Assembly: GCF_009741275.1 (NCBI RefSeq)
Contig: NZ_WOWS01000003.1
Span: forward strand, 124,001-188,000
Source: Winogradskyella endarachnes
Lineage (GTDB): Bacteria > Bacteroidota > Bacteroidia > Flavobacteriales > Flavobacteriaceae
Length of the DNA stretch: 64,000 nt
Direction of reading: 5' to 3'
In this document: positions 1 through 64,000 of the stretch, piece by piece
Position numbering within the stretch: the stretch's first letter is position 1
How the letters are laid out: each line of letters opens with the position of its first letter
Made by a program: the position numbers and the translations under genes
Notes under the pieces: model-generated
Database searches by the model: none
What the model was told of the DNA's origin: nothing
Seen by the model: only the letters and a program-made list of their open reading frames with translations

Positions 1-362
1 CTCCAATCAAAAGAAAAACCAATTTGGTCTAACTGACGACGATACGTTTTTATATTGGCTTCTGTTGTTACTGCTGGATGCTGACCTGTTTGTATAGCAT
101 ACTGTTCTGCAGGTAGCCCAAAACTATCGTAACCTTGAGGATGTAAAACGTTAAAACCTTTGTGGCGTTTATAACGTGCGTAGATATCACTGGCAATATA
201 GCCTAAGGGATGACCAACATGTAAACCTGCACCAGAAGGATAAGGAAACATATCTAATACGTAGTATTTTGGTTTGTCGCTTGTATTTGAAGCTTTAAAC
301 GTTTGGTTTTTTGCCCAATAGTCTTGCCACTTTTTTTCTATAGAATTAAAATCGTACATCAT
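1..362 (-). CDS. leuS: Leucine-tRNA ligase, N-terminal part (cut by window edge)
   Basis: Charges tRNA-Leu with leucine in the cytoplasm. Only the first 120 codons are inside the window; the rest lies before base 1. The visible protein has the class I synthetase start: a KKWQDYW segment near residues 10-16, then [15 protein letters not shown] at 40-54, whose HVGH is the HIGH-type ATP-binding motif, followed by a [13 protein letters not shown] block typical of LeuRS. Two adjacent ATG codons (360-362 and 357-359) can start it and which is used is open. Its 5' end faces the plus-strand gene at 530 across about 165 bp in which I see no other gene. Confidence 0.96.
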
Positions 363-529
363 TATTTTTTTCGCCTTGTATTGATGTCGCAAATTTAAAC
401 TTATTGACTGATAATTAAAGGCCGAAGCGTAAAAATTATAGCTCATTAGCTATCAAAATTATAGAGATTATTACTTGCGTCGCTATAATATTTATTAATT
501 TCGTGGTACATTATTTTAGCACCTAAAAA

Positions 530-1225
530 ATGAGTGAAAATTTTGAATCAATTCTTTTAGAACATGAGGGTTTAAACAAGCTTATCACAGAAAAAGACCT
601 TAATACGTTTGTTAAATTTCCGTCTTTTGATACGTTTAGTACAGCATTTATTGATTGGTTAAGCCCAAAATATTATGAAGCTTTTGTTGAAATATACACT
701 ACGCATTTAGGTACTAAGAAAGAGGCAAAGGTTGTTAAGCTAATTAATTCCACGTGGTTTTGTAATGCAGAAACTACAGATCGTATTGTAGAGTTTTTAT
801 CTGAGCGTTTAGACACAACTGTAGAATTATCTAAACAATTAAATAAAAAAATTACAGGAAATAAAAATCTAGAAGATATAATTAGTGTTAGCAGTTCAAT
901 GGTGAATGATGTATTAAACTATGTTAATAAAGCCATTTTCGAAAAAAATCATCCAGAAATTGCAGACAAGAAGAATGAAATTTTAGATAATAGCTTGGCA
1001 GTTTGCGAAGAGCTAAAACAATATAAAGCATCTAGCGAGGTAGAATTTACGATGTTTAATGGTATTTTAGACCGATTAAAAAGTATTAAACTAAATGAAG
1101 CACAATCTGTGCGTTACCAAGCTTGTGTTAATAAATCGAAATCATCGTCTAATAAATACTTAATAGTAACCGTTATACTCGTGATTCTTTTTATTGTTAG
1201 AATGATTGTACGGTTTGCAAATTAA
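530..1225 (+). CDS. Hypothetical protein with C-terminal membrane anchor
   Basis: I do not recognise this 231-residue protein. It has no signal peptide, is largely helical and charged over residues 1-205, and ends in one clear hydrophobic helix (about 210-228) with a short basic-aromatic tail, so it is probably tail-anchored in the inner membrane with its bulk in the cytoplasm. It precedes ftsX by 27 bp on the same strand and may be co-transcribed with it, which would suggest an envelope role, but this is inference only. Base use resembles the neighbours. Confidence 0.8.
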   Translation: MSENFESILLEHEGLNKLITEKDLNTFVKFPSFDTFSTAFIDWLSPKYYEAFVEIYTTHLGTKKEAKVVKLINSTWFCNAETTDRIVEFLSERLDTTVELSKQLNKKITGNKNLEDIISVSSSMVNDVLNYVNKAIFEKNHPEIADKKNEILDNSLAVCEELKQYKASSEVEFTMFNGILDRLKSIKLNEAQSVRYQACVNKSKSSSNKYLIVTVILVILFIVRMIVRFAN

Positions 1226-1252
1226 ATAAATAATATTTTACAGAATTAATAT

Positions 1253-2131
1253 ATGGCATCATCTTTTGATAAATACCAAAAACGTAAACTGATATCTTCT
1301 TATGTATCTGTAGTGATTAGTATTGCTTTGGTTTTGTTTCTTTTAGGCTGTTTAGGGCTTTTAGTAATTAACTCTAAAAAAGTAGCTGATCACTTTAAAG
1401 AGCAAGTGGTTATGACAATTTATCTCAATGATACGGCGAAAGAAGTAGAGGTTAATCAGTTAAAAAAGAGTTTGGCAATGGCAGATTATACCAAAGAAGC
1501 ACTTTATGTTTCTAAGGAAGAAGCTGCTGAGTTTATGAAAGCAGAAACAGGCGAAGATTTTATGGATTTTGTGGGTTATAATCCGCTTAAAAATTCAATA
1601 GATGTGCATTTAAAAGCCGATTTTGTAACCACAGAACAATTAACAGAAATCACAGATAGCTTATCTAATAAAGCCTTTATAGAAGAAATTAGATACGATA
1701 ATGATTTGGTAGAATTAATGAACGATAATGTTAAGAAAATTACCTTTTGGGTCTTAATAATTAGTGGGTTGTTTACATTGATTGCCGTGTTATTAATAAA
1801 TAGTTCTATTCGTTTAGCAGTGTATTCTAAACGATTTATCATTAAAACCATGCAAATGGTTGGCGCAACAAAACGTTTTATACGTAGACCATTTGTTTGG
1901 AAAAGTGTACAACTAGGCATTATTGGTGCATTAGTGGCTTTAGCAGGTATGGCAGTGGTTTTATACTATTTAGATATTACATTTCCAGAATTAGAATTAT
2001 TAAAAAATACCGTTTTAATTGTTGCATTGTTCATTGGGATTTTTCTTTTAGGAATTGTTATTACCTGGATTAGTACTTTTATTGCAACGCAACGTTTCTT
2101 AAACTTAAAGACGGATCAGTTGTATTATTAA
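1253..2131 (+). CDS. ftsX: Cell division protein FtsX (ABC transporter permease family)
   Basis: FtsX pairs with the ATPase FtsE at the division site and transmits ATP hydrolysis to periplasmic peptidoglycan hydrolases. The 292-residue protein has the family layout: a cytoplasmic N-terminus, one membrane helix (about 18-40), a periplasmic domain of about 120 residues (with the YVSKEEAAEFM-type segment), then three membrane helices at about 165-185, 217-240 and 248-275 forming the FtsX domain. Length is normal. ftsE is not next to it, as is usual in Bacteroidota. It heads a plus-strand run with DUF3098, uppP and truB. Confidence 0.93.
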   Translation: MASSFDKYQKRKLISSYVSVVISIALVLFLLGCLGLLVINSKKVADHFKEQVVMTIYLNDTAKEVEVNQLKKSLAMADYTKEALYVSKEEAAEFMKAETGEDFMDFVGYNPLKNSIDVHLKADFVTTEQLTEITDSLSNKAFIEEIRYDNDLVELMNDNVKKITFWVLIISGLFTLIAVLLINSSIRLAVYSKRFIIKTMQMVGATKRFIRRPFVWKSVQLGIIGALVALAGMAVVLYYLDITFPELELLKNTVLIVALFIGIFLLGIVITWISTFIATQRFLNLKTDQLYY

Positions 2132-2213
2132 GTGTTAGGAAAATACTAATGAAAACTTTTATTTATAAAAATTCTGTTACTTTGCAAACAACAAAAGCCT
2201 AGCTGAAAAGATT

Positions 2214-2477
2214 ATGGGAGAGCAAAAAAGAAAAGAAGAATCTAAGTCCGAATTTATATTCGGGAAAAAAAACTATAAATTCTTATTTATTGGTTTAGCA
2301 TTTATTGTTGTTGGGTTTATCCTTATGTCTGGCGGCGGAAGTGACGACCCAAATGTTTTTGACGAGTCGATTTATAGCTGGAGACGCATACGTTTAGCAC
2401 CAACTTTAGTTCTTATAGGTTTTGGTATTCAGGTTTATGCTATTCTTTTAAATCCAAATAAGGAACCCAAGAAATAA
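2214..2477 (+). CDS. DUF3098 small membrane protein
   Basis: An 87-residue protein with a charged basic N-terminus and two hydrophobic helices (about 24-42 and 62-81) separated by a loop carrying SGGGSDDPN and a YSWRRIRLAP segment. This matches the DUF3098 family as I know it, which in Bacteroidota lies between ftsX and uppP, exactly as here. Function unknown. Position between a division gene and the undecaprenyl-phosphate recycling gene suggests a link with envelope growth, which is inference. An 82 bp gap separates it from ftsX and contains a TTACTTTG stretch near 2178 that could be a promoter -7 element. Confidence 0.88.
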   Translation: MGEQKRKEESKSEFIFGKKNYKFLFIGLAFIVVGFILMSGGGSDDPNVFDESIYSWRRIRLAPTLVLIGFGIQVYAILLNPNKEPKK

Positions 2478-2533
2478 TTCGCTTTTTATTCACTTTTAGC
2501 ATGTAGTTTTCTGATAATTGATACATTTGTCTC

Positions 2534-3325
2534 ATGGAAATTATAGATGCAATTATTTTAGGAATTATTCAAGGGCTTACAGAGTTCTTACCTGTTTCCT
2601 CAAGTGGTCACTTAGAACTAGGAAAAGCAATTCTTGGTGACAATTCTGTACCAAAAGAAAGTTTATTATTTACAGTAGTACTTCATTTTGCAACGGCTTT
2701 AAGTACCATTGTTATTTTTAGAAAAGATATTCTTTTAATTATTAAAGGAGTTTTGAAATTTGAATGGAATGAAGATTTACAATTTGTTTCAAAAATTGCG
2801 TTGTCTATGATTCCTGCCGTAATTGTTGGTGTTTTTTTTGAAGAACAATTAGAGCAACTCTTTAATGGTAATATTTTACTTGTTGGTTGCATGTTAATTA
2901 TTACCGCAGTTTTATTGTATTTGGCAGACAAAGCTAAGGATACTCAAAAGAAAGTTTCGTTTTCTAATGCATTTGTTATTGGTATATCGCAAGCCGTTGC
3001 TATGTTACCAGGAATTTCGCGTTCTGGTGCTACAATTTCTACTTCTGTAATTTTGGGTAATGATAAAACAAAAGCAGCTCGTTTTTCATTTTTAATGGTG
3101 GTGCCTTTAATTTTTGGTAAAATAGCAAAAGACTTGTTAGGAGGCGAATTAACCTATGATAGTTCTAATTTTACAGCTTTAAGCGTTGGGTTTATAGCAG
3201 CGTTTGTAGCAGGTTTATTTGCGTGTACATGGATGATTGCTTTAGTTAAAAAGAGTAAATTGTCTTACTTCGCAATTTATTGTTTAATCGTTGGTATTGT
3301 TGCCATCATATGGTCTTTAATGTAA
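2534..3325 (+). CDS. uppP: Undecaprenyl-diphosphatase
   Basis: Removes a phosphate from undecaprenyl diphosphate to regenerate the lipid carrier for peptidoglycan and surface glycans; over-expression gives bacitracin resistance in known members. The 263-residue polytopic protein carries both family signatures: GLTEFLPVSSSGHLEL at about residues 14-29 (Glu17 and His26 of the catalytic site) and PGISRSGAT at about 159-167 (the catalytic Arg-Ser motif). Several hydrophobic helices cover the rest. Its stop codon overlaps the truB start by one base (TAATG), indicating translational coupling. Confidence 0.97.
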   Translation: MEIIDAIILGIIQGLTEFLPVSSSGHLELGKAILGDNSVPKESLLFTVVLHFATALSTIVIFRKDILLIIKGVLKFEWNEDLQFVSKIALSMIPAVIVGVFFEEQLEQLFNGNILLVGCMLIITAVLLYLADKAKDTQKKVSFSNAFVIGISQAVAMLPGISRSGATISTSVILGNDKTKAARFSFLMVVPLIFGKIAKDLLGGELTYDSSNFTALSVGFIAAFVAGLFACTWMIALVKKSKLSYFAIYCLIVGIVAIIWSLM

Positions 3326-4023
3326 TGCAGACCAAAGAAGACTTTTTAGCCGGACAAGTTTTATTAATTGATAAACCTTTAACATGGACATCGTTTCAAG
3401 CCGTAAATAAATTGCGTTGGGAGATTCGTCAAGCTTTTAATATTAAAAAAATTAAAGTTGGTCATGCAGGTACGTTAGATCCACTTGCAACAGGTTTGTT
3501 GGTGATTTGTACAGGGAAAATGACCAAGCAGATTAACATTTTTCAAGGTCAAGAAAAAGAGTATACAGGGACGTTTACTTTAGGCGCAACTACACCTTCT
3601 TTTGATTTAGAATCAGAGATTAACCAAACGTTTCCTACGGAACATATTACGGATGAATTGATCCACGCAACCACAGAACAATTTATTGGTAAAATAGAGC
3701 AATTTCCACCTGTGTTTTCTGCAATAAAAAAAGATGGCAAACGTTTGTATGAATTTGCTAGAGCAGGAGAAGCGGTTGAAATTAAACCGAGACAAGTTGA
3801 AATTACTGAGTTTGAAATTACTAAAATAGATCAGCTAGAATTGCATTTTAGAGTGGTTTGTAGCAAAGGTACTTACATTAGGTCATTGGCTAATGATTTT
3901 GGAAAAGCGCTAAATTCTGGGGCACATTTATCTTCTTTACGTCGTACAAGAATAGGTGATTTTAAAGTTGAAAATGGTTTAACACCTGAAGAATTTATGG
4001 CTAGTTTGCCTTCTATAGATTGA
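3325..4023 (+). CDS. truB: tRNA pseudouridine(55) synthase TruB
   Basis: Converts U55 in the T-loop of tRNAs to pseudouridine. I chose the ATG at 3325, which overlaps the uppP stop in a TAATG and gives a 232-residue protein beginning MQTKEDF; the frame is open further upstream but that would run into uppP. The family motif GHAGTLDPLATGLL is at about residues 46-59 with catalytic Asp52. Other conserved parts are the VFSAIKKDGKRLYEFAR block and the SKGTYIRSLANDFG block. Length is that of the short bacterial TruB without a full PUA domain. Confidence 0.96.
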   Translation: MQTKEDFLAGQVLLIDKPLTWTSFQAVNKLRWEIRQAFNIKKIKVGHAGTLDPLATGLLVICTGKMTKQINIFQGQEKEYTGTFTLGATTPSFDLESEINQTFPTEHITDELIHATTEQFIGKIEQFPPVFSAIKKDGKRLYEFARAGEAVEIKPRQVEITEFEITKIDQLELHFRVVCSKGTYIRSLANDFGKALNSGAHLSSLRRTRIGDFKVENGLTPEEFMASLPSID

Positions 4024-4103
4024 TTTGATTTTGTTTTTTATATTGGTATTTCAACTATTTCGTTATTATATTCGTATATACATTCAACACCAATTTTATT
4101 CTA

Positions 4104-4844
4104 TTGAGTTTCATTGAAAAACATAAGGCACTAATTATTACATTTCTTCTTTCGAGTACTATAGTGCTTCTATTGTTTAGTGCAGAACTAAAATTAAAAG
4201 GAAAACTTATTAGTGAAAGTTATTATCTGTTAGAACCAGAACCAGAGAAGACAATAGAAGAGCTTAAACAATTAGAAGATTTAAATGCAGAATCTACCAA
4301 TAAAGCATTTAACGAAGATCAAGAGTATAAAGAAATGATGCGTAACTTTAAATCTGTTAGTGCAAATGATTTTGAGCGTACTACAAAAGCAATTGAAGAA
4401 GCTAAAGCCAGTAAAATAGATAATCAAATTAACGAAGAGAATACTATAAAATCTTATGCTAATGGTGGAGACTACGCTTTAAATACATCCGAAACTGCAT
4501 CATATAAAGAACTGCAAGAAGAGCTTAAACAACGTTTAAAAAATAAAAAGCTAGCAGATGAGCATGCTAAAAATAAAGGAACTTTAACTTATTCATTAAA
4601 AGGTAGAACTTTAGCGCATTACGAAATTCCCCGTTACCTCTGTGAAATTGGAGGTAAAATAGTAGTAAATATTAAAGTCAATGCCTCTGGTGATGTTTAT
4701 GATGCTTACGTCAATGGTTCATCTAATTCTAACAACAAATGCTTAGTTGAACATGCTTTAGACTACGCAAAGTCTGTAGCATTTGATGCTTCAACTAAAA
4801 AAGACCAAATAGGCACAATAACTTTTATGTTTAAGGGGAAGTAA
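4104..4844 (+). CDS. Membrane-anchored protein with TonB-like C-terminal domain
   Basis: A 246-residue protein starting at a TTG codon; no in-frame ATG precedes the membrane helix. One N-terminal membrane helix (about 9-27) is followed by a long charged, helical periplasmic stretch rich in Glu, Lys and Ala (about 40-160). The last 80 residues (YEIPRYLCEIGGKIVVNIKVNASG onward, in shorter pieces: a cysteine, GGKIVVNI, ASGDVYDAYV) look like a TonB_C-type fold. It could be an energy transducer, although the proline-rich linker of classical TonB is missing and no ExbBD is nearby. The gene lies 80 bp after truB. Confidence 0.7.
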   Translation: MSFIEKHKALIITFLLSSTIVLLLFSAELKLKGKLISESYYLLEPEPEKTIEELKQLEDLNAESTNKAFNEDQEYKEMMRNFKSVSANDFERTTKAIEEAKASKIDNQINEENTIKSYANGGDYALNTSETASYKELQEELKQRLKNKKLADEHAKNKGTLTYSLKGRTLAHYEIPRYLCEIGGKIVVNIKVNASGDVYDAYVNGSSNSNNKCLVEHALDYAKSVAFDASTKKDQIGTITFMFKGK

Positions 4845-4914
4845 AGTAAGAAGTATAAACACAAAAGTTAATGTGGCCCTATTGATTATAACAATCTTAA
4901 TAAAGCTAATTAGT

Positions 4915-5529
4915 TTACCCTAATAAATTAACTAAATCTTCAATTATAGATTGTCCTTTATCTTTATTGTACCATCGTTGTAATTCTTCTTTAAACTCTG
5001 GTGTAATTGTACCATGTTCTTCTTTATAAGCCTTAACCATGTTAGTAGCTATAGTTGGTCTAGGTCCAAAAGTGTTTAAAACTTCATTGGTTTTAGAATC
5101 TAACATAATTAATTTTGGTACTGCTTTTCCGCCGTTAGTTAAAAACTGGTTCATTAAAGCGTCGTTTTCATCTCTAAGTACCACTTTATAATCAATATTA
5201 TCATTAAGCTCAGCGGCTTTATTAATAATAGGCATTATGTGTGCAGCATCTCCACACCAACTTTCAGAAATGACTAACCATGTTACTTTTTTATTGAAAC
5301 TTTCAATTTTAGTTTTTAAGTTTTCGGCTACTTTTCCGGTTTTATCCCAACGTCTCATACGTCTATCGTTAAGCTGTGTGTAATTTACCATGGCATCCGA
5401 TTTATCGTTTCCGGTAGTGGAATTTTCTTCAACTAAGTTAATAACCAGTGCTCTAAATTCAGCATAAGTCATACTATTTTTTAGACTTTCTGAAATAATA
5501 TCTTTTACTGTAAGTGTGTCTGTTTCCAT
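4915..5529 (-). CDS. Thioredoxin-family protein with a single active-site cysteine
   Basis: A 204-residue cytoplasmic protein (no signal peptide). The C-terminal two thirds show a thioredoxin fold: the strand VTWLVISES, then WCGDAAHIMP at 91-100 in place of the WCxxC active site, and the cis-proline loop GKAVPKL with Pro138. Only Cys92 remains; the resolving cysteine is Ala95, so a classical dithiol exchange is not possible. A WCGDA variant is common in a Bacteroidota thioredoxin-like subfamily of unknown partner. The N-terminal 70 residues are a helical extension. It is transcribed alone, divergent from tag. Confidence 0.82.
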   Translation of the reverse strand: METDTLTVKDIISESLKNSMTYAEFRALVINLVEENSTTGNDKSDAMVNYTQLNDRRMRRWDKTGKVAENLKTKIESFNKKVTWLVISESWCGDAAHIMPIINKAAELNDNIDYKVVLRDENDALMNQFLTNGGKAVPKLIMLDSKTNEVLNTFGPRPTIATNMVKAYKEEHGTITPEFKEELQRWYNKDKGQSIIEDLVNLLG

Positions 5530-5607
5530 AAAACAAAAATAAGGTTCTGTTGCTATTTTTTATGCAACAGTTGTTACATTAGTAGCACTAAATAAAATTC
5601 CTTACAT

Positions 5608-6171
5608 ATGAATAAAAACAGATGTGGCTGGTGTGCCGGAAATGCATTATATGAAGCTTACCATGATCAAGAATGGGCAGTACCAGTTTTTGATGACGCC
5701 ACGCTGTTTGAATTTTTAATTCTTGAAACGTTTCAGGCTGGTTTAAGTTGGATAACAATTTTAAAAAAACGCGATAATTTTAGAAAAGCATTCGATTTTT
5801 TCGACTATAAAAAAATAGCTAATTATGATACTTCTAAAGTAGAAGTATTGTTGCAAGATCCAGGAATTGTTAGAAATAAATTAAAAGTAAATGCAACCAT
5901 TACTAACGCACAAGCGTTTATGAAACTGCAGGAAGAATTTGAGTCGTTTTCTAAATATATTTGGAATTTTGTAGATGGAAAACCTATTAAAAATAAGGTT
6001 GAAAATTATAAAAATGCACCAGCAAACACACCTCTAAGTGATACTATTAGTAAAGATTTAAAAAAGCGTGGTTTTAAATTTGTAGGTTCTACTGTAATTT
6101 ATGCTTTTATGCAAGCTACAGGTATAGTAAATGATCACGAAACATCTTGTTTTAGATATAATCAAGTTTAA
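5608..6171 (+). CDS. tag: DNA-3-methyladenine glycosylase I
   Basis: Excises 3-methyladenine from alkylated DNA. The 187-residue length is typical. The zinc-binding 'snap' of Tag is complete: Cys6 and His19 near the N-terminus and His177 and Cys181 in the terminal NDHETSC segment. The substrate pocket motif LILETFQAGLSW (about 38-49, with Glu40 as the probable catalytic residue) is intact. The gene is a single plus-strand unit; its stop touches the end of the convergent aat gene with no space between them. Confidence 0.96.
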   Translation: MNKNRCGWCAGNALYEAYHDQEWAVPVFDDATLFEFLILETFQAGLSWITILKKRDNFRKAFDFFDYKKIANYDTSKVEVLLQDPGIVRNKLKVNATITNAQAFMKLQEEFESFSKYIWNFVDGKPIKNKVENYKNAPANTPLSDTISKDLKKRGFKFVGSTVIYAFMQATGIVNDHETSCFRYNQV

Positions 6172-6795
6172 TTACAGATATGATAAAAAAGCTTCTCTTG
6201 CTATATGTTTTGCGCCTAAACTTTCTAAATGTTTAGTATGTAATTGGCAGTCTATTAGCTTATAGTTAGAGTTGTTAATAAAAGTGATAAAGCCCACTTT
6301 ACTTGCATTACTCACTTTAGTAAACATACTTTCACCACAAAAAACGGTATCGTTAATAGCAATGCCATACAAACCACCAACGAGTTCTTGGTTTTGCCAA
6401 ACTTCTATAGATTTTGCAAAACCAAGCAGGTGTAATTTGCAGTAGGCCTCAATCATACCATCACTAATCCAAGTGCCATCTTGGTCTGTACGTTTTGCTA
6501 ATGCACAATTTTCTATAACAGCTTTAAAAGCTTTGTTTTCTGTGACTTTAAAATCCCCTTTTCTTAAGACTTGTTTCATGCTTTTAGAAATTTTTATGTC
6601 CTCAGGAAACAGAACAAATCTGGGGTCTGGTGACCACCATAAAATGGGTTCTTCATCTTGAAACCATGGAAATATCCCATTTGCATAGGCATGGAGTAGG
6701 CGTTGAGGTGATAAGTCGCCACCAATAGCTAAAAGACCTTCTGCAGTAGCCTTAGATACATCCGGAAATTCAATTGCTTTGGTTAAATAGTGCAT
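6172..6795 (-). CDS. aat: Leucyl/phenylalanyl-tRNA-protein transferase
   Basis: Adds Leu or Phe from charged tRNA to N-terminal Arg/Lys of proteins, making them N-degrons for ClpS/ClpAP. The 207-residue protein has the family's motifs in order: GLLAIGGDLSPQRLLHAYANG (in two parts, about 20-40), GIFPWF at 40-45, WWSPDPRFVLFP at about 53-64, then the acetyltransferase-like core with GGLYGIAI and the FCGESMF block. It lies 32 bp downstream of a 27-codon ORF on the same strand, so the two may share a transcript. Confidence 0.96.
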   Translation of the reverse strand: MHYLTKAIEFPDVSKATAEGLLAIGGDLSPQRLLHAYANGIFPWFQDEEPILWWSPDPRFVLFPEDIKISKSMKQVLRKGDFKVTENKAFKAVIENCALAKRTDQDGTWISDGMIEAYCKLHLLGFAKSIEVWQNQELVGGLYGIAINDTVFCGESMFTKVSNASKVGFITFINNSNYKLIDCQLHTKHLESLGAKHIAREAFLSYL

Positions 6796-6827
6796 TAAGA
6801 ATAAAAGGGGTTAACTTACTATTGCTG

Positions 6828-6911
6828 TTAAATTAACGCTTTAACTTTGATAGTAACAGATTTTTTTTCATATTTGAATTGACCTTTGTGAATTAAATTT
6901 TTGTTCATCAT
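6828..6911 (-). CDS. Candidate 27-residue basic peptide upstream of aat
   Basis: A short ORF that opens with two ATG codons (6909-6911 and 6906-6908) after a run of ten A residues, a good Bacteroidota start context, and ends with TAA. The peptide has nine lysines and one histidine against a single glutamate, and a beta-strand-like end (SVTIKVKALI). A TAGGTTTG -7 element lies 31-38 bp upstream of the start (6943-6950). I do not recognise it. The good start context and position before aat favour a real gene or a leader peptide; its short length means chance cannot be excluded. Confidence 0.4.
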   Translation of the reverse strand: MMNKNLIHKGQFKYEKKSVTIKVKALI

Positions 6912-6993
6912 TGCTTTTTTTTTTTAATTTATTTGGAGAGGTCAAACCTAAAACCACAATACTAAGTCCTGATTAACCACCAGGACTTTTTTA
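6881..6993 (+). ncRNA. Candidate small RNA antisense to the 27-codon ORF
   Basis: A perfect plus-strand terminator ends at 6993 but no plus-strand gene lies between the end of tag, beyond aat, and this point. A promoter-like pair, TTTG at 6846-6849 and CATATTTG at 6869-6876 with a 19 bp spacer, would start an RNA near 6881. The result would be about 113 nt, complementary to the 5' end of the short ORF at 6828-6911. This is inferred only from the promoter and terminator signals. Confidence 0.3.
6964..6993 (+). terminator. Rho-independent terminator, plus strand
   Basis: An 8 bp perfect stem AAGTCCTG / CAGGACTT with a 9-base loop runs into a tract of six T residues. Read on the minus strand there is no T tract, so the signal is directional and points to an unannotated plus-strand transcript. 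Confidence 0.7.
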
Positions 6994-7013
6994 GTTTTAT
7001 AAACTGATAGACA

Positions 7014-7046
7014 TAAAAAAGACTTGCCTTAAAAATAAAGCAAGTC
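7014..7046 (-). terminator. Terminator of the DUF3127 gene
   Basis: Stem GACTTGC / GCAAGTC (7021-7027 and 7040-7046) followed on the minus strand by six T residues. It lies 27 bp after the DUF3127 stop codon. Confidence 0.8.
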
Positions 7047-7072
7047 CATCTTTATAGTATCTAACTAACGAT

Positions 7073-7447
7073 TTAGAATGGTAAATCGTCGTTGTCATCT
7101 TCTTTTAAGTCACTAACAGGTTCAAAAGCTTCTGTTGGTGGAACAGGAGGCATGTCTCCGCCTGCTGCTGGTTGTAGAGCCTCAATTCTCCATCCTTGTA
7201 TAGAGTTAAAATATTTAGTTTCACCTTGTGGGTTTACCCATTCTCTACCTCTTAAATTTATGTTTATTTTTACTTGTTGACCTACCTTATAATTATTTAA
7301 TAAGTCTGTTTTATCTTGAACAAACTCCACCATAATATGCTGTGGGTATTGCTCTTCTGTTGTGACTACAATCTCTCTTTTTCTAAACCCATTACTTCCA
7401 AAAGTTTGAGTCTCTCCTATCATTTTAACACGTCCTTGTACTTCCAT
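7073..7447 (-). CDS. DUF3127 OB-fold-like protein
   Basis: A 124-residue protein with an Ssb-like beta-rich core (about 1-90; MEVQGRVKMIG start, then IVVTTEEQYPQHIMVEF and a GQQVKININLRGREW segment), followed by a Pro/acid-rich flexible tail that ends DDNDDLPF. This matches the DUF3127 family of Bacteroidota. The acidic C-terminal DLPF tip resembles the protein-interaction tip of single-stranded DNA-binding proteins, which suggests a single-strand nucleic-acid role; this is inference. It follows the flavin reductase gene by 43 bp on the same strand and has its own terminator. Confidence 0.88.
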   Translation of the reverse strand: MEVQGRVKMIGETQTFGSNGFRKREIVVTTEEQYPQHIMVEFVQDKTDLLNNYKVGQQVKININLRGREWVNPQGETKYFNSIQGWRIEALQPAAGGDMPPVPPTEAFEPVSDLKEDDNDDLPF

Positions 7448-7490
7448 TTTTGCTTAATCTATTATTTAAATAATTCTTTTTTATTTCAGG

Positions 7491-8360
7491 CTACGAAAGT
7501 AATAACTTCCAAGCACTTTTTACGTCTCCATAGCTCAAATAATTTTGAGCTAATTTATGTTTTTCTCTGTGAGATGCTGTTTTAATATCCGGATAACGTT
7601 CCGAAATATCTTCAACAAATTGCTCTACTTCGTCTTTATTTGGTAAGGCTTCAACATTGCCAAGCATACCAAGATTATTACCAGTTAAAATCATGCTATT
7701 TCTTACATGTTCTGGCATATTATCTACACCAATTCCCATGGTTTGTAATGGTTTTGGGATTTCAAAAAATCCTTTTTTAGCTCTACTATAATAACTTCCG
7801 CCTGCTCTAGCCACTAGATCTAATGCTTCTTGGTTAATGGTATTGTCTTCATTTAAAACCTCTTCTGTAATATGAAGTTTTACCACTTCGCAAATTACTA
7901 AATTACCTGCGCCACCTTCAGTTCCTAATGTAACAATCTCATTGACTTTACATTCTAACTGTATTGGAGATTCAGCCACTCTAAATGGCTTAACAATATC
8001 CGATGCTACCATTGTTAAACCTGCTTTTTCAAATTCATTTGTTTCTGCAGGATATTCTGTACTTGTTAGTGACATTTGCTGAACAATGTCATAATTTACC
8101 ACATTAATAACAACCTCTTTTGTAGCTTCTACATTTTTTAAAGTGTGTTTTATTGTATTGTCTCTAACGCGTCTGGCCGGAGAAAATATTAATATTGGCG
8201 GATTAGCACTAAAGACATTAAAAAAACTAAATGGCGATAAATTAGGATTGTCATTAACATCCATTGTACTTGCAAAAGCAATTGGTCTTGGAGCAACAGC
8301 ACTTAATAGATAACTATGTAAAACGCCTGTTGAAAGATCTTTTGGGTTAAATGATATCAT
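7491..8360 (-). CDS. Flavin reductase family protein
   Basis: A 289-residue cytoplasmic protein. The N-terminal half is a flavin-reductase-like FMN-binding split barrel: SAVAPRPIAFAST near residues 20-32, NLSPFSFFNVFSANPPILIFSP at about 39-60 (read in pieces), and a TKEVVINV strand. Members bind FMN and reduce it with NAD(P)H or serve other enzymes as flavin donors; the substrate of this subfamily is unknown to me. The C-terminal 80 residues are helical. It is divergent from the histidine kinase at 8484. Confidence 0.88.
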   Translation of the reverse strand: MISFNPKDLSTGVLHSYLLSAVAPRPIAFASTMDVNDNPNLSPFSFFNVFSANPPILIFSPARRVRDNTIKHTLKNVEATKEVVINVVNYDIVQQMSLTSTEYPAETNEFEKAGLTMVASDIVKPFRVAESPIQLECKVNEIVTLGTEGGAGNLVICEVVKLHITEEVLNEDNTINQEALDLVARAGGSYYSRAKKGFFEIPKPLQTMGIGVDNMPEHVRNSMILTGNNLGMLGNVEALPNKDEVEQFVEDISERYPDIKTASHREKHKLAQNYLSYGDVKSAWKLLLS

Positions 8361-8483
8361 GTATTTAGCTGGTTTTCAACAAATATAATTTAATTGGTTT
8401 GGCAACGAAAGTGTTTTATAAACATTAACGTACAATATTATTAACAGTTTTGCATTATATTTAGAATAGATAAAAACGAATTA

Positions 8484-9641
8484 ATGACTTTTAGCTTAAA
8501 TAGAAATATAATCCGTTGGGTTATTATAGCGTCTTCTTTTATAATCATCTCTCTTATTCTATGGAATACGTATACGTTTTTTCAAAATTTTAAAGCCGAA
8601 GAACGTTCTAAAATGAAAACATGGTCTGTTGCGCAGATTGATCTAAATAGTATGGATAATCTAGATACAGACGTTAACCCTGTGACATCTCACGTTGTAA
8701 CAGAAACCATTATTAGTACACCAGTTATTGTATTAGATGAAAATGGTTCTGTTAACTTTTCTAGAAATATAGATAGCTTAACAATAGCAAATCCAAAGAA
8801 ATTAGAAGCCCTTATTCGGCAATATGAAAGTGAAAATCACCCTATTCCTGTAAAAATAGGAAAGAAGGTGAAACAAACTATGTATTATGGCAATTCACCA
8901 CTTTTAAATAAATTAAAATTTTATCCATTGGCATTATTGCTTATAATTTTGCTATTTGGAGCAGTGGTTTATTTCTTTTACAGAAGCTCCAAAATTGCAG
9001 AACAAAATAAGCTTTGGACTGGTATGGCCAAAGAAACAGCCCATCAAATTGGTACTCCGCTTTCTTCTTTGGTTGGGTGGACGGAAATTTTAAAAACCGA
9101 AAATGTAAATTCAGAATACATTGTTGAGATTGAAAAAGATATAGATAGACTGCAAACCATTACAGATCGCTTTAGTAAAATTGGTTCTGTACCAACCCTT
9201 AAAACCAAAGATATTGTTGCAGTAACTAAGTCGTCTTATGAGTATTTAAAATCGCGTTCATCAAAACTTATTAAATTTGAAATTGTAATTCCCGATAGAG
9301 AAATTTACGTAAATTTAAACGAACAACTCTTTAGCTGGACTATAGAGAATTTGGTAAAAAATGCTATTGATGCCATGAAAGGTAAAGGCGATTTAAAGCT
9401 AGAACTAAACCAGGTTGAAAGACAGGTTTTTATTAATATTACAGATACTGGTAAAGGAATTCCTAAATCATCTTACACTAAAATTTTTGAACCAGGTTAT
9501 ACAACAAAAAAACGAGGTTGGGGACTTGGACTGTCTTTAGCTAAGCGTATTGTTAATGATTATCATAAAGGAAAAATAAAAGTACTAACTTCTGAAATAG
9601 GAAAAGGAACAACCATTCAGATTATGTTGAAGCAGGCCTAA
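8484..9641 (+). CDS. Membrane sensor histidine kinase (orphan)
   Basis: A 385-residue kinase. Membrane helices at about 10-32 and 148-167 flank a periplasmic sensor of about 115 residues with no domain I recognise. The phosphoacceptor region contains KETAHQIGTPLSSLVGW with His187; the ATPase domain has the N box (ENLVKNAIDAM), G1 (DTGKGI) and G2 (GWGLGLSLAKRI). The H-box reads AHQIGTPL instead of the usual SHELRTPL, as in a Bacteroidota subgroup. No response regulator is adjacent, so its partner is unknown. Confidence 0.93.
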   Translation: MTFSLNRNIIRWVIIASSFIIISLILWNTYTFFQNFKAEERSKMKTWSVAQIDLNSMDNLDTDVNPVTSHVVTETIISTPVIVLDENGSVNFSRNIDSLTIANPKKLEALIRQYESENHPIPVKIGKKVKQTMYYGNSPLLNKLKFYPLALLLIILLFGAVVYFFYRSSKIAEQNKLWTGMAKETAHQIGTPLSSLVGWTEILKTENVNSEYIVEIEKDIDRLQTITDRFSKIGSVPTLKTKDIVAVTKSSYEYLKSRSSKLIKFEIVIPDREIYVNLNEQLFSWTIENLVKNAIDAMKGKGDLKLELNQVERQVFINITDTGKGIPKSSYTKIFEPGYTTKKRGWGLGLSLAKRIVNDYHKGKIKVLTSEIGKGTTIQIMLKQA

Positions 9642-9678
9642 TTTTTGAATTTTTATAATTAAGAAATTTAGCTTAAAG

Positions 9679-9708
9679 TTTGATAATCAAAAATTTACTT
9701 TAAATTTG
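9679..9708 (+). promoter_or_regulatory. Bacteroidota-type promoter directly before the 9712 start codon
   Basis: TTTG at 9679-9682, an 18 bp spacer and TAAATTTG at 9701-9708 match the phylum consensus exactly. The expected transcription start, 4-7 bases past the -7 box, falls on or just inside the ATG at 9712. Confidence 0.6.
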
Positions 9709-9711
9709 GGT

Positions 9712-10068
9712 ATGAGTTCATCACAATTTCAACTTATTAAAGAAGCAAGGTTAAAAAATAATTGTCCGGAATGTTATTCTAATGATAGTTTAGAACTTAC
9801 AATAAAACAAAAATTATCAGAAACACAATTTTATAAATCAATTACCAACGAAATTGTCAGTGATATTAATTGTCTTAATTGTGAGCTTCAAATTTTTCCG
9901 GTACGTTGGACAGATGATATAGAACAAGTAGTTAACTATCACAAAAGGGGATTAAATCTTAAAACAAAATCGGTAGCCTTAAAGCCAATTTCTTGGGGAA
10001 TAATTACGTTTTTTACTGTGATTATTATTGCAACAATCTTATTCGCAACAGGTGTTTTGGTTCTGTAA
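9712..10068 (+). CDS. Small zinc-ribbon-like protein with C-terminal membrane helix
   Basis: A 118-residue protein. Two CxxC pairs, Cys18/Cys21 and Cys54/Cys57, are spaced like a zinc ribbon, and a hydrophobic helix (about 95-117) ends the protein, so it is probably tail-anchored with the ribbon in the cytoplasm. I took the ATG at 9712; the TTG at 9706 is in frame but lies inside the -7 box. I do not recognise a function. It is convergent with the HIT gene, separated only by their adjoining stop codons. Confidence 0.75.
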   Translation: MSSSQFQLIKEARLKNNCPECYSNDSLELTIKQKLSETQFYKSITNEIVSDINCLNCELQIFPVRWTDDIEQVVNYHKRGLNLKTKSVALKPISWGIITFFTVIIIATILFATGVLVL

Positions 10069-10458
10069 TTATAAATAAGACGCTATTTTATCTGCAATAG
10101 CTTTAAATTCTTCTGGATCTAATTTTTGTTTGTTAGAAAAACGTGCATCATCCATAGAGTGTAAAGGAATTAAATGTACATGCGTGTGTGGTACTTCTAA
10201 ACCAATAACAGACATGCCTATTCGTTCGCAAGGCACTGCTTTTTCAAGAGCAATTGCCACTTTTCTAGAAAATTGCATTAAACCAAGATATAAATCTTCA
10301 TCTAAATCAAAAATTTTATCAACCTCTTTTTTAGGGATGCAAAGTGTATGACCTTTAGAATTAGGGTTAATATCTAAAAATGCAAAAAAATCTTGAGTTT
10401 CAGCAACTTTGTAAGACGGTATTTCTCCAGATATTATTTTAGTAAAAAGTGTTGCCAT
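10069..10458 (-). CDS. HIT family nucleotide-binding hydrolase
   Basis: A 129-residue histidine-triad protein; the family hydrolyses nucleoside phosphoramidates or dinucleoside polyphosphates. The triad HTHVHLIPLH lies at 91-100 (His91, 93, 95), and the start ATLFTKIISGEIPSYKV with the NPNSKGHTLCIPK block is typical of the Hint branch. The gene follows greA on the same strand with a terminator hairpin between them (10489-10518), so it has its own promoter or depends on read-through. Confidence 0.95.
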   Translation of the reverse strand: MATLFTKIISGEIPSYKVAETQDFFAFLDINPNSKGHTLCIPKKEVDKIFDLDEDLYLGLMQFSRKVAIALEKAVPCERIGMSVIGLEVPHTHVHLIPLHSMDDARFSNKQKLDPEEFKAIADKIASYL

Positions 10459-10488
10459 AGTTTTGGTTATTATGTCTTTTATAAAGAT

Positions 10489-10518
10489 AAAAAGATTCCT
10501 GTAAATAGGAATCTTTTT
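10489..10518 (-). terminator. greA terminator
   Basis: A 12 bp perfect stem AAAAAGATTCCT / AGGAATCTTTTT with a 6-base loop, T-rich on both sides, 40 bp after the greA stop codon. It should work in both directions. Confidence 0.85.
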
Positions 10519-10557
10519 AAGTTATTACTGTTTTAAAAGCAGGTAATCTGTACTGTT

Positions 10558-11031
10558 TTATCTCGAAATTTCTAAAATATCAAATTTCATAATACCACTA
10601 GGTACTTGTATTTCTGCAACATCACCAACAGATTTACCTAGTAAACCTTTACCTATTGGAGAATTAATAGAAATTTTACCAGAGGCTAAATCTGCTTCAC
10701 TTTCTGCAACCAACGTATAGGTCATTTCCATACCGTTCATTTGGTTTTTTATTTTTACAATAGATAATGCCAACACTTTAGAGGTGTCTAATTGAGACTC
10801 GTCAATAACTCGTGCTCCAGACAGAATTTCTTCCATTTTAGAAATTTTCATCTCTAACATACCTTGTGCTTCTTTTGCAGCATCGTATTCTGCATTTTCA
10901 CTTAAATCACCTTTGTCTCTTGCCTCTGCAATAGCTTGAGAAGCTTTAGGACGCTCTATATCCTTAAGTTGGTTTAACTCTTCTCTTAATTTTTTTAAAC
11001 CTTCAGCTGTGTAATAAGATACTTTACTCAT
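10558..11031 (-). CDS. greA: Transcription elongation factor GreA
   Basis: Reactivates backtracked RNA polymerase by stimulating transcript cleavage through its secondary channel. The 157-residue protein has the two GreA domains: an N-terminal antiparallel coiled coil with the RDKGDLSENAEYDAAKEAQ tip (about 38-56, with the acidic Asp and Glu residues needed for Mg2+ placement), and a C-terminal FKBP-like domain ending in the SPIGKGLLGKSVGD block. The mRNA leader contains two hairpins, the first with a T tract (see 11075-11101), which suggests attenuation. Confidence 0.96.
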   Translation of the reverse strand: MSKVSYYTAEGLKKLREELNQLKDIERPKASQAIAEARDKGDLSENAEYDAAKEAQGMLEMKISKMEEILSGARVIDESQLDTSKVLALSIVKIKNQMNGMEMTYTLVAESEADLASGKISINSPIGKGLLGKSVGDVAEIQVPSGIMKFDILEISR

Positions 11032-11054
11032 AATTCCTTCGTTTATAGTCTAAG

Positions 11055-11101
11055 ATGCTGAAATACAATCAGCATAAAAAAAATCTCGCGCTAACGAGAT
11101 T
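11055..11101 (-). promoter_or_regulatory. Two-hairpin leader of greA, first hairpin terminator-like
   Basis: On the minus strand, stem AATCTCG / CGAGATT (11095-11101 and 11082-11088) with a 6-base loop is followed by a run of eight T residues, two of them in the stem (11076-11083). It is followed at once by a second perfect 7 bp hairpin ATGCTGA / TCAGCAT (11055-11075). greA begins 24 bp further on. No minus-strand gene ends upstream that could need this terminator, since the next gene there is on the plus strand, so it belongs to the greA leader. Confidence 0.6.
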
Positions 11102-11107
11102 ACTATA

Positions 11108-11140
11108 CAAATATATAAAATATTTACGGCATAGTTCAAA
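11108..11140 (-). promoter_or_regulatory. Promoter of greA
   Basis: On the minus strand TTTG (11137-11140), a 21 bp spacer and TATATTTG (11108-11115) match the Bacteroidota consensus. The start of transcription should fall near 11103, so the leader hairpin begins almost at the first base of the mRNA. Confidence 0.55.
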
Positions 11141-11170
11141 TAATTGTAAATTGCCTTATTAAAATTAAAA

Positions 11171-11608
11171 ATGAAAAAAATACTCTTAGCCCTTAGTTGT
11201 ATTGTAATTTTTGGATGTAGTAATACAGATGATAATAACAATTGTAATTTTTTATTAGATGTAGGTGTAAACCTAACTGTTAATACTAATTTCCCACAAT
11301 TTAGCCAATTACAATTTACAGGAAACTCTGTTTATGTGTCTGGATACGGAAATAAAGGTATTTGGTTGTATAGAGCTAGTTCTGCAATATTATATGCTTG
11401 GGATGCTGCAGATCCAGGGGTAATACCTTCTTCTTGTTCTACATTAACAGATTCTGGTATTGGTGATATTGTTGTAAGTGGCTGTGATGAAGCTAATCAA
11501 TTTAGTTTAGCGACTGGTCTAGGATTGAGTGATAATTCTCACTCCTGTACGTTGTTGCCGTACAGGGTTGAGAATATCGGTAATAATACGTATTTGGTAA
11601 GTAATTAA
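11171..11608 (+). CDS. Lipoprotein with Rieske-like fold lacking cluster ligands
   Basis: A 145-residue lipoprotein: signal peptide with lipobox ending at Cys16, then an Asp/Asn-rich spacer. The remainder resembles a Rieske ferredoxin domain in outline: GIWLYRASSAILYAWDAA, then SGCDEANQFSLATG where a Rieske protein would have CxCHGSxFxLxTG, and a final LLPYRVENIGNNTYLV strand. The Cys-x-His and Cys-x-x-His ligands are not there, so it should not hold a [2Fe-2S] cluster. The assignment rests on this pattern only. It overlaps the end of the convergent TonB-dependent receptor gene by 4 bp. Confidence 0.7.
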   Translation: MKKILLALSCIVIFGCSNTDDNNNCNFLLDVGVNLTVNTNFPQFSQLQFTGNSVYVSGYGNKGIWLYRASSAILYAWDAADPGVIPSSCSTLTDSGIGDIVVSGCDEANQFSLATGLGLSDNSHSCTLLPYRVENIGNNTYLVSN

Positions 11609-13833
11609 AATTTTAACGTTAAACCTGCCAAAAAGTTTGTTGTGGCTTGTGGATAAAAACCTGCGCCTTCTATGGTGGTTACGCTATTTGGGTCAGACCA
11701 CGTATCATCATAAGTGTAATAATACCCATTAGATATGTATTCTACATTAAATATATTATTAACTAAAGCAGAAAACACTACTTCTTTAAAAACAGAGTTT
11801 GTTTTTAAGGTATAATTAATGTTAAAATCATTGATGAAAAAACTATCTAATTTTGAAGTTTCAGCTTCTGTGTTAGCCATAAATTGTTCACCAACAAATT
11901 TACTTAACAATGACATTTGAAGGTTTTTTATAGGTTGAAAAACTATGGCATTAGCAGCAACTATATCTGGTGAGAACGAAATGTCTGTTTTTCCTAAATT
12001 CTGTAATTCGCCATCAAAATCAATTATAGTTTCTTCGTTCTTATTAGTGCTTAGGGTTACGTTAGGTTGCAAAGTTAATTTTGAAGTTACTGGTATTATA
12101 GCTTCTAGTTCTAAACCTAAACGGTAACTTTTACCACTATTGGTTCTTATTGGGTTACCAACATCATCTAACTGACCAGAAAGAACTAATTGTTCATTAT
12201 ATAACATGTAATACGCATTGGCATTAAAGGTGAAATTACCTTTGTTGTGTCTCCATCCTAATTCAAAATCATTGAGTTGTTCTGGCTCTATGTTTTCGTT
12301 ACTTTCAAAGTCAGTTCTATTTGGTTCTCTATTGGCTCTGGCATAAGAAAAATATAGATTGTTTTCGTTATTTAATTGGTAAGTAATTCCGGCTTTTGGA
12401 TTAAAGAATGTAAAGTCTTTATCTACAGCAAATTCTACTAAATCTGAGGTTGTACCTGTAGTTTTGTAGGTTACATTTCTCAATTGTAAATCACCATACA
12501 GACTTATTTTTTCATTAAGCTTATAGTTTGCTTTTGTAAAAACTGAAAAATCATTTTTTCTGCTATTTCCGTCATAATAACGATCTCTAATTTCAGTTTG
12601 ACTTGCAAATTCTGCCCAAATCACTTCACCAAAATGGTCACCATCATAATGACTGTAAGATCCACCTAAAATTAAATTGATGTTATCGTTTGTGTAATTT
12701 ACATTGGCATTTAAAACGTAAAAATCATTATCTAACCAACGTCTTCTAATTAAATCCGTTTGATCAATTATTTCGCCATTAAAATCTAATGGTTCAAAAC
12801 CGTAATCAGCAAAATCTTCGCCTTCTTTATATTGTTCAAAATAACCGCTTCCTTTGGTGTAGTTTAGTCCAAGCGTGGTAGACCATTGGTTGCTGTAACG
12901 TTGATTCCAATGTAATTGATAATGGTCTTGCCCATAATTATCTACTTCGTTATCATAGGTATAATAGTTATATCTTCTGTCTGAATTTCTAAGGTTTTCA
13001 GCTTCAGCTTCACTTAAATAGTTTTCGGCTATAAATGCTTCAATACCTGCTTCGTCTCCATTGATTCTTGCTAAAGGTGTTCCGTACCAAGCTTGGTAAG
13101 TCACTTCTTCTCCGCCAAAAGTGATTGCTTTTATTAAGGTATTATCATCTATATAAGAGCCTTGTAAAAAATAAGATTTTAAATCTGAAGACGCGCGATC
13201 AATATAACCATCTGAAGCAATATTAGATAAACGACCTGCAATTTCAAAGTGATTATTCATTAAACCTGTACTGAATTTTACGGTATGCTTTCTGGTGTTG
13301 TAACTACCAAAAGAATTAGAAATCTCACCTGAAGCATTTTTAGAAACTGCATCTGTTAATAGGTTAATACTTGCTCCAAATGCACCAGAACCATTAGTAG
13401 ATGTACCAACACCACGCTGTAATTGTAAACTTTCTGTTGATGACGCAAAATCACCTAAATTAACCCAAAACGTCCCTAAAGATTCAGCATCATTGTACGG
13501 AATTCCGTTGATAGTTACATTGGTAGATTGTGAGCTAATACCTCTAACTCTAATCCCAGTGTAACCTACACCTGCACCTGCATCTGTTGTAGTTACTACT
13601 GATGGTAAAAAGTTAAGCAATATAGGGATGTCTTGACCTAAATTACGTTTTGCTAAATCTTCTTTGCTGACATTACTGTGTGTAATTGGCGCTTTAGCAT
13701 CTACTCGTACTGCTTTTACTAAGACTTCATCTAGTTTTTCTACTTTAGTAGAGTCTTGTAGTGGTTTGTTTTGTTGCGCTGTAGCGCTGACTGATAACAC
13801 TAAGAGTGTTAAAAAAAGAAATAAATTTTTCAT
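11605..13833 (-). CDS. TonB-dependent outer-membrane receptor, probable thiamine transporter
   Basis: A 742-residue receptor that takes up a substrate across the outer membrane using TonB energy. A signal peptide (cut after about residue 19, at ATAQ) is followed by a TonB box-like LDEVLVKAV, a plug domain (about 40-165, with GIRVRGISSQSTNVTINGIP and the GVGTSTNGSGAFGASINL block, both in pieces) and a 22-strand barrel ending in LAGLTLKF. The TPP riboswitch in its leader makes thiamine or a phosphate ester the likely substrate, as for the OMR1-type receptors of Bacteroidota. It is a single-gene transcript. Confidence 0.93.
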   Translation of the reverse strand: MKNLFLFLTLLVLSVSATAQQNKPLQDSTKVEKLDEVLVKAVRVDAKAPITHSNVSKEDLAKRNLGQDIPILLNFLPSVVTTTDAGAGVGYTGIRVRGISSQSTNVTINGIPYNDAESLGTFWVNLGDFASSTESLQLQRGVGTSTNGSGAFGASINLLTDAVSKNASGEISNSFGSYNTRKHTVKFSTGLMNNHFEIAGRLSNIASDGYIDRASSDLKSYFLQGSYIDDNTLIKAITFGGEEVTYQAWYGTPLARINGDEAGIEAFIAENYLSEAEAENLRNSDRRYNYYTYDNEVDNYGQDHYQLHWNQRYSNQWSTTLGLNYTKGSGYFEQYKEGEDFADYGFEPLDFNGEIIDQTDLIRRRWLDNDFYVLNANVNYTNDNINLILGGSYSHYDGDHFGEVIWAEFASQTEIRDRYYDGNSRKNDFSVFTKANYKLNEKISLYGDLQLRNVTYKTTGTTSDLVEFAVDKDFTFFNPKAGITYQLNNENNLYFSYARANREPNRTDFESNENIEPEQLNDFELGWRHNKGNFTFNANAYYMLYNEQLVLSGQLDDVGNPIRTNSGKSYRLGLELEAIIPVTSKLTLQPNVTLSTNKNEETIIDFDGELQNLGKTDISFSPDIVAANAIVFQPIKNLQMSLLSKFVGEQFMANTEAETSKLDSFFINDFNINYTLKTNSVFKEVVFSALVNNIFNVEYISNGYYYTYDDTWSDPNSVTTIEGAGFYPQATTNFLAGLTLKF

Positions 13834-14016
13834 TACGATTGTTTAAAATCGAATAAAAAGAGGTAATTATTCTTTATTATTAATAATTAAATGTTTTGAG
13901 CTAGAGGTATAAGCAAAGCTAAAAAATGCCTTTTTCTTTTGAAATTTATTCGTTGTATACAAAACAAGAATAAACTAGAAGTAGAAAAATAAACATTGAT
14001 AACTGTTGCGTTTACC

Positions 14017-14037
14017 AAAAACAATATTCTATTGTTT
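14017..14037 (-). terminator. AT-rich hairpin after the TPP aptamer, possible expression platform
   Basis: On the minus strand a 9 bp stem AAAACAATA / TATTGTTTT with a 3-base loop lies just downstream of the aptamer. It contains no G-C rich core and its T run is within the stem, so termination strength is doubtful. The remaining leader to the receptor start is about 180 bases with no ORF I would trust. Confidence 0.3.
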
Positions 14038-14039
14038 TC

Positions 14040-14125
14040 TTTACGCTCGTTTCCTAAACAGCATTACCTGTTCTAGGTTCAATGGGTATGATCTCAGCCG
14101 CAAATAGGCACCCCTTTTTTGAGAA
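14040..14125 (-). promoter_or_regulatory. TPP riboswitch (THI element)
   Basis: Read on the minus strand the conserved aptamer blocks are all present and in order: GGGGTGCC (14107-14114), GGCTGAGATCATACCC (about 14084-14099), GAACCT and then GGTAATGC (14061-14068). These form the pyrimidine-sensing GCUGAGA loop and the pyrophosphate-sensing loop. It sits in the leader of the TonB-dependent receptor gene, so high intracellular TPP should reduce expression of the receptor. The outer limits of the P1 helix are approximate. Confidence 0.95.
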
Positions 14126-14130
14126 CGCGG

Positions 14131-14169
14131 CAAAGATATAACAGAATTACGATTTATGAATTACGATTT
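14131..14169 (-). promoter_or_regulatory. Promoter of the TPP riboswitch transcript
   Basis: TATCTTTG on the minus strand (14131-14138) is a consensus -7 element placed so that transcription would start just before the aptamer. Upstream lies a tandem direct repeat, GAATTACGATTT at 14144-14155 and again at 14158-14169 as read on the plus strand. No good -33 box is visible, so the repeat may mark a regulator site. Confidence 0.5.
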
Positions 14170-14184
14170 TTGATTTTTTTTGAT

Positions 14185-14589
14185 TTATTCAAGTTGAGGT
14201 GGTTTCCTATTTGCCTTTTTATCTGCATTAATACGTTTATCTTTTAAGCGTTTCTTTTTTGCACTTCTTGGCACGTTTGTGGCAATACGTATTTTATCTT
14301 CTTTTAAGCCCTCTTCAATTAGTTCTAAAAACCTTTGTGTTACCAAAGCTTTGTTTCTAAACTGACTTCTGCTTTCAGAACATGCTAATATTAAAATGCC
14401 ATCTTTGGTTAAGCGATTATTTAAGAATTCTGAAAGTTTTTCACGTTCTTCTGTAGTGATCGCATTAGAATTTTTAAGGTCAAAATACAATTCGGCTTTA
14501 GAGGATACTTTATTAACGTGTTGTCCTCCGCTTCCTGAGCTTCGTACATATTTATAGGTTAATTCAGATTTAAGTAATCTAATGTCCAC
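14185..14589 (-). CDS. arfB: Peptidyl-tRNA hydrolase ArfB (ribosome rescue)
   Basis: Rescues ribosomes stalled at mRNA ends by hydrolysing peptidyl-tRNA. The 134-residue protein has the release-factor-type catalytic loop SSGSGGQHVNKV with the GGQ at 21-23, and a basic C-terminal tail (SAKKKRLKDKRINADKK) that in ArfB enters the mRNA channel. It starts at a GTG that overlaps the stop of the preceding gene by one base (TAGTG), so translation is coupled to the kinase/DUF4301 gene. Confidence 0.94.
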   Translation of the reverse strand: MDIRLLKSELTYKYVRSSGSGGQHVNKVSSKAELYFDLKNSNAITTEEREKLSEFLNNRLTKDGILILACSESRSQFRNKALVTQRFLELIEEGLKEDKIRIATNVPRSAKKKRLKDKRINADKKANRKPPQLE

Positions 14590-16715
14590 TATTCTTTAAT
14601 TTGATGTGGGGCTTTTAGCAAATCATTTACCGTTTTAACAGGATTAAAAGTTATAATTGGTACTTCAACAAAAATGGTAGTCCAATCTGCCATACTTCCA
14701 TTCCAAAGTCCAGGTAATTCTAAAGCTTTTAAGTCTTTACCGTTTTTAGTTTTTTGAGTAATAAAAGCAGCGTTGTGGTCTACGTAATTTTCTAAATCAA
14801 ATTTTTCGCCCTTGTAGTTTTTTACACCACAAACTAAGTCTACAGGATTAAAATGGGTTGCGTTTTTAAGTATATCTGCTTGTTGTGGGTTATCTAAGTC
14901 GATTTGTGCAGATTCTACAATTTGAAGCGATTGATTAGATTTTTCATCCTTAACCCAAAATGGTCCTCCTCCTGGTTCGCCTTCGTTTTTAACCATACCA
15001 CAGATACGGATTGGACGATTTAATTTTTCTTGTAAATATTCAATTTTATATTGATTGGTATACTTTTTATACTCATCTGATATTTTAATGTTTAAACTAG
15101 ATGTTAAAAATTCCTCAATAGATTTAAATGTAGCTTCAGAAATAGTAGCAGTATCTAAAATGTGTAAATACTCAAAAGTTTTAGTTTGTAATTTAATAAG
15201 TATACCAGCTAATACTTTTTTGTATTTCGCAATTTCTTCTTTGTATTTGTAGACAACTACGTTATCTATGTTTTTTATAAAAATGATGTCAGAATTTAAG
15301 GCATTTAGGTTTTTTAATAAAGCACCATGACCAGATGGTCTAAATAAAATTGAGCCATCTGCTTCTTTAAACGGTTGGTTGTCTAAAGTTACAGCAATGG
15401 TGTCTGTAGATTGTTGTTGGTAAGAGAATGAAATATCAAAGTTGACACCTGTATTTTCCTCAACATCTTTCTGTATTTTGTGAAACTCTTGGGTAAATTT
15501 ATCTTTATGTGTCTCTGAAATCGTAAAGTGAAGTTTGGCTAAACCTTTACTAGAGGCATATAATGCGGCTTCGTACAGGTGTTCTTCAAAAGCCGTAGAA
15601 ACATGATCTTTTTTGTATTCATGAAATGGTAATAAACCTTTTGGTTGATTTCCAAAACTCAATTCGTTTTCATCTAACATAGTTTTAGCAAAGTGCCAAA
15701 CTTGTTCGTGTTTAGGTAATGACTTAAAATCAATACCTTTAGATGTAAGTAATTCTAAAATCTGATTGTAAAACGGAAACTTTTCCATACCAACCATAAA
15801 TAAAGGTAACTCCTTTATTTTGTTTTTATTGATGTAAGAATTAAGAGATTCTTCGTTTGCATTATATGCACTTACAAATTGAAATAAAAACTTAAACATT
15901 CTAGTAGCTGCGCCAGAAGCAGGTACAAATTTTAGCAAGGATTTATTGTCCTTTTCAGTATCAAATTCGCTGAGGAAATTTTTTATGTTTTCTTCGTTTA
16001 AAGAAATGATACCGTTATTAATCGTAGCAGCTTCAGAAATATTAGTAAACGGAATTCCTGTTTTAAAAAGTTGAATTTGGGCTTTTACTTTTTCAGCATT
16101 TAAGCCTTTAGATTCTATTTGTTTGATATCTGTTTCTGTAAATTTCATGTGTTGTTCTCTAAATAGTTTATCAATATGTTTAGTTGCTAATGCTAAACGT
16201 TCCTTTTTACTTCCTTTTAAAATAACGTAAGGTTTATTGTAGGTTTTTAAAGCATTTTCAAAAGCCTTAAACATTAGTTCTCTTTCTTCAGGTTTATCTC
16301 TAAGGTCATCAGCTTCCCACGGCGTGTCAATATAAGTTAAAAAATATAAGTCATAAAAATTTTCTAGAGCATGTGTCTCTAAAATTGGGTCACATGTACC
16401 TTTGTAATACACTTCGCTATATACTTTAGTTTCAAGTAAATTGGTGTCGCAAATTAAAACGGAATCTGTTTGCTGTGCCAAGTGATTTTCAAGTTTCATT
16501 TGTCCTATGGCGATAGGAAGCAAATCTTTGGGTTCACAGGTTTTACGTTGGTTATTCCATTTATTTTGAAGATATTCTCTGGCATATTCAGGTACCCAAA
16601 CAGAATTATAATACCTAGCTAATTGACGAGACAAGGTTGTTTTTCCTGTTGATTCTGGGCCAAATAGCACTACTTTTAAGCAGTTACTTGGCTGTTGTTT
16701 AAGTTTTTCTTCCAT
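14589..16715 (-). CDS. Fusion of NadR-like P-loop kinase and DUF4301 domain
   Basis: A 708-residue two-part protein. Residues 1-189 are a NadR-like P-loop ATPase (AAA_28 type): Walker A GPESTGKTTL at about 19-28, the WVPEYAREYL segment, a Walker-B-like SVLICDTNLLETKVY, and a lid with Arg residues. From Met190 the protein continues as DUF4301 (about 519 residues), with the family signature PASGAATRMFK and a LPFHEY motif. GAATRM recalls the GxGTRM motif of nucleotidyltransferases, an inference. The kinase start overlaps the end of the PnuC gene by 40 bp, so it probably phosphorylates the imported compound, trapping it inside. Confidence 0.85.
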   Translation of the reverse strand: MEEKLKQQPSNCLKVVLFGPESTGKTTLSRQLARYYNSVWVPEYAREYLQNKWNNQRKTCEPKDLLPIAIGQMKLENHLAQQTDSVLICDTNLLETKVYSEVYYKGTCDPILETHALENFYDLYFLTYIDTPWEADDLRDKPEERELMFKAFENALKTYNKPYVILKGSKKERLALATKHIDKLFREQHMKFTETDIKQIESKGLNAEKVKAQIQLFKTGIPFTNISEAATINNGIISLNEENIKNFLSEFDTEKDNKSLLKFVPASGAATRMFKFLFQFVSAYNANEESLNSYINKNKIKELPLFMVGMEKFPFYNQILELLTSKGIDFKSLPKHEQVWHFAKTMLDENELSFGNQPKGLLPFHEYKKDHVSTAFEEHLYEAALYASSKGLAKLHFTISETHKDKFTQEFHKIQKDVEENTGVNFDISFSYQQQSTDTIAVTLDNQPFKEADGSILFRPSGHGALLKNLNALNSDIIFIKNIDNVVVYKYKEEIAKYKKVLAGILIKLQTKTFEYLHILDTATISEATFKSIEEFLTSSLNIKISDEYKKYTNQYKIEYLQEKLNRPIRICGMVKNEGEPGGGPFWVKDEKSNQSLQIVESAQIDLDNPQQADILKNATHFNPVDLVCGVKNYKGEKFDLENYVDHNAAFITQKTKNGKDLKALELPGLWNGSMADWTTIFVEVPIITFNPVKTVNDLLKAPHQIKE

Positions 16716-17308
16716 GCTAAATATCCAAATATGGCTATTACTGTGAATCCTAGATATTGGAAACTTGTAAATGTAAATCCTTTATAAAAGTATAGAGGAA
16801 TTGAGATGAGGTCACCAATTATCCAATATATCCAATTTTCTATTTTTCGTTTTGCCATTAACCACATGCCTACAAAAAAGGTAGCTGTAGTAATGGTATC
16901 AACGTAGGCAACCCAACCTGTCCATTTATCAAAGCTTTTGTAAACAACAAAGACAAAAATTAGCGTTGCTATAAATATAGCTACGCTTAATTGTTTTTCT
17001 TTGGTAGTGGTTGTAGATATTGGAGTTTCATGCTTTGCGTCTACTTTTCTGGTCCAGACGTACCAACCAAATACACTCATTATAAAATAATAGGCATTTA
17101 TCATCATGTCTCCTAAAAGTTGCCATTTTAATAATAGATACACAAAAATACAGGTGCTAATCATACCTGTAGGGAACACTAAAATGTTGTTTTTTTTAGA
17201 AAACCATACGGAAAGAAAACCGAAAATTACGGCCACAATTTCTAATATAATATCAGAGGTTTGATATTCGGCATACTGACCGAAAAAGAAATCAAAAATG
17301 TGGTTCAT
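16676..17308 (-). CDS. pnuC: PnuC-family vitamin transporter, probably thiamine (PnuT-like)
   Basis: A membrane protein of 210 residues with seven to eight hydrophobic helices. PnuC features are visible: FGWYVWTRKV in the middle, and KIENWIYWIIGDLISIPLY (in parts) in the C-terminal half, matching the conserved W-x3-W and D region of the facilitators for nicotinamide riboside, riboflavin or thiamine. I take ATG 17308, which overlaps the upstream thiamine-binding-like gene by 17 bp; a GTG at 17314 is also possible. Neighbours argue for thiamine, whereas the NadR-like kinase next door would fit nicotinamide riboside. Confidence 0.88.
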   Translation of the reverse strand: MNHIFDFFFGQYAEYQTSDIILEIVAVIFGFLSVWFSKKNNILVFPTGMISTCIFVYLLLKWQLLGDMMINAYYFIMSVFGWYVWTRKVDAKHETPISTTTTKEKQLSVAIFIATLIFVFVVYKSFDKWTGWVAYVDTITTATFFVGMWLMAKRKIENWIYWIIGDLISIPLYFYKGFTFTSFQYLGFTVIAIFGYLAWKKNLNNSQVTA

Positions 17309-17552
17309 AATCACTTCTATTGGTTTTAACTACTTTCATGGTTAATACCGAAATATCGGCAGCTGCAAAAGAACGTTTTATTTCCTGATTTAAAAAAGGC
17401 ATTAGTTCATCATAGTTACCAAATATCTGCGTACTTAATGGGTTTTCTAGTACTTTAAATTTAGAATTACGTAGTGCTTTTATAAAGTTAATTACGTGTA
17501 TTTCGTAATCATTTTGTAAAGGTGAAAGTGTTAGGTCTACTGATATTTCCAT
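17292..17552 (-). CDS. Thiamine-binding-like small protein (YkoF/MTH1187 type)
   Basis: An 86-residue ferredoxin-like protein starting MEISVDLTLSPL, with FIKALRNSKFKVLENPLSTQI (two pieces) and a final VLTMKVVKTNRS strand. This pattern fits the thiamine-binding YkoF / DUF77 superfamily. Its stop overlaps the PnuC start, giving an operon binding protein - transporter - kinase. It is likely to buffer or deliver thiamine or its pyrimidine half in the cytoplasm, which is inference. There is no TPP riboswitch directly in front of it. Confidence 0.75.
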   Translation of the reverse strand: MEISVDLTLSPLQNDYEIHVINFIKALRNSKFKVLENPLSTQIFGNYDELMPFLNQEIKRSFAAADISVLTMKVVKTNRSDYEPHF

Positions 17553-17627
17553 GGTTGATTTCCGTTAATTCGGACTTTTAATTAATTTTCTATTTATATG
17601 ATGCTAAATCAAGTTTATAGTCACAAT

Positions 17628-18353
17628 TTACTTCTGTAAATGATTAAAAAATGCTTCATCTTTTTCAAAAGCTGTTCCAATAACAATTACATCCGCACCT
17701 GCTTTGTAAGCTAATTCTATTTCGGTTTTTGTTCTTATGCCTCCACCAACAATTAAAGGAATGGATAATTGTTTTTTTACAGCTGAAATAATTTTAGGTT
17801 CAATAGCATGTGTTGCACCACTGCCAGCTTCGAGATACATAAGTTTCATACCTAATAATTCTCCTGCTTTTGCTGTGTCTGCGATGTGTTGAATTTTGTC
17901 TCTCTCTAAAGGTTTTGTCTGGCTTACGCGTTCTACCGCAGTTTGTTTTCCATTTTCAATGAGTATATACCCTGTAGATATGACTTCTAAATCCGAATCT
18001 TTTAATTTTGAAACGGCTTCAACATGTTTTCCAATAAGATACTCTGGATTTCTTCCTGAAATTAACGACAAAAATAAAATACCATCTGCTTTATTTGTTA
18101 TTTGGGTCACGTCACCAGGAAATAAAACTACAGGTAATAAGGTGTGTTTTTTTATTTCTATAACTAGAGCTTCAGTTAATCCTTCGTTAACTTCGCTTCC
18201 GCCAACAAAAATGTGTGTGGCAATTGATTGATTTACTTTAGAGATAAAACTTGAAACATTTGAGAGCTTCATCTTATCAGGATCAATTAATACAGCTAAA
18301 AGTTTCTCGTTTTTTGCTATAGATGCGCTTATATTTTGATAGATGTTTTTCAT
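17628..18353 (-). CDS. Geranylgeranylglyceryl/heptaprenylglyceryl phosphate synthase
   Basis: Joins a polyprenyl diphosphate to sn-glycerol-1-phosphate to make an ether-lipid precursor. The 241-residue TIM barrel has the family motifs: LIDPDK near residue 25, the HIFVGGSEVNEG block, LFPGD, a YLEAGSGA segment that binds the substrate, and the phosphate site VGGGIRTKTE and ADVIVIGTAFEKD. I take the ATG at 18353, which forms TAATG with the preceding stop codon; the frame is open a little further upstream. Such bacterial GGGP synthases are frequent in Bacteroidota, where the final ether lipid is not well known. Confidence 0.93.
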   Translation of the reverse strand: MKNIYQNISASIAKNEKLLAVLIDPDKMKLSNVSSFISKVNQSIATHIFVGGSEVNEGLTEALVIEIKKHTLLPVVLFPGDVTQITNKADGILFLSLISGRNPEYLIGKHVEAVSKLKDSDLEVISTGYILIENGKQTAVERVSQTKPLERDKIQHIADTAKAGELLGMKLMYLEAGSGATHAIEPKIISAVKKQLSIPLIVGGGIRTKTEIELAYKAGADVIVIGTAFEKDEAFFNHLQK

Positions 18354-18979
18354 TATGGAACGACGTATGCACACATAAATTCATCAAATTCAAAAAAGGC
18401 AGTGTTATATCTGTATTTTTTATTATTGTAATCAATCCAAGCTACAGTTTTACCATCTTCCATCATAAACGGAATCACTAAAAAATGCTTATTAAATAGC
18501 ATTCCTGGTGTTGCAAAAAGTTTATATAAGGATTCTTTAATTCCCCAAATTATGGTAAGTCGGTTAATGTAATCTTTGTCTGTGGGTTTTAAATAATTAA
18601 ACTCATAATCCACAAATTTATGAGCAATTTTAGTGATTTTATCTCGGCGTTTTTCAATATCAATACCAACTTCTTTATCACTCACTATAACACCAGAGAA
18701 CGTAAACGAATGCGTAATAGAAATATGTTTACCGTCATTAAGATGAGGTTTTCCGTTTTCATCATAAAACAAATCTTGATCGGTATAACCAAATTCTCTA
18801 AGTAAATGCCTTACACTTAAAAAACCACGTTGGTGTAATTCGCTTTTCATGCCTAAAACACGTTTTAAACTTTCTGGTTTTAAATCTAATGGTTGCATCA
18901 ACGCGTCGTAAGATTCGTCAATCTTCCAGATTTTAACAGTAGTTTGTGAGTTTACACTAATGGTTTTGTACAGTGGCAT
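18353..18979 (-). CDS. 4'-phosphopantetheinyl transferase superfamily protein
   Basis: Transfers 4'-phosphopantetheine from CoA to a carrier-protein serine. The 208-residue Sfp/AcpT-like protein has the three motifs in order: HISITHS (about 85-91), VGIDIEKRRDKI with the Mg2+-binding acidic pair, and WGIKESLYK (about 145-153). It is translationally coupled to the GGGP synthase gene (TAATG). The acyl-carrier substrate cannot be told from the sequence; in this phylum it may be the only enzyme of the type beyond AcpS. Confidence 0.93.
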   Translation of the reverse strand: MPLYKTISVNSQTTVKIWKIDESYDALMQPLDLKPESLKRVLGMKSELHQRGFLSVRHLLREFGYTDQDLFYDENGKPHLNDGKHISITHSFTFSGVIVSDKEVGIDIEKRRDKITKIAHKFVDYEFNYLKPTDKDYINRLTIIWGIKESLYKLFATPGMLFNKHFLVIPFMMEDGKTVAWIDYNNKKYRYNTAFFEFDEFMCAYVVP

Positions 18980-19002
18980 TTAGTATTGTTAATGTTATTG
19001 AT

Positions 19003-19111
19003 TATCTTTGCGCAGCCTTAGCTAGACATGGCGATTTTAGATAAGCGAATTTAACCATTTAAGCGCTAAAGCCAAAGGTGTTTTAGAATATAAAAAAACA
19101 AAGAAAAAGAT
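19003..19111 (+). promoter_or_regulatory. ahcY promoter element and structured leader with short upstream ORF
   Basis: TATCTTTG at 19003-19010 is a consensus -7 element, giving a leader of about 95 bases. It holds an eight-codon ORF (ATG 19028 to TAA 19054). A long-range pairing is possible between TGGC..TTTAG near 19029-19040 and CTAAA..GCCA near 19065-19073, closing an inner AGCG / CGCT stem. The AATTTAACC, GCTAAA and AAAGG pieces resemble parts of a SAM-II riboswitch but their spacing does not fit. Function unproven. Confidence 0.4.
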
Positions 19112-20428
19112 ATGAGTACAAAAACGATTCCTTACGTGCCAAACAAGGTGAAAGACATGTCGCTTGCGGCTTGGGGAAGAAAAGAAATTAATTTAGCCGA
19201 AGCAGAGATGCCAGGTTTAATGAGTTTACGTGAAGAATATAAAGACGAGCAACCATTAAAAGGTGCTCGTATTGCAGGTTGTTTACATATGACTATTCAA
19301 ACTGCGGTTTTAATTGAAACATTACAAGCTTTAGGTGCAGAAGTAACTTGGAGTTCTTGTAACATTTTCTCAACACAAGATCAAGCAGCTGCGGCCATTG
19401 CGGCGGCAGGAACTGCGGTGTACGCATGGAAAGACATGACGGAAGAAGAGTTTGATTGGTGTATTGAGCAAACCCTTTTCTTTGGTGAGGATAGAAAACC
19501 ATTAAACATGATTTTAGATGATGGTGGCGATTTAACTAATATGGTTTTAGATAAATACCCAGAATTAGCTGAAGGCATCAACGGTTTATCTGAAGAAACT
19601 ACAACTGGTGTTCACAGACTTTACGAGCGTGTAAAAAATGGAACTTTACCAATGCCAGCAATTAACGTAAATGATTCGGTTACAAAATCTAAATTTGATA
19701 ATAAATATGGTTGTAAAGAATCTGCAGTAGATGCCATCCGTAGAGCAACCGATGTTATGTTAGCAGGAAAACGTGTAACGGTTTGTGGTTATGGTGATGT
19801 AGGTAAAGGTACAGCAGCTTCCTTTAAAGGTGCTGGTTCTATTGTAACGGTTACTGAAATTGACCCAATTTGTGCATTACAAGCTGCAATGGATGGTTTT
19901 GAAGTGAAGAAATTAGAAACTGTAGTTGGTAATAGCGATATCATTATTACAACAACAGGAAATAAAGATATCGTTAGAGCTGAGCATTTTGAAGCTATGA
20001 AAGACAAAACCATAGTTTGTAATATAGGACACTTTGATAACGAAATTCAAATGGCTTGGTTAAACGAAAACTATGGAGATACTAAAGATACTATTAAGCC
20101 ACAAGTTGATAAGTATACGATTAACGGAAAAGAAATTATTATTCTTGCTGAAGGTCGTTTAGTAAACTTAGGTTGTGCAACTGGTCACCCAAGTTTTGTG
20201 ATGAGTAACTCATTTACAAACCAAACCTTAGCACAAATTGAACTTTGGAATAACAAAGAAGCTTACGGAAATGATGTGTATATGTTGCCTAAGCATTTAG
20301 ATGAAAAAGTAGCAAAATTACACTTAGCTAAAATTGGTGTTGAGTTAACTGAACTTAAAGATTACCAAGCAGAATATATAGGTGTAACGGTTGAAGGTCC
20401 TTATAAGCCTGAGCACTATCGTTATTAA
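19112..20428 (+). CDS. ahcY: Adenosylhomocysteinase
   Basis: Hydrolyses S-adenosylhomocysteine to adenosine and homocysteine, relieving product inhibition of methyltransferases and returning homocysteine to methionine. The 438-residue protein is full length and close to the family consensus: [13 protein letters not shown] near residue 57, [11 protein letters not shown], the [13 protein letters not shown] block with the active-site Lys and Asp, the NAD-binding [12 protein letters not shown] at about 226-237, and the C-terminal [11 protein letters not shown] that reaches into the neighbouring subunit. It is monocistronic with its own terminator. Confidence 0.98.
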
Positions 20429-20467
20429 TATCATTCCTGCGAAGGTAGGTGAAACGTAATTATAAAT

Positions 20468-20497
20468 TAAACCCTTGCAGAAATGTGAGGGTTTTTT
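20468..20497 (+). terminator. ahcY terminator
   Basis: Stem AACCCT / AGGGTT (20470-20475 and 20488-20493) with a 12-base loop and a run of six T residues, 40 bp after the ahcY stop. Confidence 0.75.
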
Positions 20498-20534
20498 GTT
20501 GGTGTACAATTGAAACCAAAAAAGGAACAATAAT

Positions 20535-20580
20535 GTCACTTCGAGTGATTTGAGTGTAACGAGCAAATAGTATCGAGAAG
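20535..20580 (+). repeat. Repeat unit F1
   Basis: Begins GTCACTTCGAGTG, where CACTTCGAGTG is a small palindrome, and ends GTATCGAGAAG. Its middle part is the most divergent of the four F copies. Confidence 0.9.
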
Positions 20581-20615
20581 CCAATGAGTAAAATTATACA
20601 TGATATTTCTAGAAA

Positions 20616-20665
20616 GGTTCTCGATACAAAATTGCAGAAAGAGCAATTTCACTCGAACTGACGAC
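20616..20665 (-). repeat. Repeat unit R1
   Basis: Begins GGTTCTCGATACA on the plus strand and ends ACTCGAACTGACGAC. It holds an inner hairpin AAATTGC / GCAATTT. Identical to R2 over all 50 bp. Confidence 0.9.
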
Positions 20666-20706
20666 TAAGTTTCAATTGTACTTTAGATTTAGTTATAAAC
20701 CAAAAC

Positions 20707-20752
20707 GTCACTTCGAGTGATTTGAGAGGCACCAGCATATTGTATCGAGAAG
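20707..20752 (+). repeat. Repeat unit F2, left flank of the nuclease gene
   Basis: Same ends as F1. The nuclease start codon follows 17 bp after it; the bases between (TTTCTATATTTAGAAC) resemble the start of the spacer in the empty units. Confidence 0.9.
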
Positions 20753-20768
20753 TTTCTATATTTAGAAC

Positions 20769-21056
20769 ATGAAACAATCTTATGTATATATTTTAAAATG
20801 TTCAGATGAAAGTTATTACACAGGAATAACTTCAAATCTCACAAAAAGATTACATGAACACAAAACAGGAAAACATAAGGAGAGTTACACATATAATCGA
20901 AGACCATTAACTTTAGTGTTCTATGCGGAATTTACTGATATTACATTAGCTATTCAGACAGAAAAACAAATTAAGAAATGGTCGAGGGCGAAAAAAGAAG
21001 CATTAATAAATGAAGAATTTGATAAGCTTCCGAATTTAGCAAAAAAGAAGTTTTAA
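20769..21056 (+). CDS. GIY-YIG nuclease family protein inside repeat array
   Basis: A 95-residue single-domain GIY-YIG endonuclease of the UPF0213/YhbQ type. The GIY half is YVYIL (5-9), the YIG half is YYTGI (16-20), and the catalytic residues of the family are present: Arg27 in NLTKRLHEH and Glu65 in the QTEKQIKKW helix, so it should be active on DNA. There is no extra DNA-binding domain, only a basic C-terminal tail. Its stop codon is one base away from repeat R2 and its start is 17 bp from F2, so gene and repeats form one unit. Such genes are common in Flavobacteriia; their job is unknown. Confidence 0.93.
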   Translation: MKQSYVYILKCSDESYYTGITSNLTKRLHEHKTGKHKESYTYNRRPLTLVFYAEFTDITLAIQTEKQIKKWSRAKKEALINEEFDKLPNLAKKKF

Positions 21057-21057
21057 A

Positions 21058-21107
21058 GGTTCTCGATACAAAATTGCAGAAAGAGCAATTTCACTCGAAC
21101 TGACGAC
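21058..21107 (-). repeat. Repeat unit R2, right flank of the nuclease gene
   Basis: 50 bp, identical to R1. It starts one base after the nuclease TAA stop. Confidence 0.9.
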
Positions 21108-21149
21108 ATTACAACAATTGAAACCTTATATTAAATATGAATCCACCAC

Positions 21150-21195
21150 GTCCCTTCGAGTGATTTGTGAGGTACGAACAAATTGTATCGAGAAG
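21150..21195 (+). repeat. Repeat unit F3
   Basis: Begins GTCCCTTCGAGTG; one base of the leading palindrome differs from F1, F2 and F4. It ends TTGTATCGAGAAG. Confidence 0.9.
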
Positions 21196-21231
21196 CTATT
21201 AAGTTGAAATTATTCTGAATATTTCTAGAAA

Positions 21232-21281
21232 GGTTCTCGATACAAAATTGCAGAAAGGGCAATTTCACTCGAACAGACGAC
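21232..21281 (-). repeat. Repeat unit R3
   Basis: Differs from R1 and R2 at two bases, one in the inner hairpin loop (AAAGGG) and one near the end (ACAGACGAC). Confidence 0.9.
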
Positions 21282-21322
21282 TGAGTTTCAATTATCCTTT
21301 AAGTTTTATACTAACCTATAAC

Positions 21323-21368
21323 GTCACTTCGAGTGGTTTGTGAGGCACGAGCAAATTGTATCGAGAAG
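21323..21368 (+). repeat. Repeat unit F4 (unpaired)
   Basis: Closes the array without a partner R. The bases after it (from 21369) no longer match the spacer of the other units, which suggests that the array edge is a deletion or insertion boundary. Confidence 0.88.
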
Positions 21369-21387
21369 CTAAAACACCAAATGCATA

Positions 21388-21421
21388 AAGACCTCAAAGT
21401 TTTAAAAAACAATGAGGTCTT
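21388..21421 (-). terminator. Terminator of the S46 peptidase gene
   Basis: Perfect 9 bp stem AAGACCTCA / TGAGGTCTT with a 16-base loop, 60 bp after the peptidase stop. The T tract on the minus strand is weak. The same stem recurs after tyrS (55375-55412). Confidence 0.6.
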
Positions 21422-21480
21422 ATATTATTAACGCAGTAAGTGAAATTTAGTAACTATCAATTAGCCAATTAAACCAACAA

Positions 21481-23616
21481 CTAACCACGCTTAGTACGTT
21501 TTTTCTTCTTTTTCTTAGATTTAGGACCATCCTTTTTAGGATGAACCAAAGTCATTTCATCAATTAAGTGCGTTGCACCAGCATATTTATCAACTATAAA
21601 AAGTACGTAGCGTAAATCTACCATAATGTTACGGCAGATTTCTGGGTCGTAATTCATGTCGCTCATAGTACCTTCCCAAACACGGTCAAAGTTTAAGCCG
21701 ACTAAATTTCCTTCGGCATCAATAGCAGGACTCCCAGAATTTCCACCAGTGGTATGGTTTGTTCCTAAAAAGCAAACTGGGACTTTTCCATTTTTATCAG
21801 CATACTTACCGTAATCTTTAGCGTTGTATAAATCTCGTAATTTTTGTGGTACATCAAACTCGTAATCGCCAGGAATGTATTTTTCAATAACACCATCTAA
21901 ATAACTTACTGGATTATAATAAACCGCATCTCTTGGCGAATAGCCTCTTACTTGTCCGTAAGTGACACGAAGTGTGCTATTAGCATCTGGGAAATAACGT
22001 GCGTTTGGTAATGCTTCCATTAATGCTGTCATATATTTAGTTTGTAAGGCTGTAATTGGTTCGTTTTTTTGTTGGTATTCAGGATTTAGTGTGTTAAAAA
22101 ACTCATCAATAATTGGTTTTGCATACTCATAAGCAGCATCATTGTTTAAGTTTTTTATAACCGTTTCTGCATCGCCTTCAAGCAAGCTTAAAGCAGAATC
22201 TAAATTAGTAAAAGCTGTTTTGTCATAGATAGACGCATCAACGTCTTTACCATATAAAGGCATCACATTGAGGTAAACCCCTTTGTCTAATTCTGCATTA
22301 TAATTTTTATGAATACCTTGTAATTGACCAGTTAACACTTCTTTTCCTCTTTCTAAATTTTCTGGGTTAGCAACTAAAGCTTGTTCAACTTGGTAAGCTC
22401 TAAAGGTCATTTGCATTAATTCATTGGTTACTAAAAAGACTTCAATAAAGTTTCTACGTTTTATATTAATTGGTGCGAAGTCTTTGTACAGTCTATCAAA
22501 TTCCGGAAGGATATTTCCATATTTATCCTCTAGCCCTTTTTCTTTCAAGGCTTTTGTAAATGTAGCTTCAAATTCTTTACGTTTTTCAACCGCATTACTT
22601 TTTTTAATTCCTAAATTCTCGCCAATCCATTTTTTCCAAGCGTTAGCAATTCTGGCTTGTTTAGAGGCATATTTAATTCTTATGTCATCGCTTTCTTTCA
22701 TTTTTTGGTCAATGACTTTTAAAGCCGCTTCTCTAATCGCAATATTTGTAGGATTAAATTCTTTGGTAATATGCTCAATGGCAACAGCAGGTAGATACTC
22801 GCTTGTTGTACCTGGAAAACCAAAAACCATTGTAAAATCCCCTTCTTCCACACCATCTAAAGATATTGGTAAGTAATGCTTTGGTTTATATGGCTTGTTG
22901 TCTTTGCTATATTTTGCTGGTCTATTATTAGCATCTGCATAAATACGAAACATAGAAAAATCGCCAGTATGTCTAGGAAAAACCCAGTTGTCTGTGTCAC
23001 TTCCAAATTTACCAATACTGCTTGGTGGTGCACCAACTAAACGAATATCTTCAAAACGTTCGGTTACAAAAAGGAAGTATTGATTGCCTTCATAAAATGC
23101 TTTTGTCTTTACGTCTTGCCAAGCTTCTTTTGGCCAAGTTTTTAAAGCTGCGTTTGTGTTTTTTGAGATTAATGATTGTTTTTCAGATTCGGTCATTGTA
23201 TCAGTTATTCCTTTTAAAGCAACATCGGTTACATCGTGAATACTGACAATAAATTCAATAAATAAACCTTTGTTTGGTAATTCGTCTTCTAGAGACATGG
23301 CCCAAAACCCATCTTTTAAATAATCGTTTTCTAGAGATGAATGCGATTGAATTTGTCCAAAACCACAATGATGATTGGTTAATACCAAACCTTGGTTTGA
23401 AATCACTTCACTTGTGCAACCACCATTAAAATGACCAATGGCATCCTTTAAGCTAGAATTGTTAACATCGTAAATATCTTGAGCCGTTAATTTACTGCCC
23501 AAACTTTGCATTTCAGTTTCGTTCATGCCTTCTAAAAGAGAAGGAATCCACATACCACCTTGTTGGGCAGACACTTGAAAAACAATAAATAGAAATAAAA
23601 TTTTTATAAAGCGCAT
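21481..23616 (-). CDS. S46 family dipeptidyl peptidase (DPP11-like)
   Basis: A 711-residue secreted serine exopeptidase that removes dipeptides from peptide N-termini in the periplasm. Signal peptide 1-18 (cut near VSAQ). The catalytic histidine is in LTNHHCGFGQIQ (His83), the aspartate is in the DNWVFPRHTGDFSMFR region, and the serine is Ser629 in GGNSGSP. Arg645 in NFDRVWEG is at the position where, in known S46 enzymes, Arg selects acidic P1 residues (DPP11) and Gly selects hydrophobic ones (DPP7), so Asp/Glu specificity is likely. The C-terminus is a run of Lys/Arg, which is unusual for this family. Confidence 0.93.
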   Translation of the reverse strand: MRFIKILFLFIVFQVSAQQGGMWIPSLLEGMNETEMQSLGSKLTAQDIYDVNNSSLKDAIGHFNGGCTSEVISNQGLVLTNHHCGFGQIQSHSSLENDYLKDGFWAMSLEDELPNKGLFIEFIVSIHDVTDVALKGITDTMTESEKQSLISKNTNAALKTWPKEAWQDVKTKAFYEGNQYFLFVTERFEDIRLVGAPPSSIGKFGSDTDNWVFPRHTGDFSMFRIYADANNRPAKYSKDNKPYKPKHYLPISLDGVEEGDFTMVFGFPGTTSEYLPAVAIEHITKEFNPTNIAIREAALKVIDQKMKESDDIRIKYASKQARIANAWKKWIGENLGIKKSNAVEKRKEFEATFTKALKEKGLEDKYGNILPEFDRLYKDFAPINIKRRNFIEVFLVTNELMQMTFRAYQVEQALVANPENLERGKEVLTGQLQGIHKNYNAELDKGVYLNVMPLYGKDVDASIYDKTAFTNLDSALSLLEGDAETVIKNLNNDAAYEYAKPIIDEFFNTLNPEYQQKNEPITALQTKYMTALMEALPNARYFPDANSTLRVTYGQVRGYSPRDAVYYNPVSYLDGVIEKYIPGDYEFDVPQKLRDLYNAKDYGKYADKNGKVPVCFLGTNHTTGGNSGSPAIDAEGNLVGLNFDRVWEGTMSDMNYDPEICRNIMVDLRYVLFIVDKYAGATHLIDEMTLVHPKKDGPKSKKKKKKRTKRG

Positions 23617-23689
23617 AACCTATATTTTATTAGTTTTTGTAAAGATAGAAAAGCTTGTTTTATATCTTTAAGATTTTCATATTTAAAGC

Positions 23690-24838
23690 ATGTTTATGAA
23701 TCATCAATCAAAATTACCAAACGTTGGCACCACAATATTTACTGTAATGAGTGCTTTGGCTAACGAGTATAATGCCATTAACTTATCGCAAGGTTTTCCT
23801 AATTATCCCAGTTCTCAAAAATTGAATGATTTGGTCACTAATGCTATGACTAATGGTTATAATCAATATGCACCAATGGCAGGCAATTTAGATTTGCGTT
23901 TGGCCGTTGCTCATAAATATGAGTTGCTGTATAAAAGCACCTATCATCCAGAAAAAGAAATCACAATTACAGCAGGTGCAACACAAGCTATTTACACTAT
24001 AATTTCTGCATTTGTAAGACCAAATGACGAAGTCATTATTTTTAAACCTGCCTACGATTGTTACCAACCTGCGATAGAACTAAATGGTGGAAAAACGATT
24101 CCTATTCAATTATATGCGCCAAATTATAATGTGAATTGGGATGAGGTGGCTTCAAAAATTACCTCTAAAACAAAAATGATAATTATAAACTCACCTCATA
24201 ATCCTAGTGGCACCATTTGGTCTAAGGACGATTTGCTTCAACTTCAAAAGTTAACAAAGGATACAAATATTATTGTGTTAAGTGATGAGGTCTACGAGCA
24301 TATTGTATTTGATGATGCACAACACCAAAGTGCATGTTTATTTACAGGTTTAAAACAACGCAGTTTTATAACCGCTTCTTTTGGAAAGACCTTTCACAAC
24401 ACAGGTTGGAAGATTGGGTATTGCTGCGCTCCAGACTATTTAATGGAAGAATTTAGAAAAGTGCATCAGTTTAATGTGTTTTCTGTAAATCATCCTGCAC
24501 AAAAAGGCATTGCAGATTACATGCAAGATGAAGAAACCTATTTGGGTCTCAACACCTTTTTTCAGCGGAAGCGCGATTTGTTTTTAAGTTTAATTTCAGA
24601 ATCTCGTTTTAAGTTTCAACCGTCTAAAGGGACTTATTTTCAAGTTTTAGATTATTCTGAAATCGCAGATGAATATGATGTAGATTTTGCGAAGCGACTC
24701 ACCAAAGACTATAAAATTGCGTCTATTCCTTTATCTGTTTTTAACGAAAATAACAAAGATGATAAAGTGTTGCGATTTTGTTTTGCTAAAACAGACAAAA
24801 CATTAGTGGATGCAGCAGAGATATTATGTAAAATTTAA
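23690..24838 (+). CDS. PLP-dependent methionine aminotransferase (YbdL/KAT type)
   Basis: A 382-residue class I aminotransferase. The fold-type I residues are visible: the NLSQGFPNYP start, TAGATQAIY near 94-102, NSPHNPSG at 167-174, the SDEVYEH loop at 198-204, and the PLP lysine Lys233 in SFGKTFHNTGWKIGY. The NLSQGFP and TAGATQA blocks place it with the methionine/glutamine (kynurenine-type) aminotransferases. An omega-amidase gene is two genes downstream, which fits the glutamine transaminase pathway. Start may be ATG 23690 or ATG 23696. Confidence 0.9.
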   Translation: MFMNHQSKLPNVGTTIFTVMSALANEYNAINLSQGFPNYPSSQKLNDLVTNAMTNGYNQYAPMAGNLDLRLAVAHKYELLYKSTYHPEKEITITAGATQAIYTIISAFVRPNDEVIIFKPAYDCYQPAIELNGGKTIPIQLYAPNYNVNWDEVASKITSKTKMIIINSPHNPSGTIWSKDDLLQLQKLTKDTNIIVLSDEVYEHIVFDDAQHQSACLFTGLKQRSFITASFGKTFHNTGWKIGYCCAPDYLMEEFRKVHQFNVFSVNHPAQKGIADYMQDEETYLGLNTFFQRKRDLFLSLISESRFKFQPSKGTYFQVLDYSEIADEYDVDFAKRLTKDYKIASIPLSVFNENNKDDKVLRFCFAKTDKTLVDAAEILCKI

Positions 24839-24902
24839 TAAAATAACCTGTTACCTTTCATTTATTTTTGTGTCTTAATACTGAACAATAAAAACAAATA
24901 CA

Positions 24903-25508
24903 ATGAAATATTATATCATCTTATTATTCTTAAGTTTATCACTAACAACATTTGCGCAAGAGGTAACTAAAGAAGGAAAAGTTTACGAAGTTAAAAACGA
25001 AAAAATCTTTTTAGAAGGTGTTGACGTTACTGAAACTTTAAAGTTAGAAGAAAGAACGTTGATTTTTAAAGAAGCAGCTTTAATTTCAGACAAAATGAAG
25101 TTAGCAGAAGAAGCAAAGCTAAAAGCTGAACAAGAGAAAAAGGAAGCTGAGAAAGTAAAAAAGGAAGAAGAGAAGGCTAAAAAACAAGCAGAAAAGCTTA
25201 AAAAAGAAGAAGAAAAGGCTTTGGAAGAAAAAGAAGAATTAGCTGAAAAGTTAGAAAAAGAGAATAAAAAAGCCGAGAAAGCTCAGAAAAAAGCCGAAAA
25301 AGAACAAAAAAAGGCAGAAAAGGCCATAAAAAAAGAAGAGAAGCTACAAAGTAATTTTGAGAAGGCAGAAAGTAATCTTGAAAAAGCACAAAAGAAATAC
25401 GAGAAGCTAAAAAGAAAAGGTAAGTTATCTCCAGTTGATGAAAATAAATGGATGGATAAAATAGAAAAATTAACTGAAAAGGTAACTAAAGCCAAACGTA
25501 AATTGTAA
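24903..25508 (+). CDS. Secreted Lys/Glu-rich coiled-coil protein
   Basis: A 201-residue protein with a signal peptide (1-18, cut near TFAQ). A short beta-like stretch (about 20-55, with GKVYEVKNEKIFLEGVDVTE in pieces) is followed by an almost pure coiled coil (about 65-175) of Lys, Glu and Ala with repeated KKEEEKAKKQ-type heptads. The composition makes homology calls unreliable. It is probably a periplasmic rod or spacer. I cannot name it. It has its own strong terminator at 25538 and a TATTTTTG -7 element at 24863-24870. Confidence 0.75.
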   Translation: MKYYIILLFLSLSLTTFAQEVTKEGKVYEVKNEKIFLEGVDVTETLKLEERTLIFKEAALISDKMKLAEEAKLKAEQEKKEAEKVKKEEEKAKKQAEKLKKEEEKALEEKEELAEKLEKENKKAEKAQKKAEKEQKKAEKAIKKEEKLQSNFEKAESNLEKAQKKYEKLKRKGKLSPVDENKWMDKIEKLTEKVTKAKRKL

Positions 25509-25537
25509 TTAAAAATCTACCTTAACCTGCTTACTGG

Positions 25538-25586
25538 CAAGCTGAGTTGTAAACACAAATAAGTTTATAATTTAGCTTGTTTTTTT
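25538..25586 (+). terminator. Long-stem terminator of the coiled-coil gene
   Basis: A 17 bp stem (25538-25554 with 25563-25579, three G-T wobbles) with an 8-base loop and seven T residues after it. Confidence 0.88.
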
Positions 25587-25623
25587 ATGTTCTATTCTAA
25601 TATCAAATTTGTATTTTTAAATT

Positions 25624-26406
25624 ATGAATACAGATTTAAAAGTAGCCATGATTCAAACCGATTTGGTTTGGGAAAATCCAACAGAGAATAGGCGAGTCTT
25701 AAATGATAAGCTAGATGCTATTTCTACCGATATTGACCTCATTATTTTGCCAGAAATGTTTACTTCTGGTTTTACAATGAATCCAGAAACTGTAGCAGAA
25801 ACTATGGACGGTAAAACCATAGTTTGGCTCAAAGAAAAAGCAACAGCGAAGCAAGCGGCAATTATGGGAAGTTTGGTTGTAAAGGAAGGCAACCACTACT
25901 ATAATCGTATGGTTTGTGTAGAACCTTCAGGTAAAATTACAACTTACAATAAACGTCATAGCTTCACTTTAGCAGGCGAACATAAAGTTTATACAGCCGG
26001 AACAGAAAAAGTAATTTTTGAATACAAAGGTTGGAAAATTTGTCCATTGGTTTGTTATGATCTACGGTTCCCAGTTTGGGCAAGAAATACAGAAGATTAC
26101 GACCTTTTAATTTACGTTGCTAATTGGCCAAAAGTAAGAATTGATGCTTGGGATGCTTTACTAAAAGCCAGAGCTATTGAAAACATGACGTATTGTATAG
26201 GTGTTAATAGAGTAGGATTAGATGGTAATGATTATGAATATTCTGGGCATTCAGCAGCCTATGATGTATTAGGAAAACGACTAAATCATCTATCTGAAAA
26301 TACAGATACCATAGAAATTGTACTATTAGAAAAAAGTACTATTAAAAAGTACAGAGAAAAATTAAACTTTCTGAATGATAGAGATATGTTTAGTCTGAAA
26401 GGGTAA
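25624..26406 (+). CDS. Omega-amidase, nitrilase superfamily
   Basis: A 260-residue cytoplasmic carbon-nitrogen hydrolase. The Glu-Lys-Cys triad is complete: Glu44 in LPEMFTSGF, Lys110 in YNKRHSF and Cys144 in CPLVCYDLRFP. The LPEMFTSGF and YDLRFPVWARN blocks are those of the YafV/Nit2 branch, which hydrolyses alpha-ketoglutaramate and alpha-ketosuccinamate. Together with the upstream methionine aminotransferase it can complete a methionine salvage route in which glutamine is the amino donor. It overlaps the end of the convergent lipoprotein gene by 17 bp. Confidence 0.92.
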   Translation: MNTDLKVAMIQTDLVWENPTENRRVLNDKLDAISTDIDLIILPEMFTSGFTMNPETVAETMDGKTIVWLKEKATAKQAAIMGSLVVKEGNHYYNRMVCVEPSGKITTYNKRHSFTLAGEHKVYTAGTEKVIFEYKGWKICPLVCYDLRFPVWARNTEDYDLLIYVANWPKVRIDAWDALLKARAIENMTYCIGVNRVGLDGNDYEYSGHSAAYDVLGKRLNHLSENTDTIEIVLLEKSTIKKYREKLNFLNDRDMFSLKG

Positions 26407-28000
26407 ATTCTATAATTAAATCAAAGTTAGATCTTACCTCTTGCTCTTCAGGATAATAACTGGTACGTTCTGGTTGTATGCCTAATAAATAATTTCCTGT
26501 ATCGTATTTTTCATTATTGTTAGCATCAAAAATAGCTCTAATCATATACTTACCTGTTACCAAATTGGTAAAGTCTACAACTGGAGATTCTTTAGCATAT
26601 TGCTCATACTTAATATCTCCACTAGTACTTACTAACTGAACAATTAAAGGAAGTTTAGCATTTCTAAGATTTACTCTTATATTTCCGTATTCAGATTTTA
26701 ATTTGGTTCTAACAGAATAACTTAACGTATCTAGATTAGTGCCATCGTAGAAATCAGTAAAGGCGCCAGGCAGAAATTTGAAATTGTATTTTTGGTCTTC
26801 TCCTTTTTTAATTGGAAACTTATAAGTGTTGTAGATAGAATCGTATTTAACCTTAATTGGTATATTAATAGAATCTTTATCTATAATTGAAATCTTAGTT
26901 GTGTCTATTTTAGAAAACGGAATGTTACCTTCAATGGCAAAATCTTCTTCATATTTAATAACACCATTTATTAGAGATTTAAGGGTTAAAGAATCACTCT
27001 TTATAGTTCTAAAACGATGTTTAAATGTGTCAATTTGTTTACCATTGGTAACAGTGAAAAATGTTGTGTCTACATCAAATTTTGGCTTATACCAATAGTA
27101 TAGTGTATCGGTTTTTCTGTCTTTAGTAATCCGTGTTTTAAAACCTTCGGGTTTGTTTTCAAGGACCTTAATCTTTATGTCTTCATAATTTCCTTCGTAC
27201 GGAAATATTATTCTAGATTCACCGTCATGTATAGGTTTTATGGCTTTAAAATTAATCTCTTCATTAAATAGCTTTAATTTATAGGTCGAATCTGTTGGTA
27301 CCGTAATAAACCCTTCATGAAAACCAATTTTATCTGTCTTTTGATTAAATAAATAGTTAGAATTCTGATCCTTTAAGGCAATCATTTTGTAGGTACCTGC
27401 TTTAATATTATCTATACTAAAAGAGGTGACACTATCTAAGGTATTTGTAATATATCTTGGTTTTTCTTTGTAAACTAGAGAATCTGTATATGTAGAGTCT
27501 TTTTCGTATAGCATTACAGAAACAAAGGTGTCTGGTTCGTTAAGCAAAGCATCTTCTACATATCCTTTAACAGAGAGAGAATCTATTACATCTCCTGTTG
27601 AAAATACATAGCGATAATAAGGATAAGGGTTTCCTTCATTATTATCAACTATACTTTCTCCAAAATTAAGTGCGTAGGTTGTATTTGGTTTTAGTGTATC
27701 TACAATTTTAATAGAAACTATTTTACTTGCAATACTTGTAGGTGTAATAGTAGGTTGCGTATCCATTGGTGGCGAAATAATAAGTTGTTTACTTAAATCG
27801 TTGATTTTTACATACTCATTAAATCGTATGGTTATTTCATTGCCTTTAAAATTGGTAGAAAAATTTTCTGGTGTGGTTTGCAATATTATAGGTGGCTCAA
27901 CGTCTTTTTCTCCTCCAGTTGGTGTACCACGATTAGCACAATTTGCTAGTGTTATTGCAATTAAAATAAAACTTAAAATTCGCATTAAAGGTAAACGCAT
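26390..28000 (-). CDS. Ig-like (Big_5) domain lipoprotein
   Basis: About 536 residues with the start taken at ATG 28000 (MRLPLMRILSF); an ATG 15 bp further in would give an equally good signal peptide and the frame also opens at 28021. The lipobox ends at the Cys of LANCANRG, followed by the Bacteroidota-typical GTPTGGEKDVEPP segment. The first 100 mature residues are a bacterial Ig-like Big_5 domain (ILQTTPENFSTNF, ITIRFNEYV). The rest is beta-rich. Members are widespread in the phylum and without known function. It lies between convergent omega-amidase and comF. Confidence 0.87.
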   Translation of the reverse strand: MRLPLMRILSFILIAITLANCANRGTPTGGEKDVEPPIILQTTPENFSTNFKGNEITIRFNEYVKINDLSKQLIISPPMDTQPTITPTSIASKIVSIKIVDTLKPNTTYALNFGESIVDNNEGNPYPYYRYVFSTGDVIDSLSVKGYVEDALLNEPDTFVSVMLYEKDSTYTDSLVYKEKPRYITNTLDSVTSFSIDNIKAGTYKMIALKDQNSNYLFNQKTDKIGFHEGFITVPTDSTYKLKLFNEEINFKAIKPIHDGESRIIFPYEGNYEDIKIKVLENKPEGFKTRITKDRKTDTLYYWYKPKFDVDTTFFTVTNGKQIDTFKHRFRTIKSDSLTLKSLINGVIKYEEDFAIEGNIPFSKIDTTKISIIDKDSINIPIKVKYDSIYNTYKFPIKKGEDQKYNFKFLPGAFTDFYDGTNLDTLSYSVRTKLKSEYGNIRVNLRNAKLPLIVQLVSTSGDIKYEQYAKESPVVDFTNLVTGKYMIRAIFDANNNEKYDTGNYLLGIQPERTSYYPEEQEVRSNFDLIIEFTLSD

Positions 28001-28056
28001 ATATTCAAAACTATTTAGCACAAAGAAACAATTTAATTTATAGAGAAACGAAAAAA

Positions 28057-28737
28057 TTAATCTGCAATTGCCATCGTAACAACACTTAACTTAATTTTAT
28101 TAATTTTTAACAATACGGTAGCGCAAGCTTCAATGGTTGCACCTGTCGTAATAATATCATCTACAAGTAAAATATGTTTACCTGCTAATTGTTGTTGGTC
28201 TGAAATATTAAATAAAGCACCATCATCATTCCAGCGTTTTAATCGTCCTTTAAAAACTTGTGTCTTTGTTGGCTTCGTTTTTATTAAAACAGAATCGTTA
28301 TAAGTTGCATTGAGAGCTATGGCGATTTCTTTTCCAAATTTGGCTACTTGGTTATAACCGCGTTCTCGCATTTTAGTTTTGTATAGTGGTACAGGCACAA
28401 TAACATCGATGTTTTTATAATCCTCTAATGTTGCTAATTCAGTACCAAACCATTTTCCTAAAAAAGCACCAATATCTTCATGGCCTCTATATTTTAAATT
28501 ATGAAGAATTTGCTGTACAATTCCTTTTTTAGAAAAGTGTAAAAGTGCTGACGCATTTTCTAGTTTTACGCGTCCATAAAGTACTTTTTTTACAACTTCC
28601 TTATTGTTAAAATGATAGTTAGTAACGGGTAAGTGATGTCTGCAACTGGTGCATAAAGTAGTCTCATTATCAGTTAAAGCACTGTTACATGCCTCGCAAA
28701 CCATAGGAAAAATCAAGTTTAACAAGTTTTTCATCAC
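28057..28737 (-). CDS. comF: ComF family phosphoribosyltransferase-like protein
   Basis: A 226-residue protein. The N-terminal zinc site CEACN...CTSCR (about 14-35) and the PRTase motif LLVDDIITTGATIEACA near residues 186-202 are those of ComF, required for DNA uptake in naturally competent bacteria and linked to the PriA helicase. RERGYNQ, also conserved, is at about 121-127. It is transcribed on its own, divergent from the coiled-coil gene at 28804. Confidence 0.92.
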   Translation of the reverse strand: MMKNLLNLIFPMVCEACNSALTDNETTLCTSCRHHLPVTNYHFNNKEVVKKVLYGRVKLENASALLHFSKKGIVQQILHNLKYRGHEDIGAFLGKWFGTELATLEDYKNIDVIVPVPLYKTKMRERGYNQVAKFGKEIAIALNATYNDSVLIKTKPTKTQVFKGRLKRWNDDGALFNISDQQQLAGKHILLVDDIITTGATIEACATVLLKINKIKLSVVTMAIAD

Positions 28738-28803
28738 TTAATCGATTAAAACAATAGTGGTTTATAAATAATTATAATTTCGCATTAAATTAACAAAAAA
28801 TTA

Positions 28804-29709
28804 ATGATAGTTAACCCTCAATTATTTAACTACAGATTAATTATAAGTTCTTTATTGGTGGTTTTAACTGTTTTAGGTATTTACAGCTATAGTGAATACA
28901 AGTCTAATGAATCCTACAAGGCTTTTTTAAAACAAGAAAAAGTATTAATAGAATCTGAGTTGTCAGAACTTTTATCGAGTTATGATGATTTAAGTAAAGA
29001 TTATAATCTTATCGCTTCTCAGCTCCTAGAAGCAAAATTAGAAACTAAGAATGCCTTAGATTCTTTGAGATTATTAAATAGTGATTTATCTATTATCACA
29101 AAATTTAAAGAGCAACTTATAGTTTTAAAGTCTAAAAGCAAGGTGCTACTAAGTACCATAGATTCTTTGAATTCTGCAAATATTAAATTGCAGTCTGAAA
29201 ATTTATATGCTTTAAACACTATAAAGAAGAATACGCAAGAAATTAATTCTCTAGAAGTTATAAATAATAATTTAGTTGCTACTAATGATTCTCTTAATAT
29301 ATCATTAGATAAAGCATCTGTACTAAAGGTAAGTAATATAATTGCCCAATCTTTTAAAATTAAAGCGGGTAAAAAAAGATTAACCACGCGAGCAAAACGA
29401 GCAAATGCTATTGATGTGTGTTTAACTCTTAATGAAAACCCATTAGCCGCTAAAGGCAAAAAGGATATTTATGTACAAATTGTAGGGCCAGATGGTAATG
29501 TGGTTTCAGATAAAGGCGAAGTTCAATTTGGAGATTCATCATTACTTTATAGCCAAAAAGAGATTATTGAATATAAAAATGAAAATTTAGAGATCTGTAC
29601 AGAGATTGTAACAGAAAACAATGAAAAAACATTTGATGAAGGTTACTATTTTATTAATGTTTTTCTAAGAAATAAAAAGTTAGGAAGTACAAGTATTCGA
29701 TTAAATTAA
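28804..29709 (+). CDS. Membrane-anchored coiled-coil protein of unknown function
   Basis: A 301-residue protein with one membrane helix (about 11-28) followed by a long coiled coil (about 40-175, with repeated LNSxL/DSLN heptads). The last 110 residues (from KKRLTTRAKRANAIDVCL) look like a beta-sandwich with a KDIYVQIVGPDGNVV strand pair. Topology suggests an inner-membrane anchor with a periplasmic rod that carries a globular end. I have seen this arrangement in Flavobacteriia but know no function. It ends at a terminator that overlaps the glyS promoter. Confidence 0.78.
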   Translation: MIVNPQLFNYRLIISSLLVVLTVLGIYSYSEYKSNESYKAFLKQEKVLIESELSELLSSYDDLSKDYNLIASQLLEAKLETKNALDSLRLLNSDLSIITKFKEQLIVLKSKSKVLLSTIDSLNSANIKLQSENLYALNTIKKNTQEINSLEVINNNLVATNDSLNISLDKASVLKVSNIIAQSFKIKAGKKRLTTRAKRANAIDVCLTLNENPLAAKGKKDIYVQIVGPDGNVVSDKGEVQFGDSSLLYSQKEIIEYKNENLEICTEIVTENNEKTFDEGYYFINVFLRNKKLGSTSIRLN

Positions 29710-29742
29710 AATAAGATAATAATTAACGATATAATTTTTAAA

Positions 29743-29776
29743 AAAACCGTTCTGTTAATCAGAGCGGTTTTCTATT
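29743..29776 (+). terminator. Terminator overlapping the glyS promoter
   Basis: A 12 bp stem AAAACCGTTCTG / CAGAGCGGTTTT (one T-G pair) with a 5-base loop; the T run after it is also part of the glyS -7 element. Confidence 0.7.
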
Positions 29777-29780
29777 TTTG
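29751..29780 (+). promoter_or_regulatory. Promoter of glyS
   Basis: TATTTTTG (29773-29780) is preceded by TCTG at 29751-29754 with an 18 bp spacer. The -33 box lies in the terminator stem of the upstream gene. The glyS start codon is only 7 bp after the -7 box, so the transcript has almost no leader. Confidence 0.55.
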
Positions 29781-29787
29781 CAACATT

Positions 29788-31326
29788 ATGGCAAACGAAG
29801 ATCAATTTAAAAAAGTAATCTCTCACGCAAAGGAGTATGGTTACGTATTTCAGAGTAGTGAAATCTACGATGGACTAAGCGCAGTATACGATTATGCTCA
29901 AAACGGAGCAGAATTAAAGAAAAATATTAGAGACTATTGGTGGAAAGCCATGGTACAAATGCACGATAATATTGTTGGTATAGATGCTGCAATATTAATG
30001 CATCCAACCACATGGAAAGCTTCAGGACACGTTGATGCTTTTAATGATCCATTAATAGACAATAAAGATTCTAAAAAACGTTATAGAGCAGATGTTTTAG
30101 TAGAGGAATTTAGAGAGAAAATTCAGCAAAAAATAGATAAAGATATTACCAAAGCAGCAAAACGTTTTGGCGATGCTTTTGATGAAAAAGAATTTAGAGC
30201 GACTAATGGTAATGTACTGCGTCGTCAAAAACAGATCGATGAAATTTCTACTAAATTAGCAAAAGTACAAGAGGAAAATGATCTTGAAGGATTTAGGCAG
30301 CTCATTTTAGATTTAGGTATAGTTTGCCCAGTATCTGGCAGTAAAAACTGGACAGAGGTCAAGCAGTTTAACCTTATGTTTGGTACTAAACTTGGTGCTT
30401 CTGCAGAATCTGCGATGGATTTATATTTAAGACCAGAAACAGCGCAAGGAATTTTTGTAAACTTCTTAAACGTGCAGAAAACAGGACGTATGAAGATTCC
30501 TTTTGGTATTGCACAAACTGGTAAAGCATTTAGAAACGAGATTGTTGCAAGACAATTTATTTTTAGAATGCGAGAGTTTGAACAAATGGAAATGCAGTTT
30601 TTTATTAAACCAGGCACTCAAAAAGAATGGTTTGAATACTGGAAAGAAACACGTTTAAAGTGGCATAAATCCCTTGGTTTAGGTGAAGAAAATTACCGTT
30701 TCCATGATCATGATAAATTAGCGCATTATGCAGATGCTGCTACAGATATAGAATTTAATTTTCCGTTTGGATTTAAAGAATTAGAAGGCATACACTCGCG
30801 TACGGATTTCGATTTAAAACAACACGAAGAATACTCTGGTAAAAAATTACAGTATTTTGACCATGAAGATAATGCCAATTATACACCTTACGTTTTAGAA
30901 ACGTCTATTGGTTTAGATAGAATGTTTTTAGCGGTATTTTCTAATGCTTTAGTTGAAGAAGAATTAGAAAACAATACAACAAGAACCGTTTTAAAATTAC
31001 CAGCAGTTTTAGCGCCTACAAAAGCAGCTATTTTACCTTTGGTTAAGAAAGATGGCTTACCAGATGTTGCTAAGAAAATTGTTGAAGATTTAAAGTGGGA
31101 TTTCAATGTTACTTACGATGAAAAAGATGCTGTAGGAAGACGTTACAGAAGACAAGATGCCAACGGAACCCCATTTTGTATCACCGTAGATCATGATACA
31201 TTAGAAGACAATTCGGTTACTATACGTCATAGAGATACTATGGAACAAAAACGTGTTAAAATTGAAGATTTAAAAGCTATTATAAAAGCTGAGGTTGATG
31301 TTAAGCATTGGCTGCAGAAAATGTAA
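29788..31326 (+). CDS. glyS: Glycine-tRNA ligase (dimeric class II type)
   Basis: Charges tRNA-Gly. The 512-residue single-chain enzyme is the eukaryote/archaea-like dimeric form, normal for Bacteroidota. Class II motifs are visible: the SSEIYDGLSAVYDYAQNG start, motif 2 around FRNEIVARQFIFRMREFEQ (in two pieces), the RPETAQGIFVNF block near 212-223, and motif 3 GLDRMFLA. The C-terminal anticodon-binding domain begins near APTKAAILPLV. It is monocistronic with a strong terminator. Confidence 0.97.
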   Translation: MANEDQFKKVISHAKEYGYVFQSSEIYDGLSAVYDYAQNGAELKKNIRDYWWKAMVQMHDNIVGIDAAILMHPTTWKASGHVDAFNDPLIDNKDSKKRYRADVLVEEFREKIQQKIDKDITKAAKRFGDAFDEKEFRATNGNVLRRQKQIDEISTKLAKVQEENDLEGFRQLILDLGIVCPVSGSKNWTEVKQFNLMFGTKLGASAESAMDLYLRPETAQGIFVNFLNVQKTGRMKIPFGIAQTGKAFRNEIVARQFIFRMREFEQMEMQFFIKPGTQKEWFEYWKETRLKWHKSLGLGEENYRFHDHDKLAHYADAATDIEFNFPFGFKELEGIHSRTDFDLKQHEEYSGKKLQYFDHEDNANYTPYVLETSIGLDRMFLAVFSNALVEEELENNTTRTVLKLPAVLAPTKAAILPLVKKDGLPDVAKKIVEDLKWDFNVTYDEKDAVGRRYRRQDANGTPFCITVDHDTLEDNSVTIRHRDTMEQKRVKIEDLKAIIKAEVDVKHWLQKM

Positions 31327-31332
31327 TAACTA

Positions 31333-31352
31333 ATTCCTGCGAAAGCTGGAAT
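31333..31352. repeat. Short GNRA-tetraloop palindrome
   Basis: ATTCCTGC-GAAA-GCTGGAAT forms an 8 bp stem with one T-T mismatch and a GNRA loop, in the 3' region of glyS. A decayed relative, ATTCCTGCGAAGGTAGG, is at 20433-20449 after ahcY. It looks like a short intergenic repeat family. Confidence 0.5.
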
Positions 31353-31360
31353 CTCATTAT

Positions 31361-31398
31361 AAAAACGCCCAAACAATTAAGTTTGGGCGTTTTTTTTC
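31361..31398. terminator. Strong bidirectional terminator between glyS and the efflux operon
   Basis: A 14 bp perfect stem (31361-31374 with 31381-31394; core ACGCCCAAAC) with a 6-base loop. T tracts lie on both strands, so it serves glyS and the convergent efflux operon. Confidence 0.92.
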
Positions 31399-31428
31399 AA
31401 TTAAGTCGCTTTAATTTACGTGATAATA

Positions 31429-32559
31429 TTATTCTGAATCACTAAGTAGCATGCCTAATCCTTCAATTAATATTTGTTTGTTTTTTAGGTCTTCAGGATT
31501 TAAAATTTCTACGGCATCTTCAGAAGTTCTACCAATGTTTAATTCTATTTTTTCAAGATAAATTGTATTGTCTTTTTCTTCAACTAAGACTAAAACATAG
31601 CTACCATCTTCTAATGTTATTAGAGCTTCTTTGGGTAATCCCATTTTTCTGGCACTTTCAGAAATAATTTCAGCTTCTACAAACATCCCAACAATAAAAT
31701 TATCTTTTTCGTTATCTACATGGCCATGAACTTGTACTTGTCTATTCTTATCATTAATAGTGGTTCCAACCAAATGCACTTCAGCACCAAAAGTTTCATT
31801 AGACGCTTCAGGAATTTTAAAGCGTATTTTTTGACCTTTCTTAACTTTCATAATGTCTTTTTCAAAAACCGATAATTCTAAATGAATGTGGTCTGTATCT
31901 ACAATTTCCATAATCACATCGCTTGGCGACACAAAGCTTCCGTTGCTCACATTTACTTTAGTGACATAGCCTTCAATTGGTGCATATAAATTAATGCTCG
32001 ATGAGATTTGTCCTTGTTCTACGCGTTTTGGACTAATATTCATCATCTGTAACTTTTTACGTAACCCGTTGTAATGTGCCAAATTGCTTTTGTATAAGCT
32101 TTCTGCTTTTAAATAATTTTTTTCTGAAGTAATTTCTTCATCAAACAAGGTTTTTTGCCTGTTGAATTCAGATTTTAAGTAATTTAATTGCTCGGCAACT
32201 TCGAGATAATTTTGTTGGATTTCAACATATTCCGGATTTTGAAGCGTTACCAAAAGCTCTCCTTTTTTTACTTGGTCACCTATTAATAAAGGTGTTTTTG
32301 TAATGTAACCTCCAATAAAAGTAGACACACTCGATTTGTTTTGAGGTGGCACATCTATCATGCCATTGACTTTTATACTTTCACTAAAATCGAATTCACT
32401 TAAAGTGCCAAAAACCATTTTTTCACTTTCAAATTGCGTTTTAGTAACGGTTATGTCATTAGAATCTGTTTCTGTTTTTACAACCTCTGTATCGTTAGTT
32501 TTGTCGTTTCCACAAGCTGTAATAACTAATGTAAAAAGCAGTATATATAGGTTTTTCAT
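31429..32559 (-). CDS. czcB: RND efflux periplasmic adaptor, CzcB-like lipoprotein
   Basis: Membrane-fusion protein that links the inner-membrane pump to the outer-membrane channel. The 376-residue protein has a lipobox ending at Cys16 (VITACGN), a barrel-sandwich/lipoyl part (GGYITKTPLLIGDQVKKGELL in pieces), an alpha-hairpin (about 110-170), then VTKVNVSNGSFVSPSDV and a C-terminal beta-barrel. No His-rich metal chaperone end is present. Its start is 3 bp from the end of the pump gene, so the two form an operon. Confidence 0.92.
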   Translation of the reverse strand: MKNLYILLFTLVITACGNDKTNDTEVVKTETDSNDITVTKTQFESEKMVFGTLSEFDFSESIKVNGMIDVPPQNKSSVSTFIGGYITKTPLLIGDQVKKGELLVTLQNPEYVEIQQNYLEVAEQLNYLKSEFNRQKTLFDEEITSEKNYLKAESLYKSNLAHYNGLRKKLQMMNISPKRVEQGQISSSINLYAPIEGYVTKVNVSNGSFVSPSDVIMEIVDTDHIHLELSVFEKDIMKVKKGQKIRFKIPEASNETFGAEVHLVGTTINDKNRQVQVHGHVDNEKDNFIVGMFVEAEIISESARKMGLPKEALITLEDGSYVLVLVEEKDNTIYLEKIELNIGRTSEDAVEILNPEDLKNKQILIEGLGMLLSDSE

Positions 32560-32561
32560 GA

Positions 32562-35500
32562 TTAATATATGTTTAAAATAAGGTTGTTAATATTGATGAC
32601 CGTTTGGTTATAAGCGTTTAAATTATCTAAATTAGTGAGTTCAATAGCTGTAGCAGTTTCTATGCTTTGGATGTATTGAAAAAAGTCAATTTCGCCTTCT
32701 TTAAAAGTTCTGTTTGCCGTTTTTATAATCTCATCTTTTAAATGTTTGCCTTGTGTGTCGTAATAATTAATGGCTTCTTCGTATTTATTTAATGTGGTTA
32801 AAAGCGATTTATATTCTGAATTTAACTGCACTTCATAATCTTGTTTTTGTTCAGATATGATTTCTTTTGCAATTTTAGATGCTTTGATTTTTGAAGAATT
32901 GCCAAAGAATAGCAACGGAATTTTTAGTCCGACTTGATAACCTTTTATATTAGAATTTAATTGGTCGTTTGTACCTTGAAAATATTCAAAATTAAGGTCT
33001 GGTAGTAAATTCTGTTTTTCAGATTGGTAAACAGCATTTTGATAATTTTTAGCATTTTCAAAATAGAGTAGACCAGAATTATTTTGCATCGAAGGACTGT
33101 TCAGTTCTAATTTTTCTAACTTTTGGTCAACAATTTCCAAGCTATCAACTTGAACAATAGCTTTTAATTGCTCTTTTGAAAATTCAACATCTTGCAATGC
33201 TTGTTTATATAAGGTTTGAAGCTGTTTTTGTTTAGATTCTGCTGAAATTTTTTCGAGATAATTGGTTTCACCGAGTTCAAAACGTCGTGCTGCTTTTTTA
33301 GCAAAATCTTGATACAAACTATCTAAAAACCGATACGTTTCTGCTTTTTGTTTGACATAGATTAGTTGATAATAACTAGCGTAAATGGTCTTTTTAACTT
33401 GCTGAAATTGCATATTGTATTTAGACTCTTCTAAATGCATCATGGCTTTGTTCACTTTCTTTTTAGCAAAATAAACGGTCGGAAATCTGAAATCTTGAGC
33501 AATACCAAATACTTTTAAAGGTTCATTATTAATCGCTAAATTATTCTCATCGTAATTATAATACAAGGCTGTTTTATCAAAACTAAAAGCACTTCCAACA
33601 GAAGCATCACTTTTTTCAATTTGTAAATTGGATGCTTTTAAACTCGCATTGTTTTCAATGGCTAATTCTAAAGTTTGTTCTACAGTCAAAGGTGTCTGTG
33701 CATTTGTGCTCAACATAAAAAAGAATCCGATAATTGTTGCGATAACTGTTTTATTCATTTTAAGTTCTTTTTTTTCTTCAAACCATGCATATAATACAGG
33801 TAAAACAATGAGTGTTAATACGGTCGCTGTGAATAAACCACCAATAACTACTGTAGCTAAAGGTCGTTGTACTTCTGCACCTGCATTGGTAGAAATTGCC
33901 ATAGGTAAAAATCCTATTGCAGCAGCCATTGCAGTTAATAAGACTGGTCTAAGTCGGTCTGTAGCACCATGTATTATACGTTCTTTAATATCATTAGTGC
34001 CTTGTGCTTTGAGTTCGTTAAAATGCTCAATGAGTACAATTCCGTTAAGTACCGCAATCCCAAAAAGTGCAATAAAACCAATACCTGCAGAAATACTGAA
34101 AGGTAAATCGCGCAACCACAATAATAAAATGCCACCAACGGCTGAAAGTGGAATCGCAGAATAAACCAATAAAGCTTCTTTAACAGAATTAAATGCAAAG
34201 TAGAGCAGTACAAAAATTAAGACTAATGCAATAGGAACTGCTACAGTTAAACGCGCTTTAGCACTTTGTAAATTCTCAAATTGTCCACCATAGGTAATAT
34301 TATAGCCAACAGGTAATTTTAGTTGATTATCAATTATAGCTCTTACATCATCTACAACGGATTGCAAATCTCTATTTCTCACGTTTATACCAACTACAAT
34401 GCGTCGTTTGGTATCGTCTCTAGAAATTTTTGCAGGACCAGTAGTATATTTTATATCTGCTAATTCGCTCAGTGGAATTTTAGTTCCACTAGGTGTATCG
34501 ATATATAAATTTTGAAGGCTTTCAAGGTTCTGACGATTTTTTTGATCTAAACGAATTACTAAATCAAATCGTTTTTCGCCTTCAAAGACATTACCAACAG
34601 TTCCTCCGGCAAATCCCATGGAAATTAATTGATTGACATCGGCTATATTTAGACCATAACGTGCAATTTTACTTCGGTTGAAGTTGACGCTCATTTGCGG
34701 TAAACCTTCAACCTTTTCAATAATAATATCTGAAGCACCATCTACATTTTGAATTAATCCTTTTACTTCATCAGCTTTATTTGCTAATACAGATAAGTCT
34801 TCACCAAAAATTTTAATGGCAACATCTGCTCTTACACCTGTAATTAGTTCATTAAAGCGCATTTCTATAGGTTGGGTGAATTCTACTTCCATACCTGGAA
34901 TTATAGTCAACGCTTTTTTAAATTTATCTGCTAATTCATCTTTGCTACTTGCCGAAACCCATTCCTTTTTGGGTTTTAATTTTATAATAACATCACTTTC
35001 TTCCATAGACATTGGGTCTGTAGGTACTTCAGCAGCACCAATTCTACTCACTACTTGGTCTACTTCAGGAAAATTATCTAATAGTACTTGCTCAATTTTA
35101 GTGGTGATTTCAATGGTTTTACCAAGTGAAGTTCCTGTTTTTAAAACAGGTTGAATTACAAAATCACCTTCGTCTAAAGTCGGTACAAATTCGCCACCCA
35201 TTGTGCTAAATACATAAAAGCTAGAAGCTAATAATAAGGTGGCTAAACCAATTACTATTTTTTTGTGATGCAGAGCCCAATTAATAGCAGGTTTGTACCA
35301 AGAATTTAAGGTTTTCATTAATCTAACAGAGATATTCTTATCACTTGGTTTATTAGGTTTTAAAAATTGCGAAGCCACTACAGGAACGTAAGTTAAACAC
35401 AGTAACATAGCGCCAATTAAAGCAAAGCTAAAAGTGAGTGCCATTGGTCTAAACATTTTACCTTCAACACCACTTAAAGATAAGATGGGAATGAAAACGA

Positions 35501-36881
35501 TTAGAATGATTAATTGCCCAAAAATGGCAGAATTCATCATTTTTGAGGCGCTTTTTAGCGTAATTGTATCAATTTCGTCTTGTTTTGCTTCTTTTGTGAG
35601 TGCTTTGAGGTTTGCGCTTTGGGTAATAATTTTGAACGCAATAAACTCTACAATGATGACGGCTCCATCTATAATAATTCCGAAATCGATAGCACCAAGG
35701 CTCATTAAATTGGCATCCACACCAAAAATATTCATTAAGGAAATAGCGAATAATAAACTCAACGGAATTACAGAAGCGACTACTAATCCAGAACGTAAAT
35801 TACCTAATAATAAAACCACAACAAAGATGACGATGAGTGAGCCTAAAATTAAGTTCTCAGTGACTGTAAATGTGGTTTTGTTTATAAGTTCACTACGTTC
35901 TAAAAAACCATTAATATATACACCTTCTGGTAGACTACTTTCAATGGAATTGACGCGTTCTTTTACAGCATCAATAATGGCTTTAGAATTTCCATCTTTA
36001 AGCATCATTATTTGGCCTAGCACTTTTTCTCCTTGTCCATTTCCGGTGATGGCACCAAAACGTGTTGCACTGCCAAAACCTACTTCTGCAATGTCTTTTA
36101 TATAAATTGGTGTGCCTTCATTTTTAACGACAATATTACCAACATCCTCAAGCGATTTTACCAAGCCTTCACCTCTTATAAAAAAGGCTTTGTCTGTTTT
36201 TTCAATATAGCCACCACCTGCAACACTGTTGTTTTTTTCTAAAGCCTCGTATATTTCCGAAACCGAAATATTCATGGCATTTAGTTTGTTTGGATTGATG
36301 GCAACTTCATATTGCTTTAAAAATCCGCCCCAAGTATTGACTTCTACCACACCAGGAATTCCTGATAGTTGTCGCTTAACAATCCAATCTTGTACAGTTC
36401 TGAGTTCTGTTGGTGAGTAACGGTCTTCATAACCAGGTTTTACATCTAAAATGTACTGGTATATTTCGCCTAAACCTGTAGTAATTGGTCCCATTTCAGG
36501 GCTACCAAAACCTTCTGGGATTTTCTCAGACGCTGACTTTATTTTCTCGGCAATTAATTGTCTTGGTAGATAAGTTCCCATATCGTCTTCAAAAACAATT
36601 GTAACTACAGATAAACCAAATTTAGATACAGACCGAATTTCTTCAACACCAGGTAAATTTGCCATTTCCAATTCTACAGGATAGGTAATAAATTGTTCTA
36701 CATCTTGCGTAGACAAATTGCGAGATGTTGTTATGACTTGGACTTGATTATTGGTGATATCCGGAACCGCTCCAATAGGAATTTGGGTTAAGGAAAAAAT
36801 ACCGAAACCAATAAAAAAGGCTGTAAATAGAAAAATAATTAGCTTATTTTTTAAGCTAAATTTGATGATGTATTCTAACAT
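32562..36881 (-). CDS. czcA: Heavy-metal RND pump fused to TolC-like outer-membrane factor
   Basis: A 1439-residue fusion. Residues 1-1041 are a CzcA/CusA-type RND pump: 12 membrane helices, with the TM4 signature DFGIIIDGAVIIVE (CzcA class, for Zn/Co/Cd/Ni-type divalent ions) and GAAEVPTDPMSMEESDV in the porter domain. From Met1042 a new signal-peptide-like stretch (MNKTVIATIIGFFFMLSTNA) leads into a TolC-family outer-membrane factor of about 398 residues (TPLTVEQTLELAIENN start). The Met1042 codon follows an A-rich GAACTTAAAATG context, so independent initiation at 33758 is possible. The operon reads His-rich protein - this gene - adaptor. Confidence 0.93.
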   Translation of the reverse strand: MLEYIIKFSLKNKLIIFLFTAFFIGFGIFSLTQIPIGAVPDITNNQVQVITTSRNLSTQDVEQFITYPVELEMANLPGVEEIRSVSKFGLSVVTIVFEDDMGTYLPRQLIAEKIKSASEKIPEGFGSPEMGPITTGLGEIYQYILDVKPGYEDRYSPTELRTVQDWIVKRQLSGIPGVVEVNTWGGFLKQYEVAINPNKLNAMNISVSEIYEALEKNNSVAGGGYIEKTDKAFFIRGEGLVKSLEDVGNIVVKNEGTPIYIKDIAEVGFGSATRFGAITGNGQGEKVLGQIMMLKDGNSKAIIDAVKERVNSIESSLPEGVYINGFLERSELINKTTFTVTENLILGSLIVIFVVVLLLGNLRSGLVVASVIPLSLLFAISLMNIFGVDANLMSLGAIDFGIIIDGAVIIVEFIAFKIITQSANLKALTKEAKQDEIDTITLKSASKMMNSAIFGQLIILIVFIPILSLSGVEGKMFRPMALTFSFALIGAMLLCLTYVPVVASQFLKPNKPSDKNISVRLMKTLNSWYKPAINWALHHKKIVIGLATLLLASSFYVFSTMGGEFVPTLDEGDFVIQPVLKTGTSLGKTIEITTKIEQVLLDNFPEVDQVVSRIGAAEVPTDPMSMEESDVIIKLKPKKEWVSASSKDELADKFKKALTIIPGMEVEFTQPIEMRFNELITGVRADVAIKIFGEDLSVLANKADEVKGLIQNVDGASDIIIEKVEGLPQMSVNFNRSKIARYGLNIADVNQLISMGFAGGTVGNVFEGEKRFDLVIRLDQKNRQNLESLQNLYIDTPSGTKIPLSELADIKYTTGPAKISRDDTKRRIVVGINVRNRDLQSVVDDVRAIIDNQLKLPVGYNITYGGQFENLQSAKARLTVAVPIALVLIFVLLYFAFNSVKEALLVYSAIPLSAVGGILLLWLRDLPFSISAGIGFIALFGIAVLNGIVLIEHFNELKAQGTNDIKERIIHGATDRLRPVLLTAMAAAIGFLPMAISTNAGAEVQRPLATVVIGGLFTATVLTLIVLPVLYAWFEEKKELKMNKTVIATIIGFFFMLSTNAQTPLTVEQTLELAIENNASLKASNLQIEKSDASVGSAFSFDKTALYYNYDENNLAINNEPLKVFGIAQDFRFPTVYFAKKKVNKAMMHLEESKYNMQFQQVKKTIYASYYQLIYVKQKAETYRFLDSLYQDFAKKAARRFELGETNYLEKISAESKQKQLQTLYKQALQDVEFSKEQLKAIVQVDSLEIVDQKLEKLELNSPSMQNNSGLLYFENAKNYQNAVYQSEKQNLLPDLNFEYFQGTNDQLNSNIKGYQVGLKIPLLFFGNSSKIKASKIAKEIISEQKQDYEVQLNSEYKSLLTTLNKYEEAINYYDTQGKHLKDEIIKTANRTFKEGEIDFFQYIQSIETATAIELTNLDNLNAYNQTVININNLILNIY

Positions 36882-36948
36882 AATTCAAAAAATTAAGAAA
36901 TAATGAATGCCTGTTTTTATAACAAAACAGTATTATATCTAAAGTGAA

Positions 36949-37347
36949 TTATGCGTGTTTGGGTGGATGGAAAAAAGTTGGTTTTTCGAAGCTAGAAAAG
37001 GTGTCTTCGTAATGAAAATTAAATGGAATACTGATGTGTTCTCGTTCCTTTAGTTTAAAAGCAATTGTGAAATTTATAAAAGGTGTATTTATATGAGAAC
37101 ATATTTGTTGGGCATCTTTAAAAGGTAAATCTTCATGTTCTTTGTGCTCGTCTTGGTGCACTTCTTGTTTATCACCATAATGTTGTACTAGAAATTCAAG
37201 AAAATTATCGCCATATTTTTCTTTGTGATAGTTCGCATGTTCCATTAGGGCACTGAACTTAGAAAAATCTTCTAAGCCAATATTGAAACTTTGAATAAGA
37301 ATCAACAATGAGAACGAAAAAGCTATCACTTTACCCATAATGCTCAC
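36949..37347 (-). CDS. Small His-rich secreted or membrane protein upstream of the metal pump
   Basis: A 132-residue protein with an N-terminal hydrophobic segment (about 5-22), then a His/Asp/Glu-rich stretch (HQDEHKEHEDLPF near 67-79) and a HPPKHA C-terminus. The composition suggests metal binding in the periplasm. It is 67 bp upstream of the pump gene on the same strand and is likely the first gene of its operon. The first ATG gives MSIMGKV; an ATG three codons in is equally possible. I know no characterised homologue. Confidence 0.75.
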   Translation of the reverse strand: MSIMGKVIAFSFSLLILIQSFNIGLEDFSKFSALMEHANYHKEKYGDNFLEFLVQHYGDKQEVHQDEHKEHEDLPFKDAQQICSHINTPFINFTIAFKLKEREHISIPFNFHYEDTFSSFEKPTFFHPPKHA

Positions 37348-37395
37348 TAAGATACAAATTTTGGAAATAACAATAAGTGATAAAGGTTACATAGA

Positions 37396-40300
37396 TTAGA
37401 AATAAGCCTTCAACTGAACCGTTCCTGTATGAATGGTTTTAGAAGTTTCAGATTTTCTTCCGAAGTAAGTTAAATTTAAATCTAAATATTTGGTTAGTTT
37501 TTTCTGAGCTAATAAACTCCAAGTATAATTTTTACCAGCTTGTAAACCTTCTAACATTTGGTAACCAACAGGTGTGTTAGTATCGCCTTCAAATTCATTT
37601 TCAAATAAGTTGAATTCGCCTGTTAGCCCAATTTTTTGTGCGTTGTTATAGGTAAAAGAGAAGCCATAATTATTCTGTGCTAAGGTTTCAAAACTTTCTA
37701 ATGTATTTTCTTTTGAGGTATATTGATAAAAAATATCAAATTGAGCATTTTCACTAAATAAATAGCTCAATTTGGGTTTAAATTGATAATTGTCTAAAGT
37801 ATAATTTCTGGTGGTATAATTTTCGCTTCGGCTTTCTTCTGTTCCCACGTTAGCTAACGTATTAAATAACCAATTTGTGTTGAATTTGTGTATAAAATTA
37901 AGCTGATGGCTGTTAGTTTCATTTTGTTGTAAACCTATTGAGAGTAAATTTCTACTTTTATTACTTAAATAAGTGTAAGATGTGGTATATCGTTGTTTTC
38001 CTCTATTAAAAAATAATACATTTCTTATGCTATAATTAAGTGAAACGTAGTCTTCAGTATCAATATCATCTTTTAAAGCTTCAAACGGATTAAGGTTAAA
38101 AGAATTATCGGTTTTAAATTTTTTACTATCTACAATAAAAGAAGTTTGATTGTAAAAATGCGACCAAAATACTTTCGTTTTACTTTTTGAAACACTCCAA
38201 GATTGCGGATTAATGGTAAGGGTTTGTCCAAAACTATTTTGATGTGTTTGTACATAAACTTGGTTGGGTAATAATACTCTAATGTAATTGCCTTGGTCTG
38301 TAAATTGAGCAATTTCAAACTCATTTAGTTCTTGTATGCTATTGTCATTATAGTCAATCCACGTGTAAGCACCTTGTCCTGATTCTACTTCAACATAAGT
38401 AAAATCTTGCTGTGCTGTGGTACCAGAATTGGTTTCAAAATTAGTATTAGCTATGATGAGGTTTTTAAATAATTTCTGGTTGTAAATTAATCTGCTATTT
38501 AAACTTTGCTCGTCTTCTTGGCTATTATCATCGTATTTTAAATCTCTATAATTGGCATACAACTGAAGCGTTGTATTTTTATTCTGAATTAATCTCGATT
38601 TTAAATAGTATGTATTAGAATGGTTAACTCGTTGCAGACTATTGTTTCTTAAACTATCATTAACACGGTTTATATAGCCTATTTCTGCATAAACTTTAGT
38701 GCTATCTCCTATGCCAACAAAAGCTTCGTAAGCATTGAATTTCTGACTTAGTGCTGTAAGACTATCACTAGTAATTGCTCGTTGTTCATTTTTTTCTGTG
38801 CTATATTTTAAACCTATCCATTTATTGTTTTTTCCATATACTAAACGATTAAAAGACCTTAAAAAAGTAGACCGATTTATGGTACTTTGATTATTTAAAT
38901 AACTAGAATTAGAATATATGGTAAAATCACCCATATTTAAATCCGTAGCAATACTATGTCTGTTTCCGTTGAAGTTTTCAGAATAATTTAGATGCTCAAA
39001 ATTATAAGAAGCAACACCTTTTTTAGAATGCGATAAGCGTAAACCAGATGTAAATAATAATTGATTGCCATAATCTGTTTCATCACTACTTTCCGTGGTG
39101 TCGAGATTCCAATCTCTGTTAAATTCTGCTCTATATAGACGTTGTATAGAGTTGAAGTTTTTCTGAATATAATCGGCATCAACGGTTGCAGATAAGTTCC
39201 ATAGGCTATCAGATTGTTTTAGATTTTGTTTTAAGGTGAATTTAGCCGCATAACCGTCATTATTAGCGTCGTCTATATTTGAAAATAGATTTTCATCTTT
39301 TTTACTGCCTGCAAATTCAAAAAAGACATCTGTTTTTTTAGAAGGTTTATAGGCACCATTAATCACAGCCATTTGTAAGCGTTCTGGTGCTATAAGTTGC
39401 GTTATAGGTTCGTAATTTCCTTGCGGAACTCCAGAAACTGGTGCTATATATTGGTAGATGTTATCAATGGCATCACTATTACTTAATATGTAATTCCCCT
39501 CATTGTCCCCAACTAATGTAAAACTTACGCTGTAAAGTTCGTCTTCTTCGTTTGTAGAAAACACGTAGATTTCTTCAGTACCAACTAGTTCTTTTTTGTA
39601 AAGAATTCTGTTTTCAGAATATGTGGTTGCAGTGGCAGAAGGTGCAATCATTAAATCTACATCATCACCTGCGGCAGCTAAAATTTGTGTTTGTTCTGTG
39701 GAGAGATTCTGTTGTAAGGGTTGGTTTTTAGCATCGCTTTCAGAATATACAGAAACATTTAATTTTAATTTTTCGGCTGTATAATTTGCACCTCCATAAA
39801 CTGTAAACCTAGAGTAATTACGTTCGCTAAACTGGTAATCTACCGTTATCCGCATTTCTGAAGTTATAGGAAATGTAGAATTAAAAATAATTTCTCCTGC
39901 ATTATAATCTATTATATAATCGTTGTTTTCGCCACGCTCTAAAGGCAAACCATTAACGTAAACGGTTTCGCTACCAGAGACAACAAGAACATATAACTCA
40001 TCATTAGAACCACTAAGCTTATAAGGCCCTTGGTTACCTTCTTGTGCTGTAAATTGTGTAGTTGTAAATTGTCCTCTCACCAAAGCACCAGAAGCATAAA
40101 CTGAGGTCTTGTCACTTAATTTAGCGTTAACCAATAACCCTTGTACACGCTTAGAGAAATTGGCAAAATAACTGTTGGTGTCTACTAAATCTATATCACC
40201 TGCTCTAATGTTCCAATCCTCACTAAATAGTTCAATAAAAACTTGGTCAAACTCATCTAAGCGTTGTGAGTAGCCATTTTCTTGCAAGGGTATATTTGCA

Positions 40301-40827
40301 TCTTGAATAGAAGCTCTCAGTGAAACTTTATCACTTAATTTACCAGAGATTTGTAAGTCTAACTCACTATTTAAAACCGAGTTTTGATTATTACCTATGG
40401 TAATTCCTCTAGATATGCTTCCGGACGTTGTTAACCCATCAAAAGGTGTATACGTATTGTTTTTAGTGGTGTTTTTAAGTTGATAAAGTGGCTGAGATTG
40501 AGACGAACGATTAACAATAATACTTTTATCTAACTGTTTATACACTTTAGTAAGAAAAAGTGGATACCGCAGATATTCAATTTGAATAGTGTCAATTTCT
40601 GTAGGTTGTTTAAAACGTAAAATTGCTGTTGTAAAATTAACTGTATATAAAGTTGAATCTATAATTTTATTAGTTTTTACTTTAAATCTCGATGGGTTAA
40701 TGCTTATAGAATCTATCTTAATTGAATCTGTAACCGCTACTTTTTTAACTCTATAGTTGCCTTCTTGTTCTTGAGAAAAACCCAAAAAAGAAATGATAAG
40801 TAATATAAAAAGTAACGAATTCTTCAT
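37396..40827 (-). CDS. Very large outer-membrane beta-barrel protein of unknown function
   Basis: A 1143-residue protein with a signal peptide (1-18, cut near LGFSQ). After about 140 residues of soluble beta structure, the sequence is almost all alternating polar/aromatic strands ending in TVQLKAYF, with a terminal Phe as expected of an outer-membrane barrel. RAGDIDLVDTNSYFANFSKRVQGL and GEIIFNSTFPIT (read in pieces) are the most conserved-looking blocks, resembling repeated parts of SprA-like proteins. I do not recognise a specific function. It is monocistronic, divergent from xth. Confidence 0.82.
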   Translation of the reverse strand: MKNSLLFILLIISFLGFSQEQEGNYRVKKVAVTDSIKIDSISINPSRFKVKTNKIIDSTLYTVNFTTAILRFKQPTEIDTIQIEYLRYPLFLTKVYKQLDKSIIVNRSSQSQPLYQLKNTTKNNTYTPFDGLTTSGSISRGITIGNNQNSVLNSELDLQISGKLSDKVSLRASIQDANIPLQENGYSQRLDEFDQVFIELFSEDWNIRAGDIDLVDTNSYFANFSKRVQGLLVNAKLSDKTSVYASGALVRGQFTTTQFTAQEGNQGPYKLSGSNDELYVLVVSGSETVYVNGLPLERGENNDYIIDYNAGEIIFNSTFPITSEMRITVDYQFSERNYSRFTVYGGANYTAEKLKLNVSVYSESDAKNQPLQQNLSTEQTQILAAAGDDVDLMIAPSATATTYSENRILYKKELVGTEEIYVFSTNEEDELYSVSFTLVGDNEGNYILSNSDAIDNIYQYIAPVSGVPQGNYEPITQLIAPERLQMAVINGAYKPSKKTDVFFEFAGSKKDENLFSNIDDANNDGYAAKFTLKQNLKQSDSLWNLSATVDADYIQKNFNSIQRLYRAEFNRDWNLDTTESSDETDYGNQLLFTSGLRLSHSKKGVASYNFEHLNYSENFNGNRHSIATDLNMGDFTIYSNSSYLNNQSTINRSTFLRSFNRLVYGKNNKWIGLKYSTEKNEQRAITSDSLTALSQKFNAYEAFVGIGDSTKVYAEIGYINRVNDSLRNNSLQRVNHSNTYYLKSRLIQNKNTTLQLYANYRDLKYDDNSQEDEQSLNSRLIYNQKLFKNLIIANTNFETNSGTTAQQDFTYVEVESGQGAYTWIDYNDNSIQELNEFEIAQFTDQGNYIRVLLPNQVYVQTHQNSFGQTLTINPQSWSVSKSKTKVFWSHFYNQTSFIVDSKKFKTDNSFNLNPFEALKDDIDTEDYVSLNYSIRNVLFFNRGKQRYTTSYTYLSNKSRNLLSIGLQQNETNSHQLNFIHKFNTNWLFNTLANVGTEESRSENYTTRNYTLDNYQFKPKLSYLFSENAQFDIFYQYTSKENTLESFETLAQNNYGFSFTYNNAQKIGLTGEFNLFENEFEGDTNTPVGYQMLEGLQAGKNYTWSLLAQKKLTKYLDLNLTYFGRKSETSKTIHTGTVQLKAYF

Positions 40828-40972
40828 GTAGTGTAATAACTGCGGAATACTTAAATTATTTTATCGTTAAAAGCAGTATAAATTTATAGGGTAAAAGTAC
40901 AGTATTATTTAATTTAGCATTTCACGGATTGTTTAAATTAAAAAGAGATTTCTACTAAGGTAGAAAATGGGT

Positions 40973-41734
40973 ATGAAAATAGTTTCTTACAACGTTAACG
41001 GAATTAGAGCAGCTTTAAAAAAAGGGTTTATAGAATGGTTAGTAGCAACAGATGCAGATGTGGTATGTTTACAAGAAATTAAAGCCATGGAAGAACAATT
41101 AGACCTAAGCTTATTTACAGAAGCTGGTTATGAGTACAATTATTGGTTTAGTGCACAGAAAAAAGGTTACAGTGGTGTTGCAGTTTTATGTAAAACAAAG
41201 CCAAATCATATAGAATTTGGCACAGGGATTGAGTCTATGGATTACGAGGGTAGAAATATACGTGTAGATTACAATGAGGTATCTATAATGAGTATGTATT
41301 TACCATCTGGTACTAATGCAGCAAGATTATCTCATAAGTTTGAATATATGGATTTAATTCATGACTATTTGAACGAATTGCAAAAGGAAAAACCAAATTT
41401 AGTAGTTTGTGGTGATTATAATATTTGCCATGAGGAAATAGATATCCACAACCCAAAGATGAAAGGCGTTTCTGGGTTTTTACCAGAAGAACGTGAGTGG
41501 TTGGGTAATTTTATAGACAGCGGATTTACCGATAGTTTTAGATACTTGCACCCAGAACGTCAGGAATATTCTTGGTGGAGTTACAGAGCAAACTCTAGAG
41601 CTAATAATAAAGGTTGGCGCTTAGATTATGCTATGGTAAGTTCGCCTTTACAAGAAAAAATTAAGCGTAGTGTTATATTAACAGAAGCGGTACATAGTGA
41701 CCATTGTCCGATTTTATTAGAATTAGACGTCTAG
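40973..41734 (+). CDS. xth: Exodeoxyribonuclease III (AP endonuclease)
   Basis: Cleaves DNA 5' of abasic sites in base-excision repair and has 3'-5' exonuclease activity. The start is taken at ATG 40973 (MKIVSYNVNG), the usual beginning of this family; ATG 40967 is also possible. Family motifs are present in order: NVNGIRAAL, LQEIKA with the catalytic Glu, YSGVAVL, GDYNICHEEIDIHNPK and the terminal HSDHCPI. The 253-residue length is normal. Confidence 0.96.
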   Translation: MKIVSYNVNGIRAALKKGFIEWLVATDADVVCLQEIKAMEEQLDLSLFTEAGYEYNYWFSAQKKGYSGVAVLCKTKPNHIEFGTGIESMDYEGRNIRVDYNEVSIMSMYLPSGTNAARLSHKFEYMDLIHDYLNELQKEKPNLVVCGDYNICHEEIDIHNPKMKGVSGFLPEEREWLGNFIDSGFTDSFRYLHPERQEYSWWSYRANSRANNKGWRLDYAMVSSPLQEKIKRSVILTEAVHSDHCPILLELDV

Positions 41735-41803
41735 TTTGCCATATTTTATAAGTAAATAATACATGCTGCACAGCGTTCAGTACAAACAAATTAATAACGA
41801 ATT

Positions 41804-42763
41804 ATGATCAAAAGAATTTCAATACTAGCATTAACCATCACATTGTTTTCATCTTGTGTATCTAAGCAAATTTATACAGACCTTGAAGATAAATATGCGG
41901 ATTTAAAAAAGGAAAATAGAACGCTTACAGATGAGATGGCAGAATTAGAAAAAGAAAAAACGAAGGTTTCTAATGACTTAAATGAATTACAATCTGCTTA
42001 TGAATCTGCTATTTCCGAAAGAGATAAATTGCAAGCAGATTATGCAGCTGCAAAAACAAATCTTGAAACCTTAAAAGCGTCTTATAAAGCTCTAGAAGAA
42101 AATAGTTCTGCTTCTATTGCTAAAAATTCTCAAAAAAACAGAGAGCTTTTAGCTCAATTAGAAGCTAAAGAGCAAGCGCTTGCAATGGAAAACGAACGAC
42201 TAAATACGTTAAAGAAAGAATTAGAAAGCCGTTCGCAACGTGTAGCAGAATTAGAAAATGTAATTGCATCAAAGGATGCTGCGATGAATAATTTAAAGGA
42301 CGCTATTTCTAAAGCATTAACTAATTTTGAAGGTAAAGGATTAACTGTAGAACAACGTAACGGAAAGGTTTACATTTCTATGGAAAATAAGTTATTGTTT
42401 GAGTCTGGGAGCTGGTATGTTGGTGCTCAAGGAAAGCAAGCTGTAAAGCAATTAGGAAACGTATTGGCTGAAAACCCAGAAATTTCAGTGTTAATTGAAG
42501 GTCATACAGACAATGTACCGTATAAAGGGAACGAGCAATTAAGTGGAAACTGGGATTTGTCTGCAAAGCGCGCTACAGCAATTGTAAATATCCTTAGAGA
42601 AAATGAAGCTATTAATCCTGAAAATTTAACAGCAGCAGGTCGAGGTGAATTTGCACCAATTGCATCAAACGAAACAACTGCAGGAAAAGCAAAGAATAGA
42701 AGAATTGAGGTGATTTTAACCCCTAAATTAGATGAGATTTCTAAGTTGTTGAATGAGATTTAA
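41804..42763 (+). CDS. OmpA-family peptidoglycan-binding lipoprotein with coiled coil
   Basis: A 319-residue lipoprotein: lipobox ending at Cys18 (LFSSCVSK), a coiled coil over about 25-165 rich in Glu/Lys/Leu heptads, and a C-terminal OmpA domain (about 190-305). The domain has EGHTDNVPYKG with its conserved Asp, and DLSAKRATAIVNIL and KNRRIEVILTP, the peptidoglycan-binding residues. It probably tethers the outer membrane to the cell wall. Single gene, 70 bp after xth. Confidence 0.93.
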   Translation: MIKRISILALTITLFSSCVSKQIYTDLEDKYADLKKENRTLTDEMAELEKEKTKVSNDLNELQSAYESAISERDKLQADYAAAKTNLETLKASYKALEENSSASIAKNSQKNRELLAQLEAKEQALAMENERLNTLKKELESRSQRVAELENVIASKDAAMNNLKDAISKALTNFEGKGLTVEQRNGKVYISMENKLLFESGSWYVGAQGKQAVKQLGNVLAENPEISVLIEGHTDNVPYKGNEQLSGNWDLSAKRATAIVNILRENEAINPENLTAAGRGEFAPIASNETTAGKAKNRRIEVILTPKLDEISKLLNEI

Positions 42764-42848
42764 TCAAAATCATCATTGCTAGTTGTTGTTGCTATGCAGC
42801 AATCTTTGTGAATTTAAATTAAAAGATTTCCAATTTATTTTAAACGCT

Positions 42849-43886
42849 ATGAAGTATACTAAATTACCAAATACAGATATAAAAGTTAGTAAAATATGCC
42901 TTGGTACTATGACTTGGGGAAACCAAAACACCCAAAATGAAGGTTTTGCCCAAATGGATTTTGCATTAGATAAAGGTGTAAATTTCTTTGATTGTGCAGA
43001 ATTATATCCTGTACCTGCCACAAAAGAAACTTACGGTGAAACTGAACGTATTATTGGTAATTGGTTTGCTAAAACAGGACATAGAGATAAGGTAGTTTTA
43101 GCATCTAAAATTGCAGGAACAGGTGATTATACTGCTCATATTAGAACTAATGGTTTTAGTAAAGAAGCATTAAATGAAGCTGTAAATAATAGCTTAAAAC
43201 GTTTGCAAACAGATTATATAGACCTTTACCAGTTGCATTGGCCAGAACGTGATACTAATTACTTTGGCGTTAGAGATTATAAGCATAATACAGCAGACAA
43301 ATGGGAAGATAATTTTAATGAAATTCTTTTCAATTTAGATGAAATTATCAAATCAGGAAAAATAAGACAAGTTGGTATTTCTAATGAAAAAGCTTGGGGA
43401 ACAATGCGCTATTTAGAAGAATCTAAAAAGCACAATTTACCAAAAATGATTACCATTCAAAATGCATATTCATTAATTAATAGAGTGTTTGAAGGTGATT
43501 TGGCAGAGGTAGCTTATAGAGAAAATGTTGGTCTGTTAGCGTATTCGCCAATGGCATTTGGTGTTTTGTCTGGTAAATATGTAAAAGGAATTGATGCTGA
43601 AAATGCAAGGTTGAATTTATTTCCTCGTTTTTCAAGATATAGTAGTAAGCAATCTACTGAAGCGACAAAACGTTATCTTAAAATTGCAGAAGATAATAAT
43701 ATGTCTCTGGCACAGATGGCTTTAGCTTTTGTAAACGAAAGACCTTTTTTAACTAGTAATATTATTGGTGCAACAAGTATAGAGCAGTTAGAAGAAAATA
43801 TTGATAGTATTAATATGTCGTTATCAGATGAGGTTATGAAAGCTATAGATACTGTGCATGCAGAGATTCCAAATCCTGCGCCTTAA
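42849..43886 (+). CDS. Aldo/keto reductase (Tas-like)
   Basis: A 345-residue NADPH-dependent oxidoreductase with a TIM barrel. The start is taken at ATG 42849 (MKYTKLPNTDIKVSK), which begins the family consensus; the frame opens 66 bp earlier without homology. The catalytic tetrad is visible: Asp in FFDCAELYP, Tyr in the following YP/YG region, Lys in VLASKIAG and His in LYQLHWPERD. Its substrate cannot be inferred. It is similar to E. coli Tas, so a broad role is possible. Convergent with the Lrp gene. Confidence 0.93.
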   Translation: MKYTKLPNTDIKVSKICLGTMTWGNQNTQNEGFAQMDFALDKGVNFFDCAELYPVPATKETYGETERIIGNWFAKTGHRDKVVLASKIAGTGDYTAHIRTNGFSKEALNEAVNNSLKRLQTDYIDLYQLHWPERDTNYFGVRDYKHNTADKWEDNFNEILFNLDEIIKSGKIRQVGISNEKAWGTMRYLEESKKHNLPKMITIQNAYSLINRVFEGDLAEVAYRENVGLLAYSPMAFGVLSGKYVKGIDAENARLNLFPRFSRYSSKQSTEATKRYLKIAEDNNMSLAQMALAFVNERPFLTSNIIGATSIEQLEENIDSINMSLSDEVMKAIDTVHAEIPNPAP

Positions 43887-43927
43887 AACTACTTTAGCTT
43901 CGATGAGATTTCTGCTTTCTGAGGAAT

Positions 43928-44398
43928 TTATATCTTAATTTGACGATTAATTTGCTGTTGTAAAGAGATAAATGTTTCTGTTCTAGAAACCCCTTTTATA
44001 CTTTGTATTTCAGAATTAAGGACATGCATTAAATGCTCATTATCCTTGGTTAGAATTTTAATAAAAATAGACCAGTTCCCTGTGGTATAATGACATTCAA
44101 TCACTTCTGGTATTTTTTGTAATTGTTTAACCGCTTCAGGATTACTAATAGCTTTATCTAAATACACACCAACAAAGGCCATTGTGGTATAACCTAAGAC
44201 CTTTGGGTTAATTATAAATTTAGAACCAGCTAAGAGTCCAGATTTTTCTAACTTCTTTAAACGTTGATGAATGGCAGCACCAGAAATGCCTACATGACGT
44301 GCAATTTCTAAAATGGGTGTTCTAGCATCTTCCATTAATGCACGTAGTATTTTTTTATCAATACCATCAATGTATATTCCGTTATCATTAACTTTCAT
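43928..44398 (-). CDS. Lrp/AsnC family transcriptional regulator
   Basis: A 156-residue feast/famine regulator with an N-terminal winged HTH (about 12-55: IDKKILRALMEDARTP, then GISGAAIHQRLKKLEKSGLL in pieces) and a C-terminal RAM/ligand-binding domain with the VIECHYTTGNWSIFIKI signature. The gene's own promoter overlaps two palindromes (44413-44456), suggesting autoregulation. Saccharopine dehydrogenase lies two genes upstream on the same strand, so amino-acid (perhaps lysine) control is plausible. Confidence 0.94.
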   Translation of the reverse strand: MKVNDNGIYIDGIDKKILRALMEDARTPILEIARHVGISGAAIHQRLKKLEKSGLLAGSKFIINPKVLGYTTMAFVGVYLDKAISNPEAVKQLQKIPEVIECHYTTGNWSIFIKILTKDNEHLMHVLNSEIQSIKGVSRTETFISLQQQINRQIKI

Positions 44399-44412
44399 GC
44401 GTCTTCTTTTGT

Positions 44413-44456
44413 TTTCAAATTGAAAGTTAAAAATAAGAATTCAATTACAAATTGAA
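44413..44456 (-). promoter_or_regulatory. Promoter of the Lrp gene overlapped by two operator-like palindromes
   Basis: On the minus strand TTTG (44448-44451), 18 bp spacer and TAACTTTC (44422-44429) form a promoter. It is overlapped by TTTCAAATTGAAA (perfect palindrome, centre 44419) and TTCAATTACAAATTGAA (7-3-7 inverted repeat, centre 44448). The centres are 29 bp apart, close to three helical turns. This is the layout of an autorepressed Lrp promoter. Confidence 0.6.
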
Positions 44457-44479
44457 AACACAAAAATTTTCGATATTTT

Positions 44480-45004
44480 TTAATTTTCGTATTCTAATTC
44501 TGTAAAAGAACCTATAAAAGTTGTACTGTCGCTATTATCAGTAGTGCTTGCAGAAATATCAAAAGTTCCAGAAACTAGTCGTATTCCTGATTCGGTTGGG
44601 TGATTTCTATTTTCAGTAATAGTAACGTTTCCTGATGTAGAATAATAACTTTTTTGCGTACTAGCTTGCCTTATTAAAACATAAGTTCTGTAGTTATTAG
44701 AATCTGTGTCTCCCATAATTTTTACAGTGTCAGAACTAAAACCTCCTGTACTATTTAAAAACAGTGTTATTTGGTCTCCAGTTGTATCTGCTGCATTTAT
44801 ACTCATTGTACTATTAGTTTCAGAGTAAGTTATTTCATAAATACCATCCGTATAGGTGTAGTTATTGTAGGTTCCGCCATCAATGGTTGCATTAATTCCG
44901 GGATTCTCGTTTAGTGGTTCATTACTACCTCCACTATCATCTGAGCTACAAGATAACATAAGAAGTGAAAAAATAAAGATTTGAGTTAAGCGTAGGTTTT
45001 TCAT
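44480..45004 (-). CDS. Hypothetical lipoprotein
   Basis: A 174-residue lipoprotein: signal peptide with lipobox ending at Cys19 (LMLSCSSD) and a SSDDSGGSNE tether. The mature part is a beta-rich single domain of about 140 residues (NATIDGGTYNNYTY, TFDISASTTDNSD), reminiscent of the DUF6252-type small lipoproteins of Flavobacteriia. I do not know its function. It lies between the saccharopine dehydrogenase and Lrp genes but has its own gap of about 110 bp upstream. Confidence 0.7.
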   Translation of the reverse strand: MKNLRLTQIFIFSLLMLSCSSDDSGGSNEPLNENPGINATIDGGTYNNYTYTDGIYEITYSETNSTMSINAADTTGDQITLFLNSTGGFSSDTVKIMGDTDSNNYRTYVLIRQASTQKSYYSTSGNVTITENRNHPTESGIRLVSGTFDISASTTDNSDSTTFIGSFTELEYEN

Positions 45005-45116
45005 TTGGTATTAATTTGGGGTTAATAACAGTTTGATTATTAGTAAATTGCGAGGGCAATATACAATTTATTTTAAAATGGTGTGTTTTGTATTATTTAT
45101 AGCATAATGTGTAGCA

Positions 45117-46481
45117 TTATATATTGAGAGGATTGTAACCTAAATAAGGTACATCATGTTCTTTGAAAATAATATCATAATCCTCTAACTCTTTTAGTAT
45201 TGGTGTATACACTTCTTTGGTAATTGGTATTTGTACGCCAGGTGTTTTTATTTTTCCGTTTAAAATTGCTAATGTCGCTATTGCTACTGGTAAGCCTACT
45301 GTTTTAGCCATTGCTGTATAGGTTTGGTCTTTGCCAAGTGTTACCATTGTAGCATCTATTTGGTGTTTTTCACCATTAAGTTCATACCCAAATTTATGAT
45401 ACATTACAATCATATCTTTATCTTCTGGGCTAAGCGTCCAACTATCCATTAAAATTTTCTGAAGTATTTGTGCAGGTGTCGCTTTGTCTAGTTCTACCAT
45501 TTTTTCAGCATTAAAAATATCGAGTTCTAAAAATTTATCCCAAACAATATCATCTTGGTCTATTTTTAAGGCATGTCTAAATTTAAGTTCAACGGAATCT
45601 GTTGGACTGTAGGGTAAAAATGAATTCACAAAATCACGATAGCTCATGTTAATACTATCATCTATTGTGTAGCTATCATCAGTCATTCCTAGCTGTACAA
45701 AGACGTGCCAAGCTCTACTAAAACCTACACGTCTCATGGTGCCACGGTAAAGTGTTTTAACATGGTCTAAACCATATACATGTTGATATTTTAAAGAATC
45801 TCTATTGGCATAGGCTTCAAAACGACCGTAATGGTCTACATCTAAAAATTCAGTTCTTCTAAATAATCTATGATAAGGAATATACTTAAATTGATTTTCT
45901 TGTAAAAATTTTGCTGCACCACCTTGGCCTGCAACAACCACATTTCTTGGATTCCATGTAAATTTATAATTCCATAAATTGTTATCACTTTCTGGTGCAA
46001 CTAAACCACCTGTAAAAGATTCAAACAAAATCATTTTTCCACCTTTATCTCTAATATTGTCAATAACTTGCATAGCACTCATGTGGTCAATACCTGGGTC
46101 TACGCCAATTTCATTCATAAAAATGAGGTTACTGGTTTTAGCATCTTCATTTAGAGCTTGCATTTCGTCACTAACGTACGAGGCAGTTACCATATGTTTT
46201 TTGTAAGTAATACAATCTTTAGCAACTTCTATATGAAAACGTGCAGGTAGCATAGAAACTACAATATCTGCATCTTTTACAGCTTCTACGCGAGATGCTT
46301 TATTAAAAACATTGAGATGAATTACTTTGGTATTAGGATGCGAACCAACCAATTTTTTAGCGTTATCTATATTAAGGTCACCAACGGTAATTTGTAGTTG
46401 TTCTGATTCTGATTTATCAAGTAAATATTTTATAAGAAAAGAACAGGATTTACCTGCTCCAATGATTAAAATCTTTCGCAT
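45117..46481 (-). CDS. Saccharopine dehydrogenase family protein
   Basis: A 454-residue NAD(P)-dependent oxidoreductase. It has an N-terminal Rossmann motif IIGAGKSCSFLIKYL (about 5-19), VVSMLPARFHIEVAKDC, the SYVSDEMQALNEDAK block and a GVDPGIDHMSAM segment typical of saccharopine reductase/dehydrogenase C-terminal (LYS9-like) enzymes. It probably splits saccharopine to glutamate and aminoadipate semialdehyde in lysine breakdown. No lysine-ketoglutarate reductase partner is adjacent. Divergent from the DUF423 gene. Confidence 0.92.
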   Translation of the reverse strand: MRKILIIGAGKSCSFLIKYLLDKSESEQLQITVGDLNIDNAKKLVGSHPNTKVIHLNVFNKASRVEAVKDADIVVSMLPARFHIEVAKDCITYKKHMVTASYVSDEMQALNEDAKTSNLIFMNEIGVDPGIDHMSAMQVIDNIRDKGGKMILFESFTGGLVAPESDNNLWNYKFTWNPRNVVVAGQGGAAKFLQENQFKYIPYHRLFRRTEFLDVDHYGRFEAYANRDSLKYQHVYGLDHVKTLYRGTMRRVGFSRAWHVFVQLGMTDDSYTIDDSINMSYRDFVNSFLPYSPTDSVELKFRHALKIDQDDIVWDKFLELDIFNAEKMVELDKATPAQILQKILMDSWTLSPEDKDMIVMYHKFGYELNGEKHQIDATMVTLGKDQTYTAMAKTVGLPVAIATLAILNGKIKTPGVQIPITKEVYTPILKELEDYDIIFKEHDVPYLGYNPLNI

Positions 46482-46550
46482 TATAACTAATTTTGTAGTA
46501 CACGAATGTAAGAAATACTAAAGGTATTTTAGACCAAAATAATACTAATT

Positions 46551-46940
46551 ATGAATAAAAGACTATTAATTACTGGATCAATACTTGGAATTTTAAGTAT
46601 TATTTTAGGTGCTTTTGCGGCCCATGGCTTAGCTAAATTAATTGATGCTGATGCTATTAAAACTTTTGAAACTGGAGTGCGATATCAAATCTATCATGCC
46701 TTTTTTCTGTTAATTTTAGGAGGCACTTCTTTTGTAAATTTAAAATTTAAAAAGACTATTTTTTATTTAGTAGTTTTTGGAGTACTCTTTTTCTCTGGAT
46801 CTATTTATGGTTTGGCGACCAATGCACTATCTGGTTTTGATTTTAAAACTATTGGATTTATAACACCAGTTGGTGGATTACTTTTAATTGTGGCTTGGAC
46901 TGTTATGATAATAGGAATTGTTAAAAATAAAGTGGATTAA
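46551..46940 (+). CDS. DUF423 membrane protein
   Basis: A 129-residue protein with four hydrophobic helices and the DUF423 signature: GAFAAHGLAKLIDADAIKTFETG (in pieces) near the N-terminus, then YQIYHAFFLL and FFSGSIYGL, and the PVGGLLLIVAW end. Function unknown; small conserved inner-membrane protein (YgdD type). It is 66 bp before pckA but the latter has its own promoter signal. Confidence 0.93.
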   Translation: MNKRLLITGSILGILSIILGAFAAHGLAKLIDADAIKTFETGVRYQIYHAFFLLILGGTSFVNLKFKKTIFYLVVFGVLFFSGSIYGLATNALSGFDFKTIGFITPVGGLLLIVAWTVMIIGIVKNKVD

Positions 46941-46974
46941 TGAACATGAAGCGAGCTGTTTCAAAATAAAATTT

Positions 46975-46982
46975 TAGTTTTG
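46975..46982 (+). promoter_or_regulatory. -7 element of pckA
   Basis: TAGTTTTG matches the TAnnTTTG consensus and would give a 5' leader of about 20 bases. A convincing -33 box is not visible. Confidence 0.4.
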
Positions 46983-47006
46983 CAGAACTAAATAACAAAT
47001 AATATT

Positions 47007-48623
47007 ATGGCAAACCATACTCAATTTACGAAAACGATTTCGTTAGAACAATATGGAATTAAAAATGCAAAGGTTAATTATCAATTATCTTCAAATGAAC
47101 TTCATGATGAGACAATTGCTAAAGGACAAGGTGTAGAGTCTTCAGCTGGTGCAATTGCAGTTAATACTGGTGAGTTTACTGGTCGTTCTCCAATGGATAG
47201 ATTTATCGTAAAAGATGCTATTACGGAAGATAAGGTTTGGTGGGGAAATATTAATATTCCTTTTGATAGTGATAAGTTTGAAAAGCTTTACCATAAAGTA
47301 ACAAATTACCTATCTGAAAAAGAGCTTTATGTAAGAGATAGTTATGCTTGTGCGGATAAAAATTATAAGTTAAATATTAGAGTCGTTAATGAGTATCCTT
47401 GGAGTAATATGTTTGCATATAACATGTTTTTGCGCCCAACGGAATCTGAATTAGAAAACTTTTCTCCAGAATGGATGGTTATTAACGCTCCAGGGTTTAT
47501 GGCTGATCCAGAAGTAGATGGAACACGTCAACACAACTTTGCCATTTTAGATTTTACAAGAAAAATTGCTTTGATAGGTGGAACGGGTTATACAGGCGAA
47601 ATTAAGAAAGGTATTTTTTCTGCTTTAAATTTTATTCTTCCTGTTTATAAAGAAACATTGCCAATGCATTGTAGTGCTAATGTAGGTAAAGATGGCGATA
47701 CGGCTATTTTCTTTGGATTATCTGGTACAGGAAAAACAACACTTTCTACAGATCCAAATCGAAGTTTAATAGGAGATGATGAGCATGGTTGGACTAAAGA
47801 AAATACAGTTTTTAATTTTGAAGGTGGTTGTTACGCTAAAGTAATTAACCTATCTCAAGAACAAGAACCCGAGATTTTTGCAGCTATAAAAAAAGGTGCA
47901 ATACTTGAAAATGTAATAATGGATGATAATGGCAATGTAGATTTTGCAGATACATCTATTACTCAGAATACGCGTGTAAGCTATCCAATACACCATATAG
48001 AAAATATTAAAAAACCGTCTATTGGTAAAAATCCCAAGAATATATTTTTCTTAACAGCAGATGCATTTGGTGTATTGCCTCCAATTTCTAAATTAACACC
48101 AAGTCAAGCTGCCTATCATTTTATATCTGGATATACGGCTAAAGTGGCAGGTACAGAAGCAGGAGTTGTAGAACCAGTACCAAGTTTTTCAGCTTGTTTT
48201 GGAGCTCCTTTTATGCCATTGCACCCAACAGAATATGCAGAAATGCTAAGTAAAAAAATGTTAGAGGCAGGTGTAAATGTTTGGTTGGTTAATACAGGGT
48301 GGACAGGTGGCCCTTATGGTGTTGGTACACGTATGAAATTAAAGTACACACGTGCTATGATTAATGCGGCCTTAAGCGGAGTTTTAAAAGATTATACGTA
48401 TGAAGATTATCATATCCATTCGGTATTTGGAGTTGCACAACCTAGAACTTGTCCTGGAGTACCAACAGAGGTATTAAGTCCTAGAGCAACTTGGAATGAT
48501 GACGAGGCATATTATAAAATGGCTTTTAAACTATCTAACGCTTTTAGAGAAAACTTTAAAAAGTTTGAATCTTATGCTTCAGAAGAAGTTAGAAGAGGAG
48601 GTCCACAGCGTTATGCGTTTTAA
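47007..48623 (+). CDS. pckA: Phosphoenolpyruvate carboxykinase (ATP)
   Basis: Converts oxaloacetate and ATP to PEP and CO2, the first step of gluconeogenesis. The 538-residue protein has the ATP-type features: a GEFTGRSPMDRFIV substrate-binding block near 52-65, the Walker A GLSGTGKTTLS near 236-246, the kinase-2 LIGDDEHGW, and the NTGWTGGPYGVG block. Length is normal. It is followed by a strong bidirectional terminator. Confidence 0.98.
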   Translation: MANHTQFTKTISLEQYGIKNAKVNYQLSSNELHDETIAKGQGVESSAGAIAVNTGEFTGRSPMDRFIVKDAITEDKVWWGNINIPFDSDKFEKLYHKVTNYLSEKELYVRDSYACADKNYKLNIRVVNEYPWSNMFAYNMFLRPTESELENFSPEWMVINAPGFMADPEVDGTRQHNFAILDFTRKIALIGGTGYTGEIKKGIFSALNFILPVYKETLPMHCSANVGKDGDTAIFFGLSGTGKTTLSTDPNRSLIGDDEHGWTKENTVFNFEGGCYAKVINLSQEQEPEIFAAIKKGAILENVIMDDNGNVDFADTSITQNTRVSYPIHHIENIKKPSIGKNPKNIFFLTADAFGVLPPISKLTPSQAAYHFISGYTAKVAGTEAGVVEPVPSFSACFGAPFMPLHPTEYAEMLSKKMLEAGVNVWLVNTGWTGGPYGVGTRMKLKYTRAMINAALSGVLKDYTYEDYHIHSVFGVAQPRTCPGVPTEVLSPRATWNDDEAYYKMAFKLSNAFRENFKKFESYASEEVRRGGPQRYAF

Positions 48624-48639
48624 CATAAGTTATAAAACC

Positions 48640-48675
48640 AAAAAAGCGATTCTAATCTTAGAATCGCTTTTTTTA
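48640..48675. terminator. Bidirectional terminator between pckA and hemD
   Basis: A 15 bp almost loop-less stem (48641-48655 with 48658-48672; core AGCGATTCTAA) with A/T runs on both sides. It ends both convergent genes. Confidence 0.92.
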
Positions 48676-48699
48676 TGTTTTAATCTTATTCGTTTATCT

Positions 48700-49449
48700 C
48701 TATTTTCCTTTATTTACAGAATCAATATATTTCTGTAAAGCCATGGTCATAGATGGTGTTTCTGGTGTAGGTGCAGATATGTCTACACGTAATCCTTTTT
48801 CCTTCACAGCTTTTACTGTAGTATTACCAAAGACAGCAATACGTGTTTCATTTTGTTTAAAATCTGGGAAATTATGAAATAAAGATTCTATCCCAGAAGG
48901 GCTAAAGAATACCAAAATATCATAGGTTACATCAGACAAATCAGATAAATCACTGATTACTGTTTTATAGAAAGTTGCTTGTTTCCATTTTACACCTAAC
49001 TCATCTAAAGTTTCGGGTATAATAGGTTTAACTTTATCTGTTGTAGGTAATAAGAAAGATTCCTCTTTATACTTTTTAAATAATGGAATTAAATCTGCAA
49101 AAGTTCGTTTCCCTACATAAATTTTACGCTTTCTATATACCACGTATTTTTGTAAATAGTAAGCAACAGCCTCAGATTGACAAAAATATTTCATAGAATC
49201 TGGTACTTTAAAGCGCATTTCGTCTGCAACTCTAAAAAAGTGATCAACAGAGTTTCTACTTGTAAGTATAATGGCTGTAATTTTACTAAGATCAACTTTT
49301 TGCTGTCTTATATCTTTAGAAGAAACGCCTTCAACATGAATAAAGGGTCTAAAGTCTACCTTAACTTTTTGCTTCTCTTGCAAATCAAAGTACGGAGAGT
49401 TTTCTACTTTAGGCTCTGGTTGTGATACTAAAATTGTTTTCACTTTCAT
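48700..49449 (-). CDS. hemD: Uroporphyrinogen-III synthase
   Basis: Closes hydroxymethylbilane to uroporphyrinogen III in haem synthesis. The 249-residue protein matches the HemD family of Bacteroidota: ILVSQPEPKVENSPYF start, FRPFIHVEGV, the AIILTSRNSVDHFF block, YDILVFFSPSGIESL (about 170-184), and IAVFGNTTVKAVKEKGL. HemD is poorly conserved in general, but this order is characteristic. It follows the DUF4271 gene by 18 bp and both should be one transcript. Confidence 0.9.
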   Translation of the reverse strand: MKVKTILVSQPEPKVENSPYFDLQEKQKVKVDFRPFIHVEGVSSKDIRQQKVDLSKITAIILTSRNSVDHFFRVADEMRFKVPDSMKYFCQSEAVAYYLQKYVVYRKRKIYVGKRTFADLIPLFKKYKEESFLLPTTDKVKPIIPETLDELGVKWKQATFYKTVISDLSDLSDVTYDILVFFSPSGIESLFHNFPDFKQNETRIAVFGNTTVKAVKEKGLRVDISAPTPETPSMTMALQKYIDSVNKGK

Positions 49450-49467
49450 ACGTAAACCTTGTGTTTT

Positions 49468-50118
49468 TTAACCGTTATACTCTCTAATGACCTTATATAA
49501 AAGTACATAAGGCCCAATTTCGAGAGCGCAAAGATACAATAAAAAATAGAAAAAATTAGGATTAATTAGTTTTTGATAGGTTTTAATAGAGTTAAAAAAA
49601 CCAATGAGATTAATAATACATACCAAAGAAAACGCTATAATGATTGTTATATCCGTATAAATAGTAGTGTATAAAAGAAACAGGTTGGCTATTAAAAACA
49701 CAATGCCAGATAAATTTTTGAAGGTTGTTTTCTGAAATAAATAGCCATCTATTACACTATCTATTTCAAAAAGGCTTCCTAATAATCTTTCTATTAATGT
49801 TTTTATTATTATTAGGCTAAACACTGTAAATAGTAGCTTTAGAAAGTTAATTAAATCGAAATCTATCGGTGTTACAAACGTAGAGTAAAAGAAAAATATA
49901 AAGATACTTAAAGATAAACAGAGGTTTATAAATAAAAAACTATCAAATTGATCAACAAACTTTTGGTCTTTACTATAAATTTTTAAATACTTAGAATTAC
50001 CAAGCACGTATATAAAATCTTTAAACCTTAAGGTATTTAAAATTTTAGCCAATGCAATTGCGCATAGCCCAATAATGGTAAATACGGTAAACCAATCGTA
50101 AGTAATATAGTTTCGCAT
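49468..50118 (-). CDS. DUF4271 membrane protein
   Basis: A 216-residue protein with about seven hydrophobic helices, no large loops and a basic N-terminus. The order DUF4271 then hemD is the usual one in Flavobacteriia and is the main support for the family call. Function unknown; it may act in the same pathway as HemD or in membrane anchoring, which is inference. Confidence 0.85.
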   Translation of the reverse strand: MRNYITYDWFTVFTIIGLCAIALAKILNTLRFKDFIYVLGNSKYLKIYSKDQKFVDQFDSFLFINLCLSLSIFIFFFYSTFVTPIDFDLINFLKLLFTVFSLIIIKTLIERLLGSLFEIDSVIDGYLFQKTTFKNLSGIVFLIANLFLLYTTIYTDITIIIAFSLVCIINLIGFFNSIKTYQKLINPNFFYFLLYLCALEIGPYVLLYKVIREYNG

Positions 50119-50271
50119 GTTGCTAAATTATAAAGATTAATGAGCAAAACCAATTTAATTATAAGTCAGTTTTTACCTAGTGAATATGTTTGTAATAATA
50201 GCACTTTCTATAAATCAATGATTGTAAATTTATTTGAGAGAAGTAAAAAAGGTCTCTATAGAAAACGTTAA

Positions 50272-50306
50272 TTTGAAACGTTAGTTCATTAAAAACTCTA
50301 TTTTTG
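50272..50306 (+). promoter_or_regulatory. Promoter of the glycosyltransferase-pyrC-DUF4296 operon
   Basis: TTTG at 50272-50275, a 23 bp spacer and TATTTTTG at 50299-50306. The spacer is at the long end of the known range. The transcript would have a leader of about 40 bases. Confidence 0.45.
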
Positions 50307-50350
50307 CTAAAATTCTAAACGTATTTTAAAGCGTAATTAAAAGTGATTTA

Positions 50351-51073
50351 ATGTCAGACGCAATTGTCATAATTCCTACATATAACGAGATTGAAAATAT
50401 AGAATCAATCATTAGAGTTGTTTTTTCTCAAGAAAAAGAGTTTCATGTGTTAATAGTTGATGATAATTCTCCAGATGGAACAGGTGATTTAGTTAAAAGG
50501 CTTCAACAAGAATATAAAAATAAGTTATTCTTACTAGAGCGAAAGCAAAAAAGTGGATTAGGAACAGCATATATAGCAGGTTTTAAATGGGCTTTAGAAA
50601 AATCATATCAATTTGTTTTTGAAATGGATGCTGATTTTTCACATAATCCAATGGACTTAGAAAAATTATATAAAGCCTGTGCAATAGATGGTGCTGATAT
50701 TTCAGTAGGATCTAGATATGTAAAAGGTATTACTGTAGTAAATTGGCCTTTGTCTCGTATTTTATTGTCTTATGGTGCTTCTCGTTACGTAAGGTTAATA
50801 ACACGTATGAAAGTTAAAGATTCTACAGCAGGTTTTGTGTGTTATAAAAGAAAAGTCTTAGAAACTATTAATCTAGAGAAAATTAAATTTATAGGTTATG
50901 CATTTCAGATAGAAATGAAATTTAAAGCGCATAAAAAAGGTTTTAAAATTGTTGAAATACCAGTTATCTTTAAGGATAGAACAAAAGGACATTCTAAAAT
51001 GAGTGGAAGTATTATTTCTGAAGCTATTTTTGGTGTCATTAATTTAAAAATGAAAAGTTTATTTGCTAAATAG
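50351..51073 (+). CDS. Polyprenol monophosphomannose synthase (GT2)
   Basis: Transfers mannose (or another hexose) from a nucleotide sugar to polyprenyl phosphate. The 240-residue protein is a GT-A fold enzyme: IIPTYNEIENIESII, VDDNSPDGTG, the DADFSHNP loop as DxD metal motif, VGSRYVKG and the DSTAGFVCYKR acceptor block. There is no C-terminal membrane region, so it is a soluble DPM1-type enzyme on the inner face of the membrane. It starts a three-gene run with pyrC (6 bp gap) and DUF4296 (1 bp gap). Confidence 0.93.
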   Translation: MSDAIVIIPTYNEIENIESIIRVVFSQEKEFHVLIVDDNSPDGTGDLVKRLQQEYKNKLFLLERKQKSGLGTAYIAGFKWALEKSYQFVFEMDADFSHNPMDLEKLYKACAIDGADISVGSRYVKGITVVNWPLSRILLSYGASRYVRLITRMKVKDSTAGFVCYKRKVLETINLEKIKFIGYAFQIEMKFKAHKKGFKIVEIPVIFKDRTKGHSKMSGSIISEAIFGVINLKMKSLFAK

Positions 51074-51079
51074 AATAAT

Positions 51080-52423
51080 ATGAATCGGCAAACACTAATA
51101 AAAAACGCAAAAATTGTCAACGAAGGTAAGGTTGTAGAAGGCGATATTCTTATTGAAGACAAAATTATAAAACAAATAGATTCATCTATTAGCGTAAAGT
51201 CTGCAGATGTAATTGTTGTAGATGCTGAAGGTAGCTTTGTAATACCTGGTATGATTGACGATCAGGTACATTTTAGAGAACCAGGTTTAACGCATAAAGC
51301 TAATATTGAAACCGAATCTAAAGCAGCTTTGGCAGGTGGTATTACCTCCTTTATTGAGATGCCAAATACCAATCCACAAACCACAACCGTAGAAAAATTA
51401 GAAGAGAAATTTGCTATTGCAGCAGAAACATCTCATGCTAATTATTCATTTATGTTTGGTGGTACAAATGATAATTTGGATGAAATTTTAAAAGTAGATC
51501 CAAAAACTGTAGCAGGTTTAAAATTATTTTTAGGTTCTTCTACTGGAAATATGTTGGTAGATGACCCAAAAGTGATTGAAAAAATATTTTCTAGTACAGA
51601 TATGGTCATTTCCGTGCATTGTGAAGATGAAGCCACTATAAAAGCAAATTTAGCTAAGTACAAAGAGGAATATGGTGATGATATTCCTATAGAAAAGCAT
51701 CCAATAATTAGAAGTGAAGAGGCATGTTATATTTCGTCATCTAAGGCGATTGAATTAGCAAAGAAAACAGGAGCGAGATTGCATGTTTTTCATCTTTCTA
51801 CAGGTAAGGAAACTAATTTGTTTTCTAATAAAACACCTTTAAAAGATAAAAAAATAACAGCAGAGGTTTGTGTACATCATTTATGGTTTTCTGATGAGGA
51901 TTATGCTAAAAAAGGTAGTCATATTAAGTGGAATCCTGCTGTGAAAACAGCGCAAGATAGAAATCAATTATGGAAAGCGTTGTTAGAGGATAAAATAGAC
52001 GTAATCGCAACGGATCATGCTCCACATACTTTAGAAGAAAAAAGTAATGTTTATACAAAAGCACCCTCTGGAGGACCACTTGTTCAGCATGCTTTGGTAG
52101 CTTTATTTGAAGCACATCATCAAGGTAAAATTTCGGTAGAAAAACTTGTTGAAAAGGCTTGTCATAATCCAGCAATATTATTTAATGTTGAAAAAAGAGG
52201 CTATGTAAAAGAAGGCTATTATGCAGATTTGGTTATTGTAGACCCTCAAAACCCATGGACAGTTAATAAGAATAATATTTTATATAAATGCGGATGGTCA
52301 CCTTTTGAAGGCAATACTTTTAAAAGTAGAATAACGCATACTTTTGTTAACGGTAAGTTGGCCTATCATAATTTTAAAGTTTTAGATGTAAAAGCTGGTG
52401 AACGATTAACCTTTAATAGATAA
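51080..52423 (+). CDS. pyrC: Dihydroorotase
   Basis: Third step of pyrimidine synthesis: closes carbamoyl aspartate to dihydroorotate. The 447-residue amidohydrolase has the zinc ligands DDQVHFREPG, the carboxylated lysine block GLKLFLGSSTGNM (about 150-162), HCEDEA, HVFHLSTG and the catalytic DHAPH. Gene order with a mannosyltransferase before and a DUF4296 lipoprotein behind is common in Flavobacteriaceae. Confidence 0.96.
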   Translation: MNRQTLIKNAKIVNEGKVVEGDILIEDKIIKQIDSSISVKSADVIVVDAEGSFVIPGMIDDQVHFREPGLTHKANIETESKAALAGGITSFIEMPNTNPQTTTVEKLEEKFAIAAETSHANYSFMFGGTNDNLDEILKVDPKTVAGLKLFLGSSTGNMLVDDPKVIEKIFSSTDMVISVHCEDEATIKANLAKYKEEYGDDIPIEKHPIIRSEEACYISSSKAIELAKKTGARLHVFHLSTGKETNLFSNKTPLKDKKITAEVCVHHLWFSDEDYAKKGSHIKWNPAVKTAQDRNQLWKALLEDKIDVIATDHAPHTLEEKSNVYTKAPSGGPLVQHALVALFEAHHQGKISVEKLVEKACHNPAILFNVEKRGYVKEGYYADLVIVDPQNPWTVNKNNILYKCGWSPFEGNTFKSRITHTFVNGKLAYHNFKVLDVKAGERLTFNR

Positions 52424-52424
52424 T

Positions 52425-52877
52425 ATGTTAAAATATTTTATAGCATTAGTAGTAATTGGTGTATTAGCATTAGCTTGTGAAAACATTGAGAAACCTAATA
52501 AGCCTGATAATTTAATACCAGAATCACAAATGGCTGACCTTTTGTACGATGTTTACGTTGTTAATTCAGCAAAAGGTGTCAATAGAAAAGCATTAGAAGT
52601 GAATGGAATTATACCTCAGGATTACATTCTTTCAAAACATAATATAGACAGTGCGCAATTTGCCGAAAGTAATAAGTATTACAGTTTTAATACCGAAAAT
52701 TACAAGAAAATTGTTACTAGTGTTAAAGAACGATTAGAAAAGGAAAAGCAGGTGTTTGAAGATGAAAGAAAAGCAGAGAAGGAAGCGCAAAAAGTACAAA
52801 GGGATTCAGTAAAGAAGAAAAAGCGTGCAAATCCAACTAAGGAAATTAAAAAAGTACCTGTTTTTAATAAAGATTAA
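52425..52877 (+). CDS. DUF4296 lipoprotein
   Basis: A 150-residue lipoprotein: lipobox ending at Cys18 (LALACEN), then the DUF4296 segment (about 30-105: LIPESQMADLLYDVYVVNSAKG in pieces, DYILSKHNIDSAQFAES), and a Lys/Glu-rich helical tail. Function unknown. One base separates it from pyrC, so it is co-translated. Its last bases overlap the convergent epimerase gene by 4 bp. Confidence 0.9.
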   Translation: MLKYFIALVVIGVLALACENIEKPNKPDNLIPESQMADLLYDVYVVNSAKGVNRKALEVNGIIPQDYILSKHNIDSAQFAESNKYYSFNTENYKKIVTSVKERLEKEKQVFEDERKAEKEAQKVQRDSVKKKKRANPTKEIKKVPVFNKD

Positions 52878-53893
52878 GAGTTTAAATCTTTGAGATATAA
52901 ATTACTTACGGTCTCAATAGTTTTTTCAATGGGTTTAAAATTAAATTCTAAGGTGTTTTCTAACTTTGAAGCATCATATTTTCTAACACTTAGTAAAGCA
53001 TTAGAAGCTTGTTTTGTTAAGGCTCTAGGTTGGCCTAATACTTTAGATTTTAACCAATCTACTCGCCAAATACTATTTACTAACCAAGGTTTAGCCTCTT
53101 TTTTGGGCGGTTTAATTTGTAATACTTTAGCCGTTTTTATAAAAAAGTCTTTATAACTGAGGTTGTGAGATACTAAAATAAAACGTTCATTTTTTATTTT
53201 ACTTTGCATTAATTGCTCCATAACATTAACAACATCCCAAACATCAACAAATCCAGTTACACCATTGGTGTAATAAGAAAGTCCATCTTTAACTCTTTTA
53301 AATAAATTACCACTACTGTTACCAGACCAGAAACCAGCACCTAAAATTATACCTGGATTTACAATTACAGTATCTAAACCTTCTTGCGTACCTCGCCAAA
53401 CTTCAAGCTCTGCACCATATTTTGTAATCGCATAAATACTATTGTCATTTTCTGCATTCCACTCAGTTTTCTCGTCTATTAATTTTTCAGAATTTGTATG
53501 ATGCCCAATAGTTGCAATAGAACTAACATAGCATAGTTTTGTAATGTTAAAAGCAATACAAAGATTAATAATGTTGGCCGTACCTTCAATATTAATTTTT
53601 CTTAAGAGTTTATACGCTTTAGGTTGAAAAGATACAAATGCAGCACAATGGTAGACATGCGTAATATTTTTAAATGCCGCTTCAAGTTGAGGTATATTAT
53701 TGAGGTCTGCTTTTACCCATTCAATTTTGTTAAAAAGAGTTACGTAGTCTTCAGAATAATAAGAAAACACTTTTTGAACTTTTTTTAAAGTATCGTCACT
53801 TCTATAAATAGCGCGTAAAGCGTCATTTTTTTTCAATAATTGAAAAAGTAAATGCGAGCCAACCAAACCTGTTCCTCCTGTTACTAAAATCAT
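52874..53893 (-). CDS. NAD-dependent epimerase/dehydratase family protein
   Basis: A short-chain, extended-type reductase of about 339 residues starting at ATG 53893 (MILVTGGTGLVG). The NAD motif TGGTGLVGSHLL, the active-site Ser of VSSIATIGHH, the YAITKYGAELEVW region with the YxxxK pair and a NPGIILGAGFW block are visible. Substrate unknown; these are often sugar or ketone reductases. The frame opens 15 bp earlier with a weaker start. Confidence 0.9.
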   Translation of the reverse strand: MILVTGGTGLVGSHLLFQLLKKNDALRAIYRSDDTLKKVQKVFSYYSEDYVTLFNKIEWVKADLNNIPQLEAAFKNITHVYHCAAFVSFQPKAYKLLRKINIEGTANIINLCIAFNITKLCYVSSIATIGHHTNSEKLIDEKTEWNAENDNSIYAITKYGAELEVWRGTQEGLDTVIVNPGIILGAGFWSGNSSGNLFKRVKDGLSYYTNGVTGFVDVWDVVNVMEQLMQSKIKNERFILVSHNLSYKDFFIKTAKVLQIKPPKKEAKPWLVNSIWRVDWLKSKVLGQPRALTKQASNALLSVRKYDASKLENTLEFNFKPIEKTIETVSNLYLKDLNS

Positions 53894-53984
53894 TAGGCGA
53901 AAATACAAATCTTAAGCTAAATTTGATGTAATAATGTTGTTAATAAGTGATACAAGTAGATTCTAAATTGAGTGAAATTTGTCT

Positions 53985-54014
53985 TTTGTCTTTAGCAGCG
54001 GAAACCTATCTTTG
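53985..54014 (+). promoter_or_regulatory. Promoter of tyrS
   Basis: TTTG at 53985-53988, an 18 bp spacer and TATCTTTG at 54007-54014, a textbook Bacteroidota promoter. The start codon is 28 bp downstream. Confidence 0.8.
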
Positions 54015-54042
54015 TGCCATTAAAATTTGAAACTAAATAACA

Positions 54043-55353
54043 ATGGCAAATAAGTTTGTAGAAGAATTACGTTGGAGAGGAATGGTACATGATATCATGC
54101 CAGGAACAGAAGAGCAATTAGATAAGGAAATGACCACAGCTTATATTGGGTTTGATCCTACTTCAGACTCCTTGCATATTGGTAGTTTAGTGCCAATTAT
54201 TCTGTTAGTACATTTAGAAAGAGCAGGCCATAAACCAGTAGCTCTGGTTGGTGGAGCAACAGGGATGATTGGTGATCCTTCTGGTAAAAGTGATGAAAGA
54301 AATTTATTAGACGAAGTAGCATTGGCGCATAATGTTGCTGGTATAAAAGGTGTATTGTCTCGTTTTTTGGATTTTAATTCCTCAGAAAAAAATGCACCAG
54401 TTTTAGTTAATAACTACGACTGGATGAAGGATTTTAGTTTTATTGATTTTGCAAGAGATGTCGGTAAACGTATCACTGTAAATTACATGATGGCCAAAGA
54501 TTCTGTAAAAAAACGGTTAAGTGGTGATGAAGGGAGTGTAGGTATGTCTTTTACTGAGTTTACGTATCAATTAATACAAGGTTATGATTTTCATTATTTG
54601 TACAAAACCATGGGTTGTAAATTACAAATGGGAGGAAGTGATCAATGGGGAAATATTACAACAGGTACAGAATTAGTTAGACGCATGCATGATGGAGAAG
54701 ACCAAGCAAAAGCCTATGCTATGACTTGTCCGTTAATTACCAAAGCAGATGGTTCTAAATTTGGAAAATCTGAAGGCGGAAACGTTTGGTTAGATCCAGA
54801 TAAAACAAGTGTCTATAAATTTTACCAGTTTTGGTTAAACACCACTGATGCAGATGCAGAAAAATACATTAAGATTTTTACATTTTTAGATAAAGAAACT
54901 ATTGAAAGCTTAATTGCAGAGCATAACGAAAATCCTGGTTTTAGAGCATTGCAGAAACGTTTAGCAGAAGAGGTAACTGTTTTTGTACACAGTAGAGAAG
55001 ATTATGATAATGCAGTAAAAGCTTCTAAAATATTGTTTAGTAAAGATTTTAAAAATGAAATTAAGCAATTACCAGAAACTTTATTTCTAGATGTTTTTGA
55101 AGGTGTAAAGCAGGCTGAAATATCTGAGTCAGAATTTAAAGAAGGAATAGATATGATTGGTGCTTTAGCTGCTAAAACTAAGTTCTTAAATTCTAATGGA
55201 GATGCAAGACGAGCACTAAAAGAAAATGCCGTTGCAGTAAATAAAGAAAAAGTAAAGGAAGATTATATATTATCTTCTGAAGATTTAATACACGATAAAT
55301 ATATTATTATAAGTAGAGGAAAGAAAACAAATTTTCTTTTAAAAGTAGTTTAA
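54043..55353 (+). CDS. tyrS: Tyrosine-tRNA ligase
   Basis: Charges tRNA-Tyr. The 436-residue class I enzyme carries the HIGH-type motif [13 protein letters not shown] (about 33-45), the tyrosine-binding [13 protein letters not shown], the KMSKS-type KFGKSEGG (about 242-249), and a C-terminal S4-like RNA-binding domain (about 360-436) ending in NFLLKVV. Length and layout are normal. Confidence 0.98.
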
Positions 55354-55374
55354 GACTAACTTTAATCACAATCT

Positions 55375-55412
55375 AAGACCTCATTGTTTTGTTATAAGTG
55401 AGGTCTTTTTTT
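55375..55412 (+). terminator. tyrS terminator
   Basis: Perfect 9 bp stem AAGACCTCA / TGAGGTCTT with a 15-base loop and a run of seven T. The stem is the same as at 21388-21421, which is 34 kb away. Confidence 0.9.
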
Positions 55413-55448
55413 ATCTTTAAATTCTCAAGTAAAAGTTTTTAAATATAT

Positions 55449-55919
55449 ATGAAACAGGCACAACAAATTGCTAGTAGGATTAAAGAAGTGTTTCTAAACG
55501 GTACATGGATTGCTAATACTAATTATAAAAATGAATTAGTTAATTTAGATTATGAAATAGCCAATAAAAAAATAGATACTCTAAATTCTATTTCTGTTTT
55601 AGCACAGCATATTCATTATTATGTTGCAGGGATTCTAAATGTTTATATCAATAATACATTAGAAATAAGAGATAAGTTTAGTTTTGATTTTCCACCAATT
55701 GACTCACAACAAGCTTGGGACGCCTTTTTAACTCGTTTTTGGCAAGATACACAGGTTCTTATTACTTATATTGAAGATATGTCTGATAAGGATTTAAATC
55801 AAGAATTTGTTGATGAAAAATACGGAACATACACTCGTAATTTAAATGGAATGCTAGAACATAGTTATTACCATTTAGGACAGATAGTATTGATTAAAAA
55901 ATTAATTGCTAAATTGTAA
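55449..55919 (+). CDS. DinB/DUF1572-like metalloprotein
   Basis: A 156-residue four-helix protein of the DinB/YfiT class. The metal-binding histidines are in AQHIHYYVAGIL (about 52-55) and in the LEHSYYHLGQIVLIKKL end, the usual HxxxH. Members of the superfamily are putative thiol S-transferases or hydrolases. No partner gene is adjacent. It is separated from the LuxE-like gene by a minus-strand terminator. Confidence 0.85.
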   Translation: MKQAQQIASRIKEVFLNGTWIANTNYKNELVNLDYEIANKKIDTLNSISVLAQHIHYYVAGILNVYINNTLEIRDKFSFDFPPIDSQQAWDAFLTRFWQDTQVLITYIEDMSDKDLNQEFVDEKYGTYTRNLNGMLEHSYYHLGQIVLIKKLIAKL

Positions 55920-55923
55920 TTGA

Positions 55924-55955
55924 AGAAAAAAATGCCCAAAATAAAATTTTGGGCA
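55924..55955 (-). terminator. Terminator of the LuxE-like gene
   Basis: Perfect 10 bp stem TGCCCAAAAT / ATTTTGGGCA with a 3-base loop; on the minus strand it runs into seven T residues. Without the T tract on the plus strand it is probably unidirectional. Confidence 0.8.
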
Positions 55956-56053
55956 CAATCTAACCAATCAATCAACTATAGAAAATCTTCCTTTTTCATA
56001 GCAATTGTTCAGTCGTATGTAAGTTTAAGTCCTTACAAAAAAATAAAATAATT

Positions 56054-57034
56054 TTAAAGTGCCATTAAATTGCAGCCTCTAATGTCTGAATTATCAAATC
56101 GGCCTAAAATTTCAAACAGACCGTTATCGTAGACTTTTCCGAGATCTTGAGTGGCTATAAATGAACAAGAATTGATGTTTGCCAAATCAATAACATTAAT
56201 GCCACCTGTTTTGTTAGGCTGCTGTATGGTAAGTGCATCTTCAGTATCTCGTGTTAAGATTTTCATCCAAGGTGGACATTCAAAAACACCATGACCTTTA
56301 GAATAGGCTTGACTTAACAATTCAGTCATACCATACTCACTATGGATATGATTAACATTAAATCCATTCTGAAGAATTTGATGCAACTCTTGCCTTATAA
56401 TTTCTTTTCGTCTGCCTTTCATGCCACCAGTTTCCATTATTGTGGTGTGTTTTAAACTTAATTGATACGTTTCAACTAAATCCAATAATGCAAATGAGAC
56501 ACCAATTAGTAATGTTTTTTGTTGTTTTGCTTCAAGTGATTTTAAGGTGTTTGCTAAATCTTCAAGATTATTGAGGTAAAAGCCACTTTCCGTTTTATTA
56601 GATTTTTCAATTAAATCATTAACCATATAAATAAGTGAAGAACCATCGCGTTCTAAATAAGAAGGTAATAAGGCTAAAACAACATAGTCCTCAATATTTC
56701 CATAGAAGTGGTTAAACGCTTTTAAATAACTGTCCTCGTAAAGTTTTAAATCTGTAACTAAATGTTTACTAGTAATGCTTCCTGTTGTACCAGAACTTGA
56801 GAATGTTTTTTCAATAGGATTAGAAGTACTAACAATATCCCTAGTTTTAAAAAACTGAATCGGTAAAAAAGGAATATCAGAAACTTGTTTTACATCAGAA
56901 GGATGTTTGTAAAGTAAATCGCAAAAGGAACGATATACTTTGTTATTCTCAAACTGAAACTTGAATACTTTTAAGGCCAATGCTTCAAAATCGGCATCAG
57001 TTTTTATGTTAAAAATAGCGTCCTTTAATTTCAT
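56054..57034 (-). CDS. LuxE-like acyl-protein synthetase / acyltransferase
   Basis: A 326-residue adenylate-forming protein similar to LuxE and to the short PaaK-like acyl-activating enzymes. The ATP motif SSSGTTGSITSK is at about 80-91, and HSEYGMTELLSQAY (a GMTE block of the adenylation family) is near 237-250. A C-terminal GRFDNSDIRGCNLMAL closes it. There are no lux genes nearby, so it may act on some other fatty acid or acyl carrier. It is monocistronic. Confidence 0.85.
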   Translation of the reverse strand: MKLKDAIFNIKTDADFEALALKVFKFQFENNKVYRSFCDLLYKHPSDVKQVSDIPFLPIQFFKTRDIVSTSNPIEKTFSSSGTTGSITSKHLVTDLKLYEDSYLKAFNHFYGNIEDYVVLALLPSYLERDGSSLIYMVNDLIEKSNKTESGFYLNNLEDLANTLKSLEAKQQKTLLIGVSFALLDLVETYQLSLKHTTIMETGGMKGRRKEIIRQELHQILQNGFNVNHIHSEYGMTELLSQAYSKGHGVFECPPWMKILTRDTEDALTIQQPNKTGGINVIDLANINSCSFIATQDLGKVYDNGLFEILGRFDNSDIRGCNLMAL

Positions 57035-57109
57035 AATGCAAAAATATGCAAAGAAGTGATTTAAACTTTTTCTTTTAGTTATAATTTAAACTTGTTAAAA
57101 TAAGCACAT

Positions 57110-57141
57110 AAAAAAAGCGTAACTCTAAAGTTGAGTTACGC
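57110..57141 (-). terminator. Terminator of the lamin-tail protein gene
   Basis: Perfect 9 bp stem GCGTAACTC / GAGTTACGC (57117-57125 with 57133-57141) with a T run on the minus strand. The same stem follows the next T9SS gene (59149-59173). Confidence 0.88.
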
Positions 57142-57166
57142 TCTTAGTATGTAATAAGAATTAAGC

Positions 57167-59008
57167 TTAATTGATTACTAATTTTTTAGTAGTAGAAGCG
57201 TTATTCTGAGTTATTTTTACAATGTAAACACCAGACTTTAAGTTAGAAACGTTTAACGTGTTGTTTGTTATTGTTTCGCTAATCACTTGTTTTCCTAAAA
57301 CGTCGTAAACTTTGATGTTTATATCAGCACTATTTGTTGAAGAAATATTTACAAATCCTGTGTTTGTTGGGTTTGGAAATATAGAGAATTGATTTTTATT
57401 GTTATCCACTACAGATAATGATTGAGGTGTAACCTCGGCCCAAGTTGTAGCAATTCTTATTTCATCTATGATTAATGCTGGAGTTTCTGCTGTGGAATCT
57501 TGTCTTAATGCAAATGAATCAATCAATGCGCTAGGACTACTGTCAGTGTCAGTAATTAAAGCTGTTGGTTCAGAACCACCGAAATTAGCGCTTTCTGGAT
57601 TTATCCAGCCATTTACCTCACCATTATCGATGTTATAACTCATTACCACAAAAACGTTATCACCTACATTGTAATTTGTTGTAGTAAATGATGAAACCAT
57701 ACTACCATTTGTTATAGCCATACCATATGTTGTTCCAACAGGGTTTGTATCTGGTCTAACCCAAACTCTAGCATCAAATGCGCCGAGTATAGCAATATAG
57801 CCTCCATCATTTAGATCTGTAACATTTGATAAATCAGTTATATTTAAAATAAATGAAACATATACTTTACCAGAGGTTATTGCTGTGAATTCTACTTCAG
57901 AATCAATTGCTCCACCTTCTAAATATACTGAGTTTCCTGAAGATGCCGCTAAATCTAAATAAGATAAATTCCCTGATACAATATCAATTGGGTTTGTTGT
58001 TCCACTGTAGTTATACCAATTTGGTTGGTCTCCTAAGTCGGCACCAACTGTGTAATCAAAGCCTTCGTATATAGGGAGTGTTAATGTTGGGTCGCAAGTA
58101 GGAGAGGTAATTGTAGTATTTATATCGCAGATTGCGCCATCTACTATAGATAATAAAACATCTGTACCTTCTGCAATTCCCGTTATAGTTATAGTACCAG
58201 AAACGTCATTGGTAGGGTTTCCAGAGGATAAATCAACCGTGCCAGAATCAGATGATACAGTATAAGTTGCTGTACCTCCACCAGTAAAATCAATAGTTGC
58301 AGTATATGTATCAGTTCCAAGTGTAAAGGCGTCACAGGTTGTTGTGATGGTAGTTAATGCTAAGGAACAGGTTACTGTTCCCCATGCACCTGGATCAAAA
58401 TCTGTAGGTGCTGTTCTTGGGGAATTTAAGTGAGAAGTACAACCTGTTATGGCAGAATCTGCCCATATGTTCCACTCTGCTTCATTAAATGTGGTACTAC
58501 CAGAGGTTACAGAAGTTAATCGTTCTGCTCTACCATCTTCATATTCTGCACAGGTACCAGTGTTATCTGTATTTATATCTGTAGTGAAATCATAAACACC
58601 CCAAAAATCTACTAAAGTATCTGTTCCGTCAATTAATGCTAAGTCGTCATCACCATTACTTCCAGCTACACCGTTTTGTACAGCATCTAATTGGTCTGGT
58701 GCAAAGCCATATACATTTACAAATGTACCAGGAACTTCATAATCATATGCTATGATATAAAAACCTCCAGCAGGTATAACACCTGTTAAGTCTAAAGTTG
58801 TATTAACACCAGAATTACCGTTTAAATATTTGTCTATTTGCCAGCCATTACCTTCTGTGAAATCAACATCAGTAGTTCCTGCATTGTGTAATTCAATGTA
58901 GCGTGCTGCTAGATTATTATTTGGGTCTGCAATTTCCGTTATAAAAACCTGTGAAAAGGATAAAAGGCTTGTTAGGCAGAATAAAAATAAAAAGTAAATT
59001 TTCTTCAT
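57167..59008 (-). CDS. Lamin-tail domain protein with T9SS sorting domain
   Basis: A 613-residue secreted protein. Signal peptide 1-19 (cut near LSFSQ), then a lamin-tail domain (about 20-210: VFITEIADPNNN, RYIELHNAG, GGFYIIAYDYE), a beta-rich region, a concanavalin-like part, and a T9SS type A C-terminal domain (about 540-613: FPNPTNTGFVNISS, KVYDVLGKQV, LKSGVYIVKI). It is exported by the type IX system and probably cell-surface bound or released. Its C-terminal 79 bp of coding DNA are identical to the next gene's. Confidence 0.9.
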   Translation of the reverse strand: MKKIYFLFLFCLTSLLSFSQVFITEIADPNNNLAARYIELHNAGTTDVDFTEGNGWQIDKYLNGNSGVNTTLDLTGVIPAGGFYIIAYDYEVPGTFVNVYGFAPDQLDAVQNGVAGSNGDDDLALIDGTDTLVDFWGVYDFTTDINTDNTGTCAEYEDGRAERLTSVTSGSTTFNEAEWNIWADSAITGCTSHLNSPRTAPTDFDPGAWGTVTCSLALTTITTTCDAFTLGTDTYTATIDFTGGGTATYTVSSDSGTVDLSSGNPTNDVSGTITITGIAEGTDVLLSIVDGAICDINTTITSPTCDPTLTLPIYEGFDYTVGADLGDQPNWYNYSGTTNPIDIVSGNLSYLDLAASSGNSVYLEGGAIDSEVEFTAITSGKVYVSFILNITDLSNVTDLNDGGYIAILGAFDARVWVRPDTNPVGTTYGMAITNGSMVSSFTTTNYNVGDNVFVVMSYNIDNGEVNGWINPESANFGGSEPTALITDTDSSPSALIDSFALRQDSTAETPALIIDEIRIATTWAEVTPQSLSVVDNNKNQFSIFPNPTNTGFVNISSTNSADINIKVYDVLGKQVISETITNNTLNVSNLKSGVYIVKITQNNASTTKKLVIN

Positions 59009-59141
59009 AATAAAATTAATATAATGGATTAAGCTACAAATATAGAAACAAATATGTTCTTCATTGAAATTATATACATTATCAACATTACCAAAGATTT
59101 CAATTAGATAAAAGCATTAGCAAGTGGTTAAATTTTGTCAT

Positions 59142-59173
59142 AAAAAAAGCGTAACTCAATTTTAGAGTTACGC
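59142..59173 (-). terminator. Terminator of the second T9SS gene
   Basis: Stem GCGTAACTC / GAGTTACGC (59149-59157 with 59165-59173), T runs on both sides. Copy of the 57110-57141 signal. Confidence 0.88.
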
Positions 59174-59197
59174 TTTTATATGTAAAAACAGTTATGC

Positions 59198-60838
59198 TTA
59201 GTTAATTACTAATTTCTTAGTAGTAGAAGCGTTATTCTGAGTTATTTTTACAATGTAAACACCAGACTTTAAGTTAGAAACGTTTAACGTGTTGTTAGAT
59301 AATGTTTCATTTTTAACTTGCTTACCTAAGATATCAAAAACTTGTACAGAAATAGCATCACTATTTGTTGAAGAAATTGAAACGAAACCAGTATTAGTTG
59401 GGTTAGGGTATAAGCTAAACGCAGTATCGTTGAAATTGTTTACACTTAAAGCAGCAGCAACATCGCTGGCATACCTTGGGAAAATTTGATATGTACCATT
59501 GTATTCAGTACCTAATCCCATAATACTAGAAACTGTTGTTGGTATTGCGCTACCAATTAAATCTTCATCTGCAAATGTTACTCTACAAACTGTTACATCT
59601 GTTCCGTCTGCAACACTATAGTTAGTATTGTCTGCAAATACACCAGTATCTTGAAATGTAACATTGTTTAAAGTTATTAGCATACCTTCATAGGCTTCAC
59701 CATTGTTAATTAATTCAGATGCACTAACGATTATTTGTGGTAATACATTACCAGTAGAAGAAGCTGCAGCTACATTTTCCGTAGGTACAAACTCTAATAA
59801 ACCGTTGTAATCAACAAGCGTCCCTTTTAAACCAGTAATTCCGTCTCCGGCAACAAATGCAGTTGTTAAAATACCTGAAGGATCATCAATTAAAACACCA
59901 GCACCAGCATCTTGTATAAATCTTTGGTTTCTGGTGTTGTCTGTAACTACGTAAGATACTATAGCTTCACCTGTTAATTCATAAGTGATAGCAGGATCAA
60001 TTGTACTTGCTCTTAAAGCTGTAATATCAGCAACTTGAACAGTAGAAGAAGGGTTTGCAACACTAAAATCTATTGTGCTAGTGCTAATACTTGTTGTTCC
60101 ATCCATTAAATCGGCTGTTACAGTGTAAGCCTCTCCATCTGTAGTGGCAATTGAGAAAGGACTTGTAGCATTTGCTGTTTCAGTACCGTTTACTGTAATC
60201 GTTACACTTTCTCCACCTACTAAATTAGCCGTTGAGAAAACTACGTCTACAGAAGTTGTACCAGCATCAAAAATATCATTATCTGCAGGACTAGTAATTA
60301 CAACATTTGGTGTTGTAGCTTCTACAATTTGAATATTATCTATGTAAAATAAAGAAGACTGTGTTCCTGCGGTCCAATTTGCAGAGATATCATAAAATCG
60401 AATTCCAAATTCAAAAACTTCATCTGCTGTAGGTGTATATTCAAAAGAAATAGTCTGCCATTGGTTTAAAAGGGTTTCATCAGAATACACTGAAGGATTA
60501 AAACCACTACCATTAAAAATTCTTGCTCTAGCTTCATCATTTGTAGCGTATACGTCTAAACTCATTACATATGTTACACCTCCAGTTAAAGATACAGTTT
60601 GTCTTATGTCAGTATCACCCTGACTTTGCGTTAAAACATTTACACTGGCTGAAGATGCTCCTTCAGAAACATACGTTGCATTAGTGTTTTCTGTTAAGTC
60701 AGTTGTACTAAAATCAACAGTTGTGTAAGAATCCGGTACACCGGCCGTCCAGTTTTCAAAACCACCATTAACAGCAGCATTTTGACCGTACGAGACCAAA
60801 CTCATTAAACAAAATAATAAAAAGTAAAATTTCTTCAT
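59198..60838 (-). CDS. T9SS-secreted protein with DUF5689-like domain
   Basis: A 546-residue protein starting at ATG 60838 (MKKFYFLLFCLMSLVSYGQ); the frame opens 30 bp earlier but the later ATG gives a proper signal peptide. It has an N-terminal carbohydrate-binding-like jelly roll (about 20-175: NGGFENWTAG, WQTISFEY), an Ig-like repeat, a DUF5689/OB-like segment (about 270-460: YELTGEAIVSYV, LITLNNVTFQDTG) and a T9SS sorting domain (about 475-546). Likely a cell-surface or secreted protein that may bind glycans or nucleic acid. It has a TATATTTG -7 element at 60866-60873. Confidence 0.87.
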   Translation of the reverse strand: MKKFYFLLFCLMSLVSYGQNAAVNGGFENWTAGVPDSYTTVDFSTTDLTENTNATYVSEGASSASVNVLTQSQGDTDIRQTVSLTGGVTYVMSLDVYATNDEARARIFNGSGFNPSVYSDETLLNQWQTISFEYTPTADEVFEFGIRFYDISANWTAGTQSSLFYIDNIQIVEATTPNVVITSPADNDIFDAGTTSVDVVFSTANLVGGESVTITVNGTETANATSPFSIATTDGEAYTVTADLMDGTTSISTSTIDFSVANPSSTVQVADITALRASTIDPAITYELTGEAIVSYVVTDNTRNQRFIQDAGAGVLIDDPSGILTTAFVAGDGITGLKGTLVDYNGLLEFVPTENVAAASSTGNVLPQIIVSASELINNGEAYEGMLITLNNVTFQDTGVFADNTNYSVADGTDVTVCRVTFADEDLIGSAIPTTVSSIMGLGTEYNGTYQIFPRYASDVAAALSVNNFNDTAFSLYPNPTNTGFVSISSTNSDAISVQVFDILGKQVKNETLSNNTLNVSNLKSGVYIVKITQNNASTTKKLVIN

Positions 60839-61072
60839 AATTGAATTTTTATAAAAGTTAGGAAACAAATATAATAACTAAACCTTATTTTTAATAATCT
60901 ATTCTGTTAATAGTTAATATGTTTACATTAAGTTAATATGGTTATTATCAGGTGCTTCTGACTAACAATGTTTTAAGTTTTTAATGTTAGGTAATTGTTA
61001 TCAATTCACTATATTTAGATGGTTAATAGAGATATATTTTATATTTACATCCATTAAAACAAACAATTCCCA

Positions 61073-61759
61073 TTGAAAAAGAAAGACATTAAAATACTAT
61101 TGGTTGATGATGAACCAGATATTTTAGAAATTGTAGGATATAATTTATCTAACGAAGGATACCAGGTTATAAAAGGTGAAAACGGTGAAGAAGCGGTAGA
61201 ATTGGCTAAAAAACATAAGCCACATTTAATAATATTAGATGTTATGATGCCAAAAATGGATGGTATAGAAGCTTGTGAACGCATTAGAGAGTTTCCAGAA
61301 TTAAGTGAAACTGTTATAACATTTTTAACCGCAAGAGGAGAAGATTATTCTCAAGTAGCTGGTTTTGATGCTGGTGCAGATGATTATATTGCCAAACCAA
61401 TTACACCTAAAGTATTAATTAGTAAAGTAAAGTCTTTATTAAGACGTTTTAAGCAATCTGAAATTGTAGCCGAGTCTATTGTAAAAATAGGTGATTTAGT
61501 GATTTTTAAAGAAGAATATAAAATTACATTGAACGGTAAAGAAATTACCTTACCTAGAAAGGAGTTTGAATTATTATCTTTGCTAGCAACTAAACCAGGA
61601 AAGGTGTTTAAACGCGATGAAATTTTAGATAGAGTCTGGGGAAATGAAGTTGTTGTAGGAGGAAGAACTATTGATGTTCATATTAGAAAACTTCGTGAGA
61701 AAATAGGCGATAAATCCTTTAAAACCGTTAAAGGTGTTGGTTACAAGTTTGTAGACTAA
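61073..61759 (+). CDS. PhoB-type response regulator
   Basis: A 228-residue OmpR/PhoB-family regulator. The receiver has VDDEPDIL (11-18), the phosphorylated Asp56 in LIILDVMMP, and FLTARGED near 88-95; the winged-helix domain (about 130-228) ends in RTIDVHIRKLREKIGDKSF. No ATG is available: it must start at TTG 61073, a rare codon. The next gene overlaps its stop by one base (TAATG), forming a two-component pair. Confidence 0.95.
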   Translation: MKKKDIKILLVDDEPDILEIVGYNLSNEGYQVIKGENGEEAVELAKKHKPHLIILDVMMPKMDGIEACERIREFPELSETVITFLTARGEDYSQVAGFDAGADDYIAKPITPKVLISKVKSLLRRFKQSEIVAESIVKIGDLVIFKEEYKITLNGKEITLPRKEFELLSLLATKPGKVFKRDEILDRVWGNEVVVGGRTIDVHIRKLREKIGDKSFKTVKGVGYKFVD

Positions 61760-62802
61760 TGCAAAAAAAAACCATTAAAAAATCCTATAAGTTCGCTTAT
61801 AGAACAGCACTATACGTTACACTGTTTTCTTCAGTGCTTGTTGGCTTGTTTCTTTACTATTTTAAAGTAATTAATTGGCAATTTATTTTTTATCCTTTTT
61901 TGTGTTTTCCGCTATGTTTTGGTATTGTACAATATAGAGTAGAGCGATTTATCTATAAACGTGTTAAAAAGATTTACGACGATTTAACACTTTTAGAATC
62001 TACAAGTCTAAGACAAATGCCAATCACCACAGATATGGGAACTTTAACAAAAGAAATAGATAAATATGCTAAAAACAAGAAAATTGAAATAGAAACATTA
62101 AAGGTTAGAGAAGAATACCGAAAAGAATTTATTGGTAATGTTTCACACGAGTTAAAAACACCATTATTTACAGTACAAAGTTATTTACTTACACTAATTG
62201 ATGGCGGTATTAATGATGAAAAAATAAGAGATAAATATTTAGCAAGAGCAAGCAAAGGTGTAGAAAGGCTTACCTACATCATTAAAGATTTAGACATGAT
62301 TACTAAATTAGAAGTGGGTGATCTTAGTTTAACAAAAGAAAACTTTGACATAGTCAAATTGGTTCAAAACGTTTTTGATTTGTTTGAAATGAAAGCGGCT
62401 AAAAAGCAAATTACTTTAACTTTTGATATTAATTACTCTAAACCAATTATGGTACACGCTGATAAAGAGCGCATACAACAAGTTTTAACTAATCTTATTG
62501 TTAATTCTATTAAGTACGGAAGAGAAAAAGGAACTACTGAAGTAAGTATAGAAAATCTTATTAAAAATAAAGCGATAATTAGGGTAACCGATAACGGAGA
62601 AGGTATTGCAAAAGAAAATCTTCAACGTTTATTTGAACGTTTTTACCGTGTAGATAAAAGTGGTTCTCGTAAAGAAGGTGGTTCCGGTTTAGGCTTGTCT
62701 ATTGTAAAGCATATTATTGAAGCTCATGAAGAAAAAATATATATAGAAAGCCAGTTAGACGTTGGTAGTGAGTTTTCTTTTACGCTAGAAAAGTCTGAAT
62801 AA
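61759..62802 (+). CDS. PhoR-type sensor histidine kinase
   Basis: A 347-residue kinase partner of the preceding regulator. Two close membrane helices (about 15-35 and 42-58) with almost no periplasmic loop, then a dimerisation domain with His130 in GNVSHELKTPLFTVQSY and an ATPase domain with N box (NLIVNSIKYG), G1 (DNGEGI) and G2 (GGSGLGLSIVKHI). The lack of an external sensor suggests that it senses through the membrane or a partner protein, as with PhoR-PstS. It overlaps the convergent glycosyltransferase gene by 18 bp. Confidence 0.95.
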   Translation: MQKKTIKKSYKFAYRTALYVTLFSSVLVGLFLYYFKVINWQFIFYPFLCFPLCFGIVQYRVERFIYKRVKKIYDDLTLLESTSLRQMPITTDMGTLTKEIDKYAKNKKIEIETLKVREEYRKEFIGNVSHELKTPLFTVQSYLLTLIDGGINDEKIRDKYLARASKGVERLTYIIKDLDMITKLEVGDLSLTKENFDIVKLVQNVFDLFEMKAAKKQITLTFDINYSKPIMVHADKERIQQVLTNLIVNSIKYGREKGTTEVSIENLIKNKAIIRVTDNGEGIAKENLQRLFERFYRVDKSGSRKEGGSGLGLSIVKHIIEAHEEKIYIESQLDVGSEFSFTLEKSE

Positions 62803-63894
62803 TTTGTGGTAATTAAGCTCGTATTCTTCAAACTTAAAGCCACTGTAAGTATCCACATTTTTAAGTAAATTAATATCAAAATTATCTTGTTCGCAATAAG
62901 GTGTTATTCCTTCAGAATCTAATTTTTTAGCCAAATACTCTTGCTCAAATTGTCCTGGAGTTGGTATAAAGAACGCTTTCTTTTCAAGTTTAGCTAAATC
63001 CATTATGGTAGTATAGCCCGATCTACTGAGAATAAGTTCACTTTCATTAATTGCTGTTTCAAGCTGTTTACTCGCCATAAAATTGTAAGTAGTGATATTA
63101 TTTATTACTTCCTTATGTTGTACCGCTTCAATTTTACCTTTTACAAAAAGTACATTTCCTTCAAATTTATTTAAATCGTTTAGTAACTTTTCTTCCAAAA
63201 ATGTACGTTGTGGTTCTGGTCCAGAGAGTAAAACCAGCAATTTGTATTTAGTAACAGTATTTTGTTTTTTAAATCTGGTTAGAGGTCCTAAATATTTTAT
63301 GGTAGCATCAAAATTATCAACATGACCAAGCCTGCCGCTTAAATTAGAAATTCCATTATGATCAGGAACCCAACATTCATCAAATTTTAAAATTATTTTC
63401 TGATGCATTTTACTGCTAAACCAGGTGGTGCTGCCACTTAATACGCGTAATTGGTGTGTAATAAAAACGGAAGGAATAGATTTATGCCTTACACCAAATC
63501 TATTATCTGAGATAATCCCAGAGATTCCCTCATTTACAATTAATTTAAAAACTGCTTTTTTTTCTTTTTTAATTGTTTTTAAAAGATGAGGAGAATCCTT
63601 AATTAATTTGGTTTTAAAGCCTTTAGCTTTTTTTGAATACGTAATATTATACGAAGGAAGTTCAAAAGCAGTTAAATTGGGAAATTCTTTTTTTAAAAGT
63701 TGAAGCGCAACACCATCACTTGCAATTACAGGTTCAAAATTATGTTCTATTAACGCATTAATAATAGGAATACAGCGCGTAGCATGACCCAATCCCCAAT
63801 TTAATGGCGCAACTAAAATACGCTTTCGGGTGTTATCTAAATTTTGGTTCGTTGTTTTCAGTTTTTTAATGGATATTAATATATCATTAGCCAA
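62785..63894 (-). CDS. MurG-like glycosyltransferase (GT28 C-terminal type)
   Basis: A 369-residue GT-B enzyme. The start of the first Rossmann domain is APLNWGLGHATRCIPIINAL (read in pieces; GxGHxTR as in MurG-like enzymes), and the C-terminal domain has SRSGYTTIMDLAKLEKKAFFIPTPGQFEQEYLA (in pieces; the sugar-nucleotide EQ...E motif region of family 28). The substrate is not evident. It may act on a cell-surface glycan. The 5' end leaves only 62 bp to the trmB start. Confidence 0.88.
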   Translation of the reverse strand: MANDILISIKKLKTTNQNLDNTRKRILVAPLNWGLGHATRCIPIINALIEHNFEPVIASDGVALQLLKKEFPNLTAFELPSYNITYSKKAKGFKTKLIKDSPHLLKTIKKEKKAVFKLIVNEGISGIISDNRFGVRHKSIPSVFITHQLRVLSGSTTWFSSKMHQKIILKFDECWVPDHNGISNLSGRLGHVDNFDATIKYLGPLTRFKKQNTVTKYKLLVLLSGPEPQRTFLEEKLLNDLNKFEGNVLFVKGKIEAVQHKEVINNITTYNFMASKQLETAINESELILSRSGYTTIMDLAKLEKKAFFIPTPGQFEQEYLAKKLDSEGITPYCEQDNFDINLLKNVDTYSGFKFEEYELNYHKLFRLF

Positions 63895-63956
63895 AACAAA
63901 GGTAAACCTAATTTGTTTGCTTAATTTTACCGAATTATTATTAAATCATAAATTTA

Positions 63957-64000
63957 GTGGGAAGTAAAAATAAACTTAAACGCTTTAAAGAAAACGAAAC
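63957..64000 (+). CDS. trmB: tRNA (guanine-N7)-methyltransferase TrmB, first codons (cut by window edge)
   Basis: The last 44 bases open with GTG and read MGSKNKLKRFKENET, the characteristic start of TrmB of Flavobacteriia. Only 14 complete codons are visible. The GTG start agrees with the lack of an ATG nearby and an A-rich context. A full assignment depends on the sequence beyond the window. Confidence 0.75.
   Translation, partial: MGSKNKLKRFKENE

Follow-up and report, generated by a model that had tools for sequence, protein, structure and literature searches.

The best-described systems close to the locus analysed here are the RAYT (TnpA-REP) REPtrons and BIMEs, in which tetranucleotide-tagged hairpins lie in opposite pairs and tandem arrays next to a cognate nuclease gene, repeats outnumber genes, and one enzyme may go with more than one REP class, as do classes y, z1 and z2 of E. 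coli (PMC8266576, accessible text). The same source proposes that TnpA-REP has been domesticated, and gives tnpA-REP as mostly single copy. A second group of repeats, the CGTC-tagged REPs, has been reported in five phyla. The accessible text of the 2013 survey that describes them (PMC3733652) says that they lack a dedicated transposase, with only few and fortuitous transposase associations, and defines the repeats by a CGTC (or TGTC or CCTC) tag at one end, a stem of 8-9 bp, a loop of 4-5 nt and a CCA-like tail.

The window, a 64-kb stretch of Winogradskyella endarachnes DNA, contains a compact array of palindromic repeats with a small nuclease gene inside it. We give a probability of roughly two in three to the reading that this is a REP array with a dedicated GIY-YIG, Slx1-like nuclease, a counterpart of the RAYT REPtron in which the nuclease would cut its cognate tagged hairpins and host repair would spread the units. 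The features are as follows:

20535-20580, + strand: REP F1, C-type hairpin with a TGTC tag, 46 bp
20616-20665, - strand: REP R1, G-type hairpin with a CGTC tag, identical to R2, 50 bp
20707-20752, + strand: REP F2, 16 bp 5' of the GIY-YIG gene, 46 bp
20769-21056, + strand: GIY-YIG nuclease gene, 95 aa, inside the F2-R2 spacer
21058-21107, - strand: REP R2, 1 bp 3' of the nuclease stop codon, 50 bp
21150-21195, + strand: REP F3, 46 bp
21232-21281, - strand: REP R3, 50 bp
21323-21368, + strand: REP F4, 46 bp; its right-hand flank resembles that of a solo repeat at the same locus in a relative (G071)

When coordinates and distances were re-derived, the four F and three R repeats that the first-pass annotation had placed in alternation around the gene proved exact to the base. 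The F repeats start 172, 443 and 173 bp apart, the gene-free F-R spacers measure 35 and 36 bp, and R1 and R2 are 100% identical, with R3 at 96%. A profile built from the seven repeats recovered all of them in the 64-kb window at E values of 4e-14 to 1e-12 and gave no further match there below E 0.48; the array is not a product of chance. F and R belong to a single palindrome family, called family A here, since F and the reverse complement of R can be laid over each other in the order (C/T)GTC - stem - loop - stem, and the tags of the seven repeats are CGTC or TGTC. A covariance model, whose search scored no more than about 103 candidates in each genome, counted 46 family A copies in the window's genome, including a gene-free array of five pairs and several lone pairs; against these stands one nuclease gene of the window's clade (clade A, nucleases at least 67% identical), repeats outnumbering genes as in RAYT systems. 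The same genome also carries, between putative restriction-modification genes (labels by eye), four 154-bp units with two same-direction family A copies each (L018:4069-4622). No known RNA family matched positions 20400-21500 at Rfam gathering scores.

How does the locus compare with the described systems? Judged by position and type, the gene appears to be flanked by its cognate REPs, as in a RAYT REPtron. The locus would work in a like manner, yet it is not a RAYT REPtron: the Pfam match is to GIY-YIG and not to an HUH/Y1 tyrosine transposase, and the GTAG foot tag of those systems is replaced by CGTC or TGTC. Several clade A gene units are found in one genome in G016, G022, G036 and G063, whereas tnpA-REP is mostly single in the accessible literature. 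Family A has the same CGTC/TGTC tag as the CGTC-tagged REPs (CGTC-1 to 4, Neisseria dRS3, Rickettsia RPE) but, set against the definition in the accessible survey text, its stem is longer and interrupted and its loop larger (11 columns in the model), so that it falls outside the stem and loop lengths given there. UPF0213 (YazA, YhbQ) proteins and Slx1 share the GIY-YIG domain and include the nearest solved structures; however, the yazA-type genes seen in Bacillus and Radiobacillus keep the same gene order and show no repeats, whereas the window gene lies in an array. GIY-YIG homing endonucleases likewise have the catalytic domain, but the window protein has no further Pfam domain and is flanked by repeats of its own.

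The window protein matches the GIY-YIG domain (PF01541, E 4.1e-17) and no other Pfam domain. Among 20 aligned relatives Tyr7, Tyr17, Gly19, Arg27 and Glu65 are invariant and His31 nearly so, which bears out the earlier claim that catalytic Arg27 and Glu65 are kept; domain and catalytic Tyr, Arg and Glu together place it in the GIY-YIG superfamily. The structure model is a bare GIY-YIG domain (mean pLDDT 80, with an unreliable tail from residue 84). Its closest solved folds are UPF0213 proteins (1zg2, 1ywl) and Slx1, then I-TevI and UvrC, at Z 7.8 at best, a level used only jointly with the sequence match. Slx1 is grouped with other structure-selective nucleases in a family said to include YhbQ and YazA (PMC7017083, accessible text), and with these nearest folds it is a natural guess that a nuclease of the window type would cut at a hairpin or branch. 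In searches for other roles, three proteins returned 0 PADLOC anti-phage defence families, and 24 phage records matched, all below 60% identity; the readings as a defence gene or a phage gene were discarded on these results. In G036, G028, G001, G035 and G023, open frames of 424-437 aa begin with a GIY-YIG domain that shares 49-53% identity with the window protein (L202, L203, L204, L205 and L051); L202, which was scanned, has a Pfam match to that domain only.

Support for a dedicated pairing comes from comparing the flanks of 95 small GIY-YIG genes from 34 genomes, namely those of 75-199 aa with flanks among 103 genes of relatives. Non-syntenic pairs, defined as those with no neighbour ORF in common within the DNA examined, had a flank repeat in common across genomes in 21 of 21 cases at 80% identity or more and in 83% (n=150) at 65-80% identity. 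The share fell to 1-2% of cross-genome pairs below 45% identity (n=2,655) and to 0 of 106 for same-genome paralogues below 55%. In flank likeness the best homologue beat the best same-genome paralogue by 59 to 7 (76 to 3 when syntenic pairs were included).

The nuclease tree tells the same story. Repeat types were motifs written after viewing the flanks, blind to the proteins, and this typing was used because single linkage had merged 164 of the 183 genes into a single cluster; the tree holds 183 of 199 genes, with few alignment columns for its rows. Among the 52 relatives' genes with one repeat type on both flanks (27 genomes), the 8 types required 8 changes, the minimum being 7; shuffling gave a mean of 33.6 and never fewer than 28. 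A set of 90 genes and 9 types needed 13 changes against 48.2 shuffled, and genome of origin was hardly clustered at all (41 changes against 44.4). Type by type, changes numbered one for A, F and H, two for E and C, three for D and G, four for B2 and seven for B. Among the 95 relatives' genes, 52 had the same type on both flanks, 25 a type on one flank and 18 no recognised type; for 73 named genes, described below, the figures were 33, 16 and 24. By flank-pair score, 34 of the 103 relatives' genes came out no higher than the 95th percentile of the controls (178 genes). By this comparison of sequences, the type of GTC-tagged palindrome goes with the nuclease clade and not with the genome, and the window locus is one of many nuclease-repeat pairs. 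The frames of four nucleases (L041, L042, L043 and L048) extend upstream into the flanking repeat, for example as in-frame AERSRS or SAVERS; start codons annotated inside these repeats may be wrong.

The window's own genome gives a small example. Of its eight GIY-YIG matches, five are small. The second small nuclease has flanks with a TGTCATTCC(T)-type palindrome, a 172-bp repeat lying on both sides, and the third, more weakly, a CTGAAC..TTCAG-type inverted pair, between putative hisH and hisA (labels by eye). No such flanks were seen for the remaining two, one of which lies in a putative restriction-modification locus. Three of the five small nucleases thus carry three different repeat families.

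Across the genus, 60 genomes were covered in two sets (37 and 23), and clade A is present in at least 17 of them, in G029 as an end fragment only. There are 24 full-length copies (23 intact and one with an in-frame stop, the end fragments in G011 and G029 being excluded). The first-pass annotation had proposed a REP/RAYT-like pairing of repeat and nuclease, to be abandoned if genes of this subfamily mostly lacked flanking F and R repeats. The pairing is supported: family A repeats stand on both sides of 22 of the 24 and on at least one side of all 24, the one-sided copies being those of G006 and G081. The gene is not confined to the F-R gap. It lies there in G000, G022, G063, G036:C43, G036:C10 and two of the three G016 copies, but in the R-F gap in G011, G030, G031, G036:C39, G071 and G077, other genomes being mixed. 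When clade A genes were paired across genomes, 26 of the 95 pairs had a neighbour ORF in common within the DNA examined, so that descent at an unchanged site accounts for part of the spread.

The locus after ahcY, where the window array lies, is found in many states. In G063 two gene units stand in tandem at a distance of 441 bp, together with empty units, while G000 has one gene and G036 a broken copy; gene-free arrays of 12 and 6 repeats occupy it in G022 and G016, and it is reduced to two decayed repeats in G078, one solo repeat in G071 and none in G080. The picture of one autonomous element plus two deletion copies stands as one option for the window, array size varying at the same locus (G063 against G071) by what may have been growth or shrinkage. 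The gap between ahcY and a peptidase gene (window positions 20429-21480) holds a small gene in five of seven sequences; in G000 and G071 this gene is absent and repeats take its place.

What is the unit that such arrays are built from? Among 173 family A repeats, the outermost base pair of the hairpin is C-G in 79 and G-C in 58, and none of these 137 with both bases readable has C-C or G-G (36 are unreadable at one base or more). All 63 readable pairs of neighbours in opposite orientation are heterotypic (a further 16 could not be read), at 17 of 17 places, and in each of the 4 readable pairs of same-direction neighbours the two are alike, in counts where copies within one array are not independent. 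Flanking repeats differ likewise, by eye, in 14 of the 17 genes of types D and E that could be read on both sides, out of 25 listed; the exceptions are L192, where they are alike, and L209 and L050, which have no C or G at that position. Because opposite neighbours are heterotypic, the unit has two defined ends, as expected of a mobile unit, and the comparison of copies shows the basic clade A unit to be a pair of opposed hairpins with two different ends, one C-type and one G-type. The outermost position would be unpairable in a long F-R hairpin, so that single hairpins, and not the long one, seem to be what is kept.

Pairing of nuclease and repeat is found outside the phylum as well. A plasmid collection gave 74 matching records, of which 12 were chosen and viewed with 220 bp per side, and 4 more served as controls. 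By eye, CGTC-type REPs enclose the gene in Azospirillum lipoferum (where sufB and sufC are its neighbours) and in Neisseria gonorrhoeae (dRS3-like by sequence), and do so with one tag altered in Aeromonas caviae. By the definition in the accessible survey text, the Azospirillum and Neisseria flanks fit in tag, stem, short loop and tail, and those of Aeromonas do so with one altered tag. Other palindromes stand on both sides of the gene in Planktothrix, Sinorhizobium, Novosphingobium and Methylobacterium, and on one side in Photobacterium and Rhizobium tumorigenes (downstream) and Sphingomonas (upstream). For Legionella lytica and Bacillus yazA, no flanking repeat was seen by eye in 220 bp on each side. 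The flank-pair score was above the 95th percentile of controls at 7 of the 12 viewed loci. The Planktothrix nuclease (L063) is plasmid-borne, with an MmeI-type restriction gene on one side and drmA, a DISARM gene, on the other.

A larger sample consisted of named loci picked by protein, the best 80 of 567, of which 7 were dropped for short flanks and 73 had both. Among these 73 of the best 80, a CGTC-type tag is present in both flanks at 36, against 1 of 170 neighbour genes, and in at least one flank at 58, against 21 of 170. When only intergenic DNA of the best 80 loci is counted, the tag occurs in 65 of 84 stretches beside the gene and 15 of 135 elsewhere, at densities of 6.1 and 0.76 per kb. 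Loci with both flanks tagged come, by record titles, from Pseudomonadota, Planctomycetota, Nitrospirota, Omnitrophota and Bacteroidota among others, and the plasmid flanks read by eye add Cyanobacteriota. Two nuclease matches, L118 (Methylotenera) and L137 (Calditrichaeota), have an in-frame stop and are perhaps decayed copies.

Does the nuclease raise the number of its repeats? Family A copies are more numerous in the 17 genomes with clade A (median 46) than in the 43 without it among the matches listed (median 19; p 0.0004; second sample alone, p 0.0055), counts that saturate near 103 in one genome search and 150 in another. Clade E repeats behave likewise (9 with and 1.5 without the nuclease, p 0.0006). 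Clade D shows no significant copy-number link to its nuclease (p 0.08), and family A counts are also raised with the clade E nuclease (p 0.012); the link is not specific, nor is it clean across clades. For these comparisons with clades D and E the genomes counted as having the nuclease were chosen manually, and G020, which carries a 67% relative of clade E, was treated as lacking it. The first-pass annotation had named repeats in genomes lacking the gene as evidence against a pairing, and such genomes are, to the letter, common: the repeat occurs in 39 of the 43 genus genomes without clade A among the matches listed, 21 of them with 20 copies or more. Of three sites set against six relatives, one aligned closely; the pair is present there in G080, G034, G032 and G063, absent in G003 and replaced in G071 by a degraded or other repeat, and the G003 state is best read as a loss and not an insertion. 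At the other two sites no junction came out clean, and the three together showed neither a fresh insertion nor the target duplication expected of an insertion sequence or MITE pair.

By the REPtron-like reading, the nuclease would recognise the conserved (C/T)GTC tag along with the hairpin cognate to it, or else a cruciform or branch made by that hairpin, for example on the lagging-strand template, and would nick or cut there. Host repair copying from another array could then spread, multiply or shrink the repeat units, the nuclease gene in the spacer being copied along with its unit, and gene-free pairs would be non-autonomous units that outlast gene loss. Against this reading, GIY-YIG nucleases are not known to have strand-transfer chemistry. 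The domain serves selfish spread in homing endonucleases such as I-TevI and the products of phage Seg genes. Homing is the alternative that we weighed most, the nuclease cutting gene-free repeat pairs and being copied into them by recombination, with the repeats as mere landing sites spread by other means. It would account for a gene that occupies the spacer of a repeat pair, for the clustered gene units of G063, G016, G022 and G036, and for the gene-bearing, gene-free, broken and solo states of one ahcY locus among relatives. We nevertheless consider it unlikely, as it leaves the multiplication of the repeats, their two defined ends and the change of type with nuclease clade unexplained.

The repeats might also be moved by another enzyme, such as a RAYT elsewhere in the genome, the GIY-YIG gene merely riding in the arrays, and the many genomes with repeats and no matching nuclease would be as expected. 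This is improbable, given that repeat type goes with the GIY-YIG tree and not the genome (27 genomes), that the pairing recurs in distant phyla, and that the transposase associations of CGTC repeats are few and fortuitous in the accessible survey text (PMC3733652). Still less probable is a nuclease domesticated to process hairpins or cruciforms at its repeats for the host, at replication blocks or mRNA ends, with spread incidental: branch-cutting Slx1 is among the nearest solved relatives and TnpA-REP, too, is proposed as domesticated (PMC8266576, accessible text), but the pattern looks selfish, with several similar copies together in certain genomes, others that are broken, and a patchy distribution. 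That palindromic repeats, plentiful as they are in these genomes, simply accumulate next to small genes of any kind where intergenic gaps are long is hardly credible, because the neighbour-gene and intergenic controls (1/170; 15/135) lie far below the nuclease flanks and Bacillus yazA has no repeat in 220 bp per side.

We thus return to the REPtron-like reading, and consider it beyond the window. At slightly better than even odds, small GIY-YIG nucleases would be the dedicated, hitherto unrecognised mobilisers of the CGTC-tagged super-family of bacterial palindromes, a class of nuclease-only mobile elements in several phyla, in which the protein core reads the GTC tag, clade-specific residues read the stem, the enzyme cuts asymmetric hairpin pairs and the host copies the unit. 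Among the matches listed in the open-access literature, as far as its accessible text goes, none linked GIY-YIG to REP, RAYT, REPIN, BIME, dRS3 or palindromic repeats, and relative to the accessible text of the CGTC REP survey (PMC3733652) the pairing is new and involves an enzyme of another fold than RAYT. It suggests that a widespread kind of bacterial repeat owes its spread to small GIY-YIG nucleases, partners that had long been missing. With a cognate nuclease matched to its repeats by type in dozens of genomes, the spread of CGTC repeats becomes directly testable. If this is true, two unrelated enzyme folds took on the same kind of tagged hairpin.
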